Positions 1 to 64,000 of a DNA stretch of 64,000 nucleotides are shown here, in pieces. Every line of letters begins with the position of its first letter. Positions within the stretch are counted from its first letter, which is position 1. Under the pieces are notes generated by a model, which searched no databases, was not told the DNA's origin, and worked only from the letters and a program-made list of their open reading frames with translations. The stretch covers positions 372,001 through 436,000 of the forward strand of contig NZ_JAGGJP010000001.1 in the NCBI RefSeq assembly GCF_017872975.1. Reading direction: 5' to 3'. The DNA is from Rubellimicrobium aerolatum. Its GTDB lineage: Bacteria; Pseudomonadota; Alphaproteobacteria; Rhodobacterales; Rhodobacteraceae. A program made the position numbers and the translations under genes.

Positions 1-431
1 TCCGGGGCGTGCAGAAGCTCCTGCGAGAACGGGGGCCGCGCTACGTCGCCGGGCTGTCGTCGCTGCCCTGGGAGGGCGAGGGCGTCGAGGAGCCCGCGCC
101 GGCCGAGGATCCGGTGATCGTCGGCCCCTGGCCCGGCGCGCGGGAGGAGCTGACGGCGCGCCCGTCGGTGCTGGAGGCTTTCGTGGCGGGCACCGTCGCG
201 CGGATGGAAGCGGAGGAGGAGCCGGAGGCCGGGGAGCCCCCGGTCGAGTCGGAGCCCGAGTCTGCGCCCGAGTCTGCGCCCGAAGCCGGGCCGGAACCCG
301 AGCGGGAGAGCCGGGTCGAGCGGCTGCGCGCGGCGCTGTCGCGGGCCGACCTCCCGCGCCTGCGCGAGAGCGCGCCCCGGCTCGCGCCCTTGGTCGCGCG
401 CCTGCGCGAGCTGCGCGCCGGGCGGGGCTGA
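1..431 (+). CDS. C-terminal part of an unidentified acidic protein (5' end outside window)
   Basis: The frame is open from the first base of the window, so the true start lies upstream; a GTG at position 9 is only an internal candidate. The visible part is about 143 residues, rich in Glu, Pro, Ala and Arg. Its middle holds a short imperfect repeat built on Glu-Ser-Ala-Pro-Glu units (about 236-300), followed by an Arg/Leu-rich tail that could form a helix. No catalytic motif, membrane segment or family signature is recognisable. It reads towards the tRNA-Pro gene 77 bases downstream. Codon use is typical of the neighbours, so I regard it as a real gene of unknown function. Confidence 0.55.
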   Translation, partial: RGVQKLLRERGPRYVAGLSSLPWEGEGVEEPAPAEDPVIVGPWPGAREELTARPSVLEAFVAGTVARMEAEEEPEAGEPPVESEPESAPESAPEAGPEPERESRVERLRAALSRADLPRLRESAPRLAPLVARLRELRAGRG

Positions 432-508
432 CGCTTCGGAAAGCCCGGCGGCGCGGATCGTTTTGCCCCTTGCCCCCGTCCCGTGAATCGGTCAGAAGGC
501 CCCCACGT

Positions 509-585
509 CGGGCTATAGCGCAGTCTGGTAGCGCGTCCGTCTGGGGGGCGGGAGGTCGCAGGTTCAAGTCCTGCTAGCCCGACCA
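509..585 (+). tRNA. tRNA-Pro (anticodon GGG)
   Basis: The sequence folds into a full cloverleaf: acceptor stem CGGGCTA (509-515) with TAGCCCG (575-581), D stem GCGC/GCGC, anticodon stem TCCGT closing a seven-base loop CTGGGGG whose positions 34-36 are GGG, and T stem GCAGG/CCTGC around TTCAAGT. The discriminator base A and an encoded CCA follow at 582-585. The anticodon GGG reads CCC and CCU proline codons. CCC is heavily used in this G+C-rich genome. The gene stands alone between an unidentified gene and dcd. Confidence 0.95.
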
Positions 586-633
586 TTCATCCTCCCCCGG
601 CAAGGTCACCCTGGTTCCAGTCGTTCCCTTCGG

Positions 634-651
634 GGCCCCGCAGGCGGGGCC
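634..651 (+). terminator. Possible terminator hairpin after tRNA-Pro
   Basis: GGCCCC (634-639) and GGGGCC (646-651) form a six-base-pair G+C stem with a six-base loop, about 50 bases past the tRNA 3' end. Only two T residues follow, so it could act as a weak terminator or as a processing boundary. Confidence 0.3.
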
Positions 652-712
652 TTGACAGTCCGGGGCCGGGCCGTGCCTCTGGCCGCGAGGCCCAAGACCG
701 GGAGGGAGCGCC

Positions 713-1780
713 GTGGGAGTCCTGCCAAGCCAGCGCCTGCGCGCCCTGATCGACGGAGGCGCCATCGCCGCCGAGACACCGGTCGCGCCGGGTCAGGTGC
801 AGCCGGCCTCGCTCGACCTGCGGCTCGGGCGCTTCGCCGTGCGGGTGCGGGCGTCGTTCCTGGCGGGAGCGGGCCGAACGGTGGAGGCGCGGCTCCCGGA
901 CTTCGAGATGCACCGCTTCGACCTGTCGGGGGGCGCGGTGCTGGAGAAGGGCTGCGTCTATCTCGTGCCGCTGATGGAACGGCTGGCGCTGCCGGAGGGG
1001 TTGGAGGGCGTGGCGAACGCCAAGTCCTCGACCGGGCGGCTGGACCTGCTGACGCGGACGATCTGCGACGGGGGCGTGGAGTTCGACCGCATCCCCGAGG
1101 GCTACCGGGGCCCGCTCTGGGCCGAGATCTGCCCCCGGTCGTTCAGCGTGCTGGCGCGGCCGGGGATGCGGCTCAACCAGCTCCGGCTGCGCGAGGGGGC
1201 GAGCACGCTGTCGGACGAGGAGCTGCGGGCGCTGCACGGGCGGGTGCCGCTGGTGCACGGCGCGGACGCGGCGATCGACGAGGGGCTCGCGTTCTCGGTG
1301 GACCTGTCGGGCGTCGGGCGCGTGGGCTGGCGGGCCAAGCCGCACGCGGGGGTGATCGACCTCGACCGGATCGGGCATTACGCCCCCCGCGCCTTCTGGG
1401 AGGAGATCCGGGCCGAGGACGGGCGGATCATCCTCGATCCGGGAGCCTTCTACATCCTGATGAGCCGCGAGGCGGTGACGATCCCGCCCGACCACGCCGC
1501 CGAGATGGCGCCCTACCTGGCGATGGTGGGGGAGTTCCGGGTGCACTACGCCGGGTTCTTCGATCCGGGCTTCGGCCATGGGGTGGCCGGCGCGGGGTCG
1601 CGCGGGGTGCTGGAGGTGCGCTGCCACGAGGCCCCCTTCGCGCTGGAGCACGGGCAGGTGGTGGGGCGGCTGCTGTATGAGCGGATGGCGGCGGTGCCGG
1701 ACGAGCTTTACGGCCAGGGGATCGCGTCGAACTACCAGGGGCAGGCGCTCAAGCTGTCCAAGCATTTCGCGGAGCCGTGA
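713..1780 (+). CDS. dcd: 2'-deoxycytidine 5'-triphosphate deaminase, long two-domain form
   Basis: The product (355 residues) deaminates dCTP to dUTP, which dUTPase then converts to dUMP for thymidylate synthesis; it is cytosolic. The N-terminal half carries the Dcd/dUTPase jelly-roll signatures: the QPASLDLRLG box near residue 30 and the NAKSSTGRLDLLTR box near 103-116, where Ser and Arg contact the triphosphate. A second jelly-roll-like half follows (about 190-355), ending with a Tyr-Gln-Gly-Gln pattern typical of the family C terminus. This double-length form (about 360 residues against about 190 for the E. coli enzyme) is usual in Rhodobacterales and rhizobia. The GTG start is preceded by the ribosome-binding site GGGAGGGAG. 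It is monocistronic. Confidence 0.88.
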   Translation: MGVLPSQRLRALIDGGAIAAETPVAPGQVQPASLDLRLGRFAVRVRASFLAGAGRTVEARLPDFEMHRFDLSGGAVLEKGCVYLVPLMERLALPEGLEGVANAKSSTGRLDLLTRTICDGGVEFDRIPEGYRGPLWAEICPRSFSVLARPGMRLNQLRLREGASTLSDEELRALHGRVPLVHGADAAIDEGLAFSVDLSGVGRVGWRAKPHAGVIDLDRIGHYAPRAFWEEIRAEDGRIILDPGAFYILMSREAVTIPPDHAAEMAPYLAMVGEFRVHYAGFFDPGFGHGVAGAGSRGVLEVRCHEAPFALEHGQVVGRLLYERMAAVPDELYGQGIASNYQGQALKLSKHFAEP

Positions 1781-1842
1781 GGCGGCTCCACCCGGAACGG
1801 ACGGGTGCGCGAACCAGGGCGGCCCGGTCCGCGCGCCGCGTC

Positions 1843-2106
1843 TCAGGCCATGCCGAGAGCCTGCTTGTAGAGTTCGAGGATCGCCTCCTCCTCGTCGATG
1901 TCATCCTTGTCGCGCTTGCGAAGGGCGATGATCTTCTTGAGGATCTTGACGTCGTAGCCGCGGCCCTTGGCCTCGGCCATGACCTCCTTCATCTCCTCGG
2001 CTAGGTCCTTCTTCTGGGCTTCCAGCGCCTCGAAGCGCTCGATGAACTGGCGGATCTCCTCGCCCGGGAGGGGCTCGGTCTCGACCACGGACAGGTGGGG
2101 GGGCAT
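1843..2106 (-). CDS. gapR: GapR-family nucleoid-associated protein (DUF2312)
   Basis: This 87-residue protein matches GapR, an abundant alphaproteobacterial DNA-binding protein that in Caulobacter clamps overtwisted DNA ahead of polymerases and stimulates topoisomerases. It is almost entirely alpha-helical: an N-terminal amphipathic coiled coil with FIERFEALEAQKKDL around residues 21-35, then the Lys-rich segment VKILKKIIALRKRDKDD (about 53-69) that provides DNA contacts, then an acidic C-terminal helix. Length fits the family (about 85-90). The ATG at 2106 matches the usual MPxx N terminus, although the frame stays open further upstream. It is transcribed divergently from the small membrane protein at 2234. 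Confidence 0.85.
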   Translation of the reverse strand: MPPHLSVVETEPLPGEEIRQFIERFEALEAQKKDLAEEMKEVMAEAKGRGYDVKILKKIIALRKRDKDDIDEEEAILELYKQALGMA

Positions 2107-2233
2107 GGCGCGATTCCTCTTTTCGGGACTGCTCGTCCCCCCGGCGTAGCCCCCGGCCGGTCCCGCCCGCAAGCGCTTGCGCGGCGCGGGCGGCCAAGGT
2201 AGGCGCGGAAGGCACAGCGGCGGAGGATCGCGC

Positions 2234-2449
2234 ATGGACATCCTGGTGTGGATCGGCGTGGCCGTGGCGCTGCTGGGCCTCGTCGGCATCGTCTGGAGCG
2301 CGCTGATCGCCATCCGCGCCCGCCGCGCGGGGCTTGACGACGCGGCGCTGCGGGCGCGGCTGCAACGGGCGCTGCCGATCAACCTCGGCGCGCTGCTCCT
2401 GTCCACGCTGGGCTGCATGCTGGTGATCGTCGGAGTCTCGATCGGCTGA
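2234..2449 (+). CDS. Small two-helix membrane protein, function unknown
   Basis: The 71-residue product has two hydrophobic segments (about residues 3-25 and 46-70) joined by a basic, Arg-rich cytoplasmic loop (RARRAG, RARLQRA). This layout suggests a small inner-membrane protein with both termini outside. The ATG at 2234 follows GGCGGAGGATCGC, whose GGAGGA is a good ribosome-binding site. It lies upstream of the DUF442 protein on the same strand, 42 bases apart, so the two may be co-transcribed. I do not recognise a family-specific function. Confidence 0.65.
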   Translation: MDILVWIGVAVALLGLVGIVWSALIAIRARRAGLDDAALRARLQRALPINLGALLLSTLGCMLVIVGVSIG

Positions 2450-2491
2450 GCGCGCTGGACGGGGCCGGACGCCGATCCTATGCTCCGCGCC

Positions 2492-2908
2492 ATGGACATC
2501 CGCCGCATCACCCCCGACTACGCCGTATCTCCGCAGATCGCCCCCGAGGACGTGCCCGCCCTCGTCGAGGCCGGGTTCCGCACGGTGATCTGCAACCGCC
2601 CCGATTCGGAGAATCCGGCGGAGCTGTCGGCGCGGGCGATGCGGGCCGCCGTGGAGTCGGCGGGCCTGCGCTTCGTCGAGAACCCGGTGACGCATCCCAC
2701 TATGACGCCCGAACGGATCGCCGCGCAGGCCGAGGCCATGGCGGGTGGCCCGGTGCTGGCCTACTGCGCCTCGGGCACCCGCTCCTCGATCCTGTGGTCG
2801 CTGGCGCAGGCCGGGCGGCTGCCGGCCGACGAGATCCTCGCGGCGACGGCGCGCGCGGGCTATGACCTCTCGGCGCTGCGGCCCCGGCTCGGACCCGCCG
2901 GGGCCTGA
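2492..2908 (+). CDS. TIGR01244/DUF442 phosphatase-like protein
   Basis: The 138-residue protein belongs to the tyrosine-phosphatase-like family that is free-standing or fused to beta-lactamase-like or oxidoreductase domains and is linked to sulfide or glutathione-persulfide metabolism. Visible marks are the N terminus MDIRRITPDYAVSPQI, the RTVICNRPDSE strand and the active loop YCASGTRS with its catalytic Cys and Arg. The loop has four residues between Cys and Arg rather than the five of classical phosphatases, as is usual in this family. I chose the ATG at 2492 because family members begin at this Met; another ATG lies at 2480 without a convincing ribosome-binding site. The substrate is unknown. 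Confidence 0.75.
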   Translation: MDIRRITPDYAVSPQIAPEDVPALVEAGFRTVICNRPDSENPAELSARAMRAAVESAGLRFVENPVTHPTMTPERIAAQAEAMAGGPVLAYCASGTRSSILWSLAQAGRLPADEILAATARAGYDLSALRPRLGPAGA

Positions 2909-2989
2909 CCGCATAACAACCGCGCGAGGAGTGAACCTCCGCCCGGCCTTGGCGTTCGTCGTGCGAGACACCGCCACAGGAGAGCGTTC

Positions 2990-3538
2990 ATGGCTTACGA
3001 TCAAAGCGCGGCCCACGGGTCGCTCCAGGCCTCGGAGCAGGCCAAGCAGGACTACATCATGGGCATCCAGAGCGCCCATGCCCTGGAGAAGCAGGCGACC
3101 CAGCTCATCAACCGGCAACTGGAGCGGATCGAGAGCTACCCGGAGGTGGCCGCGCTCCTGCGCCAGCACGGGGCCGAGACCGAGGCGCAGATCCAGCGGC
3201 TCGACGGCATCCTCCAGGAGTTCGGGACCAGCAACTCGGCCTTGAAGGACATGGCCACGATGTTCTCGGGCAACATGGCCGCGATGGCGCACACGGTCAT
3301 GTCCGACGAGATCATGAAGAACCACTTCGCCAACGTCGCCTTCGAGGCCTTCGAGCAGGCGACCTACCGTTCGCTGATCGCGATGGCGCAGGCGACCGGG
3401 CACCAGCACCACGTCCCGATCTACGAGGCGACGCTGCGCGAGGAGGAGAAGACGTTCCAGACGCTGCTCGGGATGACGGAGCAGCTGACCGCGAAGTTCA
3501 TGGCGCTGTCGGCGGCGGGCGAATCGGCCAAGCGCTGA
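2990..3538 (+). CDS. DUF892 (YciF-type) ferritin-like protein
   Basis: The 182-residue product is a four-helix ferritin-like protein of the DUF892/YciF family, often stress-induced and possibly di-iron. Helical segments hold the conserved acidic and His positions: the YIMGIQSAHALEKQ helix near residues 22-35, EAFEQATYRSLIAMAQ near 121-136, the GHQHH segment near 138-142 and EATLREEEKTFQTLLG near 146-161. The ATG at 2990 has AGGAGA just upstream. A strong hairpin terminator lies 29 bases past the stop. The gene stands alone. A link to general stress is inferred from the family only. Confidence 0.8.
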   Translation: MAYDQSAAHGSLQASEQAKQDYIMGIQSAHALEKQATQLINRQLERIESYPEVAALLRQHGAETEAQIQRLDGILQEFGTSNSALKDMATMFSGNMAAMAHTVMSDEIMKNHFANVAFEAFEQATYRSLIAMAQATGHQHHVPIYEATLREEEKTFQTLLGMTEQLTAKFMALSAAGESAKR

Positions 3539-3567
3539 GGCGTCTCGCGGATGCGGATGCGAAGGCG

Positions 3568-3594
3568 AAGGCTCTCCCACGGGGGAGCCTTTTC
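3568..3594. terminator. Bidirectional intrinsic terminator
   Basis: AAGGCTCTCCC and GGGAGCCTT pair across a short loop, followed by TTTT on the plus strand. It sits between the convergent ends of the DUF892 gene (3538) and the FliM-like gene (3600). The AA-rich 5' arm gives a short T run on the minus strand as well. Confidence 0.8.
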
Positions 3595-3599
3595 CGTTC

Positions 3600-4523
3600 T
3601 CAGACAGGTCCAAGGGCACTCTCCAGCATGGGCGGCAGGGACTCGGCCGGGATGGGAAGCTGGTCCAGCGCCGGGGGAGGCGGCTGCTCGATGCGGATGG
3701 CGCGCATCCCGGCGACCTGGCCCAGCCGCGCGGAGCCGAGATCGACGCCGCCGCTCCCTTCGAGCCGGACCGAGGCCACGGTGACGCCCGGCAGCGGCAG
3801 GAGCTGTCCCACATGGAGCGCCTCGGCCTCGGCGAGGGGAAGGGACAGGCGGTGCAGCACGGCGTCGAGCGCGACCTGCGCGGCCAGGACCTGGGGCGCG
3901 ACGGTCGGCGCGGGGACGGCCTCGGCGGGCGTGGGCCGGGCTTGGCCCGGCAGCCGGACCATCAGGAGGATGAGGCCCTGCCGCCCCCCGGCGTCGAGGT
4001 CCAGGCTGAGGCGCACGACGCGGTAAAGGCCGTCGCCCAGCAGCATGGTCGCCTCGCGCGGGCCGGGCAGGCGCGCGGCGAGGGCGGGTCCGTGCAGCCA
4101 CCCCGCGAGCGAGGTGCCGGCGATGGCGGCCTCGGCCTCCTCCAGGAAGGCGGAAAGGAGGGGGCGGGCCAGGGTCACGTCGGCGACCGTGATCTCGCGC
4201 GGCTCGGGCGGGAGGGGCGAGACGCGGCCCAGGGCCTGCACCTCGATGGCGGCGGCCCGCGCCTCGGCGTCGAGCGCGATGAGGCCCACCGGCTCCTCTC
4301 CCTGGGTCAGGGCGACGATCATCAGCCCCTCCTCCAGCCGGGAGAGCAGGTCGTCGAGCGGCCCCTCGTCCTCGCTGACGCCCAGCACGGCGAGGGGGAG
4401 CGAGATGGAGCGTTCCGCCGCGCGGGTCATGGCGATGCGGAGCGCCCGCGCGGGCGTGAGCGGCGCGGGGGCCGGCGAGGGCCGCACAAGGCGGCGAAGT
4501 AGCGTCGCGGTCGTCTGTTCCAC
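3600..4523 (-). CDS. FliM/FliN-family flagellar C-ring-like protein (orphan)
   Basis: The 307-residue product resembles Rhodobacterales proteins annotated as FliM/FliN motor C-terminal domain proteins. The last hundred residues look like a SpoA domain: HRLSLPLAEAEALHVGQLLPLP followed by a beta strand (TVASVRLEG) and the LGSARLGQVAGMRAIRI closing strands. The N-terminal two thirds are diverged, with a possible CheC-like middle. The GTG start at 4523 is chosen because AAAGGAGG lies six bases upstream (4530-4537); upstream ATGs at 4541 and 4553 lack such a site. No other flagellar gene is nearby, so it may serve a motor encoded elsewhere or be a remnant. The family call rests on the C terminus only. 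Confidence 0.6.
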   Translation of the reverse strand: MEQTTATLLRRLVRPSPAPAPLTPARALRIAMTRAAERSISLPLAVLGVSEDEGPLDDLLSRLEEGLMIVALTQGEEPVGLIALDAEARAAAIEVQALGRVSPLPPEPREITVADVTLARPLLSAFLEEAEAAIAGTSLAGWLHGPALAARLPGPREATMLLGDGLYRVVRLSLDLDAGGRQGLILLMVRLPGQARPTPAEAVPAPTVAPQVLAAQVALDAVLHRLSLPLAEAEALHVGQLLPLPGVTVASVRLEGSGGVDLGSARLGQVAGMRAIRIEQPPPPALDQLPIPAESLPPMLESALGPV

Positions 4524-4589
4524 CTTGTGCCTCCTTTCCATGGGTCGACTCACCCTAGCACCGAGTCGTTGACATCCGGTGAACGGCCC

Positions 4590-7277
4590 TCACTCCGCGG
4601 CGGCGGCGAGGCCCTGGGGGAAGGCCACCCGGAAGGCCGCTCCGCCCTGCCCCGGCAGGTAGGCGATGGAGCCGCCCAGCCGCGCCATGACCTCGCGGCA
4701 GATGGCGAGTCCGAGCCCCGCGCCCGAGGGCTCGGGCCGGCCCGAGCGGCGGCCCGAGAGGCGGGCGAAGGACTCGAAGATCACCTCGCGCTCGGGCACG
4801 GGGATGCCGCTCCCGTTGTCGGCGAAGTCCACGATCACCTGCCCGCCCCTGCGGTGCACGGAGATCCGCAGCTCGGGCCGGTCGGCGTCGCAGTATTTCG
4901 CGGCGTTCGAGGCAAGGTTGATGAAGACCTGCGCCAGCCGGTCGAGGTCGGTGCTGATCGCCACCGCCTCCTGGCCCGGGTCGCGCAGCACCCGCAGCCC
5001 GGCGCGGGCGACCCCGGCCGACAGGAGCGCACGGTCGATGACGTCCGCCAGGAGGCCGTGCTGCCGCTTGAGCGACACCTGCCCGTCGCGCAGCACCGAC
5101 AGGTCGAGGAGGTCGTCGAGCAGGCGGGTCATCCGCTGCGCCTCGGCCTCGACGATCCGGGCGAATCGCTGCGCCTCCAGAGGGGACAGCCCGTCCTCGG
5201 CCAGCAGCGAGGAGAAGGAGCGGATCGCGGTCATCGGCGTCCGCAGCTCGTGGCTGATTCGGCTCAGGAAGGCGTCCTTCTGGCGGGCGAGCTGGGTGAG
5301 CTTGTCGTTGGCCTCGCGCAGGGCGCGGGCGGTGCGCTCCTGCTCGGCGGACTTCTGCTCCAGCCGGGCGGAGTATTCGAGGATCTGCGCCGTCTCGCCC
5401 GCCACGGCCATCAGATCCTCGACCGAGACGCCGGGGCCCTGCACGAGCTGGCCCACCAGGGCGTGCGCGGCGGCGGCCCCGACCGAGCCCGCGAGCTCCC
5501 GCTCCAGCCGCTGGAGGAAGGCGGGGGTCGGGTCGGGCAGGTGGCCGGACTTGCCCTGCCGTCCGGCCTCGGCGCCGAAGAGGTCGAGCGCCGCCTCGGT
5601 GCCCAGGACGCGCTGCGCGAGCACGAGGAGATCCTCGACCTCGGCGCCGCTGCGCGACCAGGCGCGGCCGGGCTGCGCCCTCTCGAACACGTTGACGAAC
5701 TGCGCGCCCTGGAGCCGTTCGAGCGGCTTGGGGAAGGTGAGGAGCGAGACCAGCGTGAAGGCCGTGGCGTTGAGCAGCAGCGACCAGATCACCGCGTGGA
5801 GGAGCGGGTCGAGCCCCGCCAGCCCGAAGAGCGCGCGGGGCCGGAGCCAGTCGAGACCGTAGGGGCCATTCTCGAGGACGGTCGCCGGGATGACGGCCAG
5901 CCCGAACGAGGGCAGGAACAGCGTCCAGGCCCAGACCGTCGCGCCGATGGCCAGCCCGGCCCCGGCCCCCTTGGCGGTGCCGCCGCGCCAGAACACGCCG
6001 CCCAGCAGCGCCGGCAGGATCTGCGCCACCCCGGCGAAGGCGATGAGCCCGATGGAGGACAGCGCCACGCCCGAGCCGGTGATCTGGAAGTAGACGTAGC
6101 CCAGCGACAGCACGCCGCCCACCGAGGCCCGACGCGCCAGTAGGATCGTGCCGCGCAGGTCGCGCGAGACCTGATCGGGGCGCCGCGTGGACAGCCAGAG
6201 CGGCGCGACGATGTGATTGGAGACCATGGTGGCGAGCGCGATGGTCGCCACGATCACCATGGAGGTCGCCGAGGAGAAGCCCCCGAGGAAGGCCAGCAGC
6301 GCCAGCCCGCCATGCCCCTCGGAGATCGGCAGGGCCAGCACGAAGAGGTCGGGATTCGAGCCCTCGGGCAGGCGGTCGAGCCCCACGACGGCGATGGGGA
6401 CGACGAAGAGGCTCATCAGGAGGACGTAGAGGGGGAAGGCCCAGCTCGCCACGGCGAGGTGGCGGTCGTCATCGTTCTCGACCACCAGGACGTGGAACAT
6501 CCGGGGCAGCGTCAGGAAGGCCGCCGCCGACAGGAAGGTCAGACCGACCCAGCGCCCGCCGTTGCCCTGCCACATCGGGATCGGCGCGCGGTCGATCCGG
6601 TCGAGGATGCCGCCCACGCCGCCGCCCAGGCCCCAGACCACGAAGACCCCCACGGCGAGGAGCGCGAAGAGCTTGACCACCGCCTCCACCGCCACCGCCA
6701 TGACGATGCCATGGTGCCGCTCGGACGGGTCGAGGTTGCGGGTGCCGAAGAGGATCGTGAACACGGCGAGCCCGATGGCCGTCCAGAGCGCCACGAAGTC
6801 CACGTCGGCGCGGCCGCCCTCCAGCCCCTCGGTGAAGGCCGCGAAGGTGAGCGAGATCGACTGGAGCTGGAGCGCGATGTAGGGCGTGACCCCCGCCACC
6901 GCGATGAGCGTCACCAGCGCGCCGATGGGGACCGACTTGCCGAAGCGCGAGGACACGAGGTCGGCGATGGAGGTGATCCGCTGCGCCCGCCCGATCCGCA
7001 CCAGCTTGCGGACCACCCACCACCAGCCCACCATCACGAGGCTCGGGCCGAGGTAGATCGTCAGGTATTCGAGCCCCGACCGCGCCGCGTAGCCGACCGC
7101 GCCGTAGAAGGTCCAGGCGGTGCAGTAGATCGACAGCGACAGCGTGTAGATGAGCGGCGAGCGCAGCCAGCCGCCGCGCCCCGCCCGCGCCCGCCGGTCC
7201 GCCGCGAAGGCCACGGCGAAGAGCATCGCGACATAGCCCAGCGACACCGCGACCAGCGTGTTGAAGGTCAGGATCAC
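4590..7277 (-). CDS. Sodium:solute symporter-histidine kinase fusion (CbrA/CrbS type)
   Basis: This 895-residue membrane sensor kinase has an N-terminal sodium/solute symporter (SSS) domain of about 12-13 membrane helices (residues about 5-540), with SSS features such as SIYCTAWTFYGAVGYAARSG. A linker, a coiled coil (about 615-660) and a complete kinase core follow: H-box ISHELRTPM with phospho-acceptor His676, N-box NLASNAAKY, G1 DNGSGIP and G2 GAGLGLAI. Members of this architecture sense nutrients such as acetate or amino acids, probably coupled to transport. The GTG start at 7277 overlaps the stop of the preceding gene (GTGA), which indicates translational coupling. With the membrane protein and receiver upstream it forms a three-gene operon. 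The ligand is unknown. Confidence 0.85.
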   Translation of the reverse strand: MILTFNTLVAVSLGYVAMLFAVAFAADRRARAGRGGWLRSPLIYTLSLSIYCTAWTFYGAVGYAARSGLEYLTIYLGPSLVMVGWWWVVRKLVRIGRAQRITSIADLVSSRFGKSVPIGALVTLIAVAGVTPYIALQLQSISLTFAAFTEGLEGGRADVDFVALWTAIGLAVFTILFGTRNLDPSERHHGIVMAVAVEAVVKLFALLAVGVFVVWGLGGGVGGILDRIDRAPIPMWQGNGGRWVGLTFLSAAAFLTLPRMFHVLVVENDDDRHLAVASWAFPLYVLLMSLFVVPIAVVGLDRLPEGSNPDLFVLALPISEGHGGLALLAFLGGFSSATSMVIVATIALATMVSNHIVAPLWLSTRRPDQVSRDLRGTILLARRASVGGVLSLGYVYFQITGSGVALSSIGLIAFAGVAQILPALLGGVFWRGGTAKGAGAGLAIGATVWAWTLFLPSFGLAVIPATVLENGPYGLDWLRPRALFGLAGLDPLLHAVIWSLLLNATAFTLVSLLTFPKPLERLQGAQFVNVFERAQPGRAWSRSGAEVEDLLVLAQRVLGTEAALDLFGAEAGRQGKSGHLPDPTPAFLQRLERELAGSVGAAAAHALVGQLVQGPGVSVEDLMAVAGETAQILEYSARLEQKSAEQERTARALREANDKLTQLARQKDAFLSRISHELRTPMTAIRSFSSLLAEDGLSPLEAQRFARIVEAEAQRMTRLLDDLLDLSVLRDGQVSLKRQHGLLADVIDRALLSAGVARAGLRVLRDPGQEAVAISTDLDRLAQVFINLASNAAKYCDADRPELRISVHRRGGQVIVDFADNGSGIPVPEREVIFESFARLSGRRSGRPEPSGAGLGLAICREVMARLGGSIAYLPGQGGAAFRVAFPQGLAAAAE

Positions 7278-7549
7278 GGCGGCCCCTCCCCGCCCTCCTC
7301 CTCGGCGTCGAGCCGCAGGAGCCACGCCAGGAGCCGGGCCCCCGCCACCAGCGCCGCCCAGACCCCGAAGACGTAAAGGAGCGCCGCCGCGTTGCCCACG
7401 CCCTGCGGGGTGCCGGAGGGCTTCCAGAGCAGCGGGATCAGGAGAAGGACGATCCCCGCGACGGGGAGCAGGCGGGCCGCGTCGCGCAGCCGCCGCTGCC
7501 GGTAGCCGGCCGGGGGCAGGAACACGGGCCGCCGGGGCGCGCGGGCCAC
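7274..7549 (-). CDS. Small membrane protein of the symporter-kinase operon
   Basis: The 91-residue protein has a basic N terminus (RRPVFLPPAGYRQRRLR), two hydrophobic helices (about residues 26-42 and 52-78) and an acidic C-terminal tail. It lies two bases downstream of the receiver gene and overlaps the symporter-kinase gene by four bases. This tight coupling suggests that it assists the sensor, perhaps as a small subunit of the SSS domain. That role is inferred only from context, and I recognise no named family. Confidence 0.65.
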   Translation of the reverse strand: MARAPRRPVFLPPAGYRQRRLRDAARLLPVAGIVLLLIPLLWKPSGTPQGVGNAAALLYVFGVWAALVAGARLLAWLLRLDAEEEGGEGPP

Positions 7550-7551
7550 CC

Positions 7552-7920
7552 CTACCCCCCCGCGAGCCGGCGCACCTCGGCCACGACCTCGGCGTTGGCG
7601 AAGGGCTTGGTCATGAACTCGGTGGCGCCGAGGCGCAGCGCGAGCTCGCGGTCCTTCTCCTGACCGCGCGCGGTCAGCATCAGGACCGGCACTTGGGCCG
7701 TCGCCGGGTCGGCGCGGAGGTCGCGCAGGATGTCGAAGCCCGACCGGCCCGGCAGCATGGCGTCGAGAACCACGACCTCGGGCGAGCCGGCCTTGACGCG
7801 GGCGGCCGCCGTCAGCCCGTCGGCGTGCGTGTGCACGGTCCAGCCGTCGCGCGTGAGGATGAAGCTCAGCGCCTCGATGATGTTGGGCTCATCCTCGATG
7901 AGCAGCACGCGACGTGCCAA
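7552..7920 (-). CDS. Single-domain response regulator (receiver only)
   Basis: The 122-residue product is a CheY-like receiver with all key residues: acidic pair Glu9-Asp10-Glu11, phospho-acceptor Asp53 in VVVLDAMLPG, the conserved Thr in MLTARG (about 83) and Lys105 in MTKPF. It has no output domain, so it probably relays phosphate or binds a protein partner. It is the first gene of the operon with the symporter-histidine kinase, its likely cognate partner. I chose the TTG start at 7920, as GGGGAGGA lies five bases upstream and the protein then begins exactly at the receiver fold; in-frame upstream codons give an Arg-rich extension without similarity to receivers. Confidence 0.85.
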   Translation of the reverse strand: MARRVLLIEDEPNIIEALSFILTRDGWTVHTHADGLTAAARVKAGSPEVVVLDAMLPGRSGFDILRDLRADPATAQVPVLMLTARGQEKDRELALRLGATEFMTKPFANAEVVAEVRRLAGG

Positions 7921-7992
7921 CGGTGTCCTCCCCAGGCCCCGTGCCGCCCGAGTATCGCGGGCGCGGGGCAAGGAGTCAAAGCGACAAAGGGT

Positions 7993-9333
7993 TTAGGCGA
8001 GGATCGACGGCTCGCGCCGCGCCGGGCAGGGATCGCGCGGGCAGAGCCGGCAGGTCGGCCCGACGAGGCGGTCGTCCGGCGCGGGATTGGGCGGCGCGGG
8101 ATCGGGCGACGCGGGATCGGGCGGCGCGGGCGTCAGGAGCATCGTGGCCTCGACCAGGGGCGGACGGCCCCAGTCGGGCTCCTCCCGCCGGGAGGCGACG
8201 GCGTGGCAAAGGAAGCGCGGCGCGTCCTCCCCCGGCAGCGCCGCATGGGCGCGCAGGGCCCGGCCGGGCTGCGCCAGCGCCTCGAACAGCGGCCACAGCG
8301 GGCAGGCCCCGGCGCGCGGCAGGTCCGCCCCGTCCAGCGCCTTGAGGTGGAGGAGCGTGCCGCTCGCGTCGCAGATCGCGAGGCCGGTCGCCGGATGCCC
8401 CTGCCCCGCCGGCAGGGCCGCCAGCCGTCGCAGCACCCGGTCGATCGGGGCGCGGAAGCGGCGGGCCAGCCGGGCGGGATCGTGCGCCTCCTCGCGGGCG
8501 GCCCCGGCGAAGGCGGCGAGCGGCAGCGCCGCCGCGTCCTCGGCGTAGCGCGCGGCCCAGTCGAGCACGATCCGGCCCGCCGGGCCTTCGGGCAGGTCGT
8601 CCGGCATCCCGCCGGCCTCGGCCTCTGGGAGGTGGTGGTCGCGGGCGTCGAGCCAGGCCCCGGCGGCCTCGCGGGGGGAGGCGGCCTCGGGGGCGACGCT
8701 CTCGGGAGCCTCCAGGAAGCGGACAAGGGCGCGGCTCGATTCGGCGAGGCCCTCGCTGTCGGCCAGGATGTTGCGGAGGAAGCGGTCGCGCCAGTCGCGG
8801 TCGAGGTCCGGATTCTCGACGAGGATGCTGGAGGTGGCGCGGATGGAGGTGACGCCCGACAGGACCCGGTGCAGCGCCTGGGCGAGGCCGCGGTCGTGGC
8901 TCAGGCGGCCGGACAGTTCGGTGACGCGCCGCTCCAGCGCGGCGATGCGGGTGCCCTGCACCGAGACGAGCGCCGCCCAGCCGGGAAACCGGTCGGCGAA
9001 GTCCTGCGCGCGCGACATCTCGGGCGCGATGCGGGCGATCTCGGCCACGCCCGCGACCGCCGCGCGGAGCGCCTGGAGGCGGCCCCGATCCGGCCCTTCG
9101 CCCAGCGCGGCGGGGTCGAGGTCGAGCGCGCGGGCGATGTCGCCCAGGAGCTTGCCGCCGATCCGCCGGCGTCCATGCTCGATGAGGTTGAGATAGGAGG
9201 GCGAGATGCCGACGCTGGCCGCGAGCTCGGCCTGGCGGAGCCCGCGCTCCTGCCGCCGCTCGCGGATGCGGATGCCGGTGGGCTGGCGTTCCGGGCCCCG
9301 CTCGGGCCCACGCTCCGGCTGGCGCTCGCTCAT
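7993..9333 (-). CDS. XRE-family regulator with DUF2083 domain (ScfR/PccR-like)
   Basis: The 446-residue regulator has an N-terminal helix-turn-helix (about residues 20-80; RIRERRQERGLRQAELA, then GISPSYLNLIEHGRR). A long middle region and a DUF2083-type C-terminal domain follow, ending in the family tail CRLCPRDPCPARREPSI with three Cys. Relatives regulate short-chain acyl-CoA metabolism, such as propionyl-CoA carboxylation or glyoxylate bypass genes, probably by sensing an acyl-CoA. The ATG at 9333 has GGGAGGA upstream. Two low-complexity stretches stand out: Glu-Arg-Gly-Pro repeats before the HTH and a Pro-Asp-Pro-Ala repeat just before the Cys tail. It is divergent from the gene at 9469. 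Confidence 0.8.
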   Translation of the reverse strand: MSERQPERGPERGPERQPTGIRIRERRQERGLRQAELAASVGISPSYLNLIEHGRRRIGGKLLGDIARALDLDPAALGEGPDRGRLQALRAAVAGVAEIARIAPEMSRAQDFADRFPGWAALVSVQGTRIAALERRVTELSGRLSHDRGLAQALHRVLSGVTSIRATSSILVENPDLDRDWRDRFLRNILADSEGLAESSRALVRFLEAPESVAPEAASPREAAGAWLDARDHHLPEAEAGGMPDDLPEGPAGRIVLDWAARYAEDAAALPLAAFAGAAREEAHDPARLARRFRAPIDRVLRRLAALPAGQGHPATGLAICDASGTLLHLKALDGADLPRAGACPLWPLFEALAQPGRALRAHAALPGEDAPRFLCHAVASRREEPDWGRPPLVEATMLLTPAPPDPASPDPAPPNPAPDDRLVGPTCRLCPRDPCPARREPSILA

Positions 9334-9468
9334 GCGATCCTCCCTCGGGCGCAGGCTAGGTCGCCCGCGCCGCGCCGGCAAGGCATGGGCTCCCGCGTTA
9401 ACGGGGCGTTAGTCCGGGCGTGATAGGACGAGGGCGGGGGTTTGCAACCTTGGAGTGGGAGAACGAAC

Positions 9469-9978
9469 TTGGATCTATCAGTGACAGTCGCGGCGCCGCG
9501 TCCGGTCCCGGACCTGCGGCCCGCCGCGGACGCCGAGGCGACCGAACGCATCACGGCGCCGCCGGCCCAGCTCGCCTGGGGCGGGCCGGCCATCGCGCCC
9601 GCCTCGGCCAGCCAGATCGGCTGGGCGGCGCGCAGCCTCCTGGACCCGGCCTCCGCCGCGTCCGAAGCGGGGGCCCCGACCGGGGAGGAGGGGGAGGGGC
9701 CGAAGCGCGTGCTCAAGCCCTACGACATCCCGATGCTGCCATCGGACGACCCCGACCGCAGGCCGGCCGAGGAGGCGCGGGCCAAGGTCGCCTCCCCGCC
9801 CTCCGAGCCCGAGCCCGAGCCCGAGCGGGCCAGGGCCACGAATGGCGCGGCCCAGCCGCGCCGCGCCGCGCCATCGGCCCCGGCCGACGTGGCCGATCCG
9901 GCGCCGGACGCCCCGGCCCCGGACCCCGAGGAGCCGGCACCCGAACCCGGCGACGCCGAACGTCGAGGGGCCGGGTGA
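9469..9978 (+). CDS. Proline/alanine-rich hypothetical protein
   Basis: The product (169 residues with the TTG start at 9469) has a moderately conserved-looking N-terminal half (SVTVAAPRPVPDLRPAADA; ITAPPAQLAWGGP; KRVLKPYDIPMLPSDDP) and a disordered tail made of Pro, Ala and Glu. There is no signal peptide or membrane segment. The TTG follows GGAGTGGGAGAACGAAC, which holds a usable ribosome-binding site; an upstream TTG at 9442 is less likely. It lies about 200 bases upstream of accB on the same strand, but the gap suggests a separate transcript. Function is unknown. Confidence 0.5.
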   Translation: MDLSVTVAAPRPVPDLRPAADAEATERITAPPAQLAWGGPAIAPASASQIGWAARSLLDPASAASEAGAPTGEEGEGPKRVLKPYDIPMLPSDDPDRRPAEEARAKVASPPSEPEPEPERARATNGAAQPRRAAPSAPADVADPAPDAPAPDPEEPAPEPGDAERRGAG

Positions 9979-10185
9979 GGCCTTGCCCATCCGGGGGCGG
10001 CGCAGGTCGCCCCCGGATCCCGGCCCGCGCCGCCGGGCCCGCCCTTCCGTCGCGACTTTCCAGCCCGGGCCGCTTGCCGTATAAGCCCCGACCAATCGGC
10101 CTCCGGCCGCCGGGCTTGCCCGGGCGGGAGAGCCGGGCAACGGCCGCGCGACGGTCGATGGCAAGGACGAGGCGAAAGGCACTTC

Positions 10186-10674
10186 ATGAGCGACAAGACC
10201 CCCCATGACAGCGACGTGAGCTTCATCCGCGCGCTGGCCGAGCTGCTGCGGGCCAACGATCTGACGGAGCTCGAGGTCAAGCGCGAATACGGCGACAACG
10301 ACCGGCTGAACGTCCGGGTGTCGCGTCGGGGAGAGGTCGTGACGGTGGCCGCCCCGGCATCCCTGTCCGCGCCCGTCATCGCTTCGGCCCCGGCCGCCCT
10401 GGCGCCGGCCCCGGCCGCCCCGAGCGACCCCGCCTCGCATCCCGGCGCGGTGACCTCGCCCATGGTCGGCACCGTCTATCTCCAGGGCGAGCCGGGCGTG
10501 CCGCCCTTCGTCTCGGTCGGCCAGTCGGTGAAGGTGGGCGACACGCTCCTCATCATCGAGGCGATGAAGACGATGAACCAGATCCCCGCGCCCCACGCGG
10601 GCGTCGTCAAGCGCATCCTGGTCGAGGACGGCGCGCCGGTCGAATACGGCGCCCCCCTCGTCATCGTCGAGTGA
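10186..10674 (+). CDS. accB: Acetyl-CoA carboxylase biotin carboxyl carrier protein
   Basis: AccB carries the biotin that shuttles carboxylate between biotin carboxylase and carboxyltransferase in malonyl-CoA synthesis, the first step of fatty-acid synthesis. The 162-residue protein has a helical N-terminal region (about 1-55), a flexible Ala/Pro linker (about 60-85) and the biotinyl domain with the biotin site EAMKTMN at Lys128 and the AccB-specific thumb around [16 protein letters not shown]. Length is normal. The ATG at 10186 has AGGCGAAAGGC upstream. accC follows five bases after the stop, so the two form the classical accBC operon. Confidence 0.95.
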
Positions 10675-10679
10675 GCGGG

Positions 10680-12035
10680 ATGTTCGACAAGATCCTGATC
10701 GCCAACCGGGGCGAGATCGCGCTGCGCGTCGTGCGCGCCTGCCGCGAGATGGGCATCCAGTCCGTCGCGGTCCATTCCACCGCCGACGCCGATGCCATGC
10801 ACGTCCGCATGGCCGACGAGGCCATCTGCATCGGCCCGCCGCCGTCCTCGCAAAGCTACCTGAGCTTCCCTTCCATCATCTCGGCCTGCGAGATCACCGG
10901 CGCGCAGGCCATCCATCCGGGCTACGGCTTCCTGAGCGAGAACGCCGCCTTCGTGCAGGCGGTCGAGGACCACGGCATCACCTTCATCGGCCCCACGGCG
11001 GAGCATATCCGCATCATGGGCGACAAGATCACCGCCAAGGAAACGGCCAAGGCGCTCGGCATCCCGGTGGTGCCCGGCTCGGACGGCGGCGTGCCCACGC
11101 TGGCCGACGCCAGGCGGGTCGCCGGGGAGATCGGCTATCCGGTCATCATCAAGGCCACGGCGGGCGGCGGCGGGCGCGGCATGAAGGTCGCGCGCGACGA
11201 GGACGAGATCGAGACGGCGTTCCAGACCGCGCGGAGCGAGGCCAAGGCCGCCTTCGGCAACGACGAGGTCTACATCGAGAAATACCTCACCACGCCGCGG
11301 CACATCGAGATCCAGGTCTTCGGCGACGGCAAGGGCCAGGCGGTCCACCTGGGCGAGCGGGACTGCTCGCTCCAGCGCCGGCACCAGAAGGTGCTGGAGG
11401 AGGCGCCGGGCCCCGTCATCACGCCCGAGCAGCGCGAGCGGATCGGCAAGGTCTGCGCCGAGGCCGTGGCGAAGATCAACTACATCGGCGCCGGCACCAT
11501 CGAGTTCCTGTTCGAGAACGGCGAGTTCTACTTCATCGAGATGAACACCCGCCTGCAGGTGGAGCATCCGGTGACCGAGGCGATCTTCGGCGTGGACCTC
11601 GTGCGCGAGCAGATCCGCGTGGCCTGCGGGCTGCCCATGTCCTTCGGGCAGGACGACCTGAAGATCAACGGTCACGCCATCGAGGTGCGGATCAACGCCG
11701 AGAAGCTGCCGAACTTCGCGCCCTCGCCCGGCAAGATCACCCAATATCACGCGCCGGGCGGCCTGGGCGTGCGGATGGATTCGGCGCTCTACGACGGCTA
11801 CCGCATCCCGCCCTACTACGATTCGCTCATCGCCAAGCTGATCGTGCACGGGCGCGACCGGCCCGAGGCGCTGGCGCGGCTGTCGCGCGCCCTGTCCGAG
11901 CTGATCGTGGACGGCGTGGACACGACCATCCCGCTCTTCCACGCGCTGACCGCGGACCCGGCGATCCAGGCGGGCGACTACGACATCCACTGGCTCGAGC
12001 GCTGGCTGCGGGAGAACATGGCTGCCCCCGCGTGA
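10680..12035 (+). CDS. accC: Acetyl-CoA carboxylase biotin carboxylase subunit
   Basis: AccC uses ATP and bicarbonate to carboxylate the biotin on AccB. The 451-residue protein shows the standard order: N-terminal [19 protein letters not shown]-grasp domain with the glycine-rich GGGGRGMK loop (about residues 163-170), the metal-binding [29 protein letters not shown] segment (described here by its key Glu, Asn and Arg residues), and the C-terminal biotin carboxylase domain. I take the ATG at 10680 as start because it gives the universal N terminus; a GTG at 10671 overlaps the accB stop. aat starts within its stop codon, so accB-accC-aat is one transcript. Confidence 0.95.
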
Positions 12036-12616
12036 GAGGGGCGGACCTGTCGCCCGAGCTGCTGCTCGCGGCGTATCGGCAGGGGGTCTTCCCCATGGCC
12101 GAGAGCCGGGACGACCCGGAGGTGTTCTGGGTCGATCCCCGGCAGCGGGGCATCCTGCCGCTCGACGGCTTCCGCGTCTCGCGCAGCCTCGGCCGCACGC
12201 TGCGGCGGGGCACCTTCCGGGTCAGCGCCGACACGGCCTTCGCGGAGGTCGTCGCCGGCTGCGCCGACCGGCAGGACACCTGGATCAGCGAACCCATCGC
12301 GCGGGCCTATGTCGCGCTGCACCGGCGGGGCTGGGCGCATTCCGTCGAGGTCTGGGACGGCGAGGCTCTGGCGGGCGGCGTCTACGGCGTGGCGATCGGC
12401 GCGGCCTTCTTCGGCGAGAGCATGTTCTCGCGCCGGACCGACGCCTCGAAGATCGCGCTCGCGCATCTGGTCGGGCGGCTGCGGGCCGGCGGCTTCACCC
12501 TGCTCGACACGCAGTTCCTGACGCCGCACCTCCAGAGCCTCGGCGGGGTCGAGATCCCGCGCGCGGCCTACCGGCGACTTTTGGCAGGGGCGCTGGCGCG
12601 GGAGGCGCGGTTCTAG
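12032..12616 (+). CDS. aat: Leucyl/phenylalanyl-tRNA-protein transferase
   Basis: Aat adds Leu or Phe from tRNA to proteins with N-terminal Lys or Arg, which marks them for ClpS/ClpAP degradation by the N-degron pathway. The 194-residue protein has the family signatures: [14 protein letters not shown] near the N terminus, the WWxP-like segment [14 protein letters not shown] (about 31-44), [20 protein letters not shown] (about 114-133) and [16 protein letters not shown] near the end. The GTG start overlaps the accC stop by four bases. The stop codon overlaps that of the convergent DUF2155 gene through a shared CTAG. Confidence 0.93.
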
Positions 12617-13017
12617 GAGGTCCCCAGGCAGCGGAGCACCCAGACGTCGTAGCGCGGGTGGTCCACGGCGGAGAGCGCGGGCGAGGAGGCGAGGAGCCAG
12701 CCCTCGAAGACCGGGGCGTCGTCCGGCAGGGCGCGGACGCCGACCAGCGCGTAGGCGTCGCCCGAGGGATTGTCGGCCGGGTAGCGGCATTCCGAGAGCG
12801 TGACGCGGATGCGGCCGATCTCGCCCGTCTCGCCGTCGCGCAGCTCCAGGTCCGAGGTGGTGCCGTTGATCTTGTCTAGGACGCGCAGCACGGCCCCCGG
12901 CGCCGAGACCGCCTCGGTTCCGGCCGACGGCCGGGCGGCGGGGTCGAGCGTCAGGGTCGTCTGCGCCCCGGCCGCGAGCGGCGCGGCGAGGAGCGACAGG
13001 AGAAGCGCCCGCCTCAT
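12613..13017 (-). CDS. DUF2155 domain periplasmic protein
   Basis: The 134-residue product has a signal peptide (about 1-18, cleaved after Ala-Gly-Ala) and the DUF2155 domain, which Rhodobacterales and related alphaproteobacteria encode next to an NDUFA12 gene. Visible family features are AVLRVLDKINGTTSDLEL, the IRVTLSECRYPADNP segment with its Cys, FEGWLLASSPALSAVDHPRYDVWVLRC and the closing Cys. The function is unknown, possibly envelope related. It overlaps the upstream mlaD stop by four bases (ATGA), so it is the last gene of the NDUFA12-mlaD-DUF2155 operon. Its stop overlaps that of aat. Confidence 0.85.
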   Translation of the reverse strand: MRRALLLSLLAAPLAAGAQTTLTLDPAARPSAGTEAVSAPGAVLRVLDKINGTTSDLELRDGETGEIGRIRVTLSECRYPADNPSGDAYALVGVRALPDDAPVFEGWLLASSPALSAVDHPRYDVWVLRCLGTS

Positions 13018-13352
13018 GGCGCGGAACCTTCTCCGCCCGAGACGTAGCGCAGCAGGAGATGCGACAGGCTGAGCGCGTCCCGCGCGTCGCGGATCCCGCC
13101 GCCGTCAGGCAGGCTGTCCGGGGAGCCGCCGGGGACGATCTCGATGAAGGCGCCGCCGAGGAGCCCCTCGCTCGCCACCACGGCCGCCGAGTCGTCGGGG
13201 ATCGGCACGGCGGCGTTCACGGCCATCCGGGCGGTGGCGCGGTAGGTCCGGGGGCCGCCCTGGCCGGTGGCGCGGGCGGCGTGAAGCAGGAAGCCCGCGG
13301 CGACCAGCACGACGGGCGCGCCGGCCAGCACCTCGACCGGGCTTTCGCGCAT
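13014..13352 (-). CDS. MlaD-like MCE-domain protein, internally shortened
   Basis: MlaD is the periplasmic substrate-binding ring of the Mla phospholipid transporter that keeps outer-membrane lipid asymmetry. The N-terminal membrane anchor (VEVLAGAPVVLVAAGFLLHAA) and the second half of the MCE domain (IPDDSAAVVASEGLLGGAFIEIVPGG, then SLSHLLLRYVSG) are clear. The usual first half of the MCE domain, the stretch with the RMAGVKVG-type motif, is absent: the sequence passes from GGPR straight to TYRATARMAV. At 112 residues it is some 40 residues shorter than ordinary MlaD from this order. The frame is intact and both ends overlap neighbours by four bases and one base, so it is expressed but probably impaired or altered. 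Confidence 0.7.
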   Translation of the reverse strand: MRESPVEVLAGAPVVLVAAGFLLHAARATGQGGPRTYRATARMAVNAAVPIPDDSAAVVASEGLLGGAFIEIVPGGSPDSLPDGGGIRDARDALSLSHLLLRYVSGGEGSAP

Positions 13353-13735
13353 CACTCGGGCGTCCAGGCTTCGTAGTCCTGGCGCTTCACGGGATCGACG
13401 CGGCGGAGCGAGCCGGGCGGCGCGTAGGCGTGCTGCGTGCCGGTGAGGTTGGGGAGCGAGGGCTTCTCCCAGGCGCGGCGGACGAGGGGCCGCTCGGTCG
13501 GGGGCTCGTCCCAGGTGCGGTGGAGCCAGCCGAACCATTCGTTGGGCACGCGGGTCGCCTCGACCTCGCCGCTGTAGATGACCCAGCGCGAGGAGTCGTC
13601 GGCGGTGCGGTAGTAGACATTGCCGACCGCGTCCTCGCCCACGCGGACGCCCCGGCGGGCTGTCCAGATCTGGGTGCCGAAGGTCTGGCCATTCCACCAG
13701 GTGAAGGTGCGCTTGAGAAGGTCCGAGATTGCCAT
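13352..13735 (-). CDS. NADH:ubiquinone oxidoreductase subunit NDUFA12 (B17.2-like)
   Basis: This 127-residue protein is the bacterial form of the complex I accessory subunit NDUFA12, found in alphaproteobacteria and mitochondria. Conserved features include TWWNGQTFGTQIWTARRG near the N terminus, VGEDAVGNVYYRT (about 32-44), RWVIYSGEVEATRVPNEWFGWLHRT (key residues Trp, Tyr, Pro-x-Glu-Trp) and LPNLTGTQHAYAPPGSL. The ATG at 13735 gives the expected start; in-frame sequence upstream is Arg/Pro-rich and unlike the family. It heads the operon with mlaD (one-base TGATG overlap) and DUF2155, away from the main nuo cluster. Confidence 0.9.
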   Translation of the reverse strand: MAISDLLKRTFTWWNGQTFGTQIWTARRGVRVGEDAVGNVYYRTADDSSRWVIYSGEVEATRVPNEWFGWLHRTWDEPPTERPLVRRAWEKPSLPNLTGTQHAYAPPGSLRRVDPVKRQDYEAWTPE

Positions 13736-13837
13736 GGTGCGACTCCGCCGACTGCGCCTTCCATGCCCCGGATGGGGAGCGGGGTCAATGTCGGCCCGGG
13801 GCGAATGCCCAGGTGCGGGCGCGGCTGGGCGCACGGT

Positions 13838-13897
13838 AGGGGCTCTGCCCCTCGCCCCGTCGGGGCTTCACCCCGGGATGCTTGGGACCGGAGGAAG
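13838..13897 (-). repeat. Degenerate copy of dispersed terminator-like repeat (family 1)
   Basis: Read on the minus strand, it runs from a CAAGCATCCCGGGG core to a GGGGCAGAGCCCC hairpin, matching the copies at 14486 and 35334 with scattered mismatches. It lies 100 bases upstream of the NDUFA12 start. Confidence 0.55.
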
Positions 13898-14485
13898 GGG
13901 GGGCTCGGACAGACTAAATCCCCGCGAAGCCTCCGGGTTCACTCCCAGGCTCGCGGGGACCAGGCGCGCGCGCGAGCGGGAGCACCGGCCGCCATTGGGC
14001 GGGCTGGGTCTCAGTGGCATCGAGGGAGAACGCCCGTGGGGCGCCTCGGCCTCCCTGGCCGGGTATCTGGCCGCTCCTGGCCCATCGCGTTCGTTCGAGC
14101 CCTCCTTGCGGATGGGCGTCCCTTCGTCCTTGTCTCTCCTTTCCGCCCCCTGCCGTCGGGGCCGGCGTCTCCGCCCCTGGGGAGCGCCGGGCCGTGCGGC
14201 GGGGAAGCCGCTGCGTGTGGTCGTGCGGGGGAGAGAATGCCAGCTAGGCGTTAACGCCGTCCGACAGCAACGAACGCTCAGCCCGCAGTTCGCGCAACGC
14301 CCCCGCCCGCCGTGCCACGCGCGCGAGGGCGGGGCGAGTCGGATCGGAGGCTCAGCGCGGGGCTGGGCGCCGGGGGGACGGGCCGCCCGCTCCGCCGGCG
14401 CGGCCGTGGCGGGCGGAGGCCCGCCCGGCGGGACAGCACGGGGCCGCACCGGGCGCGCGCCCCGCCACCGCGCGCGCTCCTGGCC

Positions 14486-14547
14486 TTCTTTGGCTCCAAG
14501 TATCCCGGGGGGAGGCTCCGCAGGAGACGGGGGGCAGAGCCCCCCTC
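14486..14547 (+). repeat. Dispersed terminator-like repeat (family 1)
   Basis: The element consists of TTCTTTGGCTCCAAGTATCC, a CGGGGGG run, a short spacer and a hairpin GGGGGGC-AGA-GCCCCCC (14529-14545). It closely matches the copy at 35334-35397. It lies just past the 3' end of the RidA gene (minus strand), so it may terminate that gene. Confidence 0.75.
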
Positions 14548-14565
14548 GGCGGTGGACGCGGGGAC

Positions 14566-14955
14566 TCAGGCGTCGGGCTTCAGGGCCTCCGCCTCGATCT
14601 CGATGCGGTGGCGGAGGTCGATCAGGCCGGCCTCGATCATGGTGGCGGCGGGCGGGTGGGCGGCGAAGGCGGCGCGGAGGAGCGGCCAGCAGGGCTCGAA
14701 GTCGGCGCGGTCGGGCAGGATGTAGCGGACCCGCACCACGTCGGCGAGGGCGCAGCCCGCCTCGCGCAGCGCCGCCTCCAGGATGCGGAGCGCGAGGGCG
14801 CACTGGTCCTCCACGCGCGCGGGGATCGCGCCGGTGGCGGGGTCGGTGCCGGTGGTGCCGGAGACCAGGACCCAGGGGCCCGCCACCACGGCGCGGCAGT
14901 AGCCCACGCGCCCCTCCCAGGGGCCACCGGAGGGGATGCGTCGGATCGGAGGCAT
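14566..14955 (-). CDS. RidA family (YjgF/YER057c/UK114) protein
   Basis: The 129-residue protein belongs to the RidA superfamily, cytosolic trimers that hydrolyse reactive enamine/imine intermediates or, in divergent subgroups, act on other small molecules. Features visible are VGYCRAVVAGPWVLVSGTTG (residues about 17-36), the central VVRVRYILPDRADFEP, the HPPAATMIEAGLIDLRHRIEIEAEA closing strands and the conserved Arg near the C terminus. The sequence resembles the RidA-6/7-like subgroup more than canonical RidA, so the substrate is uncertain. It follows the damaged glycosyltransferase by 22 bases on the same strand. Confidence 0.8.
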   Translation of the reverse strand: MPPIRRIPSGGPWEGRVGYCRAVVAGPWVLVSGTTGTDPATGAIPARVEDQCALALRILEAALREAGCALADVVRVRYILPDRADFEPCWPLLRAAFAAHPPAATMIEAGLIDLRHRIEIEAEALKPDA

Positions 14956-14977
14956 GGGCGGATCTCCGGGGGATGGC

Positions 14978-15995
14978 TCAGGCGTGGCGGGCTCCGGCCC
15001 GCCAGCGGCCTTCGGCCTTCTGCATGAGCTTGGCCCAAAGGTCCCGGACGGTCTTGCCGAGGCGGCGGCGCGGCAGGCCCATGACCTCGCGGTAGAGCGG
15101 CAGCCCCAGTCGGTCCAAGCCCATCCGCCCCGAGGCCGCCTCGCGCGCCAACCGGCGGAAGAGCCGCCGGAAGCCCGTCCGCTTCTCGGCGGGCAAGTGC
15201 CAGACGGTCAGGGCCTCGTCGGCGGGACGGGCGTCGTGGACGCGCAGGGTCGTCCAGATGCGGCGCACGAAGGGGTTGGCGGTGCCCAGCCGGTAGCCGT
15301 TGGCGGCGTAGATGCAGCTCAGGAAGTGCGCCTCCTCGCGGATCTCCACGGGCTCGCCGGCGGCGATGGGGGCCCAGAAGGCGTCGATCTGGCCGGCGAT
15401 GCGGAGGATCTCGGCACGGGTCGCCGCGAAGATCTCGCCGCCGCAGTAGCGCAGCGAGTCCGGCCCCTGCCCCGTCACCCGCCGCAGGTAGGCGGCCATG
15501 CCCTCGCCCGAGCAGCCGTTGATCGGGGCGGCCTCGGAGCCGTCGTCGAGGAGCAGGGTCAGGACGCCATGGGCCTCGATGGCTTGGGCCATGGCGCCGA
15601 CCGGCCGGGGCCAGACGCAGTCGGAGTCGAGCACGACGTAGCGGTCGTGCACGGGGTCGGCGGCGATGCGATCGAGGATGTCGAGGATGTAGAGCTGGTT
15701 CCCCCAGGAGCGGACGTCGGGCCTTTCGATCCGGTGGGCGATGGGCAGGCGGACCACCTCCACGTCGAGCCGGGCAAGGTAGGCGGCGACATCTACGCCG
15801 TCGATGCGCGGCGGCGCGGCTGGAGGCGAAGAAGACGCAGACGCAGCGCCAGTAGATCGCCTGGGTCCGGGGGTCGTCCGAGCGGGTCCCGACCTGGGGG
15901 AAGAAGGTGGCGGTGGCGGGGTCGTCGGCCACGAACCAGGTGCAGATGGCGGTTCCCGCCGCGAGCGCATCCCGCGGCCTCGTCTCTGGCGACAT
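14978..15995 (-). pseudogene. Glycosyltransferase-like gene with frameshift
   Basis: Two frames together make one protein. From the ATG at 15995 the first frame gives SPETRPRDALAAGTAICTWF... down to a FFASS segment (about 15826). The similarity then continues in another frame from IDGVDVAAYLARLDVEVVRL (about 15805) to the stop at 14978, through YVVLDSDCVWPRPVGAM, which holds a DxD motif typical of nucleotide-sugar binding, and YCGGEIFAATRAEI. The break is in a GC-only run at 15806-15819, and some 15-20 residues expected between the blocks seem missing, so a small deletion is likelier than a base-call error. The remainder looks intact, which suggests recent damage. It follows clpX on the same strand. 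Confidence 0.7.
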
Positions 15996-16146
15996 GTGAG
16001 CTTCGTCCCCCAATCGCTTGCGCGGCCGACGGGTTTCCGGCGCCGCCAGCGCGGACTCCCTAGCGGGCGCGGGCGCGGGAGTCGAGGGCCGGGCGGGCGG
16101 CGAAGGCGGGATCGGGGGCCTGCCCAGGGGAGCGGCATCCGCATGG

Positions 16147-16179
16147 AAAAAGGGCGGCGAAGCCCTGCCCCGCCGCCCC
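16147..16179 (-). terminator. Intrinsic terminator of clpX
   Basis: On the minus strand a GGGCGGCG/CGCCGCCC stem with an inner loop is followed by TTTTT. It lies 24 bases past the clpX stop and is a well-formed terminator. Confidence 0.8.
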
Positions 16180-16202
16180 GATGCTATCCGCCGGCCGGAC
16201 CC

Positions 16203-17474
<1,272 letters not shown>

Positions 17475-17651
17475 GTGACTCCTCTGGCCCCGGGGGCCCT
17501 CCGCTTGCCCCTGGGGGCTCGTCCTTGCCCCGCGTGGGGGTTCGCCGGCGCCCGGCCGAGCCGCCGTCCGTCGGACAGGTTAGGCCACGCGTCCCGGCTC
17601 CACAACTCCGAAATCCACCCCCGGGTCCTTGGCCGGGGGCGGCCGTTCGCC

Positions 17652-18290
17652 TCAGGCGGCTGCCGCCTCGGTTCCCTGGGCGGGGTCGCGCGAGGTGAGG
17701 ATGTCGTCGATCAGGCCCCAGGCCTTGGCCTCCTCGGGGTCCATGAAGTTGTCGCGGTCGAGCGCGGCCTCCACGGCCTCGATGGTCTGGCCGGTGTGCT
17801 TGACGTAGATCTCGTTCAGGCGCTTCTTGAGCGCCTCGGTGCGGCGGGCGTGGATCAGGATGTCGGTCGCCTGCCCCTGGTAGCCGCCCGACGGCTGGTG
17901 GACCATGATCTCGCTGTTCGGGAGCGAGAAGCGCATACCCTTCTCGCCCGCCGTCAGCAGGAGCGAGCCCATGGACGCGGCCTGCCCCACGACCAGCGTC
18001 GAGACCTTGGGCCGGATATACTGCATCGTGTCGTAGATGGAGAGGCCCGACGTCACCACCCCGCCCGGGGAGTTGATGTACATCGAGATCTCCTTCTTGG
18101 GATTCTCGGCCTCCAGGTGGAGGAGCTGGGCCACGATGAGCTGGGCCATCATGTCCTGCACGGGGCCGGAGACGAAGATCACCCGCTCCTTCAGGAGCCG
18201 GGAGAAGATGTCGTAGGCGCGCTCGCCGCGGCTCGTCTGCTCCACGACCATGGGAACGAGGTTCATGTAGTGTTCGACGGGATCGCGCAT
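17652..18290 (-). CDS. clpP: ATP-dependent Clp protease proteolytic subunit ClpP
   Basis: ClpP forms the double-heptamer serine protease chamber that works with ClpX and ClpA. The 212-residue protein has the catalytic triad Ser106 (AASMGSLLL), His131 (MVHQPSGG) and Asp180 (ALDRDNFM), and the handle helix that follows. The N-terminal propeptide is short, as usual, with residues [19 protein letters not shown] just after it. The ATG at 18290 is preceded by AGGAGAGGCCCAGCCG. It is followed by clpX on the same strand. Confidence 0.97.
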
Positions 18291-18426
18291 CGGCTGGGCC
18301 TCTCCTGGGGACGAACCCTTATCTACGGCCCGCGTCCCAGGGCCGCAAGGGAGGCCGGCGCGCGCGATGCCGTGAAGGTTGACGCCGCCGGCCGTCCGGG
18401 CGGGGCCGGGCCTTGGGGCGAAGCCG

Positions 18427-20169
18427 TCAGGCGGCCTCGACCTCGCCCTGCGGCGCGGGGAGGGTGACGGGGAAGGTCACGGACAGGCGGTGCACGCCGT
18501 CCCGCGCCTCGGTCTCGGCGGGACCGCCGACCTGCGCGGCGAAGGCCTGGATGAGGTGCTGCCCCAGCCCGCGCCCCGGCTGGTCCTCGGGCGCGGGGGC
18601 GCCGCCGAGGCTGTTGGCGATGGCGAGGGTCGCCCGGTCGCCCTCGCGGTGGAGCGTCACCGAGAGGGAGGGCCGCCCCTCGGCGGACCCGGCGCGCGCG
18701 AGGCCGTTCGAGACCGCCTCGGCGGCGAGGAAGGCGAGCGGCACCACCTTGTCGGGGTCGAGCACCAGGTCCTCGATGTCGAGCGTCGCCTCGACCCGGC
18801 CGGGGGCGGCGCGCAGCTCCTGCTCGACGATGGCGCGGAGCACGGGGGCGGCGTTCACGTCGCCCATGTCGGGGCTGGTGTAGAGCGTGCGGTAGATCGC
18901 GGCGAGCGTCAGCACCCGGTCCTGGAGCCGCCGCAGGATCGACCGCGCGCGCGGGTCGGGCAGCCGCCGCATCTGCATGGAGACGATGGACGAGATGAGC
19001 TGGAGGTTGTTCTTCACCCGGTGGTGCACCTCGCGCAGGAGCACGCCCCTCTCGCGGTAGGCGTTCTCCATGCGCGCCTCGTCGTGGAGGATGGAATGGG
19101 CCATCTGGCGGAAGGCGTCCTCGATCTCGCGCAGCTCGTGGGGGGCGGCGGGGCTGAAGCCGCGGTCGGGGAGGCTGCGGTCGCGACCGAAGCCGCGCAT
19201 CCGCTGGCCGAGGTCGCCGACGCGGCGGATCACCAGCCGGTGGATGGCCCAGAAGGCGACGAGGAGGCTCGTGCCCCACATCAGGAGCGGGAACAGGAGC
19301 GGCGAGTCCCAGGCGCGGCCGATCCCCTGCCCCGCCTGCTCCGGCGACCAGATCGCCATGGCGTAGGCGACGCCGGGGACGATCGGCGCGACGGTGTAGA
19401 CCTGCATCTCGCCCCGGGCGCTGCGCCCCTCGAAGGCGCGGGGGCGCGGGCTGGCCTGGGCGGGGAGCGGCGGGCCAGGGATCAGGAGATCCGAGAGCGG
19501 CGCCTCGGGCTCGGCGTTGGCCTGGACGGTCAGCACCTCGCCCGCCGCGTTGAAGGTGAGGAGCCGCAGGGGGCGCAGCTCGGGCACGTCCACGGGCGGC
19601 GTGGCGACCTGATCGCGCGGGATGGAGAGCGCGATGAAGCCGGGGAAGCCCCCGTCCTCGCCCGCGCCGGGCGCGACGGGGACGAGGGCCACGAGGACCG
19701 GCGCCCCGGAGACGAGCCCCCGGTCGCGGGCGTAGACCAGCGGCCGGGGGTCGTCGCGCAGGGCGCGCAGGTCGAGGTCGGCGGGCATGGGCAGCGGTCG
19801 GCCCGCCGAGGAGCAGGTGATCGGCCCCTCGAAGGGCAGGAGCCCGACGAAGGCGTAGAGCTCGCGCGAGCGGGCGAAGCGGGCGAGGTAGCCCGAGCAG
19901 GTCTCGGGGTCGTCGAGGAGGTCGGCCACCACGCCCAGCGCCTCGCCCGCGCCCAAGGCCTGCTCGATGGCCTGGCCCACGCCCTGCGCGCCCTGCTCGG
20001 TCAGCGCGAGGAGCGACAGCTCGGCGCGGGCCACCGTCTCGCGCTGGAACTCGCGCGTCTGCCAGAGCGCGATCATCCCGAGCGGCAGCAGCGCGATCGA
20101 CAGGAAGGCGGCGACGCGCGGGGCCAGCCCGTCGAGGCGCGGGAGGAACCAGGGACGGGCGCGCGGCAT
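18427..20169 (-). CDS. HisKA_2/HWE-type sensor histidine kinase of the general stress locus
   Basis: The 580-residue membrane kinase has helices at about residues 20-37 and 296-313 that bracket a periplasmic sensor domain (about 40-290), then a HAMP-like linker. The kinase core begins with the HisKA_2 motif [16 protein letters not shown] (phospho-His near 383) and has an N-box [13 protein letters not shown] and a G box [15 protein letters not shown]. Kinases of this type phosphorylate PhyR in alphaproteobacteria. Its ATG overlaps the stop of the EcfG sigma gene by one base (TGATG), so both are co-expressed and the kinase probably controls PhyR encoded next door. The signal it senses is unknown. 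Confidence 0.85.
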
Positions 20170-20825
20170 CACAGGTGCGGCCCACCCTGGGCTGCGATCA
20201 CGGCCAGGGTGGCGCCGTCGGTCAGCTCCAGCCGTTCGTTGGCGTCGAGCTGGAGGATCTGGGCGAGCCGGGCGCGGGCGCGGTTGGCGCGGCTCTTGAC
20301 CGTGCCGACGGCGACGCCGGTCATCTCGGCCGCCTGCTCGTAGGAGAAGCCGGAGGCACCGACCAGGGCCAGGGCCTCGCGCTGCTCGTCGGGGAGCTGC
20401 TGGAAGGCGCGGATGAAGTCGGCCATCTGGAGGCGGCCATCGTGGGCGGGCTTCTCGGCCAGGGTCGCCACGAGGGCGCCGTCGCTGTCGGACACCTCGC
20501 GCACGGTGCGGCGGCGGGTGGAGTAGAAGGTGTTCCGCAGGATGGTGAACAGCCAGGCGCGCAGGTTGGTGCCCGGCATGAAGCGGTCGAGATGGGACCA
20601 GGCCTTCACCACGGTATCCTGCACGAGGTCGTCGGCCTGCGAGGCGTTCCGCGTCAGCGAGAGCGCGAAGGCGCGCATGGCGGGCAGATGCGTCACCAGC
20701 TCGTCCCGGGGGTCGGGATGCGGCTGGCCGGCGGCCTTGGCCGGCGACTCCGGGCCGGGCGGGCCGGGGCGGGAGGCGGGCGATCCGGCAGGACGGCCGG
20801 CGGCGGGGCCGGTCACCCTGGGCAT
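20169..20825 (-). CDS. ecfG: EcfG-type RNA polymerase sigma factor
   Basis: EcfG (ECF15) is the sigma factor of the alphaproteobacterial general stress response, normally held by NepR until phosphorylated PhyR removes NepR. The 218-residue product has a sigma region 2 (LPAMRAFALSLTRNASQADDLVQDTVVKAW..., about 47-75) and region 4 (LPDEQREALALVGASGFSYEQAAEMTGVAVGTVKSR, about 149-185). The first 40 residues are Pro/Ala/Gly-rich and unlike relatives, so the true start may be internal; 20825 is the first ATG of the frame. It is co-transcribed with the histidine kinase and divergent from phyR. No NepR gene lies between them. Confidence 0.87.
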   Translation of the reverse strand: MPRVTGPAAGRPAGSPASRPGPPGPESPAKAAGQPHPDPRDELVTHLPAMRAFALSLTRNASQADDLVQDTVVKAWSHLDRFMPGTNLRAWLFTILRNTFYSTRRRTVREVSDSDGALVATLAEKPAHDGRLQMADFIRAFQQLPDEQREALALVGASGFSYEQAAEMTGVAVGTVKSRANRARARLAQILQLDANERLELTDGATLAVIAAQGGPHL

Positions 20826-21061
20826 CGCGCGGCCGGGCTGGAGGGCGCGCCGCGCCGCGCCGCGCGGGAACGGCCGCGTGGCGGCGCGTCCTCGGCCGGC
20901 GCGCGAGAGGCGCGGCGCGGGCCCGCGGCGACCGCCGCGTCCCGCCGCCCGTGAGTCGGATGCCCGTCCATGCCGAGGTGAAACCTTTCCCTCTTCCCTT
21001 TCCAGACCTAAATCCCAGGTCTAATGTTTGGTTCCAACGCAACGCAGGGACGTCCCATCAC

Positions 21062-21871
21062 ATGAGCACGAACGCCGCGCCCGACCTGTCCGCCATGATC
21101 GGGTCGGAGCTGCCCTATCTGCGCCGCTACGCCCGCGCCCTCACCGGGAGCCAGTCGAGCGGGGACGCCTACGCCCTGGCGACCCTGGAGGCGATCCTGG
21201 AGGAGCCCGCCCTCTTCGAGACCGGCGTCGCCCCGCGCGTGGCGCTGTTCACGGTCTTCCACACCATCTGGCAAAGCTCGGGCGCCCCGGTGGACGAGGG
21301 GGAGACCGGGCTCGCCAAGGCGGCGCAGCAGCATCTCGCCCGGCTCGCGCCCAATACGCGCGAGGCGCTGCTGCTGGCCACGATCGAGGACTTCAGGCCC
21401 GAGGAGATCGCCAGCATCATGCGGACGGACGTGGACGAGGTGATGCACCTCATCGGCCGCGCCCGCGCCGACATGGAGGACAGCGTGTCCGGCCGCGTGA
21501 TGATCATCGAGGACGAGGCGATCATCGCGCTCGACCTCCAGAGCATCGTGGCGGACATGGGCCACGCGATCACCGGGGTCGCCCGGACGCGCGACGCCGC
21601 CGTGGCGCTGGCGGGGATCGAGCGGCCGGACCTGATCCTCGCGGACATCCAGCTCGCCGACAAGTCGTCGGGGATCGACGCGGTGAACGACATCCTGGCG
21701 GCGGGCGGGGACATCCCGGTGATCTTCATCACCGCCTTCCCCGAGCGGCTGCTCACCGGGGAGCGGCCGGAGCCCGCCTTCCTGATCTCCAAGCCCTATC
21801 GGGAGGATCAGGTGCGGTCGGCGATCTCGCAGGCCATGTTCTTCTCCTCGACGGAGACGCTGCACGCCTGA
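21062..21871 (+). CDS. phyR: Response regulator PhyR (anti-anti-sigma factor)
   Basis: PhyR joins a sigma-like domain that mimics EcfG to a receiver that controls it: on phosphorylation it sequesters NepR and frees EcfG. The 269-residue product has the sigma-like part at about 1-140 (SELPYLRRYARALTGSQ, then LAPNTREALLLATIEDFRPEEIA) and a receiver at about 145-265 with phospho-acceptor Asp195, the conserved Thr in IFITAFPE (family FATGUY-type motif) and Lys in ISKPYRE. The ATG at 21062 fits the family N terminus. It is divergent from ecfG across about 236 bases, and a strong hairpin lies 22 bases past the stop. Confidence 0.93.
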   Translation: MSTNAAPDLSAMIGSELPYLRRYARALTGSQSSGDAYALATLEAILEEPALFETGVAPRVALFTVFHTIWQSSGAPVDEGETGLAKAAQQHLARLAPNTREALLLATIEDFRPEEIASIMRTDVDEVMHLIGRARADMEDSVSGRVMIIEDEAIIALDLQSIVADMGHAITGVARTRDAAVALAGIERPDLILADIQLADKSSGIDAVNDILAAGGDIPVIFITAFPERLLTGERPEPAFLISKPYREDQVRSAISQAMFFSSTETLHA

Positions 21872-21892
21872 GGCGCCGGCGCGGGCATGGGG

Positions 21893-21918
21893 CGGCCCGG
21901 AGGGAGACCTCCGGGCCG
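21893..21918 (+). terminator. Hairpin terminator after phyR
   Basis: CGGCCCGGAGG and CCTCCGGGCCG form a perfect eleven-base-pair stem with a GAGA loop, followed shortly by GTTT. It lies between the convergent phyR and lipoprotein genes and may serve both. Confidence 0.65.
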
Positions 21919-21926
21919 TCGCCGTT

Positions 21927-22430
21927 TCAGCTCCCGAAGACGGTCAGCTCGGGCAGGCCGGTGAGGGGGGCGCCCAGCGCCCGCATGGCCTCCAGGCTGA
22001 TCTGGGAGCCCGAGCCGGGCTCGCCGCCCGAAGGGCGCAACTCCAGCGACACGGACTGGCCGTTGTATTCGACGCGGCCGGGGGTCGGGGCGTCCACGAG
22101 GGCCGTCTCCAGCCAGAGGCCGGGGTTGGTGGGCGAGCCCAGCGAGGCGACGGTGGTGCCGAGCGCGCCAGTGGGGCTGACGGAGGCCGGGAGCGGCGCG
22201 AGGGGTTCCGCCGGCGCGTCGCCCAGCGCCGGGGGCGGCGCGAGGGGGTCGAGCGGCGAGGTGGTGACCGGCGCGGGCGCGGGCAGCGCGACCGGCGTCG
22301 CCCCGAGATTCGCGGGGCGGGCGGCGGGCGTGACCGAGGCGGTCACCTGCGGGGCGGGCGAGGGCGCCTCCACGGACGCGCAGGCGGCGACGGACAGGAG
22401 GGCGAGGAGGGGGAGGATGCGGGTGCTCAT
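21927..22430 (-). CDS. Rhodobacterales lipoprotein of unknown function
   Basis: The 167-residue product has a lipoprotein signal peptide with the lipobox VAAC (Cys17), a low-complexity Pro/Ala linker (about 20-95) and a compact C-terminal domain (NPGLWLETALV, GRVEYNGQSVSLELRPSGG, GSGSQISLEAMRALGAPLTGLPELTVF). That C-terminal pattern is shared by Rhodobacterales lipoproteins sometimes misnamed D-galactarate dehydratase. No enzymatic residues are apparent. It is probably attached to the outer membrane by its lipid. It is convergent with phyR. Confidence 0.75.
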   Translation of the reverse strand: MSTRILPLLALLSVAACASVEAPSPAPQVTASVTPAARPANLGATPVALPAPAPVTTSPLDPLAPPPALGDAPAEPLAPLPASVSPTGALGTTVASLGSPTNPGLWLETALVDAPTPGRVEYNGQSVSLELRPSGGEPGSGSQISLEAMRALGAPLTGLPELTVFGS

Positions 22431-22509
22431 GCGGGGGAGGCTAGCCGAAGGGCCGTGGCGCGCGCAACGGTCGCTTGCGGGAGGGGGCGCGGCGGCCTAG
22501 GTGGGGAGC

Positions 22510-23514
22510 ATGGACGCGCCGCCCCTCGTCGATCCCTTTGGCCGGACGATCCGATACCTGCGGGTCTCGGTCACCGACCGCTGCGACTTCCGCTGCGTCT
22601 ACTGCATGGCCGAGGAGATGACGTTCCTGCCCAAGCGCGAGGTGCTCTCGCTCGAGGAGCTGGAGCGGCTGTGTTCGGCCTTCGTGCGGCACGGGGTCGA
22701 GAAGCTGCGGATCACCGGCGGCGAGCCGCTGGTGCGGCGCGGGGTGATGACCTTCTTCGAGGCGATGGGGCGGCACCTGGGGACGGGCGCGCTGCGCGAG
22801 CTGACGCTGACGACGAACGGGAGCCAGTTGTCGCGCTTCGCGGGCGACCTGGCGCGGGTGGGGGTGCGGCGGGTGAACGTGTCGCTCGACACGCTGGACC
22901 CGGCGCGGTTCCGGCGGCTGACGCGGCGGGGCGACCTGGGGCAGGTGCTGGACGGGATCGCGGCGGCGCGGGCGGCCGGGCTGCGGGTCAAGATCAACGC
23001 CGTGGCGCTGAAGGGCGACACGGAGGAGGAGATGTTCGACCTCCTCGCGTGGTGCGCGCGCGAGGGGCACGACCTGACCTTCATCGAGGTCATGCCGATG
23101 GGCGACATCGGCAACGAGATGCGGCTCGACCAGTTCTGGAGCCTGCGCGACCTGCGGGCGCGGCTGGCCGGGCGGTTCACGCTGACCGACCTGACGGAGC
23201 GGACGGGAGGGCCGGCGCGCTATGTCCGGCTGGAGGAGACGGGACAGAAGGTGGGGTTCATCACGCCGCTGAGCCACAACTTCTGCGAAAGCTGCAACCG
23301 GGTTCGGCTGACCTGCACGGGGCAGCTCCACACCTGCCTCGGGCAGGAGGGGGCGTCGGACCTGCGGGGCGTGCTGCGGGAGGGCGCGGACGACGCCGCG
23401 CTGGACGAGGCGATCCGGGCGGCGATCCGGCTCAAGCCGAAGGGGCACGACTTCGACTACTCGCGCGGGGTCGGCGGTCGGGTGTCGCGCCACATGAGCC
23501 ACACGGGCGGCTGA
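22510..23514 (+). CDS. moaA: GTP 3',8-cyclase MoaA
   Basis: MoaA is the radical-SAM enzyme that converts GTP to the cyclic precursor route of molybdopterin, the first step of molybdenum cofactor synthesis. The 334-residue protein has the radical-SAM cluster Cys25-x3-Cys29-x2-Cys32, the GGEPL SAM-binding motif (about 75-79), the C-terminal cluster [13 protein letters not shown] and the C-terminal Gly-Gly that is needed for activity. The ATG at 22510 has GGGGAG directly upstream; a GTG at 22501 is in frame but less suitable. Other moa genes are not in this window. waaA follows after four bases. Confidence 0.95.
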
Positions 23515-23518
23515 TCCG

Positions 23519-24799
23519 GTGCCCGCGCCCCTGCCCCGCTGGACCGCCCTCCTGCGCCTTTACGGATTTGGCGCGGACCTGCTGGCCGGGCGGGCCTGGG
23601 CGCGGGTGGACGCGCGGCTCGGGGCGCAGGGCGTGGCCGAGGCGCGGCGGCGGGAGCGGCGGGGCGAGCCCACGCGCGCGCGGCCGCCGGGGCGGCTGGT
23701 GTGGTTCCACGCGGCGAGCGTGGGCGAGAGCCTGTCGGTGCTGCCGCTGGTGCGGCTGGTCGCGCGCGAGGCCGCGGTGCTGGTGACGACGGGGACGGCG
23801 ACCTCGGCCGAGGTGCTGGCGCGGCGGCTGCCGCCGGGGGCGATGCACCAGTTCGCGCCTCTGGATTCGAGTGGGGCGGTGGGGCGGTTCCTCGATCACT
23901 GGCGGCCCGATCTGGCGGTCGTGGTGGAAAGCGAGATCTGGCCGCAGACGCTGCGGATGACGGCGGCGCGGGGGGTCCCGCTGGTGCTGATGAACGCGCG
24001 CCTGTCGGAGCGGACCCTGACGCGATGGGCGCGGGCGCCGCGCAGCGCGCGGGCGGTGCTCGGGCTGTTCGACCGGATCGTGACGCAGACGGAGGCCACG
24101 CGCGAGGCGCTGGTGGCCTTGGGCGCGGACCCGGCGCGGACGGTGGTGGGCGGCAACATGAAGGCCTCGGCGGGCGCGCCGCCGGGCAACCCTGCCGAGC
24201 AGATGCGGCTGGCGGCGGTGCTGGGCAACGCGCCGGTCTGGGCCGCCGTGTCCACCCATCCGGGCGAGGAGGAGGCCGCGCTGGCGGCCCATGCGCTGCT
24301 GCGGGCGCGGCATCCCGACGCGCGGCTGATCCTCGTCCCGCGCCATCCGGAGCGGGGGGACGAGGTGGCCGCCTTGACTGACCGGCAGGGAATGGGCTGG
24401 ACGCGGCGGAGCGCGGGGGGGCGGCCGACGGAGCCGGTCTATCTCGCCGACACGCTGGGGGAGACGGGGTTGTGGTTCCGCCTCGCGCCGCTGGCGTTCC
24501 TAGGGGGGTCCTTCGTGCCGGTCGGAGGGCACAACCCCTGGGAAGCCGCGCATTGCGGGGCGGCTCTGCTGATGGGGCCGCTGCGCGAAACGGTGAAGGG
24601 CGACGTGGCGGCCTTGGAGACGGCGGGGGCGGCGCGGACGGTGCGGGATGCGGAGGAGCTGGGGGCCGTGGCCTCGGAGCTGCTGGCGAAGCCGATGGAG
24701 CTGGCGGCGATGCGGGAAGCGGGGCTGGCGCTGGCCTCGGCGCAGGTGGGGCGGAGCGAGGCCTTCGCGCGGGATCTGCTGGAACTGCTGCCGGCATGA
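23519..24799 (+). CDS. waaA: 3-deoxy-D-manno-octulosonic acid (Kdo) transferase
   Basis: WaaA (KdtA) transfers Kdo from CMP-Kdo to lipid IVA in the inner leaflet of the inner membrane, which starts the LPS inner core. The 426-residue protein shows the family blocks: VWFHAASVGESLSVLPLV (about 61-78; catalytic Glu in GES), VVESEIWPQTL (about 139-149), VSTHPGEEEAALAAH, LVPRHPERGDEV and FLGGSFVPVGGHNPWEAAHCG (key residues Gly-Gly-His-Asn). The GTG start at 23519 lies four bases after moaA, and the next glycosyltransferase starts inside its stop codon, so moaA, waaA and that gene are probably one transcript. Confidence 0.93.
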   Translation: MPAPLPRWTALLRLYGFGADLLAGRAWARVDARLGAQGVAEARRRERRGEPTRARPPGRLVWFHAASVGESLSVLPLVRLVAREAAVLVTTGTATSAEVLARRLPPGAMHQFAPLDSSGAVGRFLDHWRPDLAVVVESEIWPQTLRMTAARGVPLVLMNARLSERTLTRWARAPRSARAVLGLFDRIVTQTEATREALVALGADPARTVVGGNMKASAGAPPGNPAEQMRLAAVLGNAPVWAAVSTHPGEEEAALAAHALLRARHPDARLILVPRHPERGDEVAALTDRQGMGWTRRSAGGRPTEPVYLADTLGETGLWFRLAPLAFLGGSFVPVGGHNPWEAAHCGAALLMGPLRETVKGDVAALETAGAARTVRDAEELGAVASELLAKPMELAAMREAGLALASAQVGRSEAFARDLLELLPA

Positions 24800-25881
24800 G
24801 GAACCTGCGCGACGTGGGACGGGTCGAGGTGGTCGCGCCCTGCTTCAAGCGGCGGCTATCGGGGGTGACCTCCACGGTGTTCCGGCTGGTGCCAGTGCAG
24901 GCGCGGGACATGGAGGTGGCGGTCGCGGGGCCGGCGGTGCCGGAGGGTATTCCGCAGGTGCGGCTGCGCGACCTTGTGCTGATGCCACGCCGGGGGCCGG
25001 GCGGCCCGCGCGTCTGGCACGCCCGGCGCAACTTCGAGATGCTGGGCGGGCTGGCGCTGCGGACTTTGGGGAAGGACTTGCGGCTGGTCTTCACCTCGGC
25101 TTCGCAGCGACGGCACACGCGCTTTACGAAGTGGCTGATCCGGCGGATGGACGCGGTGGTGTCCACGTCCGCCAAGACGGCGGCCTATCTGGAGCGGCCC
25201 TCGGTCGTGGTGCATCACGGGATCGACGCGGAGGCGTTCCGGCCGGTGGCGGACCGGGCGGCCTTGCGGGTGGCGCTGGGGCTGCCGGCGGAGGGACCGC
25301 TGGTGGGGTGCTTCGGGCGCATCCGGGCGCAGAAGGGGACAGACCTCTTCGTGGAGGCGATGATCGCGGTGCTGCGGGACAGGCCGGACGGCGGGGCGAT
25401 CCTGCTGGGCCGGGCCACGCGCGAGCACCGGGACTTCCAGCGGGATCTGGAGGCGAAGGTCGCGGCGGCGGGGCTGGCGGGGCGCATCCGCTTCCTGGGC
25501 GAGGCGCCGGTGGGGGAGATGGCGCGGTGGTATGGGGCGCTGGACCTCTTCGTCGCGCCGCAGCGCTGGGAGGGGTTCGGGGTGACGCCCATCGAGGCGA
25601 TGGCCTGCGGCGTGCCGGTGGTGGCGACTCGGGTGGGGGCCTTCGAGGAGCAGGTGGTGGACGGGGCGACGGGGCTCCTGATCCCGGCCGAGTTGGAGGC
25701 GATGACCGAGGCCGTGCGCGAGGCGCTGGCGGACCCGGCGCGGCTGGCCCGCTGGGGCGAGGCCGCGCGGGCGCGGGTGGTGGCGGAGTTCCGGCTGGAG
25801 GACGAGGCGGCGCGGCTCAACGCGCTGTATCGGGAGCTGCTGGAACGGGGGCGTCTGGCGGATGGGGCCGTGGTGGGGTGA
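24796..25881 (+). CDS. Family 4 glycosyltransferase, probable LPS core
   Basis: The 361-residue protein has a GT-B fold like LpcC-type core mannosyltransferases of alphaproteobacteria. The donor-binding half is clear: GCFGRIRAQKGTDLFVEAM (about 168-186), the GRIRFLGEAPVGEMARWYGALDLFVAPQRWEGFGVTPIEAMACGVPVVAT region with the conserved Glu-x7-Glu (Glu in WEGFG and in PIEAM), and a C-terminal helix. The N-terminal half contains KRRLSGVTSTVFRLVPVQ. Its ATG overlaps the waaA stop (ATGA), so translation is coupled with Kdo transfer, which supports a core-sugar role. Its stop codon lies in the loop of a repeat hairpin. Confidence 0.85.
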   Translation: MRNLRDVGRVEVVAPCFKRRLSGVTSTVFRLVPVQARDMEVAVAGPAVPEGIPQVRLRDLVLMPRRGPGGPRVWHARRNFEMLGGLALRTLGKDLRLVFTSASQRRHTRFTKWLIRRMDAVVSTSAKTAAYLERPSVVVHHGIDAEAFRPVADRAALRVALGLPAEGPLVGCFGRIRAQKGTDLFVEAMIAVLRDRPDGGAILLGRATREHRDFQRDLEAKVAAAGLAGRIRFLGEAPVGEMARWYGALDLFVAPQRWEGFGVTPIEAMACGVPVVATRVGAFEEQVVDGATGLLIPAELEAMTEAVREALADPARLARWGEAARARVVAEFRLEDEAARLNALYRELLERGRLADGAVVG

Positions 25882-25926
25882 ATCCCCACCCTACGAAGGC
25901 TGCGCAGGGCGGGCTTCAACCTGCCA
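25872..25926 (+). repeat. Dispersed repeat, family 2, copy A
   Basis: The element begins with the hairpin GGTGGGG-TGAAT-CCCCACC (25872-25890) and continues through a GGCTGC block and GGGCGGGCTTCAACCTGCCA. It matches the minus-strand copy at 40237-40300. The stop codon of the glycosyltransferase is in the hairpin loop, so the element probably also serves as the end of that transcript. Confidence 0.7.
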
Positions 25927-25971
25927 CCGGCGCGACCATGGCGAGCTGAAGCCCGGCCTAGGGCGTGGCCC

Positions 25972-27138
25972 CTACCCTGCCAGCGGCATCCGTGCCTCGG
26001 CCATGCCGGCGAGCCAGGAGCAGCCGGCGGGGATCGCCTCGTCGTTGAAGTCGTATTCGGGGTGGTGGACCGGCGCGGTGGGGCCGTTGCCGAGGAGGAT
26101 GTAGGCGCCGGGGCGCTCCTCCAGCATGTAGGCGAAGTCCTCGCCGCCCATGACCAGGGGGGCCTCGTCGCAGGATCCGGAGACGGCGCGGGCAACCTCG
26201 GCGGCGAAGTCGGTCTGGTCGGGGTGGTTGACCATCACCGGGTAGCCGCGCCGGTAGTCCACATGGGCCGAGGCGCCGTAGGCCATGCAGGTCGCCTCCG
26301 CGAGCGCCTTGAGCCGCGCCTCGGCCATGTCCCGGTTCTCGCGCGACAGGGTGCGGACGGTGCCGCGCAGGGTCACGCGCGAGGGGATGACGTTGAAGGC
26401 CTTGGAGGAGGACTCGATGGAGGTGACGGAGATGACGACCTGCGACACGGGGTCGGCGTTGCGGCTGACGATGCTTTGCAGCGCGAGGACGAGGTGGCTG
26501 GCGGTGAGGGTCGGGTCGATGACCTCCTGCGGCTTGGCGGCGTGGCCGCCCTTGCCCTCGACGGTGATCTCGAACTGGTCGGTGGCGGCGAAGAAGGTGC
26601 CGGGGCGGATGGAGAAGCCGCCGACCGGGCGGCCTGGCCAGTTGTGGAGGCCGTAGACCTCGGTGATGCCCCAACGGTCCATCAGGCCGTCGGCGCACAT
26701 CTCGCGCCCGCCGCCGCCGCCTTCCTCGGCGGGCTGGAAGATCACGACGACAGTGCCGTCGAAGTTGCGCGTCTCGCAGAGGTATTTCGCCGCGCCGAGC
26801 AGCATGGCGGTGTGCCCGTCGTGGCCGCAGGCGTGCATCGCGCCGGGGGTCCTGGAGGCATGGGGGGCGTTCGTCGCCTCCTGGATCGGCAGCGCGTCCA
26901 TGTCGGCGCGCAGGCCGACGACCCGGCCCGAGCCCGACTGCCGCCCCCGGATGACGCCGACGACGCCGGTGCGGCCCAGGCCCGTCGCCACCTCGTCGCA
27001 GCCGAAGGCGCGCAGGCGCTCGGCCACCAGGGCCGAGGTGCGGTGCGTGTCGAACAGGATCTCCGGGTGCTCGTGGAGGTCGCGGCGCCAGGCGGCGATC
27101 TCGGGCTGCATCTCGGCGAAGCGGTTCTTGGGGGGCAT
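25972..27138 (-). CDS. M20-family metal-dependent amidohydrolase (hippurate hydrolase-like)
   Basis: The 388-residue enzyme belongs to the M20D amidohydrolases that cleave N-acyl amino acids or similar amides. Metal ligands and catalytic residues are in GLRADMDALP (about 74-83), HACGHDGHTAMLLGAA (about 101-116; Cys and His ligands), FQPAEEGGGGG (about 133-143; catalytic Glu pair) and the distal GGEDFAYML (about 332-340; with a His near the C terminus). The dimerisation lid domain lies at about 180-290. It is cytosolic, with no signal peptide. It is divergent from a dipeptide-type ABC operon, and I infer that it processes the imported acyl-peptide or amide. Confidence 0.88.
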   Translation of the reverse strand: MPPKNRFAEMQPEIAAWRRDLHEHPEILFDTHRTSALVAERLRAFGCDEVATGLGRTGVVGVIRGRQSGSGRVVGLRADMDALPIQEATNAPHASRTPGAMHACGHDGHTAMLLGAAKYLCETRNFDGTVVVIFQPAEEGGGGGREMCADGLMDRWGITEVYGLHNWPGRPVGGFSIRPGTFFAATDQFEITVEGKGGHAAKPQEVIDPTLTASHLVLALQSIVSRNADPVSQVVISVTSIESSSKAFNVIPSRVTLRGTVRTLSRENRDMAEARLKALAEATCMAYGASAHVDYRRGYPVMVNHPDQTDFAAEVARAVSGSCDEAPLVMGGEDFAYMLEERPGAYILLGNGPTAPVHHPEYDFNDEAIPAGCSWLAGMAEARMPLAG

Positions 27139-27320
27139 GGTCGGGCACTCTCTCTGATCGGACGAGTGTCGCGCGGGGCGCGGTCGGGGGCAAGCCCGGC
27201 GGCCGTGGCGTCACGGGCCGCGAAAGGGGGGTTGCGGCAGGGCGGCGCGATGGTAGCGTTTCCGGCAACGAGCGGCCCGTTTCCGGCCCAAGAACAGCAC
27301 GCAACGGGGAGTTGCCGCAG

Positions 27321-28364
27321 ATGCCCGAGGGGGCTCCGTCCGCCCTGCCCATTCCGCCCGTGCTTGAGGTCCGAGATCTCCGCACCGTGTTCCGCACGCG
27401 CGCCGGGGATGTCCACGCCGTCAACGGCGTGTCCTTCGCGGTGCGCGAGGGGGAGCTGCTGGGCGTGGTGGGCGAGTCCGGCTCGGGCAAGTCGGTCACG
27501 ATGATGTCGCTCCTGGGGCTCCTGCCCTCGCCGCCCGCCGAGGTCTCGGGCGGACCGGTGCGGTTCGAGGGGAAGGACCTGCTGCAGGCCGGGCCGGAGG
27601 AGCTGCGGGCGGTGCGCGGCGGGCGGATCGGCTTCGTGTTCCAGGACCCGATGACCTCGCTGAACCCGGTCTTCACCGTGGGCTTCCAGATCATGGAGCC
27701 GCTGCGGAAGCACCTGGGCATGGGCAAGCGGCAGGCGCGGGCACGGGCAGCGGAGCTGCTGGCGCTGGTGGGCATCCCGGACGCGGGGCGCAGGCTTGAT
27801 GACTACCCCCACCAGTTCTCGGGCGGGATGCGGCAGCGGGTGATGATCGCGATCGCGCTGGCCTGCGAGCCCAGGGTGCTGATCGCGGACGAGCCGACGA
27901 CGGCCCTGGACGTGACGATCCAGGCGCAGATCCTGGAGCTGATGGCCGAGCTGCGGCAGCGGCTGGGAATGGCGGTGGTCTGGATCACGCACGACCTGGG
28001 CGTGATCGCCGGGATCGCCGACCGGGTGCTGGTGATGTATGGCGGGCAGGTGGTGGAGCACGCGCCGGTGGAGGCGCTGTTCGCCAACCCGCGCCACCCC
28101 TACACGCGGGCGCTGCTGACCACGGTGCCGCGCGTCCGGGGGGAGCGGGTGAAGCGCCTTCACGTGATCGAGGGCCAGCCGCCGATCCTGGAGGCCCATC
28201 CCGACGCCTGCACGTTCCGCGACCGCTGCCCGCACGCCTTCGACGTGTGCCACCGGCTGAATCCGCAGCGCTATCCGGTGGGCGAGGATCACGACGCCGC
28301 CTGCTTCCTGAACGACCCCGGCCTCGCGCCGCCGCGCCCCAGCCTGGAGGTGGTGCATGGCTGA
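27321..28364 (+). CDS. Dipeptide/oligopeptide ABC transporter ATP-binding protein (DppD-like)
   Basis: This 347-residue ATPase is the first gene of a five-gene peptide-type ABC importer. It has Walker A GESGSGKS (51-58), the Q-loop in [12 protein letters not shown], the signature FSGGMRQRV, Walker [13 protein letters not shown], the H-loop in WITHDLG, and the C-terminal Oligo_HPY region with a Cys-rich motif ([14 protein letters not shown]), which in this family can bind an iron-sulfur cluster. The ATG at 27321 has GGGGAG nine bases upstream; a TTG at 27312 is also in frame. The next ATPase gene overlaps by eight bases. Confidence 0.9.
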
Positions 28365-29442
28365 CGCATCCGCGCCGCTCGTGTCGGTGCGCGACCTGAA
28401 GGTGCACTTCCCGATCCACGCGGGCCTCTTGCGGCGGCGCGTGGGCGCGGTGAAGGCGGTGGACGGGATCGGCTTCGACATCCGGCCCGGCGAGACGCTG
28501 GGGCTGGTGGGCGAGTCCGGCTGCGGCAAGTCCACGGCGGGGCGGGCGGTGCTGCGGCTCCTGGACGTCACCGAGGGGTCGATCCGCGTCGAGGGAACGG
28601 AGATCGCGCGGATGCCGCAGGGAGAGCTGCGCCGGCTGCGGCCCCGGATGCAGATGGTGTTCCAGGACCCGCAGGCGAGCCTCGACCCCCGGATGACCGT
28701 GGAGGCGATCATCCGCGAGCCGCTCGACGAGCATACGCGCCTGACCCGGGCCGAGAAGCGCGAGCGGGTGGCCGAGCTGATGGACGCGGTGGTGCTGAAT
28801 CGGGGCTTCGCGACGCGCTTTCCCCACGCCTTCTCGGGCGGGCAGCGGCAGCGCATCGGCATCGCCCGGGCCCTGGCGCTGAACCCCCGCTTCGTCGTCT
28901 GCGACGAGCCCATCGCCGCGTTGGACGTGTCGATCCAGGCGCAGGTGGTGAACCTGCTGGAGGACCTGCAGGAGCGGCTGGGGCTCACCTACCTGTTCAT
29001 CAGCCACGACCTGTCGATGGTGCGGCACATCGCGACGCGGGTAGCGGTCATGTACCTGGGCCGCATCGTCGAGATGCAGGCGCGCGAGGGACTGTTCGCG
29101 GAGCCGCTGCACCCCTACACGCGGGCGCTGCTGTCCGCCGTCAACGAGCCCGACCCGGTGGCGGCACGGACCCGGCGGCGGATCGTGCTGAAGGGCGACG
29201 TGCCCTCGCCCGCCAACCCGCCCCGGGGGTGCAACTTCTGCACGCGCTGCCCGGATGCGATGCCGGTCTGCCGTGAGGTGGACCCCGCGACGCTGGAGGT
29301 GGGGCCCGGCCGCTGGGTGGCCTGCCATCTCCACGATCCCGCCGTGATGCGCGGGCAACCGACCCGGCCCTTCGGGGCGGAGGGTCCCACGCGGCGGGCC
29401 AGCCCGACCGCCTACGACACACCAGCAAGGAGCGCGACATGA
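28357..29442 (+). CDS. Dipeptide/oligopeptide ABC transporter ATP-binding protein (DppF-like)
   Basis: The 361-residue second ATPase has Walker A GESGCGKS (52-59), the Q-loop [12 protein letters not shown], the signature [15 protein letters not shown], Walker [12 protein letters not shown], the H-loop FISHDLS and the C-terminal Cys motif [14 protein letters not shown] of the Opp/Dpp family. It pairs with the ATPase encoded upstream to form the heterodimeric motor. A 30-residue low-complexity tail (ending [15 protein letters not shown]) is longer than usual. It overlaps the first ATPase gene by eight bases and the binding-protein gene by four (ATGA). Confidence 0.9.
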
Positions 29443-31157
29443 GACTGAAAGCGGCCCTCTTGGCGACGGCGTCGCTGGCCCTGGCCGGCCAGGCGCTGGC
29501 CCAGGCCACCACGCGGGGCGAGGACGGGCACCTCGACATCCTGTTCTGGCAGGCGGTGTCGGTCCTGAACCCCTATCTCTCCGGAGGAACCAAGGACATC
29601 GAGGCCACGGCCCTCGTGCTCGAGCCGCTGGCCCGCTACGACGAGAACGCCAACCTGCTGCCCTGGCTTGCCGAGGAGATCCCGTCGCTGGAGAACGGCG
29701 GCGTGGCCGAGGACCTGACGGCGATCACCTGGCGACTGAAGGAGGGGATCGTCTGGGCCGACGGCACGCCCCTGACCGCCGAGGACGTGGTGTTCACCTG
29801 GCGCTACTGCACCGCCGAGGGGATGGGCTGCGCCCAGGAGGGCAAGTTCGAGGGCATCTCGAACGTCGAGGCCGTCGACGAGCGCACGGTGAGGATCACA
29901 TTCGCCGCGCCCACGCCCTTCCCCTGGGTGGCGTTCGTTGGCGGCCAGTCCCCGATCATCCAGGCCGCGCAGTTCGCCGACTGCCTGGGCGCCGCGGCGG
30001 CCCAATGCACCGAGGCCAACACCAAGCCCATCGGCACCGGCCCCTTCCGCGTGACCGAGTTCCTGCCGAACGACGTGGTGAGCTACGAGGCCAATCCCGA
30101 GTTCCGCGACCCGGCCAAGCCCGCCTTCGCGACCGTGACGCTCAAGGGCGGCGGCGACGCGGCGGCGGCGGCGCGCGCCGTGCTGGAGACGGGCGAGTTC
30201 GACTACGGCTGGAACCTGCTGCTCGCGCCCGACGTGCTGGCGTCGATGGAGGCGGCGGGCAACGGGCAGGTGGTCTCGGCCTTCGGGACCAACGTGGAGC
30301 GGATCGAGGTCAACCTGACCGACCCCTCGCCCGACCTGCCGGAGGGCGAGCGCTCGACCCTGGCGCATCCCCACCCGTTCCTGTCGATCCCGGAGGTGCG
30401 CGAGGCGCTGTCGCTCGCCATCGACCGGCAGACGCTCGTGGAGGTGGGCTACGGCGAGACCGGGCGGCCGACCTGCAACCTCGTGCCCGCGCCCGAGATC
30501 TACAAGTCCGACGACGCCGAATGCGCCACGGGCTATGACCCCGAGCGGGCGATGCAGCTTCTGGAGCAGGCGGGCTTCACCGACGCGGACGGCGACGGCG
30601 TGCGCGAGAACGCGGAGGGCGTGCGGCTGTCGATGCTCTACCAGACCTCGACCAACCCGGTGCGGCAGGATTTCCAGGCGCTCATCAAGGAATGGTGGGA
30701 GGAGATCGGCTTCGAGGTGGAGCTGCGGAACATCGACGCCGCCGTCTACTTCGGCGGCGACCCGGCGAGCCCCGACACGATCGAGAAGTTCTACGCCGAC
30801 GTGGAGATGTACGCGAACACCTTCGAGGGCACCGACCCGACGAGCTACCTCGCGGCCTACACCTGCGACAAGATCCCCTCGCCCGAGAACAACTGGCAGG
30901 GGCAGAACATGAACCGCGTCTGCGACCCGGCCTACGAGGAGCTGCTGGCGCAGTTCCAGGCGACCGCCGACCAGGAGGAGCGGTCGCGCCTCGCCAAGGC
31001 GCTGAACGCCTACCTGACGATCGAGAACGATATCATCATCGGCCTCGTGGACCGGGGCCGGGTGTCGGCGCACGCCAACTCCCTGGGCGGCGTGAAGCTG
31101 AACACCTGGGACGCGGAGCTCTGGAACGTGGCCGACTGGCACCGCCTGGACAACTGA
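29439..31157 (+). CDS. Peptide-type ABC transporter periplasmic substrate-binding protein
   Basis: The 572-residue protein is a family 5 (DppA/OppA-type) solute-binding protein. A Sec signal peptide ends with ALA before Gln22. The SBP_bac_5 domain follows, with [27 protein letters not shown] (about 89-115), [25 protein letters not shown] and the [26 protein letters not shown] lobe interface. It delivers its ligand to the permeases encoded downstream. Ligand specificity cannot be told from sequence: the family spans peptides, opines, nickel and glutathione. Two hairpins follow the stop and separate it from the permease genes, which commonly gives more binding protein than permease. Confidence 0.88.
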
Positions 31158-31164
31158 GCCACCG

Positions 31165-31213
31165 GAGGCCCGGACTGCCGGGCCTCTTCCCGGAGGCGGC
31201 GCGTCGCGCGCCG
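31165..31213 (+). promoter_or_regulatory. Tandem intercistronic hairpins
   Basis: A nine-base-pair stem GAGGCCCGG/CCGGGCCTC with an ACTG loop (31165-31186) and a second stem CGGCGCG/CGCGCCG (31197-31213) lie between the binding-protein stop and the permease start. The first is followed by only TT. They probably stabilise the upstream mRNA and reduce read-through to the permeases. Confidence 0.55.
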
Positions 31214-31244
31214 TCTCCCGTCCCCGACAGGGAGCCCGGAGGCC

Positions 31245-32252
31245 ATGCTCGCCTTCACGATCCGCCGCCTGCTGCTCGCGGTCCCGACGCTGGTCGTGAT
31301 CGGGCTGGTGGTCTTCCTCCTCCTCGACATGGCGCCGGGGGACCCGCTCGCCGACCAGCCGCTGACGATCCCGCCCGAGGTGCGCGAGGAGATGCGGCGC
31401 GCGCTGGGGCTCGACCAGCCGTCCTGGGTGCGATTCGGGCTCTGGCTCTACCAGTTCTTCGTGGTGGAGCCGCAGGTCGCGGTGGACCACCTGTTCGGCA
31501 CCAGCTTCAGCGAGGGCAAGGCGCGCGTGATCTCGTGGCAGTTCAAGCAGCCGGTGATGGACATCATCGCGCAGCGGCTGCCGCAGACGCTCTGGGTCGT
31601 GGGATCGGCCTACGTGGTGGGCGTGCTGATCGCCATCCCCATCGGCATCGTCTCGGCGGTGCGGCAGTATTCGGTGCTGGACCAGATCGGCACCTTCGTC
31701 TCGATGGTCGGCTTCTCGGTGCCGACCTTCTTCACCGGCGTCCTGCTGATCGTGGTCTTCTCGGTGAACCTCGGCTGGTTCCCGTCGATCTACGACACGC
31801 AATTGCAGGTCACGGACTGGGGGTCGTTCCTCCAGCAGCTCCGGCAGATGGCGCTGCCGGTCTTCGTTCTGGCGCTGTTCAACGCGGCGCAGATCAGCCG
31901 CTACATGCGGGCGTCGATGCTCGACAACCTGTCGCAGGATTACGTGCGGACGGCGCGGGCCAAGGGCATGGACGAACGGACGGTGGTGCTGCGCCACGTG
32001 CTGCGAAACTCGATGATCCCGGTCGTCACGGTGATCGCGCTGGGGGTGCCGTCGGTCTTTGGTGGCGCCATCATCACCGAGCAGGTGTTCAAGGTGAACG
32101 GGCTCGGGCAGCTCCTCATCACGGCGATCAACGCCAACGACCTGCCGATGGTGCAGACGCTGACCTTCATCTTCGCGGTGCTGATCGTGCTCTTCAACCT
32201 GATCGCCGACGTGCTCTACGGCGTCCTCGACCCTCGGATCCGCTATGACTGA
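31245..32252 (+). CDS. Peptide-type ABC transporter permease (DppB-like)
   Basis: The 335-residue inner-membrane permease has the typical DppB layout: a first helix (about 9-29), a large periplasmic domain (about 30-110; MAPGDPLADQPLTIP near its start, as in the family) and five further helices with the EAA-type loop YVRTARAKGMDERTVVLRHVLRNSMIP (key residues Ala-x3-Gly) around 230-256 that contacts the ATPases. The periplasmic domain has an insertion around VAVDHLFGTSFSEGKARVIS. It pairs with the second permease encoded downstream, which overlaps by eight bases. Confidence 0.9.
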   Translation: MLAFTIRRLLLAVPTLVVIGLVVFLLLDMAPGDPLADQPLTIPPEVREEMRRALGLDQPSWVRFGLWLYQFFVVEPQVAVDHLFGTSFSEGKARVISWQFKQPVMDIIAQRLPQTLWVVGSAYVVGVLIAIPIGIVSAVRQYSVLDQIGTFVSMVGFSVPTFFTGVLLIVVFSVNLGWFPSIYDTQLQVTDWGSFLQQLRQMALPVFVLALFNAAQISRYMRASMLDNLSQDYVRTARAKGMDERTVVLRHVLRNSMIPVVTVIALGVPSVFGGAIITEQVFKVNGLGQLLITAINANDLPMVQTLTFIFAVLIVLFNLIADVLYGVLDPRIRYD

Positions 32253-33249
32253 CGAGACCTCCGCCGCCCCGGCCACCGGCCCGGCCTCGGCCACGCAGAT
32301 GCCCGCGCCCGGCCCCGACACGCGGCTTGCTCTGGCGGGGCAGAGCCCCTGGCGCGACGTCGGACGGCAGTTCCGCAGCCACAAGGGGGCGGTGCTGGGA
32401 CTGGCGTTCCTGATCCTCGTGACGCTGTTCTGCGCCTTCGGGCCGTGGCTCTGGCCGGTGGACCCGGGCGACCTCGACGTGCGGAACAAGGACCTGCGGC
32501 CGATCTATCACGCGCTCTGGGACCGCGAGGCGCGGGTCGCCTGGGCGCATCCGCTGGGCTCGGACAACCTCGGGCGCGACCTCCTGGCCTCGCTGATTGC
32601 CGGGGGGCGGGTGAGCCTCGCGGTCGGGTGGACGGCGATGCTGCTGGCGCTGGTGATCGGGACGGGGGTCGGCGTGCTCGCGGGCTACTTCCGGCGGCTC
32701 GACGGGACGCTGATGCGCCTGACGGACCTCGTGCTGGCGCTGCCGCTGCTGCCTCTGCTCCTCGTGATGATGCTGCTGTTCCGCGACTCGCTGCGCGCCG
32801 CCTTCGGGCCCGAGACGGGGATCTTTCTCCTCATCGTCGCGGCCATCGGCGTCACCTCCTGGATGCACACCGCGCGGATCGTGCGGGGCGACGTGCTGGC
32901 GCTCAAGGAGCGGGAGTTCGTGCTGGCCGCCCGGTCCATCGGAACGCCGGCCCGCCGCATGATCCCGCGCCATATCCTGCCCAACGTCATGTCGCCGATC
33001 ATGGTCTCGGCGACGCTGGGGCTCGCCTCGGCGATCATCACCGAAAGCGCACTGTCGTTCCTGGGCCTCGGGTTCCCGAGCGACTTCCCGACCTGGGGCA
33101 AGCTGCTGTTCGACCAGACCGACCGCATGGCCGACTTCCCGGAACGGGTGCTCTGGCCGGGCCTTGCCATCTCGCTCACCGTGCTGTCGGTGAACTACAT
33201 CGGCGACGGATTGCGCGACGCGCTCGACCCCCGAATCCGGGGGCGCTAG
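32245..33249 (+). CDS. Peptide-type ABC transporter permease (DppC-like)
   Basis: The 334-residue permease has the DppC form: a cytoplasmic N terminus with a low-complexity start (Ala/Pro/Thr), a first helix (about 52-72), the conserved HPLGSDNLGRDLLASLIAGGRVSL segment (about 107-130; key residues Gly-x-Asp-x-x-Gly-Arg-Asp) and five helices. The EAA loop is FVLAARSIGTPARRMIPRHILPN (about 226-248), and the end is SLTVLSVNYIGDGLRDALDPR, as in the family. It is the last gene of the operon. Confidence 0.9.
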   Translation: MTDETSAAPATGPASATQMPAPGPDTRLALAGQSPWRDVGRQFRSHKGAVLGLAFLILVTLFCAFGPWLWPVDPGDLDVRNKDLRPIYHALWDREARVAWAHPLGSDNLGRDLLASLIAGGRVSLAVGWTAMLLALVIGTGVGVLAGYFRRLDGTLMRLTDLVLALPLLPLLLVMMLLFRDSLRAAFGPETGIFLLIVAAIGVTSWMHTARIVRGDVLALKEREFVLAARSIGTPARRMIPRHILPNVMSPIMVSATLGLASAIITESALSFLGLGFPSDFPTWGKLLFDQTDRMADFPERVLWPGLAISLTVLSVNYIGDGLRDALDPRIRGR

Positions 33250-33254
33250 AGACG

Positions 33255-33284
33255 AAAAGGCCCGCCGGAGGAGCGGGCCTTCGA
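33255..33284 (-). terminator. Intrinsic terminator between permease and odc genes
   Basis: AAGGCCCGC and GCGGGCCTT form a nine-base-pair stem with a seven-base loop. The T run (TTTT) follows on the minus strand, so it fits odc best. The ABC operon converges from the other side and may use the same stem. Confidence 0.8.
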
Positions 33285-33288
33285 ACGA

Positions 33289-34476
33289 TCAGATCGCCAC
33301 CACGTCCAGCGGCGGGAAGCCGTTGAAGCAGACCGACGAGTAGGTCGAGGTGTAGGCCCCGGTGTTGCGGATCAGCACCCGGTCCCCGGCCTTGAGCGCC
33401 AGCGGAAGCTGCATCGGCCGCTTCTCGTACAGCACGTCAGCCGAGTCGCAGGACGGCCCGGCGACGATGCAGGGCCCCGTGGGCTCGCCGTCGTGCGGCG
33501 TCACGAACTGGTAACGGATCGCCTCCCCCTCCGTCTCGGCGAGGCCCGAGAAGCGGCCGATGGAGAGGTAGACCCAGCGATGCAGGTCGCGGTCGGACTT
33601 GCGCGAGGTGAGCACCACCTCGGCCACGATCATGCCCGCCTCGGCCACGAGGCCACGGCCGGGCTCCGCCATCAGGCGCGGCACGTCGCCGAAGCGCGCC
33701 GTCACCATCGCCATCACGCCCGCCGCGTAGTCGGTCGGGGCCTGGATCTCCTCGCCGTAGAAGGCCGGGAAGCCGCCGCCGATGTTCAGGAGCGTGAGCC
33801 CATGGCCGGCCGCCTGCGCCTCGGCCCAGAGATCGGCCACGGCGTCGAGCGTCGGCTCCCACATCTCGGCCTTGCGGGTCTGCGAGCCGACATGGAACGA
33901 GAAGCCCACCGGGTCGAGGCCAAGCTCCTTGGCATGGTCGAGCAGCCGCAGCGCCGTGTCGCGGTCGCAGCCGAACTTGCGGGTGAGCGGCCAGTCGGCC
34001 ATCGACACCTCGACGATGACGCGGATGTAGACCTGCGCGCCCGGCGCATGGGCGGCGATCTTCTCCAGCTCCTCCTCGGCGTCGGCGGCGAAGAGCGTGA
34101 TGCCCGCCGCGTGCGCCCAAGCGATGTCGCCCACCCGCTTGATTGTGTTACCGTAGGAGATCTGATGGGGCTGCGCGCCTTGGGCGAAGCACATCTCGAT
34201 CTCCCCGCGCGAGGCGGAGTCGAAATGCGCGCCAAGCTTGACGAGGCGGCCAAGGATCGCCGGATGCGGGTTGGCCTTGACGGCGTAATGGATGTCGGCG
34301 TGGCCGAGGCCTGCCTTGAGCGCGCGATACTGCGTCTCCATCCGGTCCACGTCGAGCACCAGCGTCGGGCGGTCGAACTCCGCCGTGGCGCAGAACGCCT
34401 CAAGACGGCTGTCGTCGAAGGAACGGACGTCAAGGGTGTGCGACGGGGCCACGGCCCCCGCGTGCAGAACAGTCAT
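33289..34476 (-). CDS. odc: Ornithine decarboxylase (PLP fold III)
   Basis: The 395-residue enzyme decarboxylates ornithine (possibly also lysine) to putrescine, the entry to polyamine synthesis. It is the eukaryote-like alanine-racemase-fold type found in alphaproteobacteria. Visible are PLP Lys67 in HYAVKANP, the SRGEIEMCF segment, HVGSQ (about 193), the glycine-rich phosphate loop LNIGGGFP (about 230-237), EPGRGLVAEAG and the C-terminal catalytic Cys in GPSCDSADVLYE. The ATG at 34476 gives the family N terminus. Upstream lies a long structured leader ending in a terminator-like hairpin, so expression is probably controlled by polyamines through attenuation. It is followed by a terminator. 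Confidence 0.9.
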   Translation of the reverse strand: MTVLHAGAVAPSHTLDVRSFDDSRLEAFCATAEFDRPTLVLDVDRMETQYRALKAGLGHADIHYAVKANPHPAILGRLVKLGAHFDSASRGEIEMCFAQGAQPHQISYGNTIKRVGDIAWAHAAGITLFAADAEEELEKIAAHAPGAQVYIRVIVEVSMADWPLTRKFGCDRDTALRLLDHAKELGLDPVGFSFHVGSQTRKAEMWEPTLDAVADLWAEAQAAGHGLTLLNIGGGFPAFYGEEIQAPTDYAAGVMAMVTARFGDVPRLMAEPGRGLVAEAGMIVAEVVLTSRKSDRDLHRWVYLSIGRFSGLAETEGEAIRYQFVTPHDGEPTGPCIVAGPSCDSADVLYEKRPMQLPLALKAGDRVLIRNTGAYTSTYSSVCFNGFPPLDVVAI

Positions 34477-34779
34477 CGGTCATCTCCGACAGAACAAGAA
34501 GGCCCCTCGCGGGGGCCAGGTGATTCCAAGGGAGACGTTACCGTCGCTACGTAAACACGTAAGCTGTGCTGTCCGGCCAGAGGCGCGTGCGTTGGCGTCT
34601 ATGGACCCCATGTGGGGCATATCGGGATTCGGATCAAGGACTAATTCCACCGGCGCCCAACTTTTTCGCGAGCCGCCTGTGGGACGTTAACGATTTGGCA
34701 GGACTTGTGAATCCCGCGTTGCGATCACGGACTATCTTGCCCTTTGACGGCGGTGGCCAGCCGTGGAACCTTGCCGCGC
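34477..34779 (-). promoter_or_regulatory. Structured odc leader, candidate speF-type regulatory RNA
   Basis: This 303-base gap between odc and the divergent pseudouridine synthase is less G+C-rich than the surroundings and is full of stems in the odc transcript. GTTGGGCG (34654-34661) pairs with CGCCAAC (34591-34597) around an inner CCCC-ACAT-GGGG hairpin (34606-34617). TACGT-GTTT-ACGTA lies at 34548-34561 and GACG-GTAA-CGTC at 34534-34545. A final GGCCCC/GGGGCC hairpin at 34501-34517 is followed by CTTCTTGTTCT just before the ribosome-binding site. Rfam describes a speF leader upstream of this gene in alphaproteobacteria; the match is my inference from position and structure. Confidence 0.6.
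34490..34517 (-). terminator. Terminator-like attenuator hairpin before odc
   Basis: A GGCCCC/GGGGCC stem with a short loop followed by the pyrimidine-rich CTTCTTGTTCT ends 14 bases before the odc start. Its position within the leader suggests conditional termination or control of ribosome access rather than constitutive termination. Confidence 0.55.
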
Positions 34780-35322
34780 ATGGCCCGGCTTCTCCTCCTC
34801 AACAAACCCTTCGGGGTGCTGTCGCAGTTCACCGACACCCGCAGCCCCTCGCCCCGCCCGACGCTCTCGGGCCTCGGCCTGCCGGCGGGCGTCTACCCTG
34901 CGGGCCGGCTCGACCGCGACAGCGAGGGGCTCCTGCTCCTCACCGACGACGGGCGGACGCAGGCGCATATCAGCGACCCTCGGCACAAGATGGAAAAGAC
35001 CTACTGGGCGCAGGTGGAGGGCGATCCGAGCGAGGCCCATCTGGAGCCGCTGCGCCGGGGCGTGACGCTGGCCGACGGCCCGACGCGCCCTGCCAAGGTC
35101 CGGCGGATCGCCCTGCCCGCGCTCTGGCCGCGCGACCCGCCGATCCGCGTCCGCCAGACGGTGCCGGACGCTTGGCTGGAGATCGTCATCACCGAAGGCC
35201 GCAACCGCCAGGTCCGCCGCATGACCGCCGCGGTCGGCCTGCCGACGCTGCGGCTTGTGCGCTGGCGCATCGGCGACTGGACCGTGGACGGCCTCGCGCC
35301 GGGCGAGTGGCGGGAGGCCTGA
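34780..35322 (+). CDS. RsuA/RluE-family pseudouridine synthase
   Basis: The 180-residue enzyme isomerises a uridine in ribosomal RNA; size and lack of an S4 domain make it most like RluE, which modifies 23S rRNA. It starts directly with the fold's ARLLLLNKPFGVLSQFT, contains the catalytic motif AGRLDRDSEGLLLLTDDG (Asp in GRLDRDSEG, about 46-54), KTYWAQVEG and the closing EGRNRQVRRMTAAVGLPTLRLVR. I prefer the ATG at 34780 because the family begins there; a TTG upstream at 34744 gives an unlike extension. It is divergent from odc and is followed by a family 1 repeat. Confidence 0.88.
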   Translation: MARLLLLNKPFGVLSQFTDTRSPSPRPTLSGLGLPAGVYPAGRLDRDSEGLLLLTDDGRTQAHISDPRHKMEKTYWAQVEGDPSEAHLEPLRRGVTLADGPTRPAKVRRIALPALWPRDPPIRVRQTVPDAWLEIVITEGRNRQVRRMTAAVGLPTLRLVRWRIGDWTVDGLAPGEWREA

Positions 35323-35333
35323 CCCTTCTGCCT

Positions 35334-35397
35334 TTCTTTGGCTCCAAATATCCCGGGGGGTGAGGAGCGCAGCGACGAGGGGGGCAGCGCCCCCCTC
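35334..35397 (+). repeat. Dispersed terminator-like repeat (family 1)
   Basis: The element runs TTCTTTGGCTCCAAATATCC, a CGGGGGG run, a GAGGAGCGCAGCGACGAG spacer and the hairpin GGGGGGC-AGC-GCCCCCC (35379-35395). It lies between convergent gene ends (35322 and 35401) and could terminate both. It is the best-preserved of three copies in the window. Confidence 0.75.
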
Positions 35398-35400
35398 CCT

Positions 35401-36837
35401 TCACGCCAGAAGCTTGGGCAGCAGCTCGTCCAGCGACTTCTTGGCGTCGCCATAGAACATCCGCGTGTTCTCTTTGAAGAACAGCGGATTCTCGATTCCC
35501 GAATACCCGGTCCCCTGCCCACGCTTCGACACGATCACGTGGCGCGCCTTCCAGACCTCCAGCACCGGCATCCCGGCGATGGGGGAGTTCGGGTCTTCCT
35601 GCGCCGCCGGATTCACGATGTCGTTCGAGCCGATGACGATGGCGACGTCCGTCGAGGGGAAATCGTCATTGATCTCGTCCATCTCCATGACGATGTCGTA
35701 GGGCACCTTCGCTTCGGCCAGCAGCACGTTCATGTGCCCCGGAAGCCGTCCCGCGACCGGGTGGATGGCGAAGCGCACGGTCTTGCCCTGAGCGCGCAGC
35801 CGCTTGGTGAGCTCGGACACCGATTGCTGCGCCTGCGCCACCGCCATGCCGTAGCCCGGGATGATGACGACGCTCTGCGCGTCGTCCAGCAGCGCCGCCA
35901 CGCCGTCGGCGTCGATGGCCACCTGCTCGCCGGTGATCTCCATGGCGGGGCCGGTGGTGCCGCCGAAGCCGCCCAGGATCACGCTGACGAAGCTGCGGTT
36001 CATCGCCTTGCACATGATGTAGCTCAGGATCGCGCCCGAGGAGCCGACCAGCGCCCCCGTCACGATCAGCAGATCGTTCGACAGCGTGAAGCCGATCGCC
36101 GCCGCCGCCCAGCCCGAGTAGCTGTTGAGCATCGACACCACGACCGGCATGTCCGCGCCGCCGATCCCCATCACCAGATGGTAGCCGATGAACAGCGCGC
36201 AAAGCGTCATCAGCAGCAGCCAAAGGAACCAGCCGTTCGAGAGGTAGAGGAGCAGGAACAGCAGCGACAGCCCCGCCGCGCCGGCGTTCAGCATATGCCC
36301 GCCCGGCAGCTTCTCGGCCTTGCCGGTGATGCGCCCCGCCAGCTTGCCGAAGGCCACCACCGAGCCGGTGAAGGTCACGGCACCGATGAACACGCCCAGG
36401 AACAGCTCCACGAGGAAGATGTTCACCTCCGCGCCGGCCTTGTGGGCAAGCACGGCGGCGAAGCCGGTCAGCCCCTCCCGCGCCTCGGGCGCGAGCGCGG
36501 CGACCCGGCCCAGCTCGATATGACCGTTGAAGCCGATCAGCACGGCCGCAAGGCCCACGAAGGAATGTAGCGCCGCCACGAGTTGCGGCATCTCGGTCAT
36601 CTGCACGCGCTTGGCGACCAGTGCGCCGGCGACGGAGCCGATGGCGACCATCAGGATCACCACCCAAAGGCGATCCACGTCCGGCCCGAACACGGTGGCC
36701 AGCACCGCCAGCGCCATGCCCGCGATGCCATACCAGACGGCGCGCTTGGCGCTTTCCTGCCCCGAGAGACCGCCCAACGACAGGATGAAGAGGATGGCGG
36801 CGGCGACATAGGCCGCGCCGACGAGTCCGATGCTCAT
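35401..36837 (-). CDS. pntB: NAD(P) transhydrogenase subunit beta
   Basis: PntB (478 residues) holds part of the proton channel and the NADP(H)-binding domain III of the membrane transhydrogenase that uses the proton gradient to make NADPH. The N-terminal half has about eight membrane helices (residues about 4-265), with [15 protein letters not shown] in the channel region. Domain III (about 300-478) has the [15 protein letters not shown] nucleotide motif and [17 protein letters not shown] near the C terminus. Its ATG lies one base past the pntA stop, so the two genes are translationally linked. Confidence 0.95.
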
Positions 36838-36838
36838 C

Positions 36839-38410
36839 TCAGGACCTCTGGAACATGGCGAGCATCCGGCGCGTGACCAGGAAGCCGCCCACGATGTTGA
36901 TGGTGGCGATCAGGATGGAGAGCGCCGCGAGAAGGACGATGAGCCAGGACCCCGAGCCCACCTGCAGCAGCGCCCCCAGGATCACGATCCCCGAGATGGC
37001 GTTCGTCACCGCCATGAGCGGCGTGTGCAGCGAATGCGACACCCCCCAGATCACCTGGAAGCCCACGAAGCAGGCCAGCGCGAAGACGATGAAGTGCGAC
37101 ATGAACGACGCGGGCGCATAGATCCCGACAAGCCCCAGCAGCACCGTGCCCGCGACCAGCAGCGCCACCTGCCGCCGCGTCTCGCCCTTGAAGGCGAGGG
37201 CCTCCTGCTCGCGCCGCTCGGCGGGCGTCAGCTCCTTGGGCTTGGGCTTGGCGACCGCCGCGGCGATGGCCTTCACCTTGGGCGGCGGCGGCGGCCAGGT
37301 GATGGCCCCGCCATGGACCACCGTCGCGCCCCGGATGACGTCGTCCTCCATGTCGTGGACGATCAGGCCATCCTTGGCCGGCGTCAGGTCCGTCAGCATG
37401 TGGCGGATGTTGGTCGAATAGAGCGTCGAGGCCTGCGCCGCCATGCGCGAGGGGAAGTCGGTGTAGCCGACGATCGTGACGCCGTTCGGGGTAACGAACT
37501 TCTCGTCCGGGACGGTCAACTCGCAGTTGCCGCCCCGCTCGGCGGCGAGGTCCACGATCACCGAGCCCGGCTTCATCGCCACGACCATGTCGCGGGTCCA
37601 GAGCACCGGCGCGGGCCGGCCGGGGATCAGCGCCGTGGTGATGACGATGTCCATTTGGGGGGCCAGCTCGCGGAACTTGGCGAGCTGCTTCTCGCGGAAC
37701 TCCGGGCTCGACGGCGCGGCGTAGCCACCTGTCGCGGCCCCGTCCTGCGTGGCCTCGAACTCCAGGAACACGAAGCTCGCGCCCATGGACTCGATCTGCT
37801 CGGCCACCTCGGGCCTCACGTCGAAGGCATGGACCACCGCGCCCAGCGAGACCGCCGTGCCGATGGCGGCGAGGCCCGCCACGCCTGCGCCGACCACGAG
37901 CACCTGCGCTGGCGGCACCTTGCCCGCCGCCGTCACCTGCCCCGTGAAGAAGCGGCCGAAGTTCGCCCCCGCCTCGATCACCGCGCGGTAGCCGGCGATG
38001 TTCGCCATCGACGACAGCGCATCCATCTTCTGCGCGCGGCTGATGCGGGGCACCATGTCCATCGCGATCACCGTCGCCCCGGTGGCGCGCGCGGCCTCCA
38101 GCAGCTCGGGGCTGGACGACGGATAGAAGAAGGAGACGAGCGTCTGCCCCTCGCGCAGCAGCGCCACCTCGTCGGGCTCGGGCGGGCGGACCTTCACCAC
38201 CACGTCCGAGGCCTGCGCCAGCGCGGCGGCGTCCGTGACGACCTCCACCCCCGCCGCGCGATACATCTCGTCCGAGAAGCCCGATGCCTCGCCAGCCCCG
38301 GCCTCGATCAGGCACACGTGCCCCAGCTTGCGGATGTCCCCCGCCGAGGCCGGGGTCATCGCCACCCGCGCCTCGCCCCCCGCGGTCTCCCGCAACGCGC
38401 CGATCCTCAT
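36839..38410 (-). CDS. pntA: NAD(P) transhydrogenase subunit alpha (single-chain form)
   Basis: PntA (523 residues) binds NAD(H) through domain I (about 1-380) and contributes four membrane helices at the C terminus (about 420-520). Motifs include [21 protein letters not shown] (N terminus, family pattern), the Rossmann loop [17 protein letters not shown] (about 170-186) and [19 protein letters not shown] (about 331-349). Alpha-1 and alpha-2 are fused into one chain here, unlike the split pntAA/pntAB of Rhodospirillum. The ATG at 38410 follows GGGGAGGGGACAG. It forms a two-gene operon with pntB. Confidence 0.95.
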
Positions 38411-38498
38411 GGGCTGTCCCCTCCCCGTTTTGCGGCTGCGGCAACGCATAGCGCAGGGGAAGGCGACTTCACAAGCGCGGGAGGAGGCGACCTTCGGA

Positions 38499-38948
38499 TC
38501 AGAGCCAGCGCCGCGTCGCCTCGCGGTAACGAGCGAAGGCCTGCGGGAAGCGGCGGGCGAGCGCCTCCTCCTCGGGCCGGATGAAGCGCCGCTCGATCAC
38601 CCAGGCGTAGAGCGGCACGAGGGCCAGCGCCGGCGCGGAGCCCAGGCGCAGCACCCAGCCCAGCAGAAGCATCACGAAGCCCAGGTAGATCGGGTTCCGA
38701 GACCGGCCGAAGACGCCATTGGTGACGAGGTGCGCCGCCTCGCGCCGGGGCAGGACGGCGGTGCGCGCCTGCCGCATCTGCACCACGGCCACCGCGACGA
38801 GGAGCGCCCCGCCGCCGATCAGCAGCCCCGCCGCGAGGTCCACGGCCGCCCCTTCCAGCCGCAGGGACCAGGGGTCCAGACGGGACAGGACGAGGACCGC
38901 GAGAGCGAACAGGAGGAGCCAGACGGGCGGCAGGTCGAGGCGGCGCAT
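38499..38948 (-). CDS. Isoprenylcysteine/phospholipid methyltransferase-like membrane protein
   Basis: The 149-residue membrane protein has about four helices and the ICMT/PEMT C-terminal signature: GVFGRSRNPIYLGFVMLLLGW (about 75-95; Arg-Asn-Pro-x-Tyr) and EEEALARRFPQAFARYREATRRW (about 124-146; Glu-Glu SAM and Tyr residues). Bacterial relatives methylate small lipids or quinols, so isoprenylcysteine is not implied. The ATG at 38948 gives the family start; the frame extends upstream with unlike sequence. It is divergent from kynureninase and lies 88 bases upstream of pntA, separated by a gap without a clear terminator. Confidence 0.8.
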   Translation of the reverse strand: MRRLDLPPVWLLLFALAVLVLSRLDPWSLRLEGAAVDLAAGLLIGGGALLVAVAVVQMRQARTAVLPRREAAHLVTNGVFGRSRNPIYLGFVMLLLGWVLRLGSAPALALVPLYAWVIERRFIRPEEEALARRFPQAFARYREATRRWL

Positions 38949-39039
38949 GAGGGCAGGTTGCCCCGCCGTTGGGTCGTCTGTCCATCCCTCGCCCCCGCCA
39001 CGCGGCCCGGCTAGGATCGCACCCGAAGGAGACCGCGCC

Positions 39040-40233
39040 ATGACCGACTTCAATGCCACCCGCGCCCTGTTCGACCTGCCGCCGGGGCTCGTCTATCTCG
39101 ACGGCAACTCGCTGGGCCCGCTCCCCAAGGCCGCGCCCGCGCGGATGGAGCGGGCGATGCGCGACGAATGGGGCGGGATGCTGATCGGCGGCTGGAACAG
39201 GGCCGGCTGGATGGCGCAGCCGCGCAGCCAAGGCGACCGCATCGGCCGGCTGATCGGGGCCGTGCCGGGGCACACCGTCGTCGGCGACACCCTGTCGATC
39301 AAGGTCTTCCAGGCGCTCTCGGCGGCGGTGGCGCTGCGGCCCAATCGCCGGGTGATCCTGTCCGACAGCGGCAACTTCCCGTCCGACCTCTACATGGCCG
39401 AGGGGCTGATCCGCATGTTGGGCGGCTCCCATGAGCTGCGGCTGGCCGACCCCGAGGCGCTGGAGGAGGCGATCACCGAGGAGGTGGCCGTCCTTCTCGT
39501 GACCGAGGTGGACTACCGCACCGGCCGGCGGCACGACATGGCGCGGCTGACCGCCAAGGCCCACGCCCTCGGCGCGCTGGCGATCTGGGACCTCGCCCAT
39601 TCAGCGGGGGCGTTGCCGGTGGACGTGGCGGGCGGCGGGGCCGACTTCGCCGTGGGCTGCACCTACAAGTATCTCAATGGCGGCCCCGGCGCGCCGGCCT
39701 TCATCTATGTGGCCCCGCGCCACGCCGAGGGGGCCCCGCCCGCGCTGTCGGGCTGGCTCGGCCACCGCGCGCCCTTCGACTTCGAGCTGTCCTACCGCCC
39801 CGGCGAGGGGATAGACCGGATGCGCGTCGGAACGCCGCCCGTGCTCGCCATGGCGGCGCTCGACGCCGCGCTCGACATCTGGGACGGCGTGGACATGGCG
39901 GCGCTGCGGCAGGAGTCGCTGCGGCTGACCGACCGCTTCATCGCCGGAGTGGAGGCCGCCTGCCCCGACCTGACCCTCGCCACCCCGCGCGAGCACGACC
40001 GGCGCGGCAGCCAGGTGAGCTTCCGCCACCCGGAGGGCTACGCCATCATGCAGGCGCTCATCGCGCGGGGCGTGGTGGGCGACTTCCGCGCGCCCGACAT
40101 CCTGCGATTCGGCTTCACGCCGCTCTACATCGGCGGGACGGAAGTGAACCGCGCGGTGGAGGTCATCGCCGAGGTGATGGAGCGGCGGCTCTGGGACCGG
40201 GCCGAGCATCGCCGGCGCGCGGCGGTGACGTGA
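39040..40233 (+). CDS. kynU: Kynureninase
   Basis: Kynureninase cleaves kynurenine or 3-hydroxykynurenine to anthranilate or its hydroxyl derivative plus alanine, in tryptophan degradation or NAD synthesis. The 397-residue fold-type I PLP enzyme has the N-terminal VYLDGNSLGPLP, the phosphate loop region with SDSGNFPSDLYM (about 108-119), WDLAHSAGALPVDV (about 183-196; PLP-stacking Asp) and the PLP lysine Lys210 in GCTYKYLNGGPGAP. The ATG at 39040 has AAGGAG nine bases upstream. No kynA or kynB is present nearby, so the other steps must lie elsewhere. Confidence 0.93.
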   Translation: MTDFNATRALFDLPPGLVYLDGNSLGPLPKAAPARMERAMRDEWGGMLIGGWNRAGWMAQPRSQGDRIGRLIGAVPGHTVVGDTLSIKVFQALSAAVALRPNRRVILSDSGNFPSDLYMAEGLIRMLGGSHELRLADPEALEEAITEEVAVLLVTEVDYRTGRRHDMARLTAKAHALGALAIWDLAHSAGALPVDVAGGGADFAVGCTYKYLNGGPGAPAFIYVAPRHAEGAPPALSGWLGHRAPFDFELSYRPGEGIDRMRVGTPPVLAMAALDAALDIWDGVDMAALRQESLRLTDRFIAGVEAACPDLTLATPREHDRRGSQVSFRHPEGYAIMQALIARGVVGDFRAPDILRFGFTPLYIGGTEVNRAVEVIAEVMERRLWDRAEHRRRAAVT

Positions 40234-40236
40234 GGA

Positions 40237-40300
40237 TGGCAGGCTGAAGCACGCCCTCCGGGTTGCGTGCAGCCAGCGGAGGGAGGGGTTTCACCCCACC
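40237..40300 (-). repeat. Dispersed repeat, family 2, copy B
   Basis: Read on the minus strand it begins GGTGGGG-TGAAA-CCCC and runs through GGCTGC to GGGCGTGCTTCAGCCTGCCA, aligning with copy A at 25872-25926 apart from a ten-base insertion. It lies just past the kynU stop. Confidence 0.7.
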
Positions 40301-40332
40301 AGGCGACCGGGCCGCCCCTGACCCGGAGACGT

Positions 40333-40354
40333 GGTGGGGTGGAGGCCCAACCTA
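40333..40354 (+). repeat. Partial family 2 repeat, inverted to copy B
   Basis: GGTGGGGTGGAGGCCCAACC resembles the hairpin end of family 2 and faces copy B across 32 bases. It overlaps the stop codon of the lyxose isomerase gene. Confidence 0.45.
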
Positions 40355-41038
40355 GGACAGCCACCCCCGGTAGTCGCTCACCAGAAGCCGCAGCGGGGCC
40401 TCGTCCTCCTCGACCTCCGCGAAGCGGCCGATCGGCTCCCGGAACACGTTGTCCGTCTCGTCGTCGTTGACGGTGGAAACCTCGCCGATCAGCACCGTCC
40501 CGCCCTCGCCCCAGAAGGCGTGCCAGTCGCCGGGCAGCAGCGTCACGCTTTCGCCCGGCTCCAGCCGCAGCCGGTCGCCCGGACCGTAGGGGCGCGGCAC
40601 CCCGTCGCAGAACACCGTCCCGCCGTGGTTCTCGGAGAACCGCCCCTCCTCGTCCGAGCCGAAGAGCTCCACCACCAGCGTCGCGCCGCCGCGGTTGATG
40701 ATGTCTTCGGCCTTGATGACATGGGTGTGGTGGGGCGAGAGCTGGCCCTCGTGCGAGATCAGCAGCTTCTCGGCGTAGCACATCCCCCGGCCCTTCTGGA
40801 GATCCGCCAGCCGCCCGTTCCGCAGCGTGAACAGGAACAGCCCCATCTCGTCGTAGCGGCCCGCGCCATAGTCGGTGATGTCCCAGCCGCAGCGGGCGTC
40901 GATGACCGCCCGCGCCTCGTCCTTGCGCCCGACGAACTCCTCGGGCGTCCAGTTCGCGAAAGGCGGCAGCACGAAGCCGTGGGAGCGGATGAAGCCCTCC
41001 GATTCGCGGATGATGTCGTTGACGCGGCTGCGCTTCAT
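40352..41038 (-). CDS. D-lyxose (D-lyxose/D-mannose) ketol-isomerase
   Basis: The 228-residue cupin isomerase interconverts D-lyxose and D-xylulose, and often D-mannose and D-fructose. It has the family N terminus MKRSRVNDIIRESEGFIRSHGF, the metal site in SPHHTHVIKAED (His104, His106 and Glu111 probable ligands), the distal His in PGDWHAFWGEGG (about 171) and GEVSTVNDDETDNVF near the end. It is cytosolic and manganese-dependent by family knowledge. No sugar kinase or transporter is adjacent. It lies 27 bases downstream of the broken MATE gene on the same strand. Confidence 0.92.
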   Translation of the reverse strand: MKRSRVNDIIRESEGFIRSHGFVLPPFANWTPEEFVGRKDEARAVIDARCGWDITDYGAGRYDEMGLFLFTLRNGRLADLQKGRGMCYAEKLLISHEGQLSPHHTHVIKAEDIINRGGATLVVELFGSDEEGRFSENHGGTVFCDGVPRPYGPGDRLRLEPGESVTLLPGDWHAFWGEGGTVLIGEVSTVNDDETDNVFREPIGRFAEVEEDEAPLRLLVSDYRGWLS

Positions 41039-41065
41039 GGTCCGTCCCCCCTGGTTCGGGCGCGA

Positions 41066-42424
41066 CTATACCGCCGGCGCGGCCCCCCTCAACCCCGCGC
41101 GCCCCAGGAAGCGGAGCGACAGGAGGACGGCCGAGCCCACCAGCGCCACGGCGTAGCCCATCCAGACCCCGGGCGCCCCCTGCTCCAGCCCGCGCGCGAG
41201 CACCCAGCCAAGCGGCAGGCCGACCGTCCAGTAGGCGACCATCGACACGGTGGCCGGAAAAGCGGTGTCCGACAGCCCGCGCAGCGCCCCCAGCATGACC
41301 GACTGCACCGCGTCGGCGACCTGCATCGGCGCGAATACGGCGAAGATGGCGGCGGCGGCCAGGATCACCGCCGGGTCGCCGGTGATGGCCGCCGCGATGG
41401 CGCGGCCGCCCCACCACATGATCGCGCCCATCCCCGCCATCGCCACCACGACAAGGCCCAGCGCCGCCAGCGCCACCGCCCGCATCGCGTCGGGGCGGCC
41501 CGCCCCCTGTTCCTGCGCGACGCGGATCGCCACCGCGCCCGAGAAGGCCATGGGCAGCACATAGACCACTCCGCCCACCGACAGCGCCACCTGGTTCCCC
41601 GCCAGCGCCACCGTCCCGAAGGTGCCGATCATCAGCGTCGCCACCGCCATCGCCCCGGTCTCGGCGACGTTGAGCAGGCCCAGCGGCGCCCCCTCCCGCG
41701 CGCAGGCGGCGATCTCGCCGGCCACGAGGCGGCGGCGCAGGCGCAGGCGGCGCATCGCCCTGGCGCGGGTCCAGTAGGCCCAGGCCGCCGCGCAGGCCAG
41801 CGCCTCGGCCAGCAGCGTCGCGATCCCGGCGCCGGCGAGGCCCAGCGCCGGCAGCGGCCCTGGGCCGTGGATCAGCAAGGCGTTCAGCGGCACCTTGGCC
41901 CCCAGCGACACCGCCGCGACGGCGACGCCCAGCCAGGGCCGGCCCACCGCCTCGAAGGTGCAGCGGAACACCAGCGCGATCCCCAACGGCACCATGGCGA
42001 GCGACATCGCCGCCCAGTAGAGCGGAGTCGCCGCGATCACCTCGGCCGGCTGCCCGATCCCCGGCAGCGCCAGTCAGAAGAGTCCCATCGCCCCGGCGCC
42101 CGCCCCGCCCACCAGCGCCCCGAGCGCGAGACCGTTCCGCAGGATCTCGCAGATGCGGCGGCCCCGGCGCGCGCCCCGCGCCTGCCCCACGCGCACCGCC
42201 ACCGCCGACAGCGTGCCATAGAGCGCCGAGGTCACGATCAGCCCCGCCGCCGCCGCGAGGCCCGCCGCCGCCAGCGGCACCGCGCCCAAGGGGCCCAGCA
42301 TCACCGAATCGACCACGCCGTGCAGGGTCGAGGCGGCCAAGCCGATCATGATCGGCACCGCCAGGGCAAGGATGCCCGGCACCTCAGGGATGACCCGACC
42401 GCCCAACTCGGAACCCCGTCGCAT
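41066..42424 (-). pseudogene. MATE-family efflux transporter with an in-frame TGA
   Basis: One continuous frame of 452 codons encodes a full-length MATE exporter of about twelve membrane helices, except for a TGA at 42074-42076 after GAMGLF. The text resumes in the same frame with LALPGIGQPAEVIAATPLYW, so a Trp codon (TGG) to TGA change would explain the break. The N-terminal half has IMIGLAASTLHGVVDSVMLGPLGAVPLAA and the C-terminal half VVYVLPMAFSGAVAIRVAQEQGAGRPDA, both typical of the family. The remainder is undamaged, which points to a recent lesion, a sequencing error or read-through. The ATG at 42424 is the likely start. Confidence 0.8.
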
Positions 42425-42497
42425 CGGCAACGGGTCCAGCCTACCACGGATCGCGCCGCGCTCCTAACGTTGCGTCAACCGACAATTGTGGCCCCGT

Positions 42498-43271
42498 TCA
42501 GGCCCGGCGCAGCGCCCGCAGGTCCCGCGCCGCCCAGGCATGGACCGCCGCGCCGAAGGCCTGGAACAGCGGCCGCGAGACAGGGTCGTTGGCGGCGTTC
42601 CATTCCGGGTGCCACTGCACCGACAGCGTGAAGCCCGCCGCGCCGCGCACGTGGATCGCCTCGGGCGTGCCGTCGGGCGCGATCCCGTCCACGACGATGC
42701 GCGGCCCCGGCCGCTTGATCCCCTGGCCGTGGAGCGTGTTGGTCATCACCTCGCGCGTCCCCATCAGCCGGTGGAACGGCCCGCCCTCGGTGAAGGTCAC
42801 CTTGTGGCGGAGCGCGAACTTCTCCTCCAGCGTCCCGTCGGGCGGCATCCGGTGGTTGTCGCGCCCCGGCAGGTCGCGGATCTCGGGGTGGAGCGTGCCA
42901 CCCATCGCCACGTTCACCTCCTGGAAGCCCCGGCAGACGCCCAGGAAGGGCTGCCCCCGCTCCACGCAGGCGCGGATCAGCGGCAGCGTCACCGCATCGC
43001 GCGAGCGGTCGAAGCTCCCGTGCGCGGGGGTCTCCTCCTCGCCGTATTCCTCCGGGTGGACGTTGGGCCGCCCCCCGGTCAGCAGGAAGCCGTCGCAGGC
43101 CTCCAGCAGCTCCTCGACCCCCACCAGCGACGGGTCCGAGGGGATCAGCAGCGGCAGGCAGTCGGCCACATGGGCCACGGCCACCGAGTTGATCGCCGCG
43201 CCCGCATGGGCCGGATACTGATCGTTGAGGAGATGGCTGTTCGAGATGATGCCGACGACGGGGCGGGCCAT
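42498..43271 (-). CDS. Class I glutamine amidotransferase-like hydrolase (peptidase C26, PuuD-like)
   Basis: The 257-residue protein resembles gamma-glutamyl-GABA hydrolase PuuD, which acts in putrescine degradation. The nucleophile elbow FLGVCRGFQEVNV has Cys113, and the catalytic His lies in SVQWHPEW (about 222) with the Glu two residues later. Other marks are FLLTGGRPNVHPEEY (about 62-76) and GGTLHPEIRDLPG. The substrate may be any gamma-glutamyl amide, and no other puu genes are adjacent. The odc gene lies 8 kb away, too far to claim a functional link. The start ATG at 43271 has GGAGGACCTCCCGCC upstream. Confidence 0.83.
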   Translation of the reverse strand: MARPVVGIISNSHLLNDQYPAHAGAAINSVAVAHVADCLPLLIPSDPSLVGVEELLEACDGFLLTGGRPNVHPEEYGEEETPAHGSFDRSRDAVTLPLIRACVERGQPFLGVCRGFQEVNVAMGGTLHPEIRDLPGRDNHRMPPDGTLEEKFALRHKVTFTEGGPFHRLMGTREVMTNTLHGQGIKRPGPRIVVDGIAPDGTPEAIHVRGAAGFTLSVQWHPEWNAANDPVSRPLFQAFGAAVHAWAARDLRALRRA

Positions 43272-43567
43272 GGCGGGAGGTCCTCCGGGGGTCCTTGGGC
43301 CTAGTTAAGGGCTGCGCCCGGTTAAGGAAAGGTTACCGAACGCACCGAAGCTGTGCCGGATGGCCGCTGACCGCCCCCTATGCCCTCCCGATGGACGGGC
43401 CGCCCATGCGGCGGGCAGCCGGCGCAGGCGGCCCCTTGTCCGAAAGGCCACGCCCCGGGCCGCAGCGCGCCGTCGTCCGATTGACCCGGACCCCCGCCGT
43501 CCCCATGCTCGGTCCGCGCCACCGCCCTGCCGTGCCGCGCGAACAACGAACGGGAGGCCCGACGCCC

Positions 43568-44119
43568 TTGCTGATCTCCGACGACTACAGGACCGAGAAC
43601 CTTCGGCTCCACGCCAAGCACGTCTCCTACGGCGCCCACGGGAGCCGCTGGGCCCCGCGCGTGCGCGCCCTCTATGAGCGGGCGGGCTGCCGCGACGCGC
43701 TCGACTACGGCTGCGGCAAGGGCACGCTCGCCCAGGCGCTCCCCGACCTGCCCTTCGCCGAATACGACCCGGCGATTCCCGGCAAGGACCGTCTGCCCGA
43801 ACCCGCCGACCTCGTGACCTGCACCGACGTGCTCGAGCACATCGAGCCCGATAACCTCGATTCGGTGCTCGGACACCTGGCGTCGCTGGCGCGCAAGGCC
43901 GCCTTCTTCAACATCTCGACGCGGCTGGCGGCCAAGGTGCTGGACAGCGGCCGCAACGCCCACCTGATCGTCAAGGATTCGGACTGGTGGCGGGCGCGGA
44001 TCGAGCCGCTCTTCGACATCGAGGAATGGGAGATCGGCACGGACGAGGTGAACTGCGAGTTGCGGCCCAAGGACAGCGCCGCCTGGACCGGCGAGCCCTC
44101 CGGCACGGCGGGCGCCTAG
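43568..44119 (+). CDS. SAM-dependent methyltransferase-like protein
   Basis: The 183-residue protein has the class I methyltransferase motif [16 protein letters not shown] (about 38-52), an acidic motif [11 protein letters not shown] and the post-motif [17 protein letters not shown] (about 93-109). The N terminus [17 protein letters not shown] is characteristic of alphaproteobacterial phage-like or hypothetical methyltransferases. The TTG start at 43568 is chosen because AACGGGAGG lies upstream; the frame is open further up with unlike sequence. Its stop overlaps that of glcB through a shared CTAG. The substrate is unknown. Confidence 0.75.
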
Positions 44120-46296
44120 CCCGCCGCCACCGCCTTCCGCTCCGCCCGACGCCGGTGCAGCACCGGCTCGGTGTAGCCCGAAGGCTGGATGCGGCCCTTG
44201 AAGATCAGGTCGCAGGCCGCCTGGAACGCCACCGAATCGAAGTTCGGCGCCATCGGCCGATACAGCGGGTCGCCGGCGTTCTGGCGGTCCACCACCTCGG
44301 CCATGCGGCGCAGCGCGGCATGGACGCGCGGCTCGTCCACCACGCCGTGATGCAGCCAGTTGGCAAGCGCCTGGCTGGAGATGCGGCAGGTCGCGCGATC
44401 CTCCATCAGCCCCACGTCGTGGATGTCGGGCACCTTGGAGCAGCCGATTCCCTGGTCCACCCAGCGCACGACATAGCCCAGGATGCCCTGGACGTTGTTC
44501 TCGACCTCGGCCGTCACCTCGGCGTCCGACAGGTTGCGCCCCGCCAGCACGGGAATCGTCAGCAGCTCGCGCAGCGTGCCCCGCGCGCCGCCCGCCGCGA
44601 TCTCCTCCTGCCGGGCGGCCACGTCGATCGCGTGGTAATGCGTCGCGTGCAGCGTCGCGGCGGTGGGCGACGGCACCCAGGCGCAGTTCGCCCCCGCTTT
44701 GGGATGCGCCACCTTCTCGCGCAGCATCGCGCCCATGAGGTCGGGCATCGCCCACATCCCCTTGCCGATCTGCGCCCGGCCCCGCAGCCCGCAGGCCAGC
44801 CCGATGTCGACGTTCCGCTCCTCGTAGGACCGGATCCAGGCCTGGGCCTTCATGTCGCCCTTGGGCACCATCGGCCCGGCCTCCATCGAGGTGTGGATCT
44901 CGTCCCCCGTGCGGTCGAGGAAGCCCGTGTTGATGAAGGCCACCCGCTCCCGCGCGACGCGGATGCACTCGCGCAGGTTGACGCTCGTCCGCCGCTCCTC
45001 GTCCATGATGCCGAGCTTGACGGTCAGGCGCGGCAGGCCCAGCGCCGCCTCCACCCGGTCGAAGATCTCGCAGGCGAAGGCCACTTCCTCCGGCCCGTGC
45101 ATCTTCGGCTTCACGACATAGACCGAAGCAGTGACGGTGTTGCGCGGCCCCCCCTCGGCCTTCAGGTCGTGCATCGCGCAGAGCACCGTCACCATGGCGT
45201 CCATAAGCCCCTCGCCCGCCTCGTGCCCCTCGCGGTCGAGGATGGCGGGCGTGGTCATCAGGTGGCCGACGTTCCGCACCAGCAGCAGCGAGCGCCCCTT
45301 GACCCGCAGGGGCCGCCCGTCCGCGCCGCTGTAATCGACATCCGGGTTCATGCGGCGCGTGATCGTCCGCCCGCCCTTCTCGAAGGTTTCCTCCAGGTCG
45401 CCGCGCATCAGGCCCAGCCAGTTGCCGTAGGCCAGCACCTTGTCGGCGGCGTCCACGCAGGCGACCGAATCCTCGCAATCCATGATGGTGGACAGCGCCG
45501 CTTCCAGCCAGACATCCGACAGCCCCGCCGGGTCGTCGCGGCCGATGGGCGTGGTCCGGTCCACCAGCAGCTCGATCAGCAGCCCATGGACGCGCAGGAG
45601 CACCTGCCACTCCGCGAGGTCGCCGCCCTTCCAGCCCGCGAACTGCCCCGGATCGGCCAGCGCCACGCGCCGGGCCTCGCCGCCGTCGCCCGCGACCTCC
45701 AGCGCCAGCGCGCCCTCCTCCACGGCGATCCGCCGCACGTCGCGCCAGGAGGCCCCGGCCAGCGGGGCCACGCGGTCGAGGTGGTCCTTGGCCCAGGCCA
45801 CCACCTGCGCCCCCCGCGACGGATCGTAGGGCCCGCGCGGCGGCAGCGCCCCCAGCGCGTCCGTCCCATACAGCGCGTCATACAGCGACCCCCACCGCGC
45901 GTTCGCGGCGTTGAGGGCAAAGCGCGCGTTCGTCACAGGCACCACGAGTTGCGGCCCGGCGATCCGGGCGATCTCCGGGTCGGTCTCCGGCGTCTCGATG
46001 GCGAAGTCCGGCCCCTCGGGGACCAGATAGCCGATCTCGCGCAGGAAGGTCTCGTAGTCCTCGGGGTCGTGCTCGGCCCCGCCTTGCGCGATGTGCCAGT
46101 CGTCGATCTGGCTCTGGAGCTGCTCGCGCCGCGCCAGCAGCGCGCGGTTGCGAGGCCCGAGGTCGTGGATCAGGCCCGACAGCCCGTCCCAGAAGGCCGC
46201 CACCTCCACGCCCGTGCCGGGCAGGGCGCGCTCCTCCACGAAGCGGGCCAGCGCCTCGTCCACGCCCAATCCGGACCGTTCGACACGCTGTCCCAT
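44116..46296 (-). CDS. glcB: Malate synthase G
   Basis: Malate synthase G condenses glyoxylate with acetyl-CoA to malate in glyoxylate metabolism. The 726-residue monomeric enzyme matches isoform G in length and domains: an N-terminal helical clasp, an inserted alpha/beta domain (about 130-270), the TIM barrel with [31 protein letters not shown] (acidic metal and acid residues), the [17 protein letters not shown] segment, [13 protein letters not shown] with the catalytic Arg, and the C-terminal plug with the Asp in [17 protein letters not shown] chose the ATG at 46296; another lies at 46329. No isocitrate lyase is adjacent. Confidence 0.95.
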
Positions 46297-46398
46297 CCCC
46301 CTGCCCCCGTCTAAGCTGTTTTCCGCCACAGCCGTAGATCAGGTTCGGCGCGCAGGCAACATCAGCCCAATTGGTTAACCGACCCCCTCCGATTTGGC

Positions 46399-46440
46399 TT
46401 GACCCCACCCAGCAGCGGCAATACTTAGTAATATGACTAA
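46399..46440 (+). promoter_or_regulatory. Promoter and probable operator of the arsR-type gene
   Basis: TTGACC (46399-46404) and ATACTT (46421-46426) form a -35/-10 pair with a 16-base spacer, which puts the transcription start close to the ATG at 46433 (leaderless mRNA). An inverted repeat TTAGT-AATATG-ACTAA (46425-46440) covers the -10 edge and the start codon. It is a plausible operator for autorepression by the HTH protein. Confidence 0.55.
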
Positions 46441-46780
46441 CAATCAGGGGCTCGACGTCGTCTTCCAGACCCTCGCCGATCCGACCCGCCGCGCGATCCT
46501 CGCCCGCCTCGCGCGCGGGCCTGCGACGGTGACCGACCTCGCCGCGCCCTCCGGGCTGGCGCTGCCCACCGTGCTCCAGCACCTCCGCAAGCTGGAGGAG
46601 GCGGGCCTGATCGAGACGACCAAACAGGGCCGCACGCGGACCTGCGCGCTTCGGGCGGGCGCCCTCGCCCCGGCGCGAAGCTGGATGGAGGAGCAACGCC
46701 TCCTCTGGGAGGGCCGGCACGACCGGCTCGACGACTATCTCGCCAGCCTCACCGACACGCCCAAGGAGTCCCCCTCATGA
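46433..46780 (+). CDS. ArsR-family winged-helix transcriptional regulator
   Basis: The 115-residue protein has the ArsR fold with LADPTRRAILARLARGPATVTDLAAPSGLALPTVLQHLRKLEEAGLIETTKQGRTR (key blocks at about 14-70) and a C-terminal dimer helix with WEGRHDRLDDYL. It lacks Cys metal sites. Regulators of this subgroup are encoded with SRPBCC proteins, as here: the next gene overlaps its stop by four bases (ATGA). The candidate operator lies on its own start codon, suggesting autoregulation. Confidence 0.85.
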   Translation: MTNNQGLDVVFQTLADPTRRAILARLARGPATVTDLAAPSGLALPTVLQHLRKLEEAGLIETTKQGRTRTCALRAGALAPARSWMEEQRLLWEGRHDRLDDYLASLTDTPKESPS

Positions 46781-47265
46781 GCAACGACCTGCACCTCCAC
46801 CGCGTCCTCAAGGCCCCCCGCTCCCTCGTCTGGCGCTGCTGGACGGAAGCCGAGCACATTCCCCACTGGTTCGCGCCCAAGCCCGTCGTGACGCGCGTCG
46901 TCGGCCTCGACCTGCGCCCCGGCGGCGTCTTCCACGTCGCCATGTCCATGGACGGCCAGGACTTCCCCAGCGCCGCCGGCTGCTTCCTAGAAGTCGTCCC
47001 CGAGGAGCGGCTGACCTGGACCTCCGCGCTCGGCCCCGACTTCCGGCCCGTGGAGGCGGCAGGGCAGCCCTTCCTCTTCACCGCGACCCTGACCTTCGCC
47101 GACCACCCGGAGGGCACCGATTACCGCGTCGTCGCCCGCCACAAGGACCCGGCCTCGGCCTCCGCGCACGAGGAGATGGGCTTCAGCCAGGGCTGGGGCA
47201 CCGTGGCTGACCAGCTCGGCGCCCACGCGGCGGGCCTGGCCGCCCGAACGACAGAGCGCGCCTAG
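46777..47265 (+). CDS. SRPBCC (AHSA1/START-like) domain protein
   Basis: The 162-residue protein has the AHSA1 pattern: LHLHRVLKAPRSLVWRCWTEAEHIPHWFAPKPV near the N terminus (key Trp-Phe-Ala-Pro), then RPGGVFHVAMSMDG, PEERLTWTSALG and HEEMGFSQGWGTVADQL. The fold binds hydrophobic ligands; the function is unknown, perhaps related to the signal sensed by the regulator. It is translationally coupled to the ArsR gene. Its stop shares CTAG with the convergent DUF2256 gene. Confidence 0.83.
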   Translation: MSNDLHLHRVLKAPRSLVWRCWTEAEHIPHWFAPKPVVTRVVGLDLRPGGVFHVAMSMDGQDFPSAAGCFLEVVPEERLTWTSALGPDFRPVEAAGQPFLFTATLTFADHPEGTDYRVVARHKDPASASAHEEMGFSQGWGTVADQLGAHAAGLAARTTERA

Positions 47266-47432
47266 ACGGCACGCGCGGGTCCGGCCGCGCGCCCTTTCTC
47301 GCGGCGGCAGCGGTCCGAGCAGTAGACCACCTCCGCCCAGACCTTCGCCCAGGCCTTGCGCCAGGCGAAGGGCCGCCCGCAGGTCGGGCAGGTCTTGACC
47401 GGCAGGTCGGCCTTCTTCCGCATTCTCGGCAT
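47262..47432 (-). CDS. DUF2256 small zinc-ribbon-like protein
   Basis: The 56-residue protein has two CxxC-type pairs: CPTCGRPFAWRKAW and VVYCSDRCRREKG. This is the DUF2256 signature (Cys-Pro-x-Cys-x-Arg-Pro-Phe-x-Trp-Arg-Lys). It probably binds one zinc. The ATG at 47432 is chosen for the family start MPRMRKK. Its function is unknown. Confidence 0.85.
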   Translation of the reverse strand: MPRMRKKADLPVKTCPTCGRPFAWRKAWAKVWAEVVYCSDRCRREKGRAAGPARAV

Positions 47433-47497
47433 CGCGCCCTCGTGCAGGAAGGGGCGGCCCGACGCCGCCCCCGGTCCTCGTCGAATTCGACTTTGCG

Positions 47498-47932
47498 TCA
47501 CTCGTTCTCGGAGCCGGCGGCCGGCGCGGCGGCATCGGATTCGTCCGTCACCGGATTCAGCGGCTCGGCCGCCTGGCTCTCGCCCGGATCGGTGTCGGCC
47601 GGGTTGCCGGCGCCGCTGTCGGGCGCGACCACCGTCTCGGGCGCGACCGTGACGGCGGTCGGATCGGCGGCCGGCGCGGTCCCGGCGTTGGCGTCGTCCT
47701 CGGCGAAGTCGTTGGCGCTCGGCCCCGCCGTGTCGGCGGCGGCGGGCTCGACCGCGCCCGTGGCGTCGTTCACCTGCGCCGCCGCCCCCTCGGGATCGCC
47801 GCCGCGCCCGAAGGCCCAGAAGGCCAGCAGCCCCAGCAGGATCAGGGCGAACAGCACCACGGCGAACATCCCCCGGAGTGGCCCCCGGTGCCGATGGGCC
47901 TGCTTGTCGATGTTGGTGTTCGGTGCGGACAT
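47498..47932 (-). CDS. Hypothetical single-pass membrane protein with Ala/Asp-rich tail
   Basis: The 144-residue product has a cytoplasmic basic N terminus (DKQAHRHRGPLRG), one membrane helix (about 22-42; MFAVVLFALILLGLLAFWAF) and a long periplasmic tail rich in Ala, Asp, Glu and Pro with no fold signature. The N terminus resembles small Rhodobacterales membrane proteins, and the tail looks disordered. It lies between the DUF2256 gene and pepN, on the strand opposite pepN. Function is unknown. Confidence 0.65.
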   Translation of the reverse strand: MSAPNTNIDKQAHRHRGPLRGMFAVVLFALILLGLLAFWAFGRGGDPEGAAAQVNDATGAVEPAAADTAGPSANDFAEDDANAGTAPAADPTAVTVAPETVVAPDSGAGNPADTDPGESQAAEPLNPVTDESDAAAPAAGSENE

Positions 47933-48023
47933 GGGTGCCTTCCTTCTTCGCGCCCCGCTTGCGGGCCGGTTCCAGGGCTCCTAACGTCCGAGCCCTGCGA
48001 TTTGTTCACCCGAGGAGAGCGGC

Positions 48024-50579
48024 ATGGCCGACGGCGCGACGGACCCCCGCACGATCCACCTCAAGGACTACGCCCCCTTCCCCTGGACCATCGACGGCGT
48101 GGACCTCACCTTCGCCCTCGCCCCCCGCGCCACGCGCGCGACCTCGCGCATCCGCTTCCGCCCCAACCCGGCGGCGACGGCCACTGGCCCCTTCTTCCTC
48201 CACGGGGAGGACCTGCGCCTGATCGAGGCCCGCATCGACGGCCAGCCCGTGACCCCCACCGTCACCGAGGATGGCCTCACCTGCGACGTGCCCCCCGGCC
48301 CCTTCACCTGGGAAGCGGTGGTGGAGATCGACCCCGAGTCCAACACCCGCCTCGAAGGGCTCTACCTGTCCGGGGGGATGTACTGCACCCAGTGCGAGGC
48401 CGAGGGCTTCCGCCGCATCACCTACTACCCCGACCGCCCCGACGTGATGGCCACCTTCACCGTCCGCATCGAGAGCGCCCTCCCCGTCCTCCTGTCCAAC
48501 GGCGACGCCGGCGCGACCGGCCCCGGCTTCGCCGTCTGGCACGACCCCTGGCCCAAGCCCTCCTACCTGTTCGCCCTGGTCGCGGGCGATCTCATCCCCC
48601 ACCGCGACACCTTCACCACGATGTCCGGCCGCGAGGTCGCCCTCGCCGTCTGGGTCCGCCCCGGCGACGAAGGCAAATGCGCCTGGGCCATGGAATCGCT
48701 CAAGGCCTCCATGCGCTGGGACGAGGACACCTACGGCCGCGAATACGACCTGTCGGTGTTCAACATCGTCGCCGTGGACGACTTCAACATGGGCGCGATG
48801 GAGAACAAGGGGCTGAACGTCTTCAACAGCTCCGCCGTCCTCGCCAGCCCGGAAACCGCGACCGACGCGAACTACGAACGCATCGAGGCCATCGTCGCCC
48901 ACGAATACTTCCACAACTGGACCGGCAACCGGATCACCTGCCGCGACTGGTTCCAGCTCTCGCTCAAGGAGGGGCTGACCGTCTTCCGCGACGCGCAGTT
49001 CACCGGCGACCTGCGCGGGCGGGGCGTCAAGCGCATCCACGACGCGGCCTTCCTCCGCTCCGCCCAGTTCCGCGAGGACAACGGCCCCCTCGCCCACCCC
49101 ATCCGGCCCGAGAGCTTCGTGGAGATCAACAACTTCTACACCCTGACCGTCTACGAGAAGGGGGCCGAGGTCATCGCGATGCTCAAGCGCCTCGTGGGCG
49201 ACGACGGGTATCGCCGCGCGCTCGACCTCTACTTCGCCCGCCACGACGGCCAAGCCGCCACCATCGAGGACTGGCTCCAGGTCTTCGAGGACGCCACGGG
49301 CCGCGACCTCTCGCAGTTCAAGCTCTGGTATTCCCAGGCCGGCACCCCGCGCGTCCGCGTCGAGGAGTCCTTCGAGAACGGCACTTATCGGCTCGACCTC
49401 ACCCAGACCCTCCCCCCCAGCCCCGGCCAGCCCGACAAGGCCCCGATGGTCATCCCCGTCGCCGTGGGCCTCCTCAACCCCAACGGCGACGAGGTGGTGC
49501 CGACCACCATGCTGGAGCTGACCCAGCCCCGCCAGAGCTTCACCTTCGAGGGGCTGGCCACCAGGCCCATCCCCTCGATCCTGCGCGACTTCTCCGCCCC
49601 CGTGATCCTCGAACGCGACGCGCCCGAGGGGGAGGCGGCCTTCCTCCTCGCCCACGACACCGACGAGTTCAACCGCTGGGAGGCCGGCCAGACCCTCGCC
49701 CGCCGCGCCATCCGCGCCGCGCTCGACGGCCGCGCCATCGACCCGGCTTGGACGGATTCGCTCCGCGCCGTGCTGCGCGACGACGCGCTCGACCCGGCCA
49801 CCCGCGCCGTCCTCCTCGCCCGCCCCTCGCAGGAGGAGACGGCCCAGGCGCTCCACGCCGAGGGCCGCACCCCCGACCCCCTCGCGATCTTCCAGGCCCA
49901 CGAGACGGTGGACCTCCACCTCGCGGAAGGGCTCCACGACCTCCTCCCCGGACTCCACGCCCAGGGGCAGGTGCCCGGCCCCTACTCCCCCGACCCCGGA
50001 TCGGTCGGCCGCCGCTCGCTCGGCAACGCCGCGCTCTCGCTCCTCTCCCGGCTCGACGGCGGCGCGGCGGCGCGGGCTCAGTTCGCCGGGGCCACGGACA
50101 TGACCCAAACCGTCGCGGCGCTCGCCGCCCTCCTCGCCGTCCAGCAGGGCGAGGCGGAGCTGCAGGCCTTCCACGACCGCTGGTCCGGCGACCGGCTGGT
50201 GATGGACAAGTGGTTCGCGCTCCAGGTCTCGCTCGCCCGACCCGAGGCGGCGGTGGCGACGGCCGACCGGCTGACCGGGCATCCGCTCTTCGACTGGAAG
50301 AACCCCAACCGCTTCCGCTCCGTCCTCGGCGCGCTGGCCGGCAACCCGGCGGGCTTCCACGATCCCACGGGCGCGGGCTACCGTCTGCTGGCCGACTGGC
50401 TCATCAAGCTCGACGGCGCGAACCCGCAATCCGCCGCCCGCAGCTCCACCGCCTTCAGCACCTGGAGACGGCTCGACGACGCCCGCCAGGCCCTCATCGA
50501 ATCCGAGCTCAGGCGCATCCTCGCCGCCCCCGGCCTGTCGCGCGACCTGTCCGAGATGGTGTCCCGGATGCTGGGCTAG
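48024..50579 (+). CDS. pepN: Aminopeptidase N (M1 family)
   Basis: PepN removes N-terminal residues from peptides in the cytosol. The 851-residue zinc metallopeptidase has the substrate-binding GAMEN motif (257-261) and the zinc site HEYFHNW (His293, Glu294, His297), with the third ligand Glu about 19 residues further in the LKEGLTVFRD segment. The order is the N-terminal beta domain with GLYLSGGMYCTQCEAEGFRRITYYPDRPDVM, then catalytic domain, Ig-like domain and a helical C-terminal domain, as in E. coli PepN; length is standard. The ATG at 48024 has CGAGGAGAG upstream. Confidence 0.95.
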   Translation: MADGATDPRTIHLKDYAPFPWTIDGVDLTFALAPRATRATSRIRFRPNPAATATGPFFLHGEDLRLIEARIDGQPVTPTVTEDGLTCDVPPGPFTWEAVVEIDPESNTRLEGLYLSGGMYCTQCEAEGFRRITYYPDRPDVMATFTVRIESALPVLLSNGDAGATGPGFAVWHDPWPKPSYLFALVAGDLIPHRDTFTTMSGREVALAVWVRPGDEGKCAWAMESLKASMRWDEDTYGREYDLSVFNIVAVDDFNMGAMENKGLNVFNSSAVLASPETATDANYERIEAIVAHEYFHNWTGNRITCRDWFQLSLKEGLTVFRDAQFTGDLRGRGVKRIHDAAFLRSAQFREDNGPLAHPIRPESFVEINNFYTLTVYEKGAEVIAMLKRLVGDDGYRRALDLYFARHDGQAATIEDWLQVFEDATGRDLSQFKLWYSQAGTPRVRVEESFENGTYRLDLTQTLPPSPGQPDKAPMVIPVAVGLLNPNGDEVVPTTMLELTQPRQSFTFEGLATRPIPSILRDFSAPVILERDAPEGEAAFLLAHDTDEFNRWEAGQTLARRAIRAALDGRAIDPAWTDSLRAVLRDDALDPATRAVLLARPSQEETAQALHAEGRTPDPLAIFQAHETVDLHLAEGLHDLLPGLHAQGQVPGPYSPDPGSVGRRSLGNAALSLLSRLDGGAAARAQFAGATDMTQTVAALAALLAVQQGEAELQAFHDRWSGDRLVMDKWFALQVSLARPEAAVATADRLTGHPLFDWKNPNRFRSVLGALAGNPAGFHDPTGAGYRLLADWLIKLDGANPQSAARSSTAFSTWRRLDDARQALIESELRRILAAPGLSRDLSEMVSRMLG

Positions 50580-50727
50580 GCGGGGCTAGGCGAGGATCGT
50601 CCGCGTTCTGCCACAATTTCGGGCGAGGGTTGCCGAAGTCTCCGTCCCGCGATACCTGTCCCCTCACACGAATGTGGGCCGTCCCGGTCACGGGGGAACC
50701 ACGTCCTTCCGCTCGGTGACCGTGAGA

Positions 50728-51588
50728 ATGAGAGAACGCATCGACCCCCTCATCGAGGAACGCGCGCCCTGGCTGGCCAGCGGGTCCCCGCTGGTCCGGC
50801 CCACCCGGGCCCTTCTCGACAAGGCGCTCCAGTATGGCCGCACCGTCGAGCTGGGCGAACGCTACGATCCCCTGCCTGTGGCCGAGATCATGGACGACCT
50901 GGGCCGGATGCTCGCGCGCGAGGTCACGGTCTCGGGCCTGTCGAACGTCCCCCGCCACGGCCCGGCGCTGATCGTGGCGAACCACCCGACCGGCATCGCC
51001 GACGGCATCATCCTGTGGCACGCCCTGCGCGGCATCCGGCCCGATCTCTACATCTACACCAATCGCGACATCCTGCGCGTGCTGCCGCAGTTCGCCGACC
51101 TCATCATCCCCGTCGAATGGCGGGTCGAGAAGCGCACCCACGCCAAGGCGCGCGAGACGATGGCGCTGACCAAGAAGGCCGTGGACGAAGGCCGGCTCGG
51201 CGTGATCTTCCCGAGCGGCCGGCTTGCCAAGCGCGAGGGGCTGCGCCTCCACGAACGCCCCTGGATGGCCTCGGCTGCGATGCTCGCCCGCAAGTTCGAC
51301 CTGCCGGTGATTCCCGTGAACATCCGCGCCCGCAACTCGGTGCTGTTCTACCTCTTCGACCTGATCCACCCGACGCTACGCGACATCACCCTGTTCCACG
51401 AGATGCTGAACAAGGCCAGGCAGCCCTATGTCGTGACGGTGGGCGAGGAGATCAGCCCGTCCTCCCTCCCCGCCTCCTCCGAGGAGGGGATCGAGATGCT
51501 GCGCCGCGCCACGCTCGCGCTCGGCGGCCGCGAGGACCGCACGATCAGCATGATCTCGGCCACCCGCAAGCCGGCGCTGCGCTTCTGA
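50728..51588 (+). CDS. Lysophospholipid/glycerol-phosphate acyltransferase-like protein
   Basis: The 286-residue protein has a PlsC-type acyltransferase core: GPALIVANHPTGIADGIIL (about 74-92) with the His-x5-Asp form of the catalytic motif, NRDILRVLPQ, and the second block VIFPSGRLAKREGLRLHERPWMASAAMLARKFDLPVIPVNI with the Phe-Pro-Ser-Gly segment. Such proteins in this order are annotated as 1-acyl-glycerol-phosphate acyltransferases or ornithine-lipid enzymes; the acyl acceptor is not evident. The ATG at 50728 follows a GTG at 50716 in the same frame, so the start is uncertain by four codons. Confidence 0.78.
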   Translation: MRERIDPLIEERAPWLASGSPLVRPTRALLDKALQYGRTVELGERYDPLPVAEIMDDLGRMLAREVTVSGLSNVPRHGPALIVANHPTGIADGIILWHALRGIRPDLYIYTNRDILRVLPQFADLIIPVEWRVEKRTHAKARETMALTKKAVDEGRLGVIFPSGRLAKREGLRLHERPWMASAAMLARKFDLPVIPVNIRARNSVLFYLFDLIHPTLRDITLFHEMLNKARQPYVVTVGEEISPSSLPASSEEGIEMLRRATLALGGREDRTISMISATRKPALRF

Positions 51589-51639
51589 CGGAAAGGGGCC
51601 CCGAACGGGACCCCGGCCAAGCCCTCCCAGACTTCCGCC

Positions 51640-52404
51640 TCAGCGCATCGCCAGCGTCACGCTCCGATGCGCCGGCGCCTTGGCGACGACGCCCGGCGCC
51701 TCCACCTCGGGCCGGGCCTCGGGCCGCAGCGCGGCATGGACCGCCCCCGACCTTTCGCAGTAGCTCTGCCCGCTCACCCAGTCGCGGATGCTCTCGCGCT
51801 TCTCGGCGCTTGCCATCGGCCCCCAGTCGGCGGCGATGCCGCCTCCGTCCGCCGCCACCACGCCGTCGCGCGCCACCGTCCGCGACATGATGCGGATGGC
51901 GCATTGGAGGTTCGCCTCGCCGTCCCGCAGCGCCTCGGCGCTGGTCGCCTCGCAGCCATGATGCCGCGCCGTCGCCGGCGAGATCTGGAGGAGTCCCTGC
52001 CACGCCCCGCCGCCGCCCTGGGCGCGCGGATCGAAGTTGCTCTCGTAGCGGGCCAGCGCCGAGACGGTCCCCACCCAGAACGCCGCCCGCAGATGCGCGG
52101 GGGCCCTCTCGTAGCCGGGGCACCACTGGCCGATGTCGGCGGGCACCATCTCGCGCAGGTCGCGCGGGGCCGCCTCGACAGCCTTCATCGCCGCCACCGA
52201 CCACGCCGCGCCCTGTCCCTTGCCATCCCAGCGCGCCTCGGCGGTGAACACGGGCCGCGCCTCGGGGCGCAGCGCGGGCGCGAAGGCGGCGGGCACGACA
52301 GGGGCGGCCTTGGGGGCCAGCGGCTCGGCAGCAGCCGCCAGCCCCGCGATCACGGCGAAGGTTCCCCCCAGGGTCCATCGTGCCACGTGCAGCAACGCCA
52401 ACAT
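51640..52404 (-). CDS. Lytic transglycosylase-like periplasmic protein (paralogue 1)
   Basis: The 254-residue product has a hydrophobic N-terminal segment (about 5-26) that suits a signal peptide, a spacer and an SLT-type transglycosylase domain with the catalytic Glu121 in ALARYESNFDPRAQ, then GLLQISPATARHHGC, ANLQCAIRIMSRTVARDGVVA and SGQSYC. It acts on peptidoglycan by family knowledge. The four-Cys pattern is shared with the next gene. The ATG at 52404 is preferred because GGGAGG lies eight bases upstream; a TTG at 52428 is also in frame. It is a tandem paralogue of the gene at 52477. Confidence 0.8.
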   Translation of the reverse strand: MLALLHVARWTLGGTFAVIAGLAAAAEPLAPKAAPVVPAAFAPALRPEARPVFTAEARWDGKGQGAAWSVAAMKAVEAAPRDLREMVPADIGQWCPGYERAPAHLRAAFWVGTVSALARYESNFDPRAQGGGGAWQGLLQISPATARHHGCEATSAEALRDGEANLQCAIRIMSRTVARDGVVAADGGGIAADWGPMASAEKRESIRDWVSGQSYCERSGAVHAALRPEARPEVEAPGVVAKAPAHRSVTLAMR

Positions 52405-52476
52405 GACGGAAACCTCCCGATTCGCCAATTCGATATTTCTTGTTCCAGATCAGCTACTTGGGCGCCAAGCCTCACC

Positions 52477-53118
52477 TCACGGCGAAACCGTCGGCCGGCA
52501 GTAGCTCTGGCTTGACACCCAATCGGCCATCTGTTCGCGCTTGGAGGCCGAGGCGAAAGGCCCCCAGTCGGCGGCGAATCCCCCGCCGCCCGCCGCCACC
52601 ACGCCGTCGCGCGTCACCGTGCGGGCGGCGATCTTCACCGCGCATTGCAGGTTCGCCGCCCCGTCGGTCAGCTCCTGCCCCGAATCCGCGTCGCAGCCGT
52701 GGCTGCGCGCCGTGCCGGGCGCGATCTGCACGAGGCCGAACCACTTCCCGCCCCCGCCCACCGCCTGCGGGTTCCAGGTGCTCTCGAAGCGGGCCAGCGC
52801 CGACAGCAGCCCCGCCCAGAAGGCGGCGCGCTGGCTGGTGTCCGCTTGCGCGTAGCCCGGGCACCAGGTCCCGATGTCCCCCGGCACCTCCGACAGCAGC
52901 GCGACCCCCTGGGTCTTGAGCGCGTCGATGGTCGCCTCGGTCCAGGCATCGGTGTGGGCGCCCTGCGAATCCCAGGCCATCGCCGGCAGCATCTCGGGCA
53001 TCGGGGCCTTGGCGACCGGCGGCTCCGCGCAGGCTCCCAAGAGCGTGAGGGCTAGGAACGCGGCCCCGACCCCCAGCGTTGCGGTTCTGACACGGGTCTG
53101 ATTTCGTTCATCTTGCAT
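52477..53118 (-). CDS. Lytic transglycosylase-like lipoprotein (paralogue 2)
   Basis: The 213-residue lipoprotein has the lipobox LLGAC (Cys30) and a transglycosylase domain with Glu112 in ALARFESTWNPQAV, GLVQIAPGTARSHGC, ANLQCAVKIAARTVTRDGVVA and SSQSYC. About half of the domain residues match its neighbour at 51640, so the pair arose by tandem duplication, after which one copy gained or lost the lipid anchor. It lies upstream of the paralogue, 72 bases apart on the same strand. Both may be co-transcribed. Cys positions probably form disulfides in the periplasm. Confidence 0.82.
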   Translation of the reverse strand: MQDERNQTRVRTATLGVGAAFLALTLLGACAEPPVAKAPMPEMLPAMAWDSQGAHTDAWTEATIDALKTQGVALLSEVPGDIGTWCPGYAQADTSQRAAFWAGLLSALARFESTWNPQAVGGGGKWFGLVQIAPGTARSHGCDADSGQELTDGAANLQCAVKIAARTVTRDGVVAAGGGGFAADWGPFASASKREQMADWVSSQSYCRPTVSP

Positions 53119-53323
53119 GGGCGCATGACGAACAGCGTTCGCGCCGTGCGTAAACCTGCATCGGCGCTTGACGCCGATTTCGGCAGATTCCGGCCCGAGT
53201 CACGGGGGCGCGATAAGCGGACTGTCGCCGGTCCAGGCCTCGGTCCCGCCCGATTCCGGTGCCGCTTGCGGATTCCGGCCTATCCTCCTACGACGCTTGG
53301 CGATTCTCCAGGGAGGCTTTCCG

Positions 53324-54829
53324 ATGCTCGATCTCTCCGCCCCCGCGCCCAAGGCCAAGGTCATCGAAGGCGTGACCGGCCCCTGGGAGATGGTGATCGG
53401 CCTGGAGGTCCACGCCCAGGTCGCCACGAACGCCAAGCTCTTCTCCGGCGCCTCGACCCAGGTCGGCGCGGAGCCCAACTCCCAGGTGTCCTTCATCGAC
53501 GCCGGGATGCCGGGGATGCTCCCCGTCCTGAACGAGGGCTGCGTGGCGCAGGCCGTCCGCACGGGCCTCGGGCTCAAGGCGAAGATCAACCTCCGCTCCG
53601 CCTTCGACCGCAAGAACTACTTCTACCCGGACCTGCCGCAGGGCTACCAGATCAGCCAGCTCTTCCACCCCCTCGTGGGCGAGGGCGAGGTGCGGGTCGA
53701 GGTCTCGGGCGGCACCCGCGTCGTCCGGATCGAACGCATCCACCTCGAACAGGACGCCGGCAAGTCGATCCACGACATGGACCCGGCCATGTCCTTCGTG
53801 GACCTCAACCGCACCGGCGTCGCGCTCATGGAGATCGTGAGCCGCCCCGACATCCGCTCCCCCGAGGAGGCGGCGGCCTACGTCTCCAAGCTGCGCCAGA
53901 TCCTGCGCTATCTCGGCACCTGCGACGGCGACATGCAGCACGGCAACCTCCGCGCCGACGTGAACGTGTCCGTCTGCCGCCCCGGCGCCTGGGAGGCCTT
54001 CATGGCCGGCGACCCCTCCGGTCTCGGCACCCGCTGCGAGATCAAGAACATGAACTCGCTGCGCTTCATCCAGGCCGCCATCGAGCACGAGGCCCGCCGC
54101 CAGATCGCCATCCTGGAGGACGGCGGCACGATCACGCAGGAAACCCGCCTCTACGACCCCGCCCGCGACGAGACGCGCTCCATGCGGAGCAAGGAGGAGG
54201 CGCACGACTACCGCTACTTCCCCGACCCCGACCTCCTGCCGCTGGAGATCGATCCGGCCTGGGTGGACGACCTCGCCGCCGCCCTTCCCGAGCTGCCCGA
54301 CGCCAAGAAGGCCCGCTTCATCGCCGATTTCGGCCTCTCCGACTACGACGCGAGCGTGCTCACCGCCGACACCGCCGACGCCGCCTTCTTCGAGGCGGTG
54401 GCGCAGGGGCGCGACGGCAAGATGGCGGCGAACTGGGTCATCAACGACCTGTTCGGCCGGCTGAAGAAGGACGGGCGCGAGCTGGCCGATTCCCCCGTCT
54501 CGCCCGCCCAGCTCGGCGGCATCATCGACCTGATCCAGTCCGGCGACATCTCGGGCAAGATCGCCAAGGACCTGTTCGAGATCGTCTACACCGAGGGCGG
54601 CGACCCGGCGGCGATCGTGGAATCGCGCGGGATGCGGCAGGTCACCGACACCGGCGCCATCGAGGCCGCCGTCGATCAGGTGATCGCCGACAACCCCGCG
54701 CAGGTGGAAAAGGCCCGCGCGAACCCCAAGCTCGCCGGCTGGTTCGTGGGCCAGGTGATGAAGGCGACCGGCGGCAAGGCCAACCCGGCCGCCGTCAACG
54801 CGCTGGTCAACGCGCGCCTCGGCCTCTGA
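53324..54829 (+). CDS. gatB: Aspartyl/glutamyl-tRNA amidotransferase subunit B
   Basis: GatB, with GatA and GatC, amidates Glu-tRNA(Gln) or Asp-tRNA(Asn) to supply these charged tRNAs. The 501-residue protein has the cradle domain [21 protein letters not shown] (about 22-42), the [18 protein letters not shown] motif, the catalytic-pocket metal ligands in [24 protein letters not shown] (Glu), the KNMNSLRF block and the C-terminal YqeY tail (about 350-500). The ATG at 53324 has GGGAGG seven bases upstream. gatA and gatC are not adjacent. Confidence 0.96.
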
Positions 54830-54891
54830 CGGGGGTTGGACGAACCGTCCCGCCCCGCTAGGTTCCGGGGCGACTTGAGGGTTCGACCAGA

Positions 54892-55368
54892 ATGCACAGC
54901 CACGACTACCGCGTCGTCCCGGCCCCCCGCCGGGGCCTCAAGGCCAAGGGCCTTCGCCGGCCCGAGGAGCGGTTCGCCAACGCCCTCGAGACCGAGATGA
55001 ACCGCCTCGCCCGCGAGGGCTGGGAATACGTCCGCACCGACACCCTCCCCCACGAGCACAAGCGCGGCTGGTTCAGCCGTCCGGTGACCGAGATGCGGAC
55101 GGTCCTCGTCTTCCGCCGCCCCCGGCCCGTCGCCGTCCAGCCCGCTACAGTCCAGACCGGCACCGCCCTGCCAAGCTTCGCCCCGCCCCCCTTCGTCGCC
55201 CCGGCAAGGGCCGCCGCGCCCGAACCGATGGCCCCGCCGATGGCCCCCTCCGCCCCGCGCCGCGCGCCCCCGCCGCTCTCCGCCGACCCAGGGCGCCCCG
55301 CCGCGCCGGCCCTCCACGTGGTCGATCCGCCCGCCGCCCCCGGCGACCCCCGGCAGGCGGCCGAGTAA
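54892..55368 (+). CDS. DUF4177 domain protein with Pro-rich tail
   Basis: The 158-residue protein has an N-terminal DUF4177-like domain (about 4-76): DYRVVPAPRRG, ALETEMNRLAREGWEYVRTDTL (the Leu-x3-Gly-Trp-Glu core) and RTVLVFRRP. A disordered Pro/Ala tail follows. The function is unknown; such domains occur in small bacterial proteins of unclear role. It follows gatB by 62 bases on the same strand and converges with bolA, whose stop is 15 bases away. Confidence 0.75.
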   Translation: MHSHDYRVVPAPRRGLKAKGLRRPEERFANALETEMNRLAREGWEYVRTDTLPHEHKRGWFSRPVTEMRTVLVFRRPRPVAVQPATVQTGTALPSFAPPPFVAPARAAAPEPMAPPMAPSAPRRAPPPLSADPGRPAAPALHVVDPPAAPGDPRQAAE

Positions 55369-55383
55369 CGCGCCGAACCCGGC

Positions 55384-55641
55384 CTACCCCCCCACCTCCA
55401 GCGCCAGCGCGTGGATGCGCCCGATCAGCTCCGGCCCCAGCGCCGCATGGATCGCCCGGTGCCGCTCCAGCCGCGTCATCGCCCCCAGCGCCGGCGCGTC
55501 GATGCGGATGCGCCAATGCGTCCCACCGCCTTCCCGCCAGCCCGCGTGACCCCTATGTCCCTCGCTCTCGTCCAGCACCTCCAGCCGCGCGGGCTGGAAC
55601 GCCCCCTCCAGCCGTTGGCGCATTTCCTCCGCCAGCATCAT
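55384..55641 (-). CDS. bolA: BolA family protein
   Basis: BolA-type proteins work with monothiol glutaredoxins in iron-sulfur trafficking. The 85-residue protein has the KH-like BolA core: RLEGAFQPARLEVLDESEGHRGHAG with the conserved Glu-x-His cluster, then THWRIRIDAPALGAMTRLERHRAIHAALGPEL with the second His. It lacks the usual Cys of group II BolA in the loop, having His instead. It is divergent from the DnaJ-like gene 91 bases away, the arrangement expected in Rhodobacterales. Confidence 0.9.
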   Translation of the reverse strand: MMLAEEMRQRLEGAFQPARLEVLDESEGHRGHAGWREGGGTHWRIRIDAPALGAMTRLERHRAIHAALGPELIGRIHALALEVGG

Positions 55642-55732
55642 CTTTTTTCCCGAGCCCCCTTCAATCCGCCGTCCCGATAGCTAAACTCGCGCGTCCGGAA
55701 CGGAAAGAGCAGGACAGCGAGCGTTCGTGAGC

Positions 55733-56368
55733 ATGGCAAAGACTGACCCTTTCGGCTTCGACATGTCCGTGTCGTCCGCCAAGAAGAAGAACCCGCGCGG
55801 CCGCCGGGGCATGACGGGCGCGTCGGAGACATCGACGCGCAAGTGCGACCACGCCGGCTGCGCCGAGAAGGGCGTGTTCCGCGCGCCCAAGTCGCCCGAC
55901 TCGCTCGACGACTACTGGTGGTTCTGCAAGGACCATGTCCGCGAATACAATCTCAAGTGGAACTTCTTCCACGGCGTGACCGAGCAGGACTTCCTCGACC
56001 AGGTCCAGAGCGACCGGGTCTGGGGCCGCGAGACCAAGCCCTTCGGCAAGCGATCGGAGGAGCAGCGCGCCTGGGCCCGGCTCGGCATCGACGATCCGCA
56101 CCAGGTCCTGGGCGAGAACGCGACCCGCAGCCCCGGCCGTGCCGAGGTCGCCGGCACCCGCCGCCTCCCCGCGCCCGAGCGGCGGGCCTGCGAGATCCTC
56201 GACGTGCGCGACACGGCGACGAAGGCCGAGATCCGCAAGGCCTACAAGGCGCTGGTCAAGGTGCTGCACCCCGACATGAACGGCGGCGACCGCTCCCAGG
56301 AGGAGCAGCTCTCCGAGGTCGTCTGGGCCTGGGACCAGATCAAGGACAGCCGCAACTTCAAGGAGTGA
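55733..56368 (+). CDS. DnaJ-domain protein (C-terminal J domain)
   Basis: The 211-residue protein has an N-terminal zinc-finger-like motif (CDHAGCAEKGVF and the Cys-Lys-Asp-His in WWFCKDHVREYN), a middle helical part (SDRVWGRETKPFG) and a C-terminal J domain (about 150-205) with the HPD motif in VLHPDMNGGDR. This class, with the J domain at the C terminus, accompanies bolA and cobS in Rhodobacterales. It may recruit DnaK to a chelatase or to client proteins; that is inference. The ATG at 55733 is preferred over the GTG at 55727. Confidence 0.85.
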   Translation: MAKTDPFGFDMSVSSAKKKNPRGRRGMTGASETSTRKCDHAGCAEKGVFRAPKSPDSLDDYWWFCKDHVREYNLKWNFFHGVTEQDFLDQVQSDRVWGRETKPFGKRSEEQRAWARLGIDDPHQVLGENATRSPGRAEVAGTRRLPAPERRACEILDVRDTATKAEIRKAYKALVKVLHPDMNGGDRSQEEQLSEVVWAWDQIKDSRNFKE

Positions 56369-56492
56369 GACGACGCCCGCCAGCCGGGCGGGCGTCGTCC
56401 AACGCCGCACTCGTCACGCGCCGGGCCCGGAGCCCGCGCGACCCGCCCGCACCGGGCGAGGCTGCCCAAGACACGAAGGACCGGCCGGGAAG

Positions 56493-56560
56493 TTTCACCC
56501 GGCCCCGACTTTCACCCGGCCCCGACTTTCGCCTAGCCCCGACTTTCGCCTAGCGCTCGA
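56493..56560. repeat. Four tandem 17-base units overlapping the end of the anti-sigma gene
   Basis: Units start at 56493, 56510, 56527 and 56544. The first two are TTTCACCCGGCCCCGAC; the third is TTTCGCCTAGCCCCGAC; the fourth, degenerate, overlaps the anti-sigma stop codon at 56550-56552. The repeated unit includes a copy of the stop, so the array grew by duplication of the gene's 3' end. Confidence 0.75.
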
Positions 56561-57212
56561 CCACCGAGCCCACGGCGACCACCGGCCCCGTCGCCACCCC
56601 GGTGGGCGAGCCGCCGACGGGCTCCACCGACAGCGCGAGCGTGGAGTCCTCGAATCCCCCCGCCAGCGCCGGGACGACCTCGATGGCCCCCGTCTCCGCG
56701 CGGGGGATCACGCCCAGCGAGGTCACCACCTCCCCCTGGATCAGCCACAGCTCCAGGTCTCGCCCCTCGGGCACGGCGCCCGCCGTGCGCCGCAGCTCCA
56801 GCCGGCGGGCGTCCTCGTCGTAGCGGGCCTCCACCACCAGCGATCCGTCCTGCGCCACGATTCGCGCGTCGTAGTCGAACGGCCCCGGCCGCAGCAGCCC
56901 CGGATCGAGCGCCAGCACCGCCAGCCCCGCCGCCACGACCCCGCCCAGCAGCCACGACAGGGACCGGGGCCAGGGCCGCCGCCGGGCCGGTTCGGGCCAA
57001 AGCCGCCGCTCCACCGCCGCCCGCAGCCGCGCGGGTGGCGCGACCGCCGGGATCTCGTCGGCCAGCGCCGCCAGACCCTCGCTCCAGTCCCGCACGAGGT
57101 CCCGGAACGCTGGATCGCGCCCCAGCCGCGCCTCGGCGGCCGCCAGCTCCGGCGCGTCCAGCAGCCCCAGCACGTATTCCGCCGCCAGCGCGGCGTCGTC
57201 CTCCGCGCTCAT
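56550..57212 (-). CDS. RskA-like anti-sigma factor
   Basis: The 220-residue membrane protein restrains the ECF sigma factor encoded just upstream. The N-terminal cytoplasmic domain (about 1-85; EYVLGLLDAPELAAAEARLGRD, RDWSEGLAALAD) is the sigma-binding fold, lacking the zinc His-x3-Cys motif. One membrane helix follows (about 90-112), then a periplasmic anti-sigma-K domain (about 115-220; LELWLIQGEVVTSLGVIP and GFEDSTLALSVEPVGGSPTG). Release is by proteolysis in relatives. The ATG at 57212 overlaps the sigma stop (ATGA), so the pair is coupled. Confidence 0.85.
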   Translation of the reverse strand: MSAEDDAALAAEYVLGLLDAPELAAAEARLGRDPAFRDLVRDWSEGLAALADEIPAVAPPARLRAAVERRLWPEPARRRPWPRSLSWLLGGVVAAGLAVLALDPGLLRPGPFDYDARIVAQDGSLVVEARYDEDARRLELRRTAGAVPEGRDLELWLIQGEVVTSLGVIPRAETGAIEVVPALAGGFEDSTLALSVEPVGGSPTGVATGPVVAVGSVVER

Positions 57213-57754
57213 GACGCCATGCACTCCCGCAGCTTGAGAAGCCCGCGCCGCAGCCAGGTCCGCACCGTGTTCAGCGGCACCCCATAGCGCCGCGACAGGT
57301 CGGCATAGGCCTCGCCGCCCAGGTAGGCCCGGCGGATCGCGTCCGCGCGGTCGGGCGGCAGCGTCCCCAGGCAGGCCCCGATTCGTCCCCGCTCGGCGGC
57401 GGCCAGCATCGCCTCCTCGGGGTTGGGCGCCCCGTCCGCCACCTCCGCCGCCTCGTGGATGGGGGCGGCCCGGCTCGCCCGCCGGGCGCGCAGCCGGTCG
57501 ATGGCGTGGTTGCGCGCCACCGTGATGAGCCAGGTCATCGGACTCAGCCCGTTCACCCGATAGCGGTCGGCGTTCCGCCACAGCTTCACGTAGATCTCCT
57601 GGAGCGCGTCCTCGGCCTCGGACCGATCGTTCAACACACGCAGCGCCACGCCGAACAGTTTCGCCGACGTGGCGTCATAAAGCGCCGACAGCGCCCGCCG
57701 GTCGCCCAGCGCCATGCGCGCGATCATGTCCTCGATGTCCGTCAGCCGCGTCAT
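57209..57754 (-). CDS. ECF RNA polymerase sigma factor (SigK/ECF19-like)
   Basis: The 181-residue sigma factor has region 2 ([43 protein letters not shown], about 24-67) and region 4 ([46 protein letters not shown], about 133-178). It is paired with the overlapping RskA-like gene, which is typical of SigK/RskA-type systems sensing envelope or redox stress. Transcription of the pair is divergent from cobS. Target genes are unknown. Confidence 0.88.
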
Positions 57755-57900
57755 GCGTCCCCCCCGGCCGCCACAATGCCCGCTTCGGCGGATTTGGCAA
57801 CGCCCCGGCGGCCCCCTTGCGGCGGGAAGGGATCGGAATAAGAAAGCCAGTGCCCGCGAGGGCCAGACCAGGCCCGGCGGACGACCGAGGAGACAGCCGC

Positions 57901-58875
57901 ATGACCGACCCGACCGCCCGCCCCACCGAGGAGATCTCCGTCCGGGACGTCTTCGGCATCGACACCGACATGAAGGTGAGGGCCTTCGCCGACCGCGCCG
58001 ACCGCGTGCCCGAGATCGACCCCACCTACAAGTTCGACCCCGACACCACCCTCGCGATCCTCGCGGGCTTTGCCTACAACCGCCGGGTGATGATCCAGGG
58101 CTACCACGGCACCGGCAAGTCCACCCACATCGAGCAGGTGGCCGCCCATCTCAACTGGCCCACGGTGCGCGTGAACCTCGACAGCCACATCAGCCGGATC
58201 GACCTGATCGGCAAGGACGCGATCAAGCTGCGCGAGGGCGTCCAGGTGACCGAGTTCCAGGAGGGCATCCTCCCCTGGGCGCTCCGCAACCCCTGCGCCA
58301 TCGTCTTCGACGAATACGACGCGGGCCGCCCCGACGTGATGTTCGTGATCCAGCGCGTGCTGGAGACGGACGGCAAGCTCACGCTCATGGACCAGAACGT
58401 CATCCTGACGCCGCATCCGTCCTTCCGCCTGTTCGCCACCGCGAACACCGTGGGCCTGGGCGACACGACCGGCCTCTACCACGGCACGCAGCAGATCAAC
58501 CAAGCGCAGATGGACCGCTGGTCCCTGGTGGCGACGCTCAACTACCTCAGCCACGACGCCGAGGCCGCCATCGTGCTGGCCAAGAACCCGCACTACAACA
58601 CCGACAAGGGCCGCAAGGTCATCAACCAGATGGTGACGGTGGCCGACCTCACCCGCACCGCCTTCATGAACGGCGACCTGTCCACCGTCATGTCGCCCCG
58701 GACCGTCATCAACTGGGCCCAGAACGCCGAGATCTTCCGCAACGTCGGCTACGCCTTCCGCCTGTCCTTCCTGAACAAATGCGACGAGCTCGAGCGCCAG
58801 ACCGTGGCCGAGTTCTACCAGCGCTGCTTCGCCGAGGAACTGCCCGAAAGCGCCGTCGCCATGGCGATGCGGTGA
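57901..58875 (+). CDS. cobS: Aerobic cobaltochelatase ATPase subunit CobS
   Basis: CobS is the AAA+ subunit that, with CobT and CobN, inserts cobalt into hydrogenobyrinic acid diamide in aerobic B12 synthesis. The 324-residue protein has an N-terminal [11 protein letters not shown] segment, Walker [10 protein letters not shown] (67-75), Walker [11 protein letters not shown], the sensor [19 protein letters not shown] and arginine-finger region [11 protein letters not shown]. The ATG at 57901 follows GAGGAGACAG. The downstream secreted-protein gene overlaps its stop (GTGA). cobT lies 2.1 kb further on instead of adjacent. Confidence 0.95.
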
Positions 58876-59249
58876 TCCGCCGGGCGCTCCTCCTCGGGGC
58901 GCCCCTCGCGGCGGCGGCCCTCGCGGCGGCGGCCCTCGCGGCCGCCCCCGTGCAGGCAGAGGATCGCGTCCTCGCCCAGAGTCCCGCCCGCTGCGCCGCC
59001 TTCTGGCAGGGCTACGCCGACGTGCTGGGCGACGAGGGCGAGCGGGCTCTGGCCGACCGCTTCCGCGCCGCCTCCATCCGCCTGATCGGCGAGGCCGCGA
59101 CCGACGCCACCATCGCCGAGCGCCGCCCCTGGATGCGCGACCTGCTCGACGCCTACATCCACGCCGGCGACGACCAGAGCCGCGACCTCTTCCGCCGCCT
59201 CGTCGCCGACTGCGGGAGGCTCGAGGCCGACCTGCCCTATCTCCGCTGA
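58872..59249 (+). CDS. Small secreted protein of unknown function
   Basis: The 125-residue product starts at a GTG overlapping the cobS stop by four bases. It has a signal peptide with an Ala/Leu repeat (residues about 5-26, cut after VQA) and a helical mature domain with two Cys (PARCAAFW and VADCGRLEA). The coding DNA of the signal region is a direct repeat of GCGGCGGCCCTCGCG units, so strand slippage could change its length. Coupling to cobS suggests the same transcript but not the same process. It overlaps the convergent gene at 59237 by 13 bases. Confidence 0.65.
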
Positions 59250-59974
59250 CGCCGCAGCGCCAAGGCCCCGGCGCCCAGCGCCGCCGCATAGAGCGGCAAC
59301 CCCCCGGGCAGCGGCACCGGCGCGGGCGCCACGTCCGTCACCACCGTGAAGTCGTCCACGCGCCCACCTATGCAGCCAATGAAGAAGTATTCCCCGCACT
59401 GGTAGGCGTAGCCGTCCGCTGGCAGGCCACCCACCGGCTGCAGGAGGAGCCGCACCCGCAGGGCGGAGAGCTGCGTGAACTCGTCCCCGAAGACATAGGT
59501 GTCGTCGTATTCGGCCAGCCCCGCCCCCAGCTCCGCCACCGCGACCGCAACCCCGTCGCGATAGCCGGTGAGCAGCAGGTAGCCGAAGTCATAGGGCTCG
59601 CCGCCCGGGCAGGTCTCGGCGCGGACGCACAGGTCCGCGAGCTGCTCCCGCTCCTTCTCATCGCATCCTGGGCAGGGGGCGCGGATCGTGTTGTTGTAGC
59701 CCCGCAGGTCGATGGAGACCGGCGTGAAGGCCGTGCCCGGATCGGCGACGAACACCGTCCCCGCCGAGAACCCGTCGTCCCCCAGGACGAGGTAGGGCGC
59801 GATATGGTCGTAGCGGTAGCGGTTCTGGTCCTCGTAGCGGACGTTGCCCACCTTGCCGCCGGTGGGCTGGTAGTCGAAATCGCCCAGCTCGTCGAAGGTG
59901 ATCGTCACCGTCGCCGCCTGTCCCACGGCGGGCGCCACCAGCAGCGCGGCGAGGATGGGGCCGAGACGGGCCAT
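59237..59974 (-). CDS. Secreted VPLPA-CTERM-type protein
   Basis: The 245-residue protein has a signal peptide (about 1-20, ALLVAPAVGQA), a beta-rich domain with paired Cys (CPGCDEKE; CVRAETCPGG; CGEYFFIGC) and a C-terminal sorting signal: the VPLPGG motif, a hydrophobic helix (LPLYAAALGAGALAL) and a basic tail (RRQRR). Such tails (PEP-CTERM, VPLPA-CTERM) are cut by an exosortase-like enzyme, and none is in this window. It is probably surface exposed. AAAGGAGAACGCC precedes the ATG. Confidence 0.8.
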   Translation of the reverse strand: MARLGPILAALLVAPAVGQAATVTITFDELGDFDYQPTGGKVGNVRYEDQNRYRYDHIAPYLVLGDDGFSAGTVFVADPGTAFTPVSIDLRGYNNTIRAPCPGCDEKEREQLADLCVRAETCPGGEPYDFGYLLLTGYRDGVAVAVAELGAGLAEYDDTYVFGDEFTQLSALRVRLLLQPVGGLPADGYAYQCGEYFFIGCIGGRVDDFTVVTDVAPAPVPLPGGLPLYAAALGAGALALRRQRR

Positions 59975-60049
59975 GGCGTTCTCCTTTGCACGGAACTCCG
60001 CGCGGACTGTCGAATCACCCCATCCCGAAGTCAATCGTCGCCGGATCGA

Positions 60050-60193
60050 TCAATCGTTAACGAATCGTGCACGCAACGTTCGTAGCTGTCGGAGATCGTC
60101 AATCCTTTCGTGCGAATCTCCTCGCACGGGCGGCAACAGGGCCGTCGAGAAAACGAACAGGAGGACGGACCATGCAACGACCGAACGCCGCAC
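60050..60193 (-). CDS. Possible 47-residue secreted or membrane peptide
   Basis: A short frame starts with GTG at 60193 behind AGGGGGGC and gives a hydrophobic segment ([16 protein letters not shown], about 8-23) followed by a charged helix ([17 protein letters not shown]). It lies between the FMN reductase and the VPLPA-CTERM gene, all on the minus strand, in an interval with lower G+C. Neither neighbouring families nor strong codon bias confirm it, so it is tentative. Confidence 0.25.
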
Positions 60194-60270
60194 GACCCGC
60201 CCCCCTGGGGCACTCGCTAAGAAACCTGCTGCGCCGGGCGCTGTCGCACCCGGCCGGGACCGCCTCGGCC

Positions 60271-60864
60271 TCAGGCCGCCGCGCGCGCCGCCTTCAGGAC
60301 GGACGCATACCAGCTCACCTGGTCCATCATGTCCTTGAGCGAGCCGCCGATCACCCCGTCCAGCGCCTCCATGGGCTCGGGGTTCGGGTTGTAGGCGCTC
60401 ACGCGGTAGAAGTCGGACCCGCCGATATGGACGCCCGCGCGCACCGGGACCATCTGCAGCTCCACGGCGATCAGCCGCAGGTGCTCGATGGCGCGCGCCG
60501 CGCCGACGCTGCCGTAGCCGACGACGCCCATCGGCTTGCGGCCCCAGTTCACGTAATCCTGGTCCAGCGCGTTCTTGAGCGCGCCGGTGATCGAGCGGTT
60601 GTATTCGGCGACGATGAACACGTAGCCGTCGAAGCCGGCGATGGTCTCCTGCCAGCGCACCGCGCGGGGGTCCTCGCTCGGCACGTAGGCGTTGGACGCG
60701 ACCTCGTTGAAGAACGGCAGGTCGAAGTCCTTGAGGTCGACCAGCTCGACCTCGACGTCGCCGCGCGCCCGGATCTTCTCCAGCGCCCACTGCGCGGGCT
60801 TGTCGGCCCAGCGCGCGTCGCGGGTCGAACCGATGATGAGGGCGATCTTGGGCTTGTCGGCCAT
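60271..60864 (-). CDS. NADPH-dependent FMN reductase
   Basis: The 197-residue flavodoxin-like protein is of the NADPH-dependent FMN/quinone or azo reductase family. Features: [24 protein letters not shown] (about 6-29; phosphate-binding Gly-Ser-Thr-Arg), [38 protein letters not shown] (Pro-Glu-Tyr-Asn-type segment, here AEYNRSITG) and [15 protein letters not shown]. The protein is cytosolic, and its actual electron acceptor is not evident. It sits between the secreted-protein genes and cobT, in the place where cobS and cobT would normally adjoin. Confidence 0.85.
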
Positions 60865-61014
60865 GGGGGTCACTCCGGGAAAGACGTTGCCGCCCTGACT
60901 TGCGGCGGCGACGGCCGGACCGCAAGCGCCGCGCCCGCGCGCCGCCGCACAGCGCCTGCGCGGAACGCGCCTCCCGCCCTTGCCGGGGCGGGGTGCGGGT
61001 GCTTTATCTCCCCC

Positions 61015-62880
61015 ATGTCCAAGCCCAGCGACAATCCCGCCGATCCCTTCAAGAAGGCCCTGGCCGAGGCCGCCAAGGTCATGGCCGACGACCCCGAGCT
61101 GACGGTCAGCTATTCCGTGGACCCGCCGGGCCTCACGTCCGACACGATGCGCCTGCCGCAGGTCTCGCGCCGCCTCACGAAGGACGAGGTGCTGCTCGCT
61201 CGCGGCACCGCCGACGGCCTCGCCCTGCGCCGCCGCCTGCACGACCCGGCCCTGGCCGACCGCTACCGGCCCCAGGGCCAGATGGCGCGCGACCTCATGG
61301 ACGCCATGGAGACCGCCCGCGTCGAGGCGCTGGGGGCCGAGCACATGCCCGGCACCGCCGGCAACATCGACGCCCGCATCGCCTCGGACGCCAAGCGCAA
61401 GGGCTACGACCAGATCCGCGCCTCGCAGGACGCCCCCCTCGCCATCGCGGCGGGCTACCTCATCCGCCACCTCGCGACCGGCCGTCCCCTGCCGCCCGGA
61501 GCCTCCAACGTCATGGAGCTGTGGCGCGGCTTCATCGAGGACATGGCCGGCGACCGCCTGTCCGACATCCCCGACCTGCTGTCCGACCAGCGCGCCTTCG
61601 CCCGCTTCTCGCGCGACGTGATCCGCGACCTGGGCTACGGCGACCAGCTCGGCGACGACCCCGACGACCAGCAGGACGAGGCGCAGGACGAGGCCGAGCC
61701 CGAGGACGACGACACCGACGACGCCGGGAGCGAGCAGGAGAGCGAATCCGAGGAGCCCGAGGCCTCCCCCGAGCGCGCGCAGGACGAGGAGCAGGACGCC
61801 TCCCAGGCCCAGGTCTCCATGGAGGCCGACTCCGACGCCGAGGAGATGGACGCCGAGGAGCTCCCCGAGGGCGAGGCCCCGCACGAGCCGCCGCCGCCCG
61901 CGCCCGTCTCGGACGCCGACCCCACCTACAAGGTCTTCACCACCCGCTTCGACGAGATCATCGGCGCCGAGGAGCTGGCCGAGCCCGCCGAGCTCGAACG
62001 CCTGCGCGCCTATCTCGACCAGCAGCTCGACCCGCTGAAGGGCGCGGTCAGCCGCCTGGCGAACAAGCTGCAACGCCGCCTTCAGGCCCAGCAGAACCGC
62101 TCGTGGGAGTTCGACCGGGAGGAGGGCATCCTCGACGCCGGCCGCCTCGCGCGCGTCGTCGCCAGCCCGACGACGCCGCTCAGCTTCAAGGTCGAGAAGG
62201 ACACCGAGTTCCGCGATACCGTCGTGACGCTCCTCCTCGACAACTCCGGCTCCATGCGCGGCCGCCCCATCTCCATCGCCGCGATCTGCGCCGACGTGCT
62301 GGCGCGGACGCTCGAACGCTGCCAGGTCAAGGTGGAGATCCTGGGCTTCACCACCCGCGCCTGGAAGGGCGGCCAGAGCCGCGAAAGCTGGCTCGGCGAA
62401 GGCCGCCCCGCCCTGCCCGGCCGCCTCAACGACCTGCGCCACATCGTCTACAAGGCCGCCGACGCCCCCTGGCGGCGGGTCCGCAACAACCTCGGCCTGA
62501 TGATGAAGGAAGGCCTCCTGAAGGAGAACATCGACGGCGAGGCCCTCGAATGGGCGCACCGCCGCATGGTCGCCCGCCCCGAGGCCCGCAAGGTCCTCAT
62601 GGTCATCTCCGACGGCGCGCCTGTGGACGACTCCACGCTCTCCGTGAACCCCGCGAACACGCTGGAGAAGCACCTTCGCGACGTGATCGCCATGGTGGAG
62701 CGCCGCAAGGCGGTCGAACTCATCGCCATCGGCATCGGCCACGACGTGACGCGCTACTACCAGCGCGCCGTGACTATCACCGACGTGGAGCAGCTCGCCG
62801 GCGCGATGACCGAACAGCTCGCGAGCCTCTTCGAGTCCGACCCGCGCAAGCGGGCCAAGGCCGAGCGGAGGCGCGCGTGA
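61015..62880 (+). CDS. cobT: Aerobic cobaltochelatase subunit CobT
   Basis: CobT is the von Willebrand A-domain partner of CobS in cobalt insertion into the corrin ring. The 621-residue protein has an N-terminal helical domain (about 1-205), an acidic, Glu/Asp/Ser-rich linker (about 215-300) and the vWA domain with the MIDAS motif DNSGS (Asp409, Ser411, Ser413) and [17 protein letters not shown] further on. The ATG at 61015 matches the family start ([12 protein letters not shown]). The pepP-like gene begins inside its stop (TGATG). CobN is not nearby. Confidence 0.95.
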
Positions 62881-64000
62881 TGTTCCAGACCTTCACCGTC
62901 ACGGCCGACCCGTCCCACGGCCCCGCCCGCCTCGCCGCCCTGCGCGTCCTCATGGCCGAGCAGGGCCTCGACGCCGTGCTGGTGCCCCGGTCGGACAGGC
63001 ATCAGGGTGAATACGTCGCCCCCGGCGACGAGCGCCTCGCCTGGCTGACTGGCTTCACCGGCTCGGCCGGCTTCTGCGCCGTCACGGCCCAAGAGGCCGG
63101 CGTCTTCATCGACGGCCGCTACCGCGTGCAGGTCCGCTCCCAGGTCGCCCCCGACTTCACGCCCGTGAACTGGCCGGAGACCAAGCTCTCCGACTGGCTC
63201 CTCGAACGCCTTGCCTCCGGCCACCGGATCGGCTTCGACCCGTGGCTGCACACGATGGACGAGATCGCGACCCTCCACGCGACGCTGGAGCCCAAGGGCC
63301 TCGGCCTTGTCCCCATCGAGAACCCCATCGACCGCCTCTGGACCGACCGGCCCCCGCCGCCCGCCGCTCCCTTCACCGCCTACCCGGAGAACCTCGCGGG
63401 TGAGACCCACGCGAGCAAGCGCGCCCGCCTCGCCGCGCAACTGCGAGAGGCCGGCGAACGGGCCTGCGTCCTCACGCTCCCCGACTCCATCGCCTGGCTC
63501 CTCAACATCCGAGGGGCCGACGTCGCCTGCAATCCGGTCCCCCACGCCTATGCCGTGCTGCACGAGGATGGCACCTGCGACCTCTACTGCCAGCCGGGCA
63601 AGGCCGACGCGATCCTCGGCCACCTGAGCGACGGCGTCCGCGTCCACCCCGAAACCTCCTTCGTCCCCGGCCTCGACTTCCTCCCCTCGCCCACCCGGCT
63701 CGACCCCAAGTCCTGCCCCGAGGCGATCCATGCCTTCCTGACCACGCGCGGCATCACCGTCGCGCGCGGGTCCGACCCCTGCCTCCTCCCCAAGGCGCGC
63801 AAGACCGCCCAGGAGATCGCCGCCACCACCGAGGCGCACCTCCGCGACGGCGCGGCCATGGCGAACTTCCTCGCTTGGCTCGACCGCGAGGCCCCGACGG
63901 GCAACCTCACCGAGATCGCCGTCGTCCAGGCCCTCGAAGGCTTCCGCCGCGCCACCAACGCGCTCCGCGACATCAGCTTCGACACGATCTGCGGCGCGGG
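62880..64000 (+). CDS. Aminopeptidase P family protein (M24B), 3' end outside window
   Basis: The first 373 codons are visible. They start with ATG at 62880 within the cobT stop (TGATG). The product has the N-terminal creatinase-like domains of X-Pro aminopeptidase: LRVLMAEQGLDAVLVPRSDRHQGEYV, then RLAWLTGFTGSAGFCAVT (about 50-67) and FIDGRYRVQVRSQV; the second domain has DSIAWLLNIRGADVACNPVPHAYAVL, and the M24 catalytic domain starts near KARKTAQEI. The metal-binding His/Asp/Glu residues lie beyond 64000. The length of the visible part suits the ~600-residue eukaryote-like family. Confidence 0.88.
   Translation, partial: MFQTFTVTADPSHGPARLAALRVLMAEQGLDAVLVPRSDRHQGEYVAPGDERLAWLTGFTGSAGFCAVTAQEAGVFIDGRYRVQVRSQVAPDFTPVNWPETKLSDWLLERLASGHRIGFDPWLHTMDEIATLHATLEPKGLGLVPIENPIDRLWTDRPPPPAAPFTAYPENLAGETHASKRARLAAQLREAGERACVLTLPDSIAWLLNIRGADVACNPVPHAYAVLHEDGTCDLYCQPGKADAILGHLSDGVRVHPETSFVPGLDFLPSPTRLDPKSCPEAIHAFLTTRGITVARGSDPCLLPKARKTAQEIAATTEAHLRDGAAMANFLAWLDREAPTGNLTEIAVVQALEGFRRATNALRDISFDTICGA

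Follow-up and report, generated by a model that had tools for sequence, protein, structure and literature searches.

A candidate translational switch in the odc leader of Rubellimicrobium aerolatum and its proposed kinship with the 5' half of the extended speF leader

Results

The odc locus and its leader

The DNA analysed here, which we call the window, is a stretch of 64,000 nucleotides from Rubellimicrobium aerolatum (contig NZ_JAGGJP010000001.1, positions 372,001 to 436,000), and window coordinates are collected in Table 1. The odc gene lies on its minus strand and encodes a member of the PLP-dependent ornithine/DAP/arginine decarboxylase family. None of the NCBIfam models that we tried reached its cut-off with this product, the lysA model included, and we take the enzyme to be an ornithine decarboxylase.

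We compared odc leaders from related genomes. A TTG(A/C/T) box is found at a near-constant distance upstream of a GACGCC motif in 115 of 116 leaders, as against 15 of 116 for a control stretch of the same size, and a CATATG-like box lies downstream of it in the aligned leaders. From these boxes, the odc transcript probably starts at about position 34600. A preliminary description of this DNA had assigned odc a structured leader of 303 nucleotides, but the stems that it drew at 34591-34661 lie almost wholly upstream of this probable start and would therefore belong mostly to the promoter. Unusual folding was not borne out either: 23 of 100 shuffled sequences fold as well as the 303-nucleotide stretch (z -0.64), and 102 of 200 fold as well as positions 34485-34680 (z +0.10). 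A GACG-GUAA-CGUC hairpin listed at 34545-34534 (minus strand) is present in the sequence.

It is conservation, not folding energy, that marks out the odc leader. A 291-base query of leader DNA matches 17 of 61 genomes, its own genome counted, and in the aligned leaders the blocks GACGCCAACGCACGCGCCUCUG and AGCGACGGUAACGUC, which are separated by a variable hairpin, are almost unchanged between genera. Thus, the odc leader named in the preliminary description is indeed conserved, although not in the architecture drawn there. In the gene itself, the start MNA is common to the odc genes behind 59 of 118 leaders, an extension that is absent elsewhere. In Rhodobacteraceae odc genes the codons that follow MNA often hold a small GC hairpin, and the shared start together with this hairpin may reflect conservation at the level of the RNA.

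Table 1. Features of the odc leader region in the window, and matches to a third leader form at other loci
Feature	Position	Strand	Remarks
odc	33289-34476	minus	Orn_Arg_deC domains PF02784 (8.5e-49) and PF00278 (9.5e-13)
Shine-Dalgarno region GGAGAUGACC	34478-34487	minus	sequestered in the predicted ground state
GC-rich hairpin capping the anti-SD/SD stem	34501-34517	minus	terminator of the preliminary description
Probable leader RNA, ~124 nt	34477-34600	minus	start placed from promoter and onset of conservation
Aptamer-like conserved core, 78 nt	34524-34601	minus	covariance model R1, 84.5 bits, E 9.4e-23, partly by construction because the window's own leader is among the 78 training sequences
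Switching strand GUUUACGUAGCGACGGUAACGUCUCC	34531-34556	minus	3' sides of P4, P3, P2 and P1 plus anti-SD; complementary to 5' core, ribosome-binding site and first codons
Anti-Shine-Dalgarno CGUCUCC	34531-34537	minus	pairs with GGAGAUG in 111-118 of 118 leaders per position
P4 base UGG	34577-34579	minus	pairs with 34552-34554; 89.6% of cells paired; remainder of P4 is a variable hairpin
P3 5' strand CGCGC	34583-34587	minus	pairs with 34545-34550, A34548 bulged; middle pair covaries
P2 5' strand CG	34590-34591	minus	pairs with 34542-34543; first pair CG in 77/78, UA in 1/78; second invariant
P1 5' strand GACG	34596-34599	minus	pairs with 34534-34537; replaced on both sides in other families
-10-like box CACATG	34609-34614	minus	family consensus CATATG, read from base frequencies once the leaders were lined up by their -35 boxes
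-35-like box CTTGAT	34633-34638	minus	probable odc promoter; TTG(A/C/T) box
Third-form leader L119	528-613		weak R3 match
Third-form leader L121	212-293		weak R3 match
Third-form leader L131	526-592		weak R3 match

Structure of the conserved core

We examined the structure of the core in an alignment, A2, that contains 78 of 93 prepared cores, the 15 with unusual or very long hairpins having been left out. The helices P1 to P4 are formed in 91.3% of cells, with changes on both sides in 7 of 15 pairs, while control structures slid along the same alignment are formed in 19-54% of cells, a comparison that favours the core structure to the extent that it was read from the A2 sequences themselves. 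The register given by Rfam for P2 and P3 of ar45 fits A2 less well (74.7% of cells paired). The middle pair of P3 is C-G in 50 of the 78 cores and U-A in the other 28 with no exceptions, a change that largely reflects a single split between lineages. Outside the Rhodobacteraceae, P1 is replaced on both sides by C-G, U-A and G-C pairs, as read from an alignment fitted to the model in which one row, L074, is a Rhodobacteraceae leader.

Within the Rhodobacteraceae, P1 is invariant except for one wobble and three unpaired cells, and covariation is limited to 2 of 14 pairs, since there is so little sequence variation. When RNAalifold was applied to a MAFFT alignment of 58 leaders it returned seven pairs, none of which shows a two-sided change; misalignment of the variable hairpins is the probable reason. 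Two further core alignments were prepared, with 47 (A4) and 41 (A5) cores after rows were dropped.

Pairing of the leader with the ribosome-binding site

The strand that forms the 3' side of the core ends in CGUCUCC and is complementary to GGAGAUG(ACC) upstream of the odc start. We counted these pairs in 118 of 125 distinct leaders, leaving out five that are irregular (L016, L017, L072, L073 and L074) and two without the SD pattern (L244 and L266), and observed that the anti-SD is almost invariant. In three of the irregular leaders (L016, L072 and L074) an anti-SD of the form UCC(C/U)U faces an SD of the GGGGA or AGGGA type, which is a compensated change. The seven anti-SD/SD pairs have mean pairing probabilities of 0.80-0.90 in the 54 of 58 leaders that were folded. 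We also exchanged partners between 57 leaders. The leader strand pairs better with its own SD and coding sequence (-25.94) than with those of other leaders (-23.66), and none of 2000 permutations did as well, although relatedness among leaders may inflate this and the other swap tests. With the SD alone the gain is slight (-12.08 against -11.88 swapped; 53 of 2000 as good). The helix with the first odc codons is partial, its individual pairs being present in 45-112 of the 118 leaders.

For the window RNA, taken as the 124-nt leader and 47 nt of odc, the free minimum is predicted at -67.8 kcal/mol with the SD closed. Forcing the aptamer fold gives -48.5 to -51.5 kcal/mol, which is 16-19 kcal/mol costlier, suggesting that opening needs either a signal or folding during transcription. 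Both folds, the aptamer-like and the SD-closed, are thus predicted, and they have one strand in common. Taken together, the folding models and the complementarity make pairing of the ribosome-binding site by the anti-SD strand well supported.

A similar relationship is seen in other families. There, an AUG with a loosely defined SD-like box is located 42-78 nt past P1 in 54 of 55 leaders, and the anti-SD/SD pairing is again better with the own partner (-16.95) than with swapped ones (-15.44), with 0 of 2000 permutations as good. These 55 leaders remained from 68 matches once the ar45-type rows, the cut and duplicate ones and a few more had been dropped. In leaders of the ar45 type, and in many more from alphaproteobacteria, a U tract follows P1, and in some of these the tract is paired with the SD of the following frame as well.

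Short upstream frames were recorded as well. In the Rhodobacteraceae we looked for a conserved leader peptide and rejected the candidate frames: AUG frames of at least six codons that lie between the transcript start and the SD occur in 79 of 118 leaders at no common position, the commonest being found in 28. Elsewhere in the Alphaproteobacteria a short upstream frame lies behind the core (L080, L087, L104, L113, L096, L102 and others); several of the predicted peptides carry SS(I/M/L/Q) close to their C-terminal end, which may mark a conserved leader peptide or else an RNA block. In L082, L090, L092, L150 and L186, the frame that begins at the AUG behind the core runs for 401-433 codons and takes in odc, as though an upstream frame had turned into an N-terminal extension of the enzyme.

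Kinship with the ar45 and speF RNAs

The preliminary description had called the leader speF-type. Neither RF00518 (speF) nor RF02347 (ar45) matches the window at the Rfam gathering score, and neither has a match at E up to 10 in positions 34400-34850. Across 17 leader loci, the window's own included, neither model finds a match at E up to 5, and RF02347 is likewise without a match in 17 further leader loci. Eight speF loci match ar45 in their upstream half, and six of them also match RF00518 at the gathering score. A covariance model, R3, trained on Rhodobacteraceae and intermediate leaders with no ar45 members, finds six of these eight ar45/speF leaders at the ar45 position, with E-values of 5e-6 to 4e-4 that, as in all searches with our models, are rough because calibration was shortened. 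The search that recovered these six also gave one misplaced match, in L018 (E 0.29). On 33 control odc loci without the element the sole R3 match has an E-value of 0.2.

Since R3 reaches these leaders without having been trained on any ar45 member, we take the element to be related, in compact form, to the upstream half of the extended speF leader. The block to which Rfam gives the name RF00518 was not found in the window leader; the part held in common is the upstream half, which is filed as 'sRNA ar45'. The earlier label thus stands as a statement of kinship but not as a match to RF00518 itself, and the kinship of the odc leader core with the ar45/speF leader is, from these sequence comparisons, well supported. 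A model of the Rhodobacteraceae leaders alone, R2, was trained on 47 of them. Among 48 other loci where the core was expected, R2 gave a match at E <= 0.001 in 28 (best 2e-12), with a best E-value of 0.016 on 24 control loci, and it reached only four of the eight ar45 leaders (E 0.03-0.07), indicating that it is the intermediate leaders that connect this family with ar45. A third form of leader before odc, CACGCACACCCACGU(G/A)CC...AACGAGGU(A/U)ACGGUGCG, gives weak R3 matches with E-values of 0.01-0.07.

Distribution of the core and the genes behind it

A model trained on 78 sequences of all types, R1, matches 78 of 385 Alphaproteobacteria genomes, and R2 matches 64 of 198 Rhodobacteraceae genomes with one copy each; both counts take in genomes that supplied training sequences, and 13 of the 64 are genomes new to the analysis (G760-G804). 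In a sample of the phylum, R1 matches 13 of 249 genomes, all 13 of them Alphaproteobacteria, the number of genomes from outside the class in that sample not being given. The gene itself is present in 54 of 149 Rhodobacteraceae genomes (E <= 1e-60). All 51 R2-matched genomes that belong to this survey carry odc, and the three odc carriers without an R2 match are G015, the enzyme of which is 43% identical, G299, where the core is degenerate (L073), and G364, where the locus is at a contig edge.

A pattern scan of public genome contigs returned at least 116 stretches, and most of the listed titles are Rhodobacteraceae or genera of that group. Among the matches listed, odc lies on the same strand with its start 42-67 nt past the core pattern in 76 of 80. 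Of the remaining four, L209 and L261 break off shortly past a start codon and L253 does so at the core; in L241 (Roseivivax lentus, 6287-6341, minus strand) the core is joined to a later part of odc in what looks like an odc remnant. Among odc loci of the class as a whole, 29 of 68 carry the blocks by pattern, typically as CGCACGUGCC...GCAACGACG. The pattern was not found in the other 39, some of which have odc behind another gene and a few of which have a recognisable variant.

We also examined 20 loci with extra or unassigned copies of the core, two of which are cut by contig ends. Of the 18 usable copies, 17 precede a polyamine gene: odc in two, speD-speE in one, a homospermidine-synthase-like gene followed by odc in one, and in 13 an odc paralogue, which is about 34% identical to the window's enzyme. 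Behind the paralogue, a homospermidine-synthase-like gene comes next in six of the 13 loci and a deoxyhypusine-synthase-like gene in two, one of these also with agmatinase. While speD, speE and agmatinase score above their NCBIfam cut-offs, only saccharopine-dehydrogenase-type domains were detected in the homospermidine-synthase-like gene, which we take to be a homospermidine synthase. From these gene contexts, copies of the core look like markers of a polyamine regulon, and the variety of target genes speaks against an odc-only signal. The eighteenth copy, L185 (G071:C26:54975-55040), is followed by a short SD, an AUG and a repeated GCCGUCGCCUUAGAGGCGAC stretch, with no recognised gene behind it; seven polyamine-gene queries gave no matches there.

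Discussion

We propose, with a probability of about 60%, that the 5' leader of odc contains a cis-acting translational switch, perhaps a riboswitch, which is compact and related to the ar45 half, at the 5' side, of the extended speF leader. The 5' part of the RNA would fold in an aptamer-like manner, with P1 (GACG/CGUC), P2 (CG/CG), P3 (CGCGC/GUAGCG with a bulged A) and the variable hairpin P4. In the predicted ground state the GUUUACGUAGCGACGGUAACGUCUCC strand would pair with GGAGAUGACC and close the odc ribosome-binding site. Since this one strand serves both as the anti-RBS strand and as the 3' side of the aptamer-like fold, we infer that the two folds are mutually exclusive in the cell; when the aptamer-like fold holds the switching strand, the ribosome-binding site would be free and odc would be translated. 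The choice between the folds would be made by a cellular signal that reflects the polyamine state, and a small molecule bound by the RNA is the likeliest candidate. This sign of control is tentative: in leaders in which a U tract follows P1, the aptamer fold could act as a terminator, and hence as the OFF state, which would be the opposite sign.

The preliminary description offered a different mechanism, in which a speF leader carries an intrinsic-terminator attenuator at 34501-34517 and transcription stops there unless upstream structure intervenes. The window does contain a six-base-pair, all-GC hairpin at that position followed by TTCTTGTTCT, a similar layout is seen in some relatives of the same genus, and U4 occurs between the anti-SD and the SD in 30 of 118 leaders. 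However, U5 occurs there in none of the 118; in relatives the position is occupied by hairpins of variable sequence, behind which the other genera in the alignment have neither a pyrimidine run nor a U tract; the SD begins 13 nt past the hairpin; and RF00518 is absent from the window and from the 17 leader loci. The hairpin and its pyrimidines are therefore real, but a terminator role for them is most improbable. Judging from the aligned leaders, the conserved property of the 3' part of the leader is its pairing with the ribosome-binding site. The earlier observation is in this way partly confirmed and its interpretation partly supported. Release of a trans-acting, ar45-like small RNA as the main conserved unit of the odc leader deserves equally little credence. 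The available text of PMC7717549 reports that Bartonella ar45 is expressed apart from the speF leader, and that of PMC2573895 that the S. meliloti speF locus was also found as a candidate small RNA, smrC45, possibly with its own transcript. In the Rhodobacteraceae, however, the anti-SD lies inside the 3' end of the core and is complementary to the adjacent ribosome-binding site, and no terminator-like U tract is present past the core.

Control by a leader peptide, in which a ribosome stalling on or reading a short upstream ORF regulates odc, has an example in the enterobacterial SpeFL. Among 54 leaders of other families, 39 have a frame of 8-59 codons that begins at the AUG behind the core, and odc or another polyamine gene lies further on. 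In the Rhodobacteraceae, by contrast, that AUG is the odc start itself, and we consider this explanation quite improbable for them. A protein such as Hfq, a ribosomal protein or a dedicated regulator might instead bind the core and set the fold in place of a metabolite. The invariant loop sequences are as compatible with a protein site as with an aptamer, S. meliloti ar45 RNA is reported to co-precipitate with Hfq (PMC7717549, in the part available), and the accessible text of Corbino et al. 2005, who described the extended speF element, records no binding of six pathway compounds to the A. tumefaciens RNA (PMC1273637). Against this, no individual protein is indicated by the data, and invariant positions of the core lie on both strands of a fold with several helices; we therefore regard a protein-set switch as unlikely.

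The candidate switch resembles several known RNAs in part. With ar45 (Smr45C, RF02347) it shares the block order CGCACG-Y-GCC, variable hairpin, GYARCGACGG, a position adjacent to a promoter and a similar downstream gene. The two differ in that P1 of ar45 is GCCC/GGGC followed by UUUUUU, while that of the window is GACG/CGUC without a U tract and with the anti-SD overlapping P1; the middle pair of P3 is U-A in ar45 and C-G in the window. Like the speF leader (RF00518), the window leader precedes a gene of the ornithine decarboxylase type in alphaproteobacteria. At speF loci the ar45 block lies upstream of the RF00518 block, and the A. tumefaciens construct comprised 400 nt compared with the ~124 nt of the window leader, for which control is predicted to act on translation of odc itself. 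The odc1 motif (uORF-25-1; Brewer et al. 2021, PMC8632094, in the part available) is likewise an alphaproteobacterial odc leader with the ribosome-binding site on the 3' side of a long stem. Compared by description, the stem with the ribosome-binding site is an analogous feature; odc1 has paired UUG starts and an 11-residue uORF, whereas the window family starts with AUG in 116 of 118 leaders and UUG in 2 of 118 and has no uORF at a common position. The spermidine riboswitch, a SAM-I variant with a proven ligand, also precedes polyamine genes such as speD, speE and speB according to the available text (PMC10853860), but its fold is of the SAM-I type and Rfam reports no SAM riboswitch in the window. 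A speF RNA is also mentioned in PMC11477304, and within the accessible passages of the open-licence PMC literature no description of the Rhodobacteraceae odc leader or of the switching strand was found.

In the parts available, the 2005 and 2020 papers did not settle what the speF leader does or what it binds, its 5' half being filed separately as a small RNA. The window form is a short RNA that abuts the odc start, and it has more relatives and target genes than the A. tumefaciens RNA that was tested. It would thus offer a small construct for ligand screening, with a defined switching strand for mutants. Its association with speD-speE and a homospermidine-synthase-like gene points away from a purely ornithine-specific signal. 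A broader and tentative reading, to which we give somewhat less than even odds, is that the core represents a new riboswitch class governing a polyamine regulon (odc, its paralogue, homospermidine synthase and speD-speE) in much of the Alphaproteobacteria, of which the 'ar45 sRNA' would be the Rhizobiales form cut at the switch. In the Rhodobacteraceae the whole 3' strand of the aptamer would then be the anti-RBS strand of a default-OFF, signal-ON switch, while in other lineages the same core would gate a short uORF.
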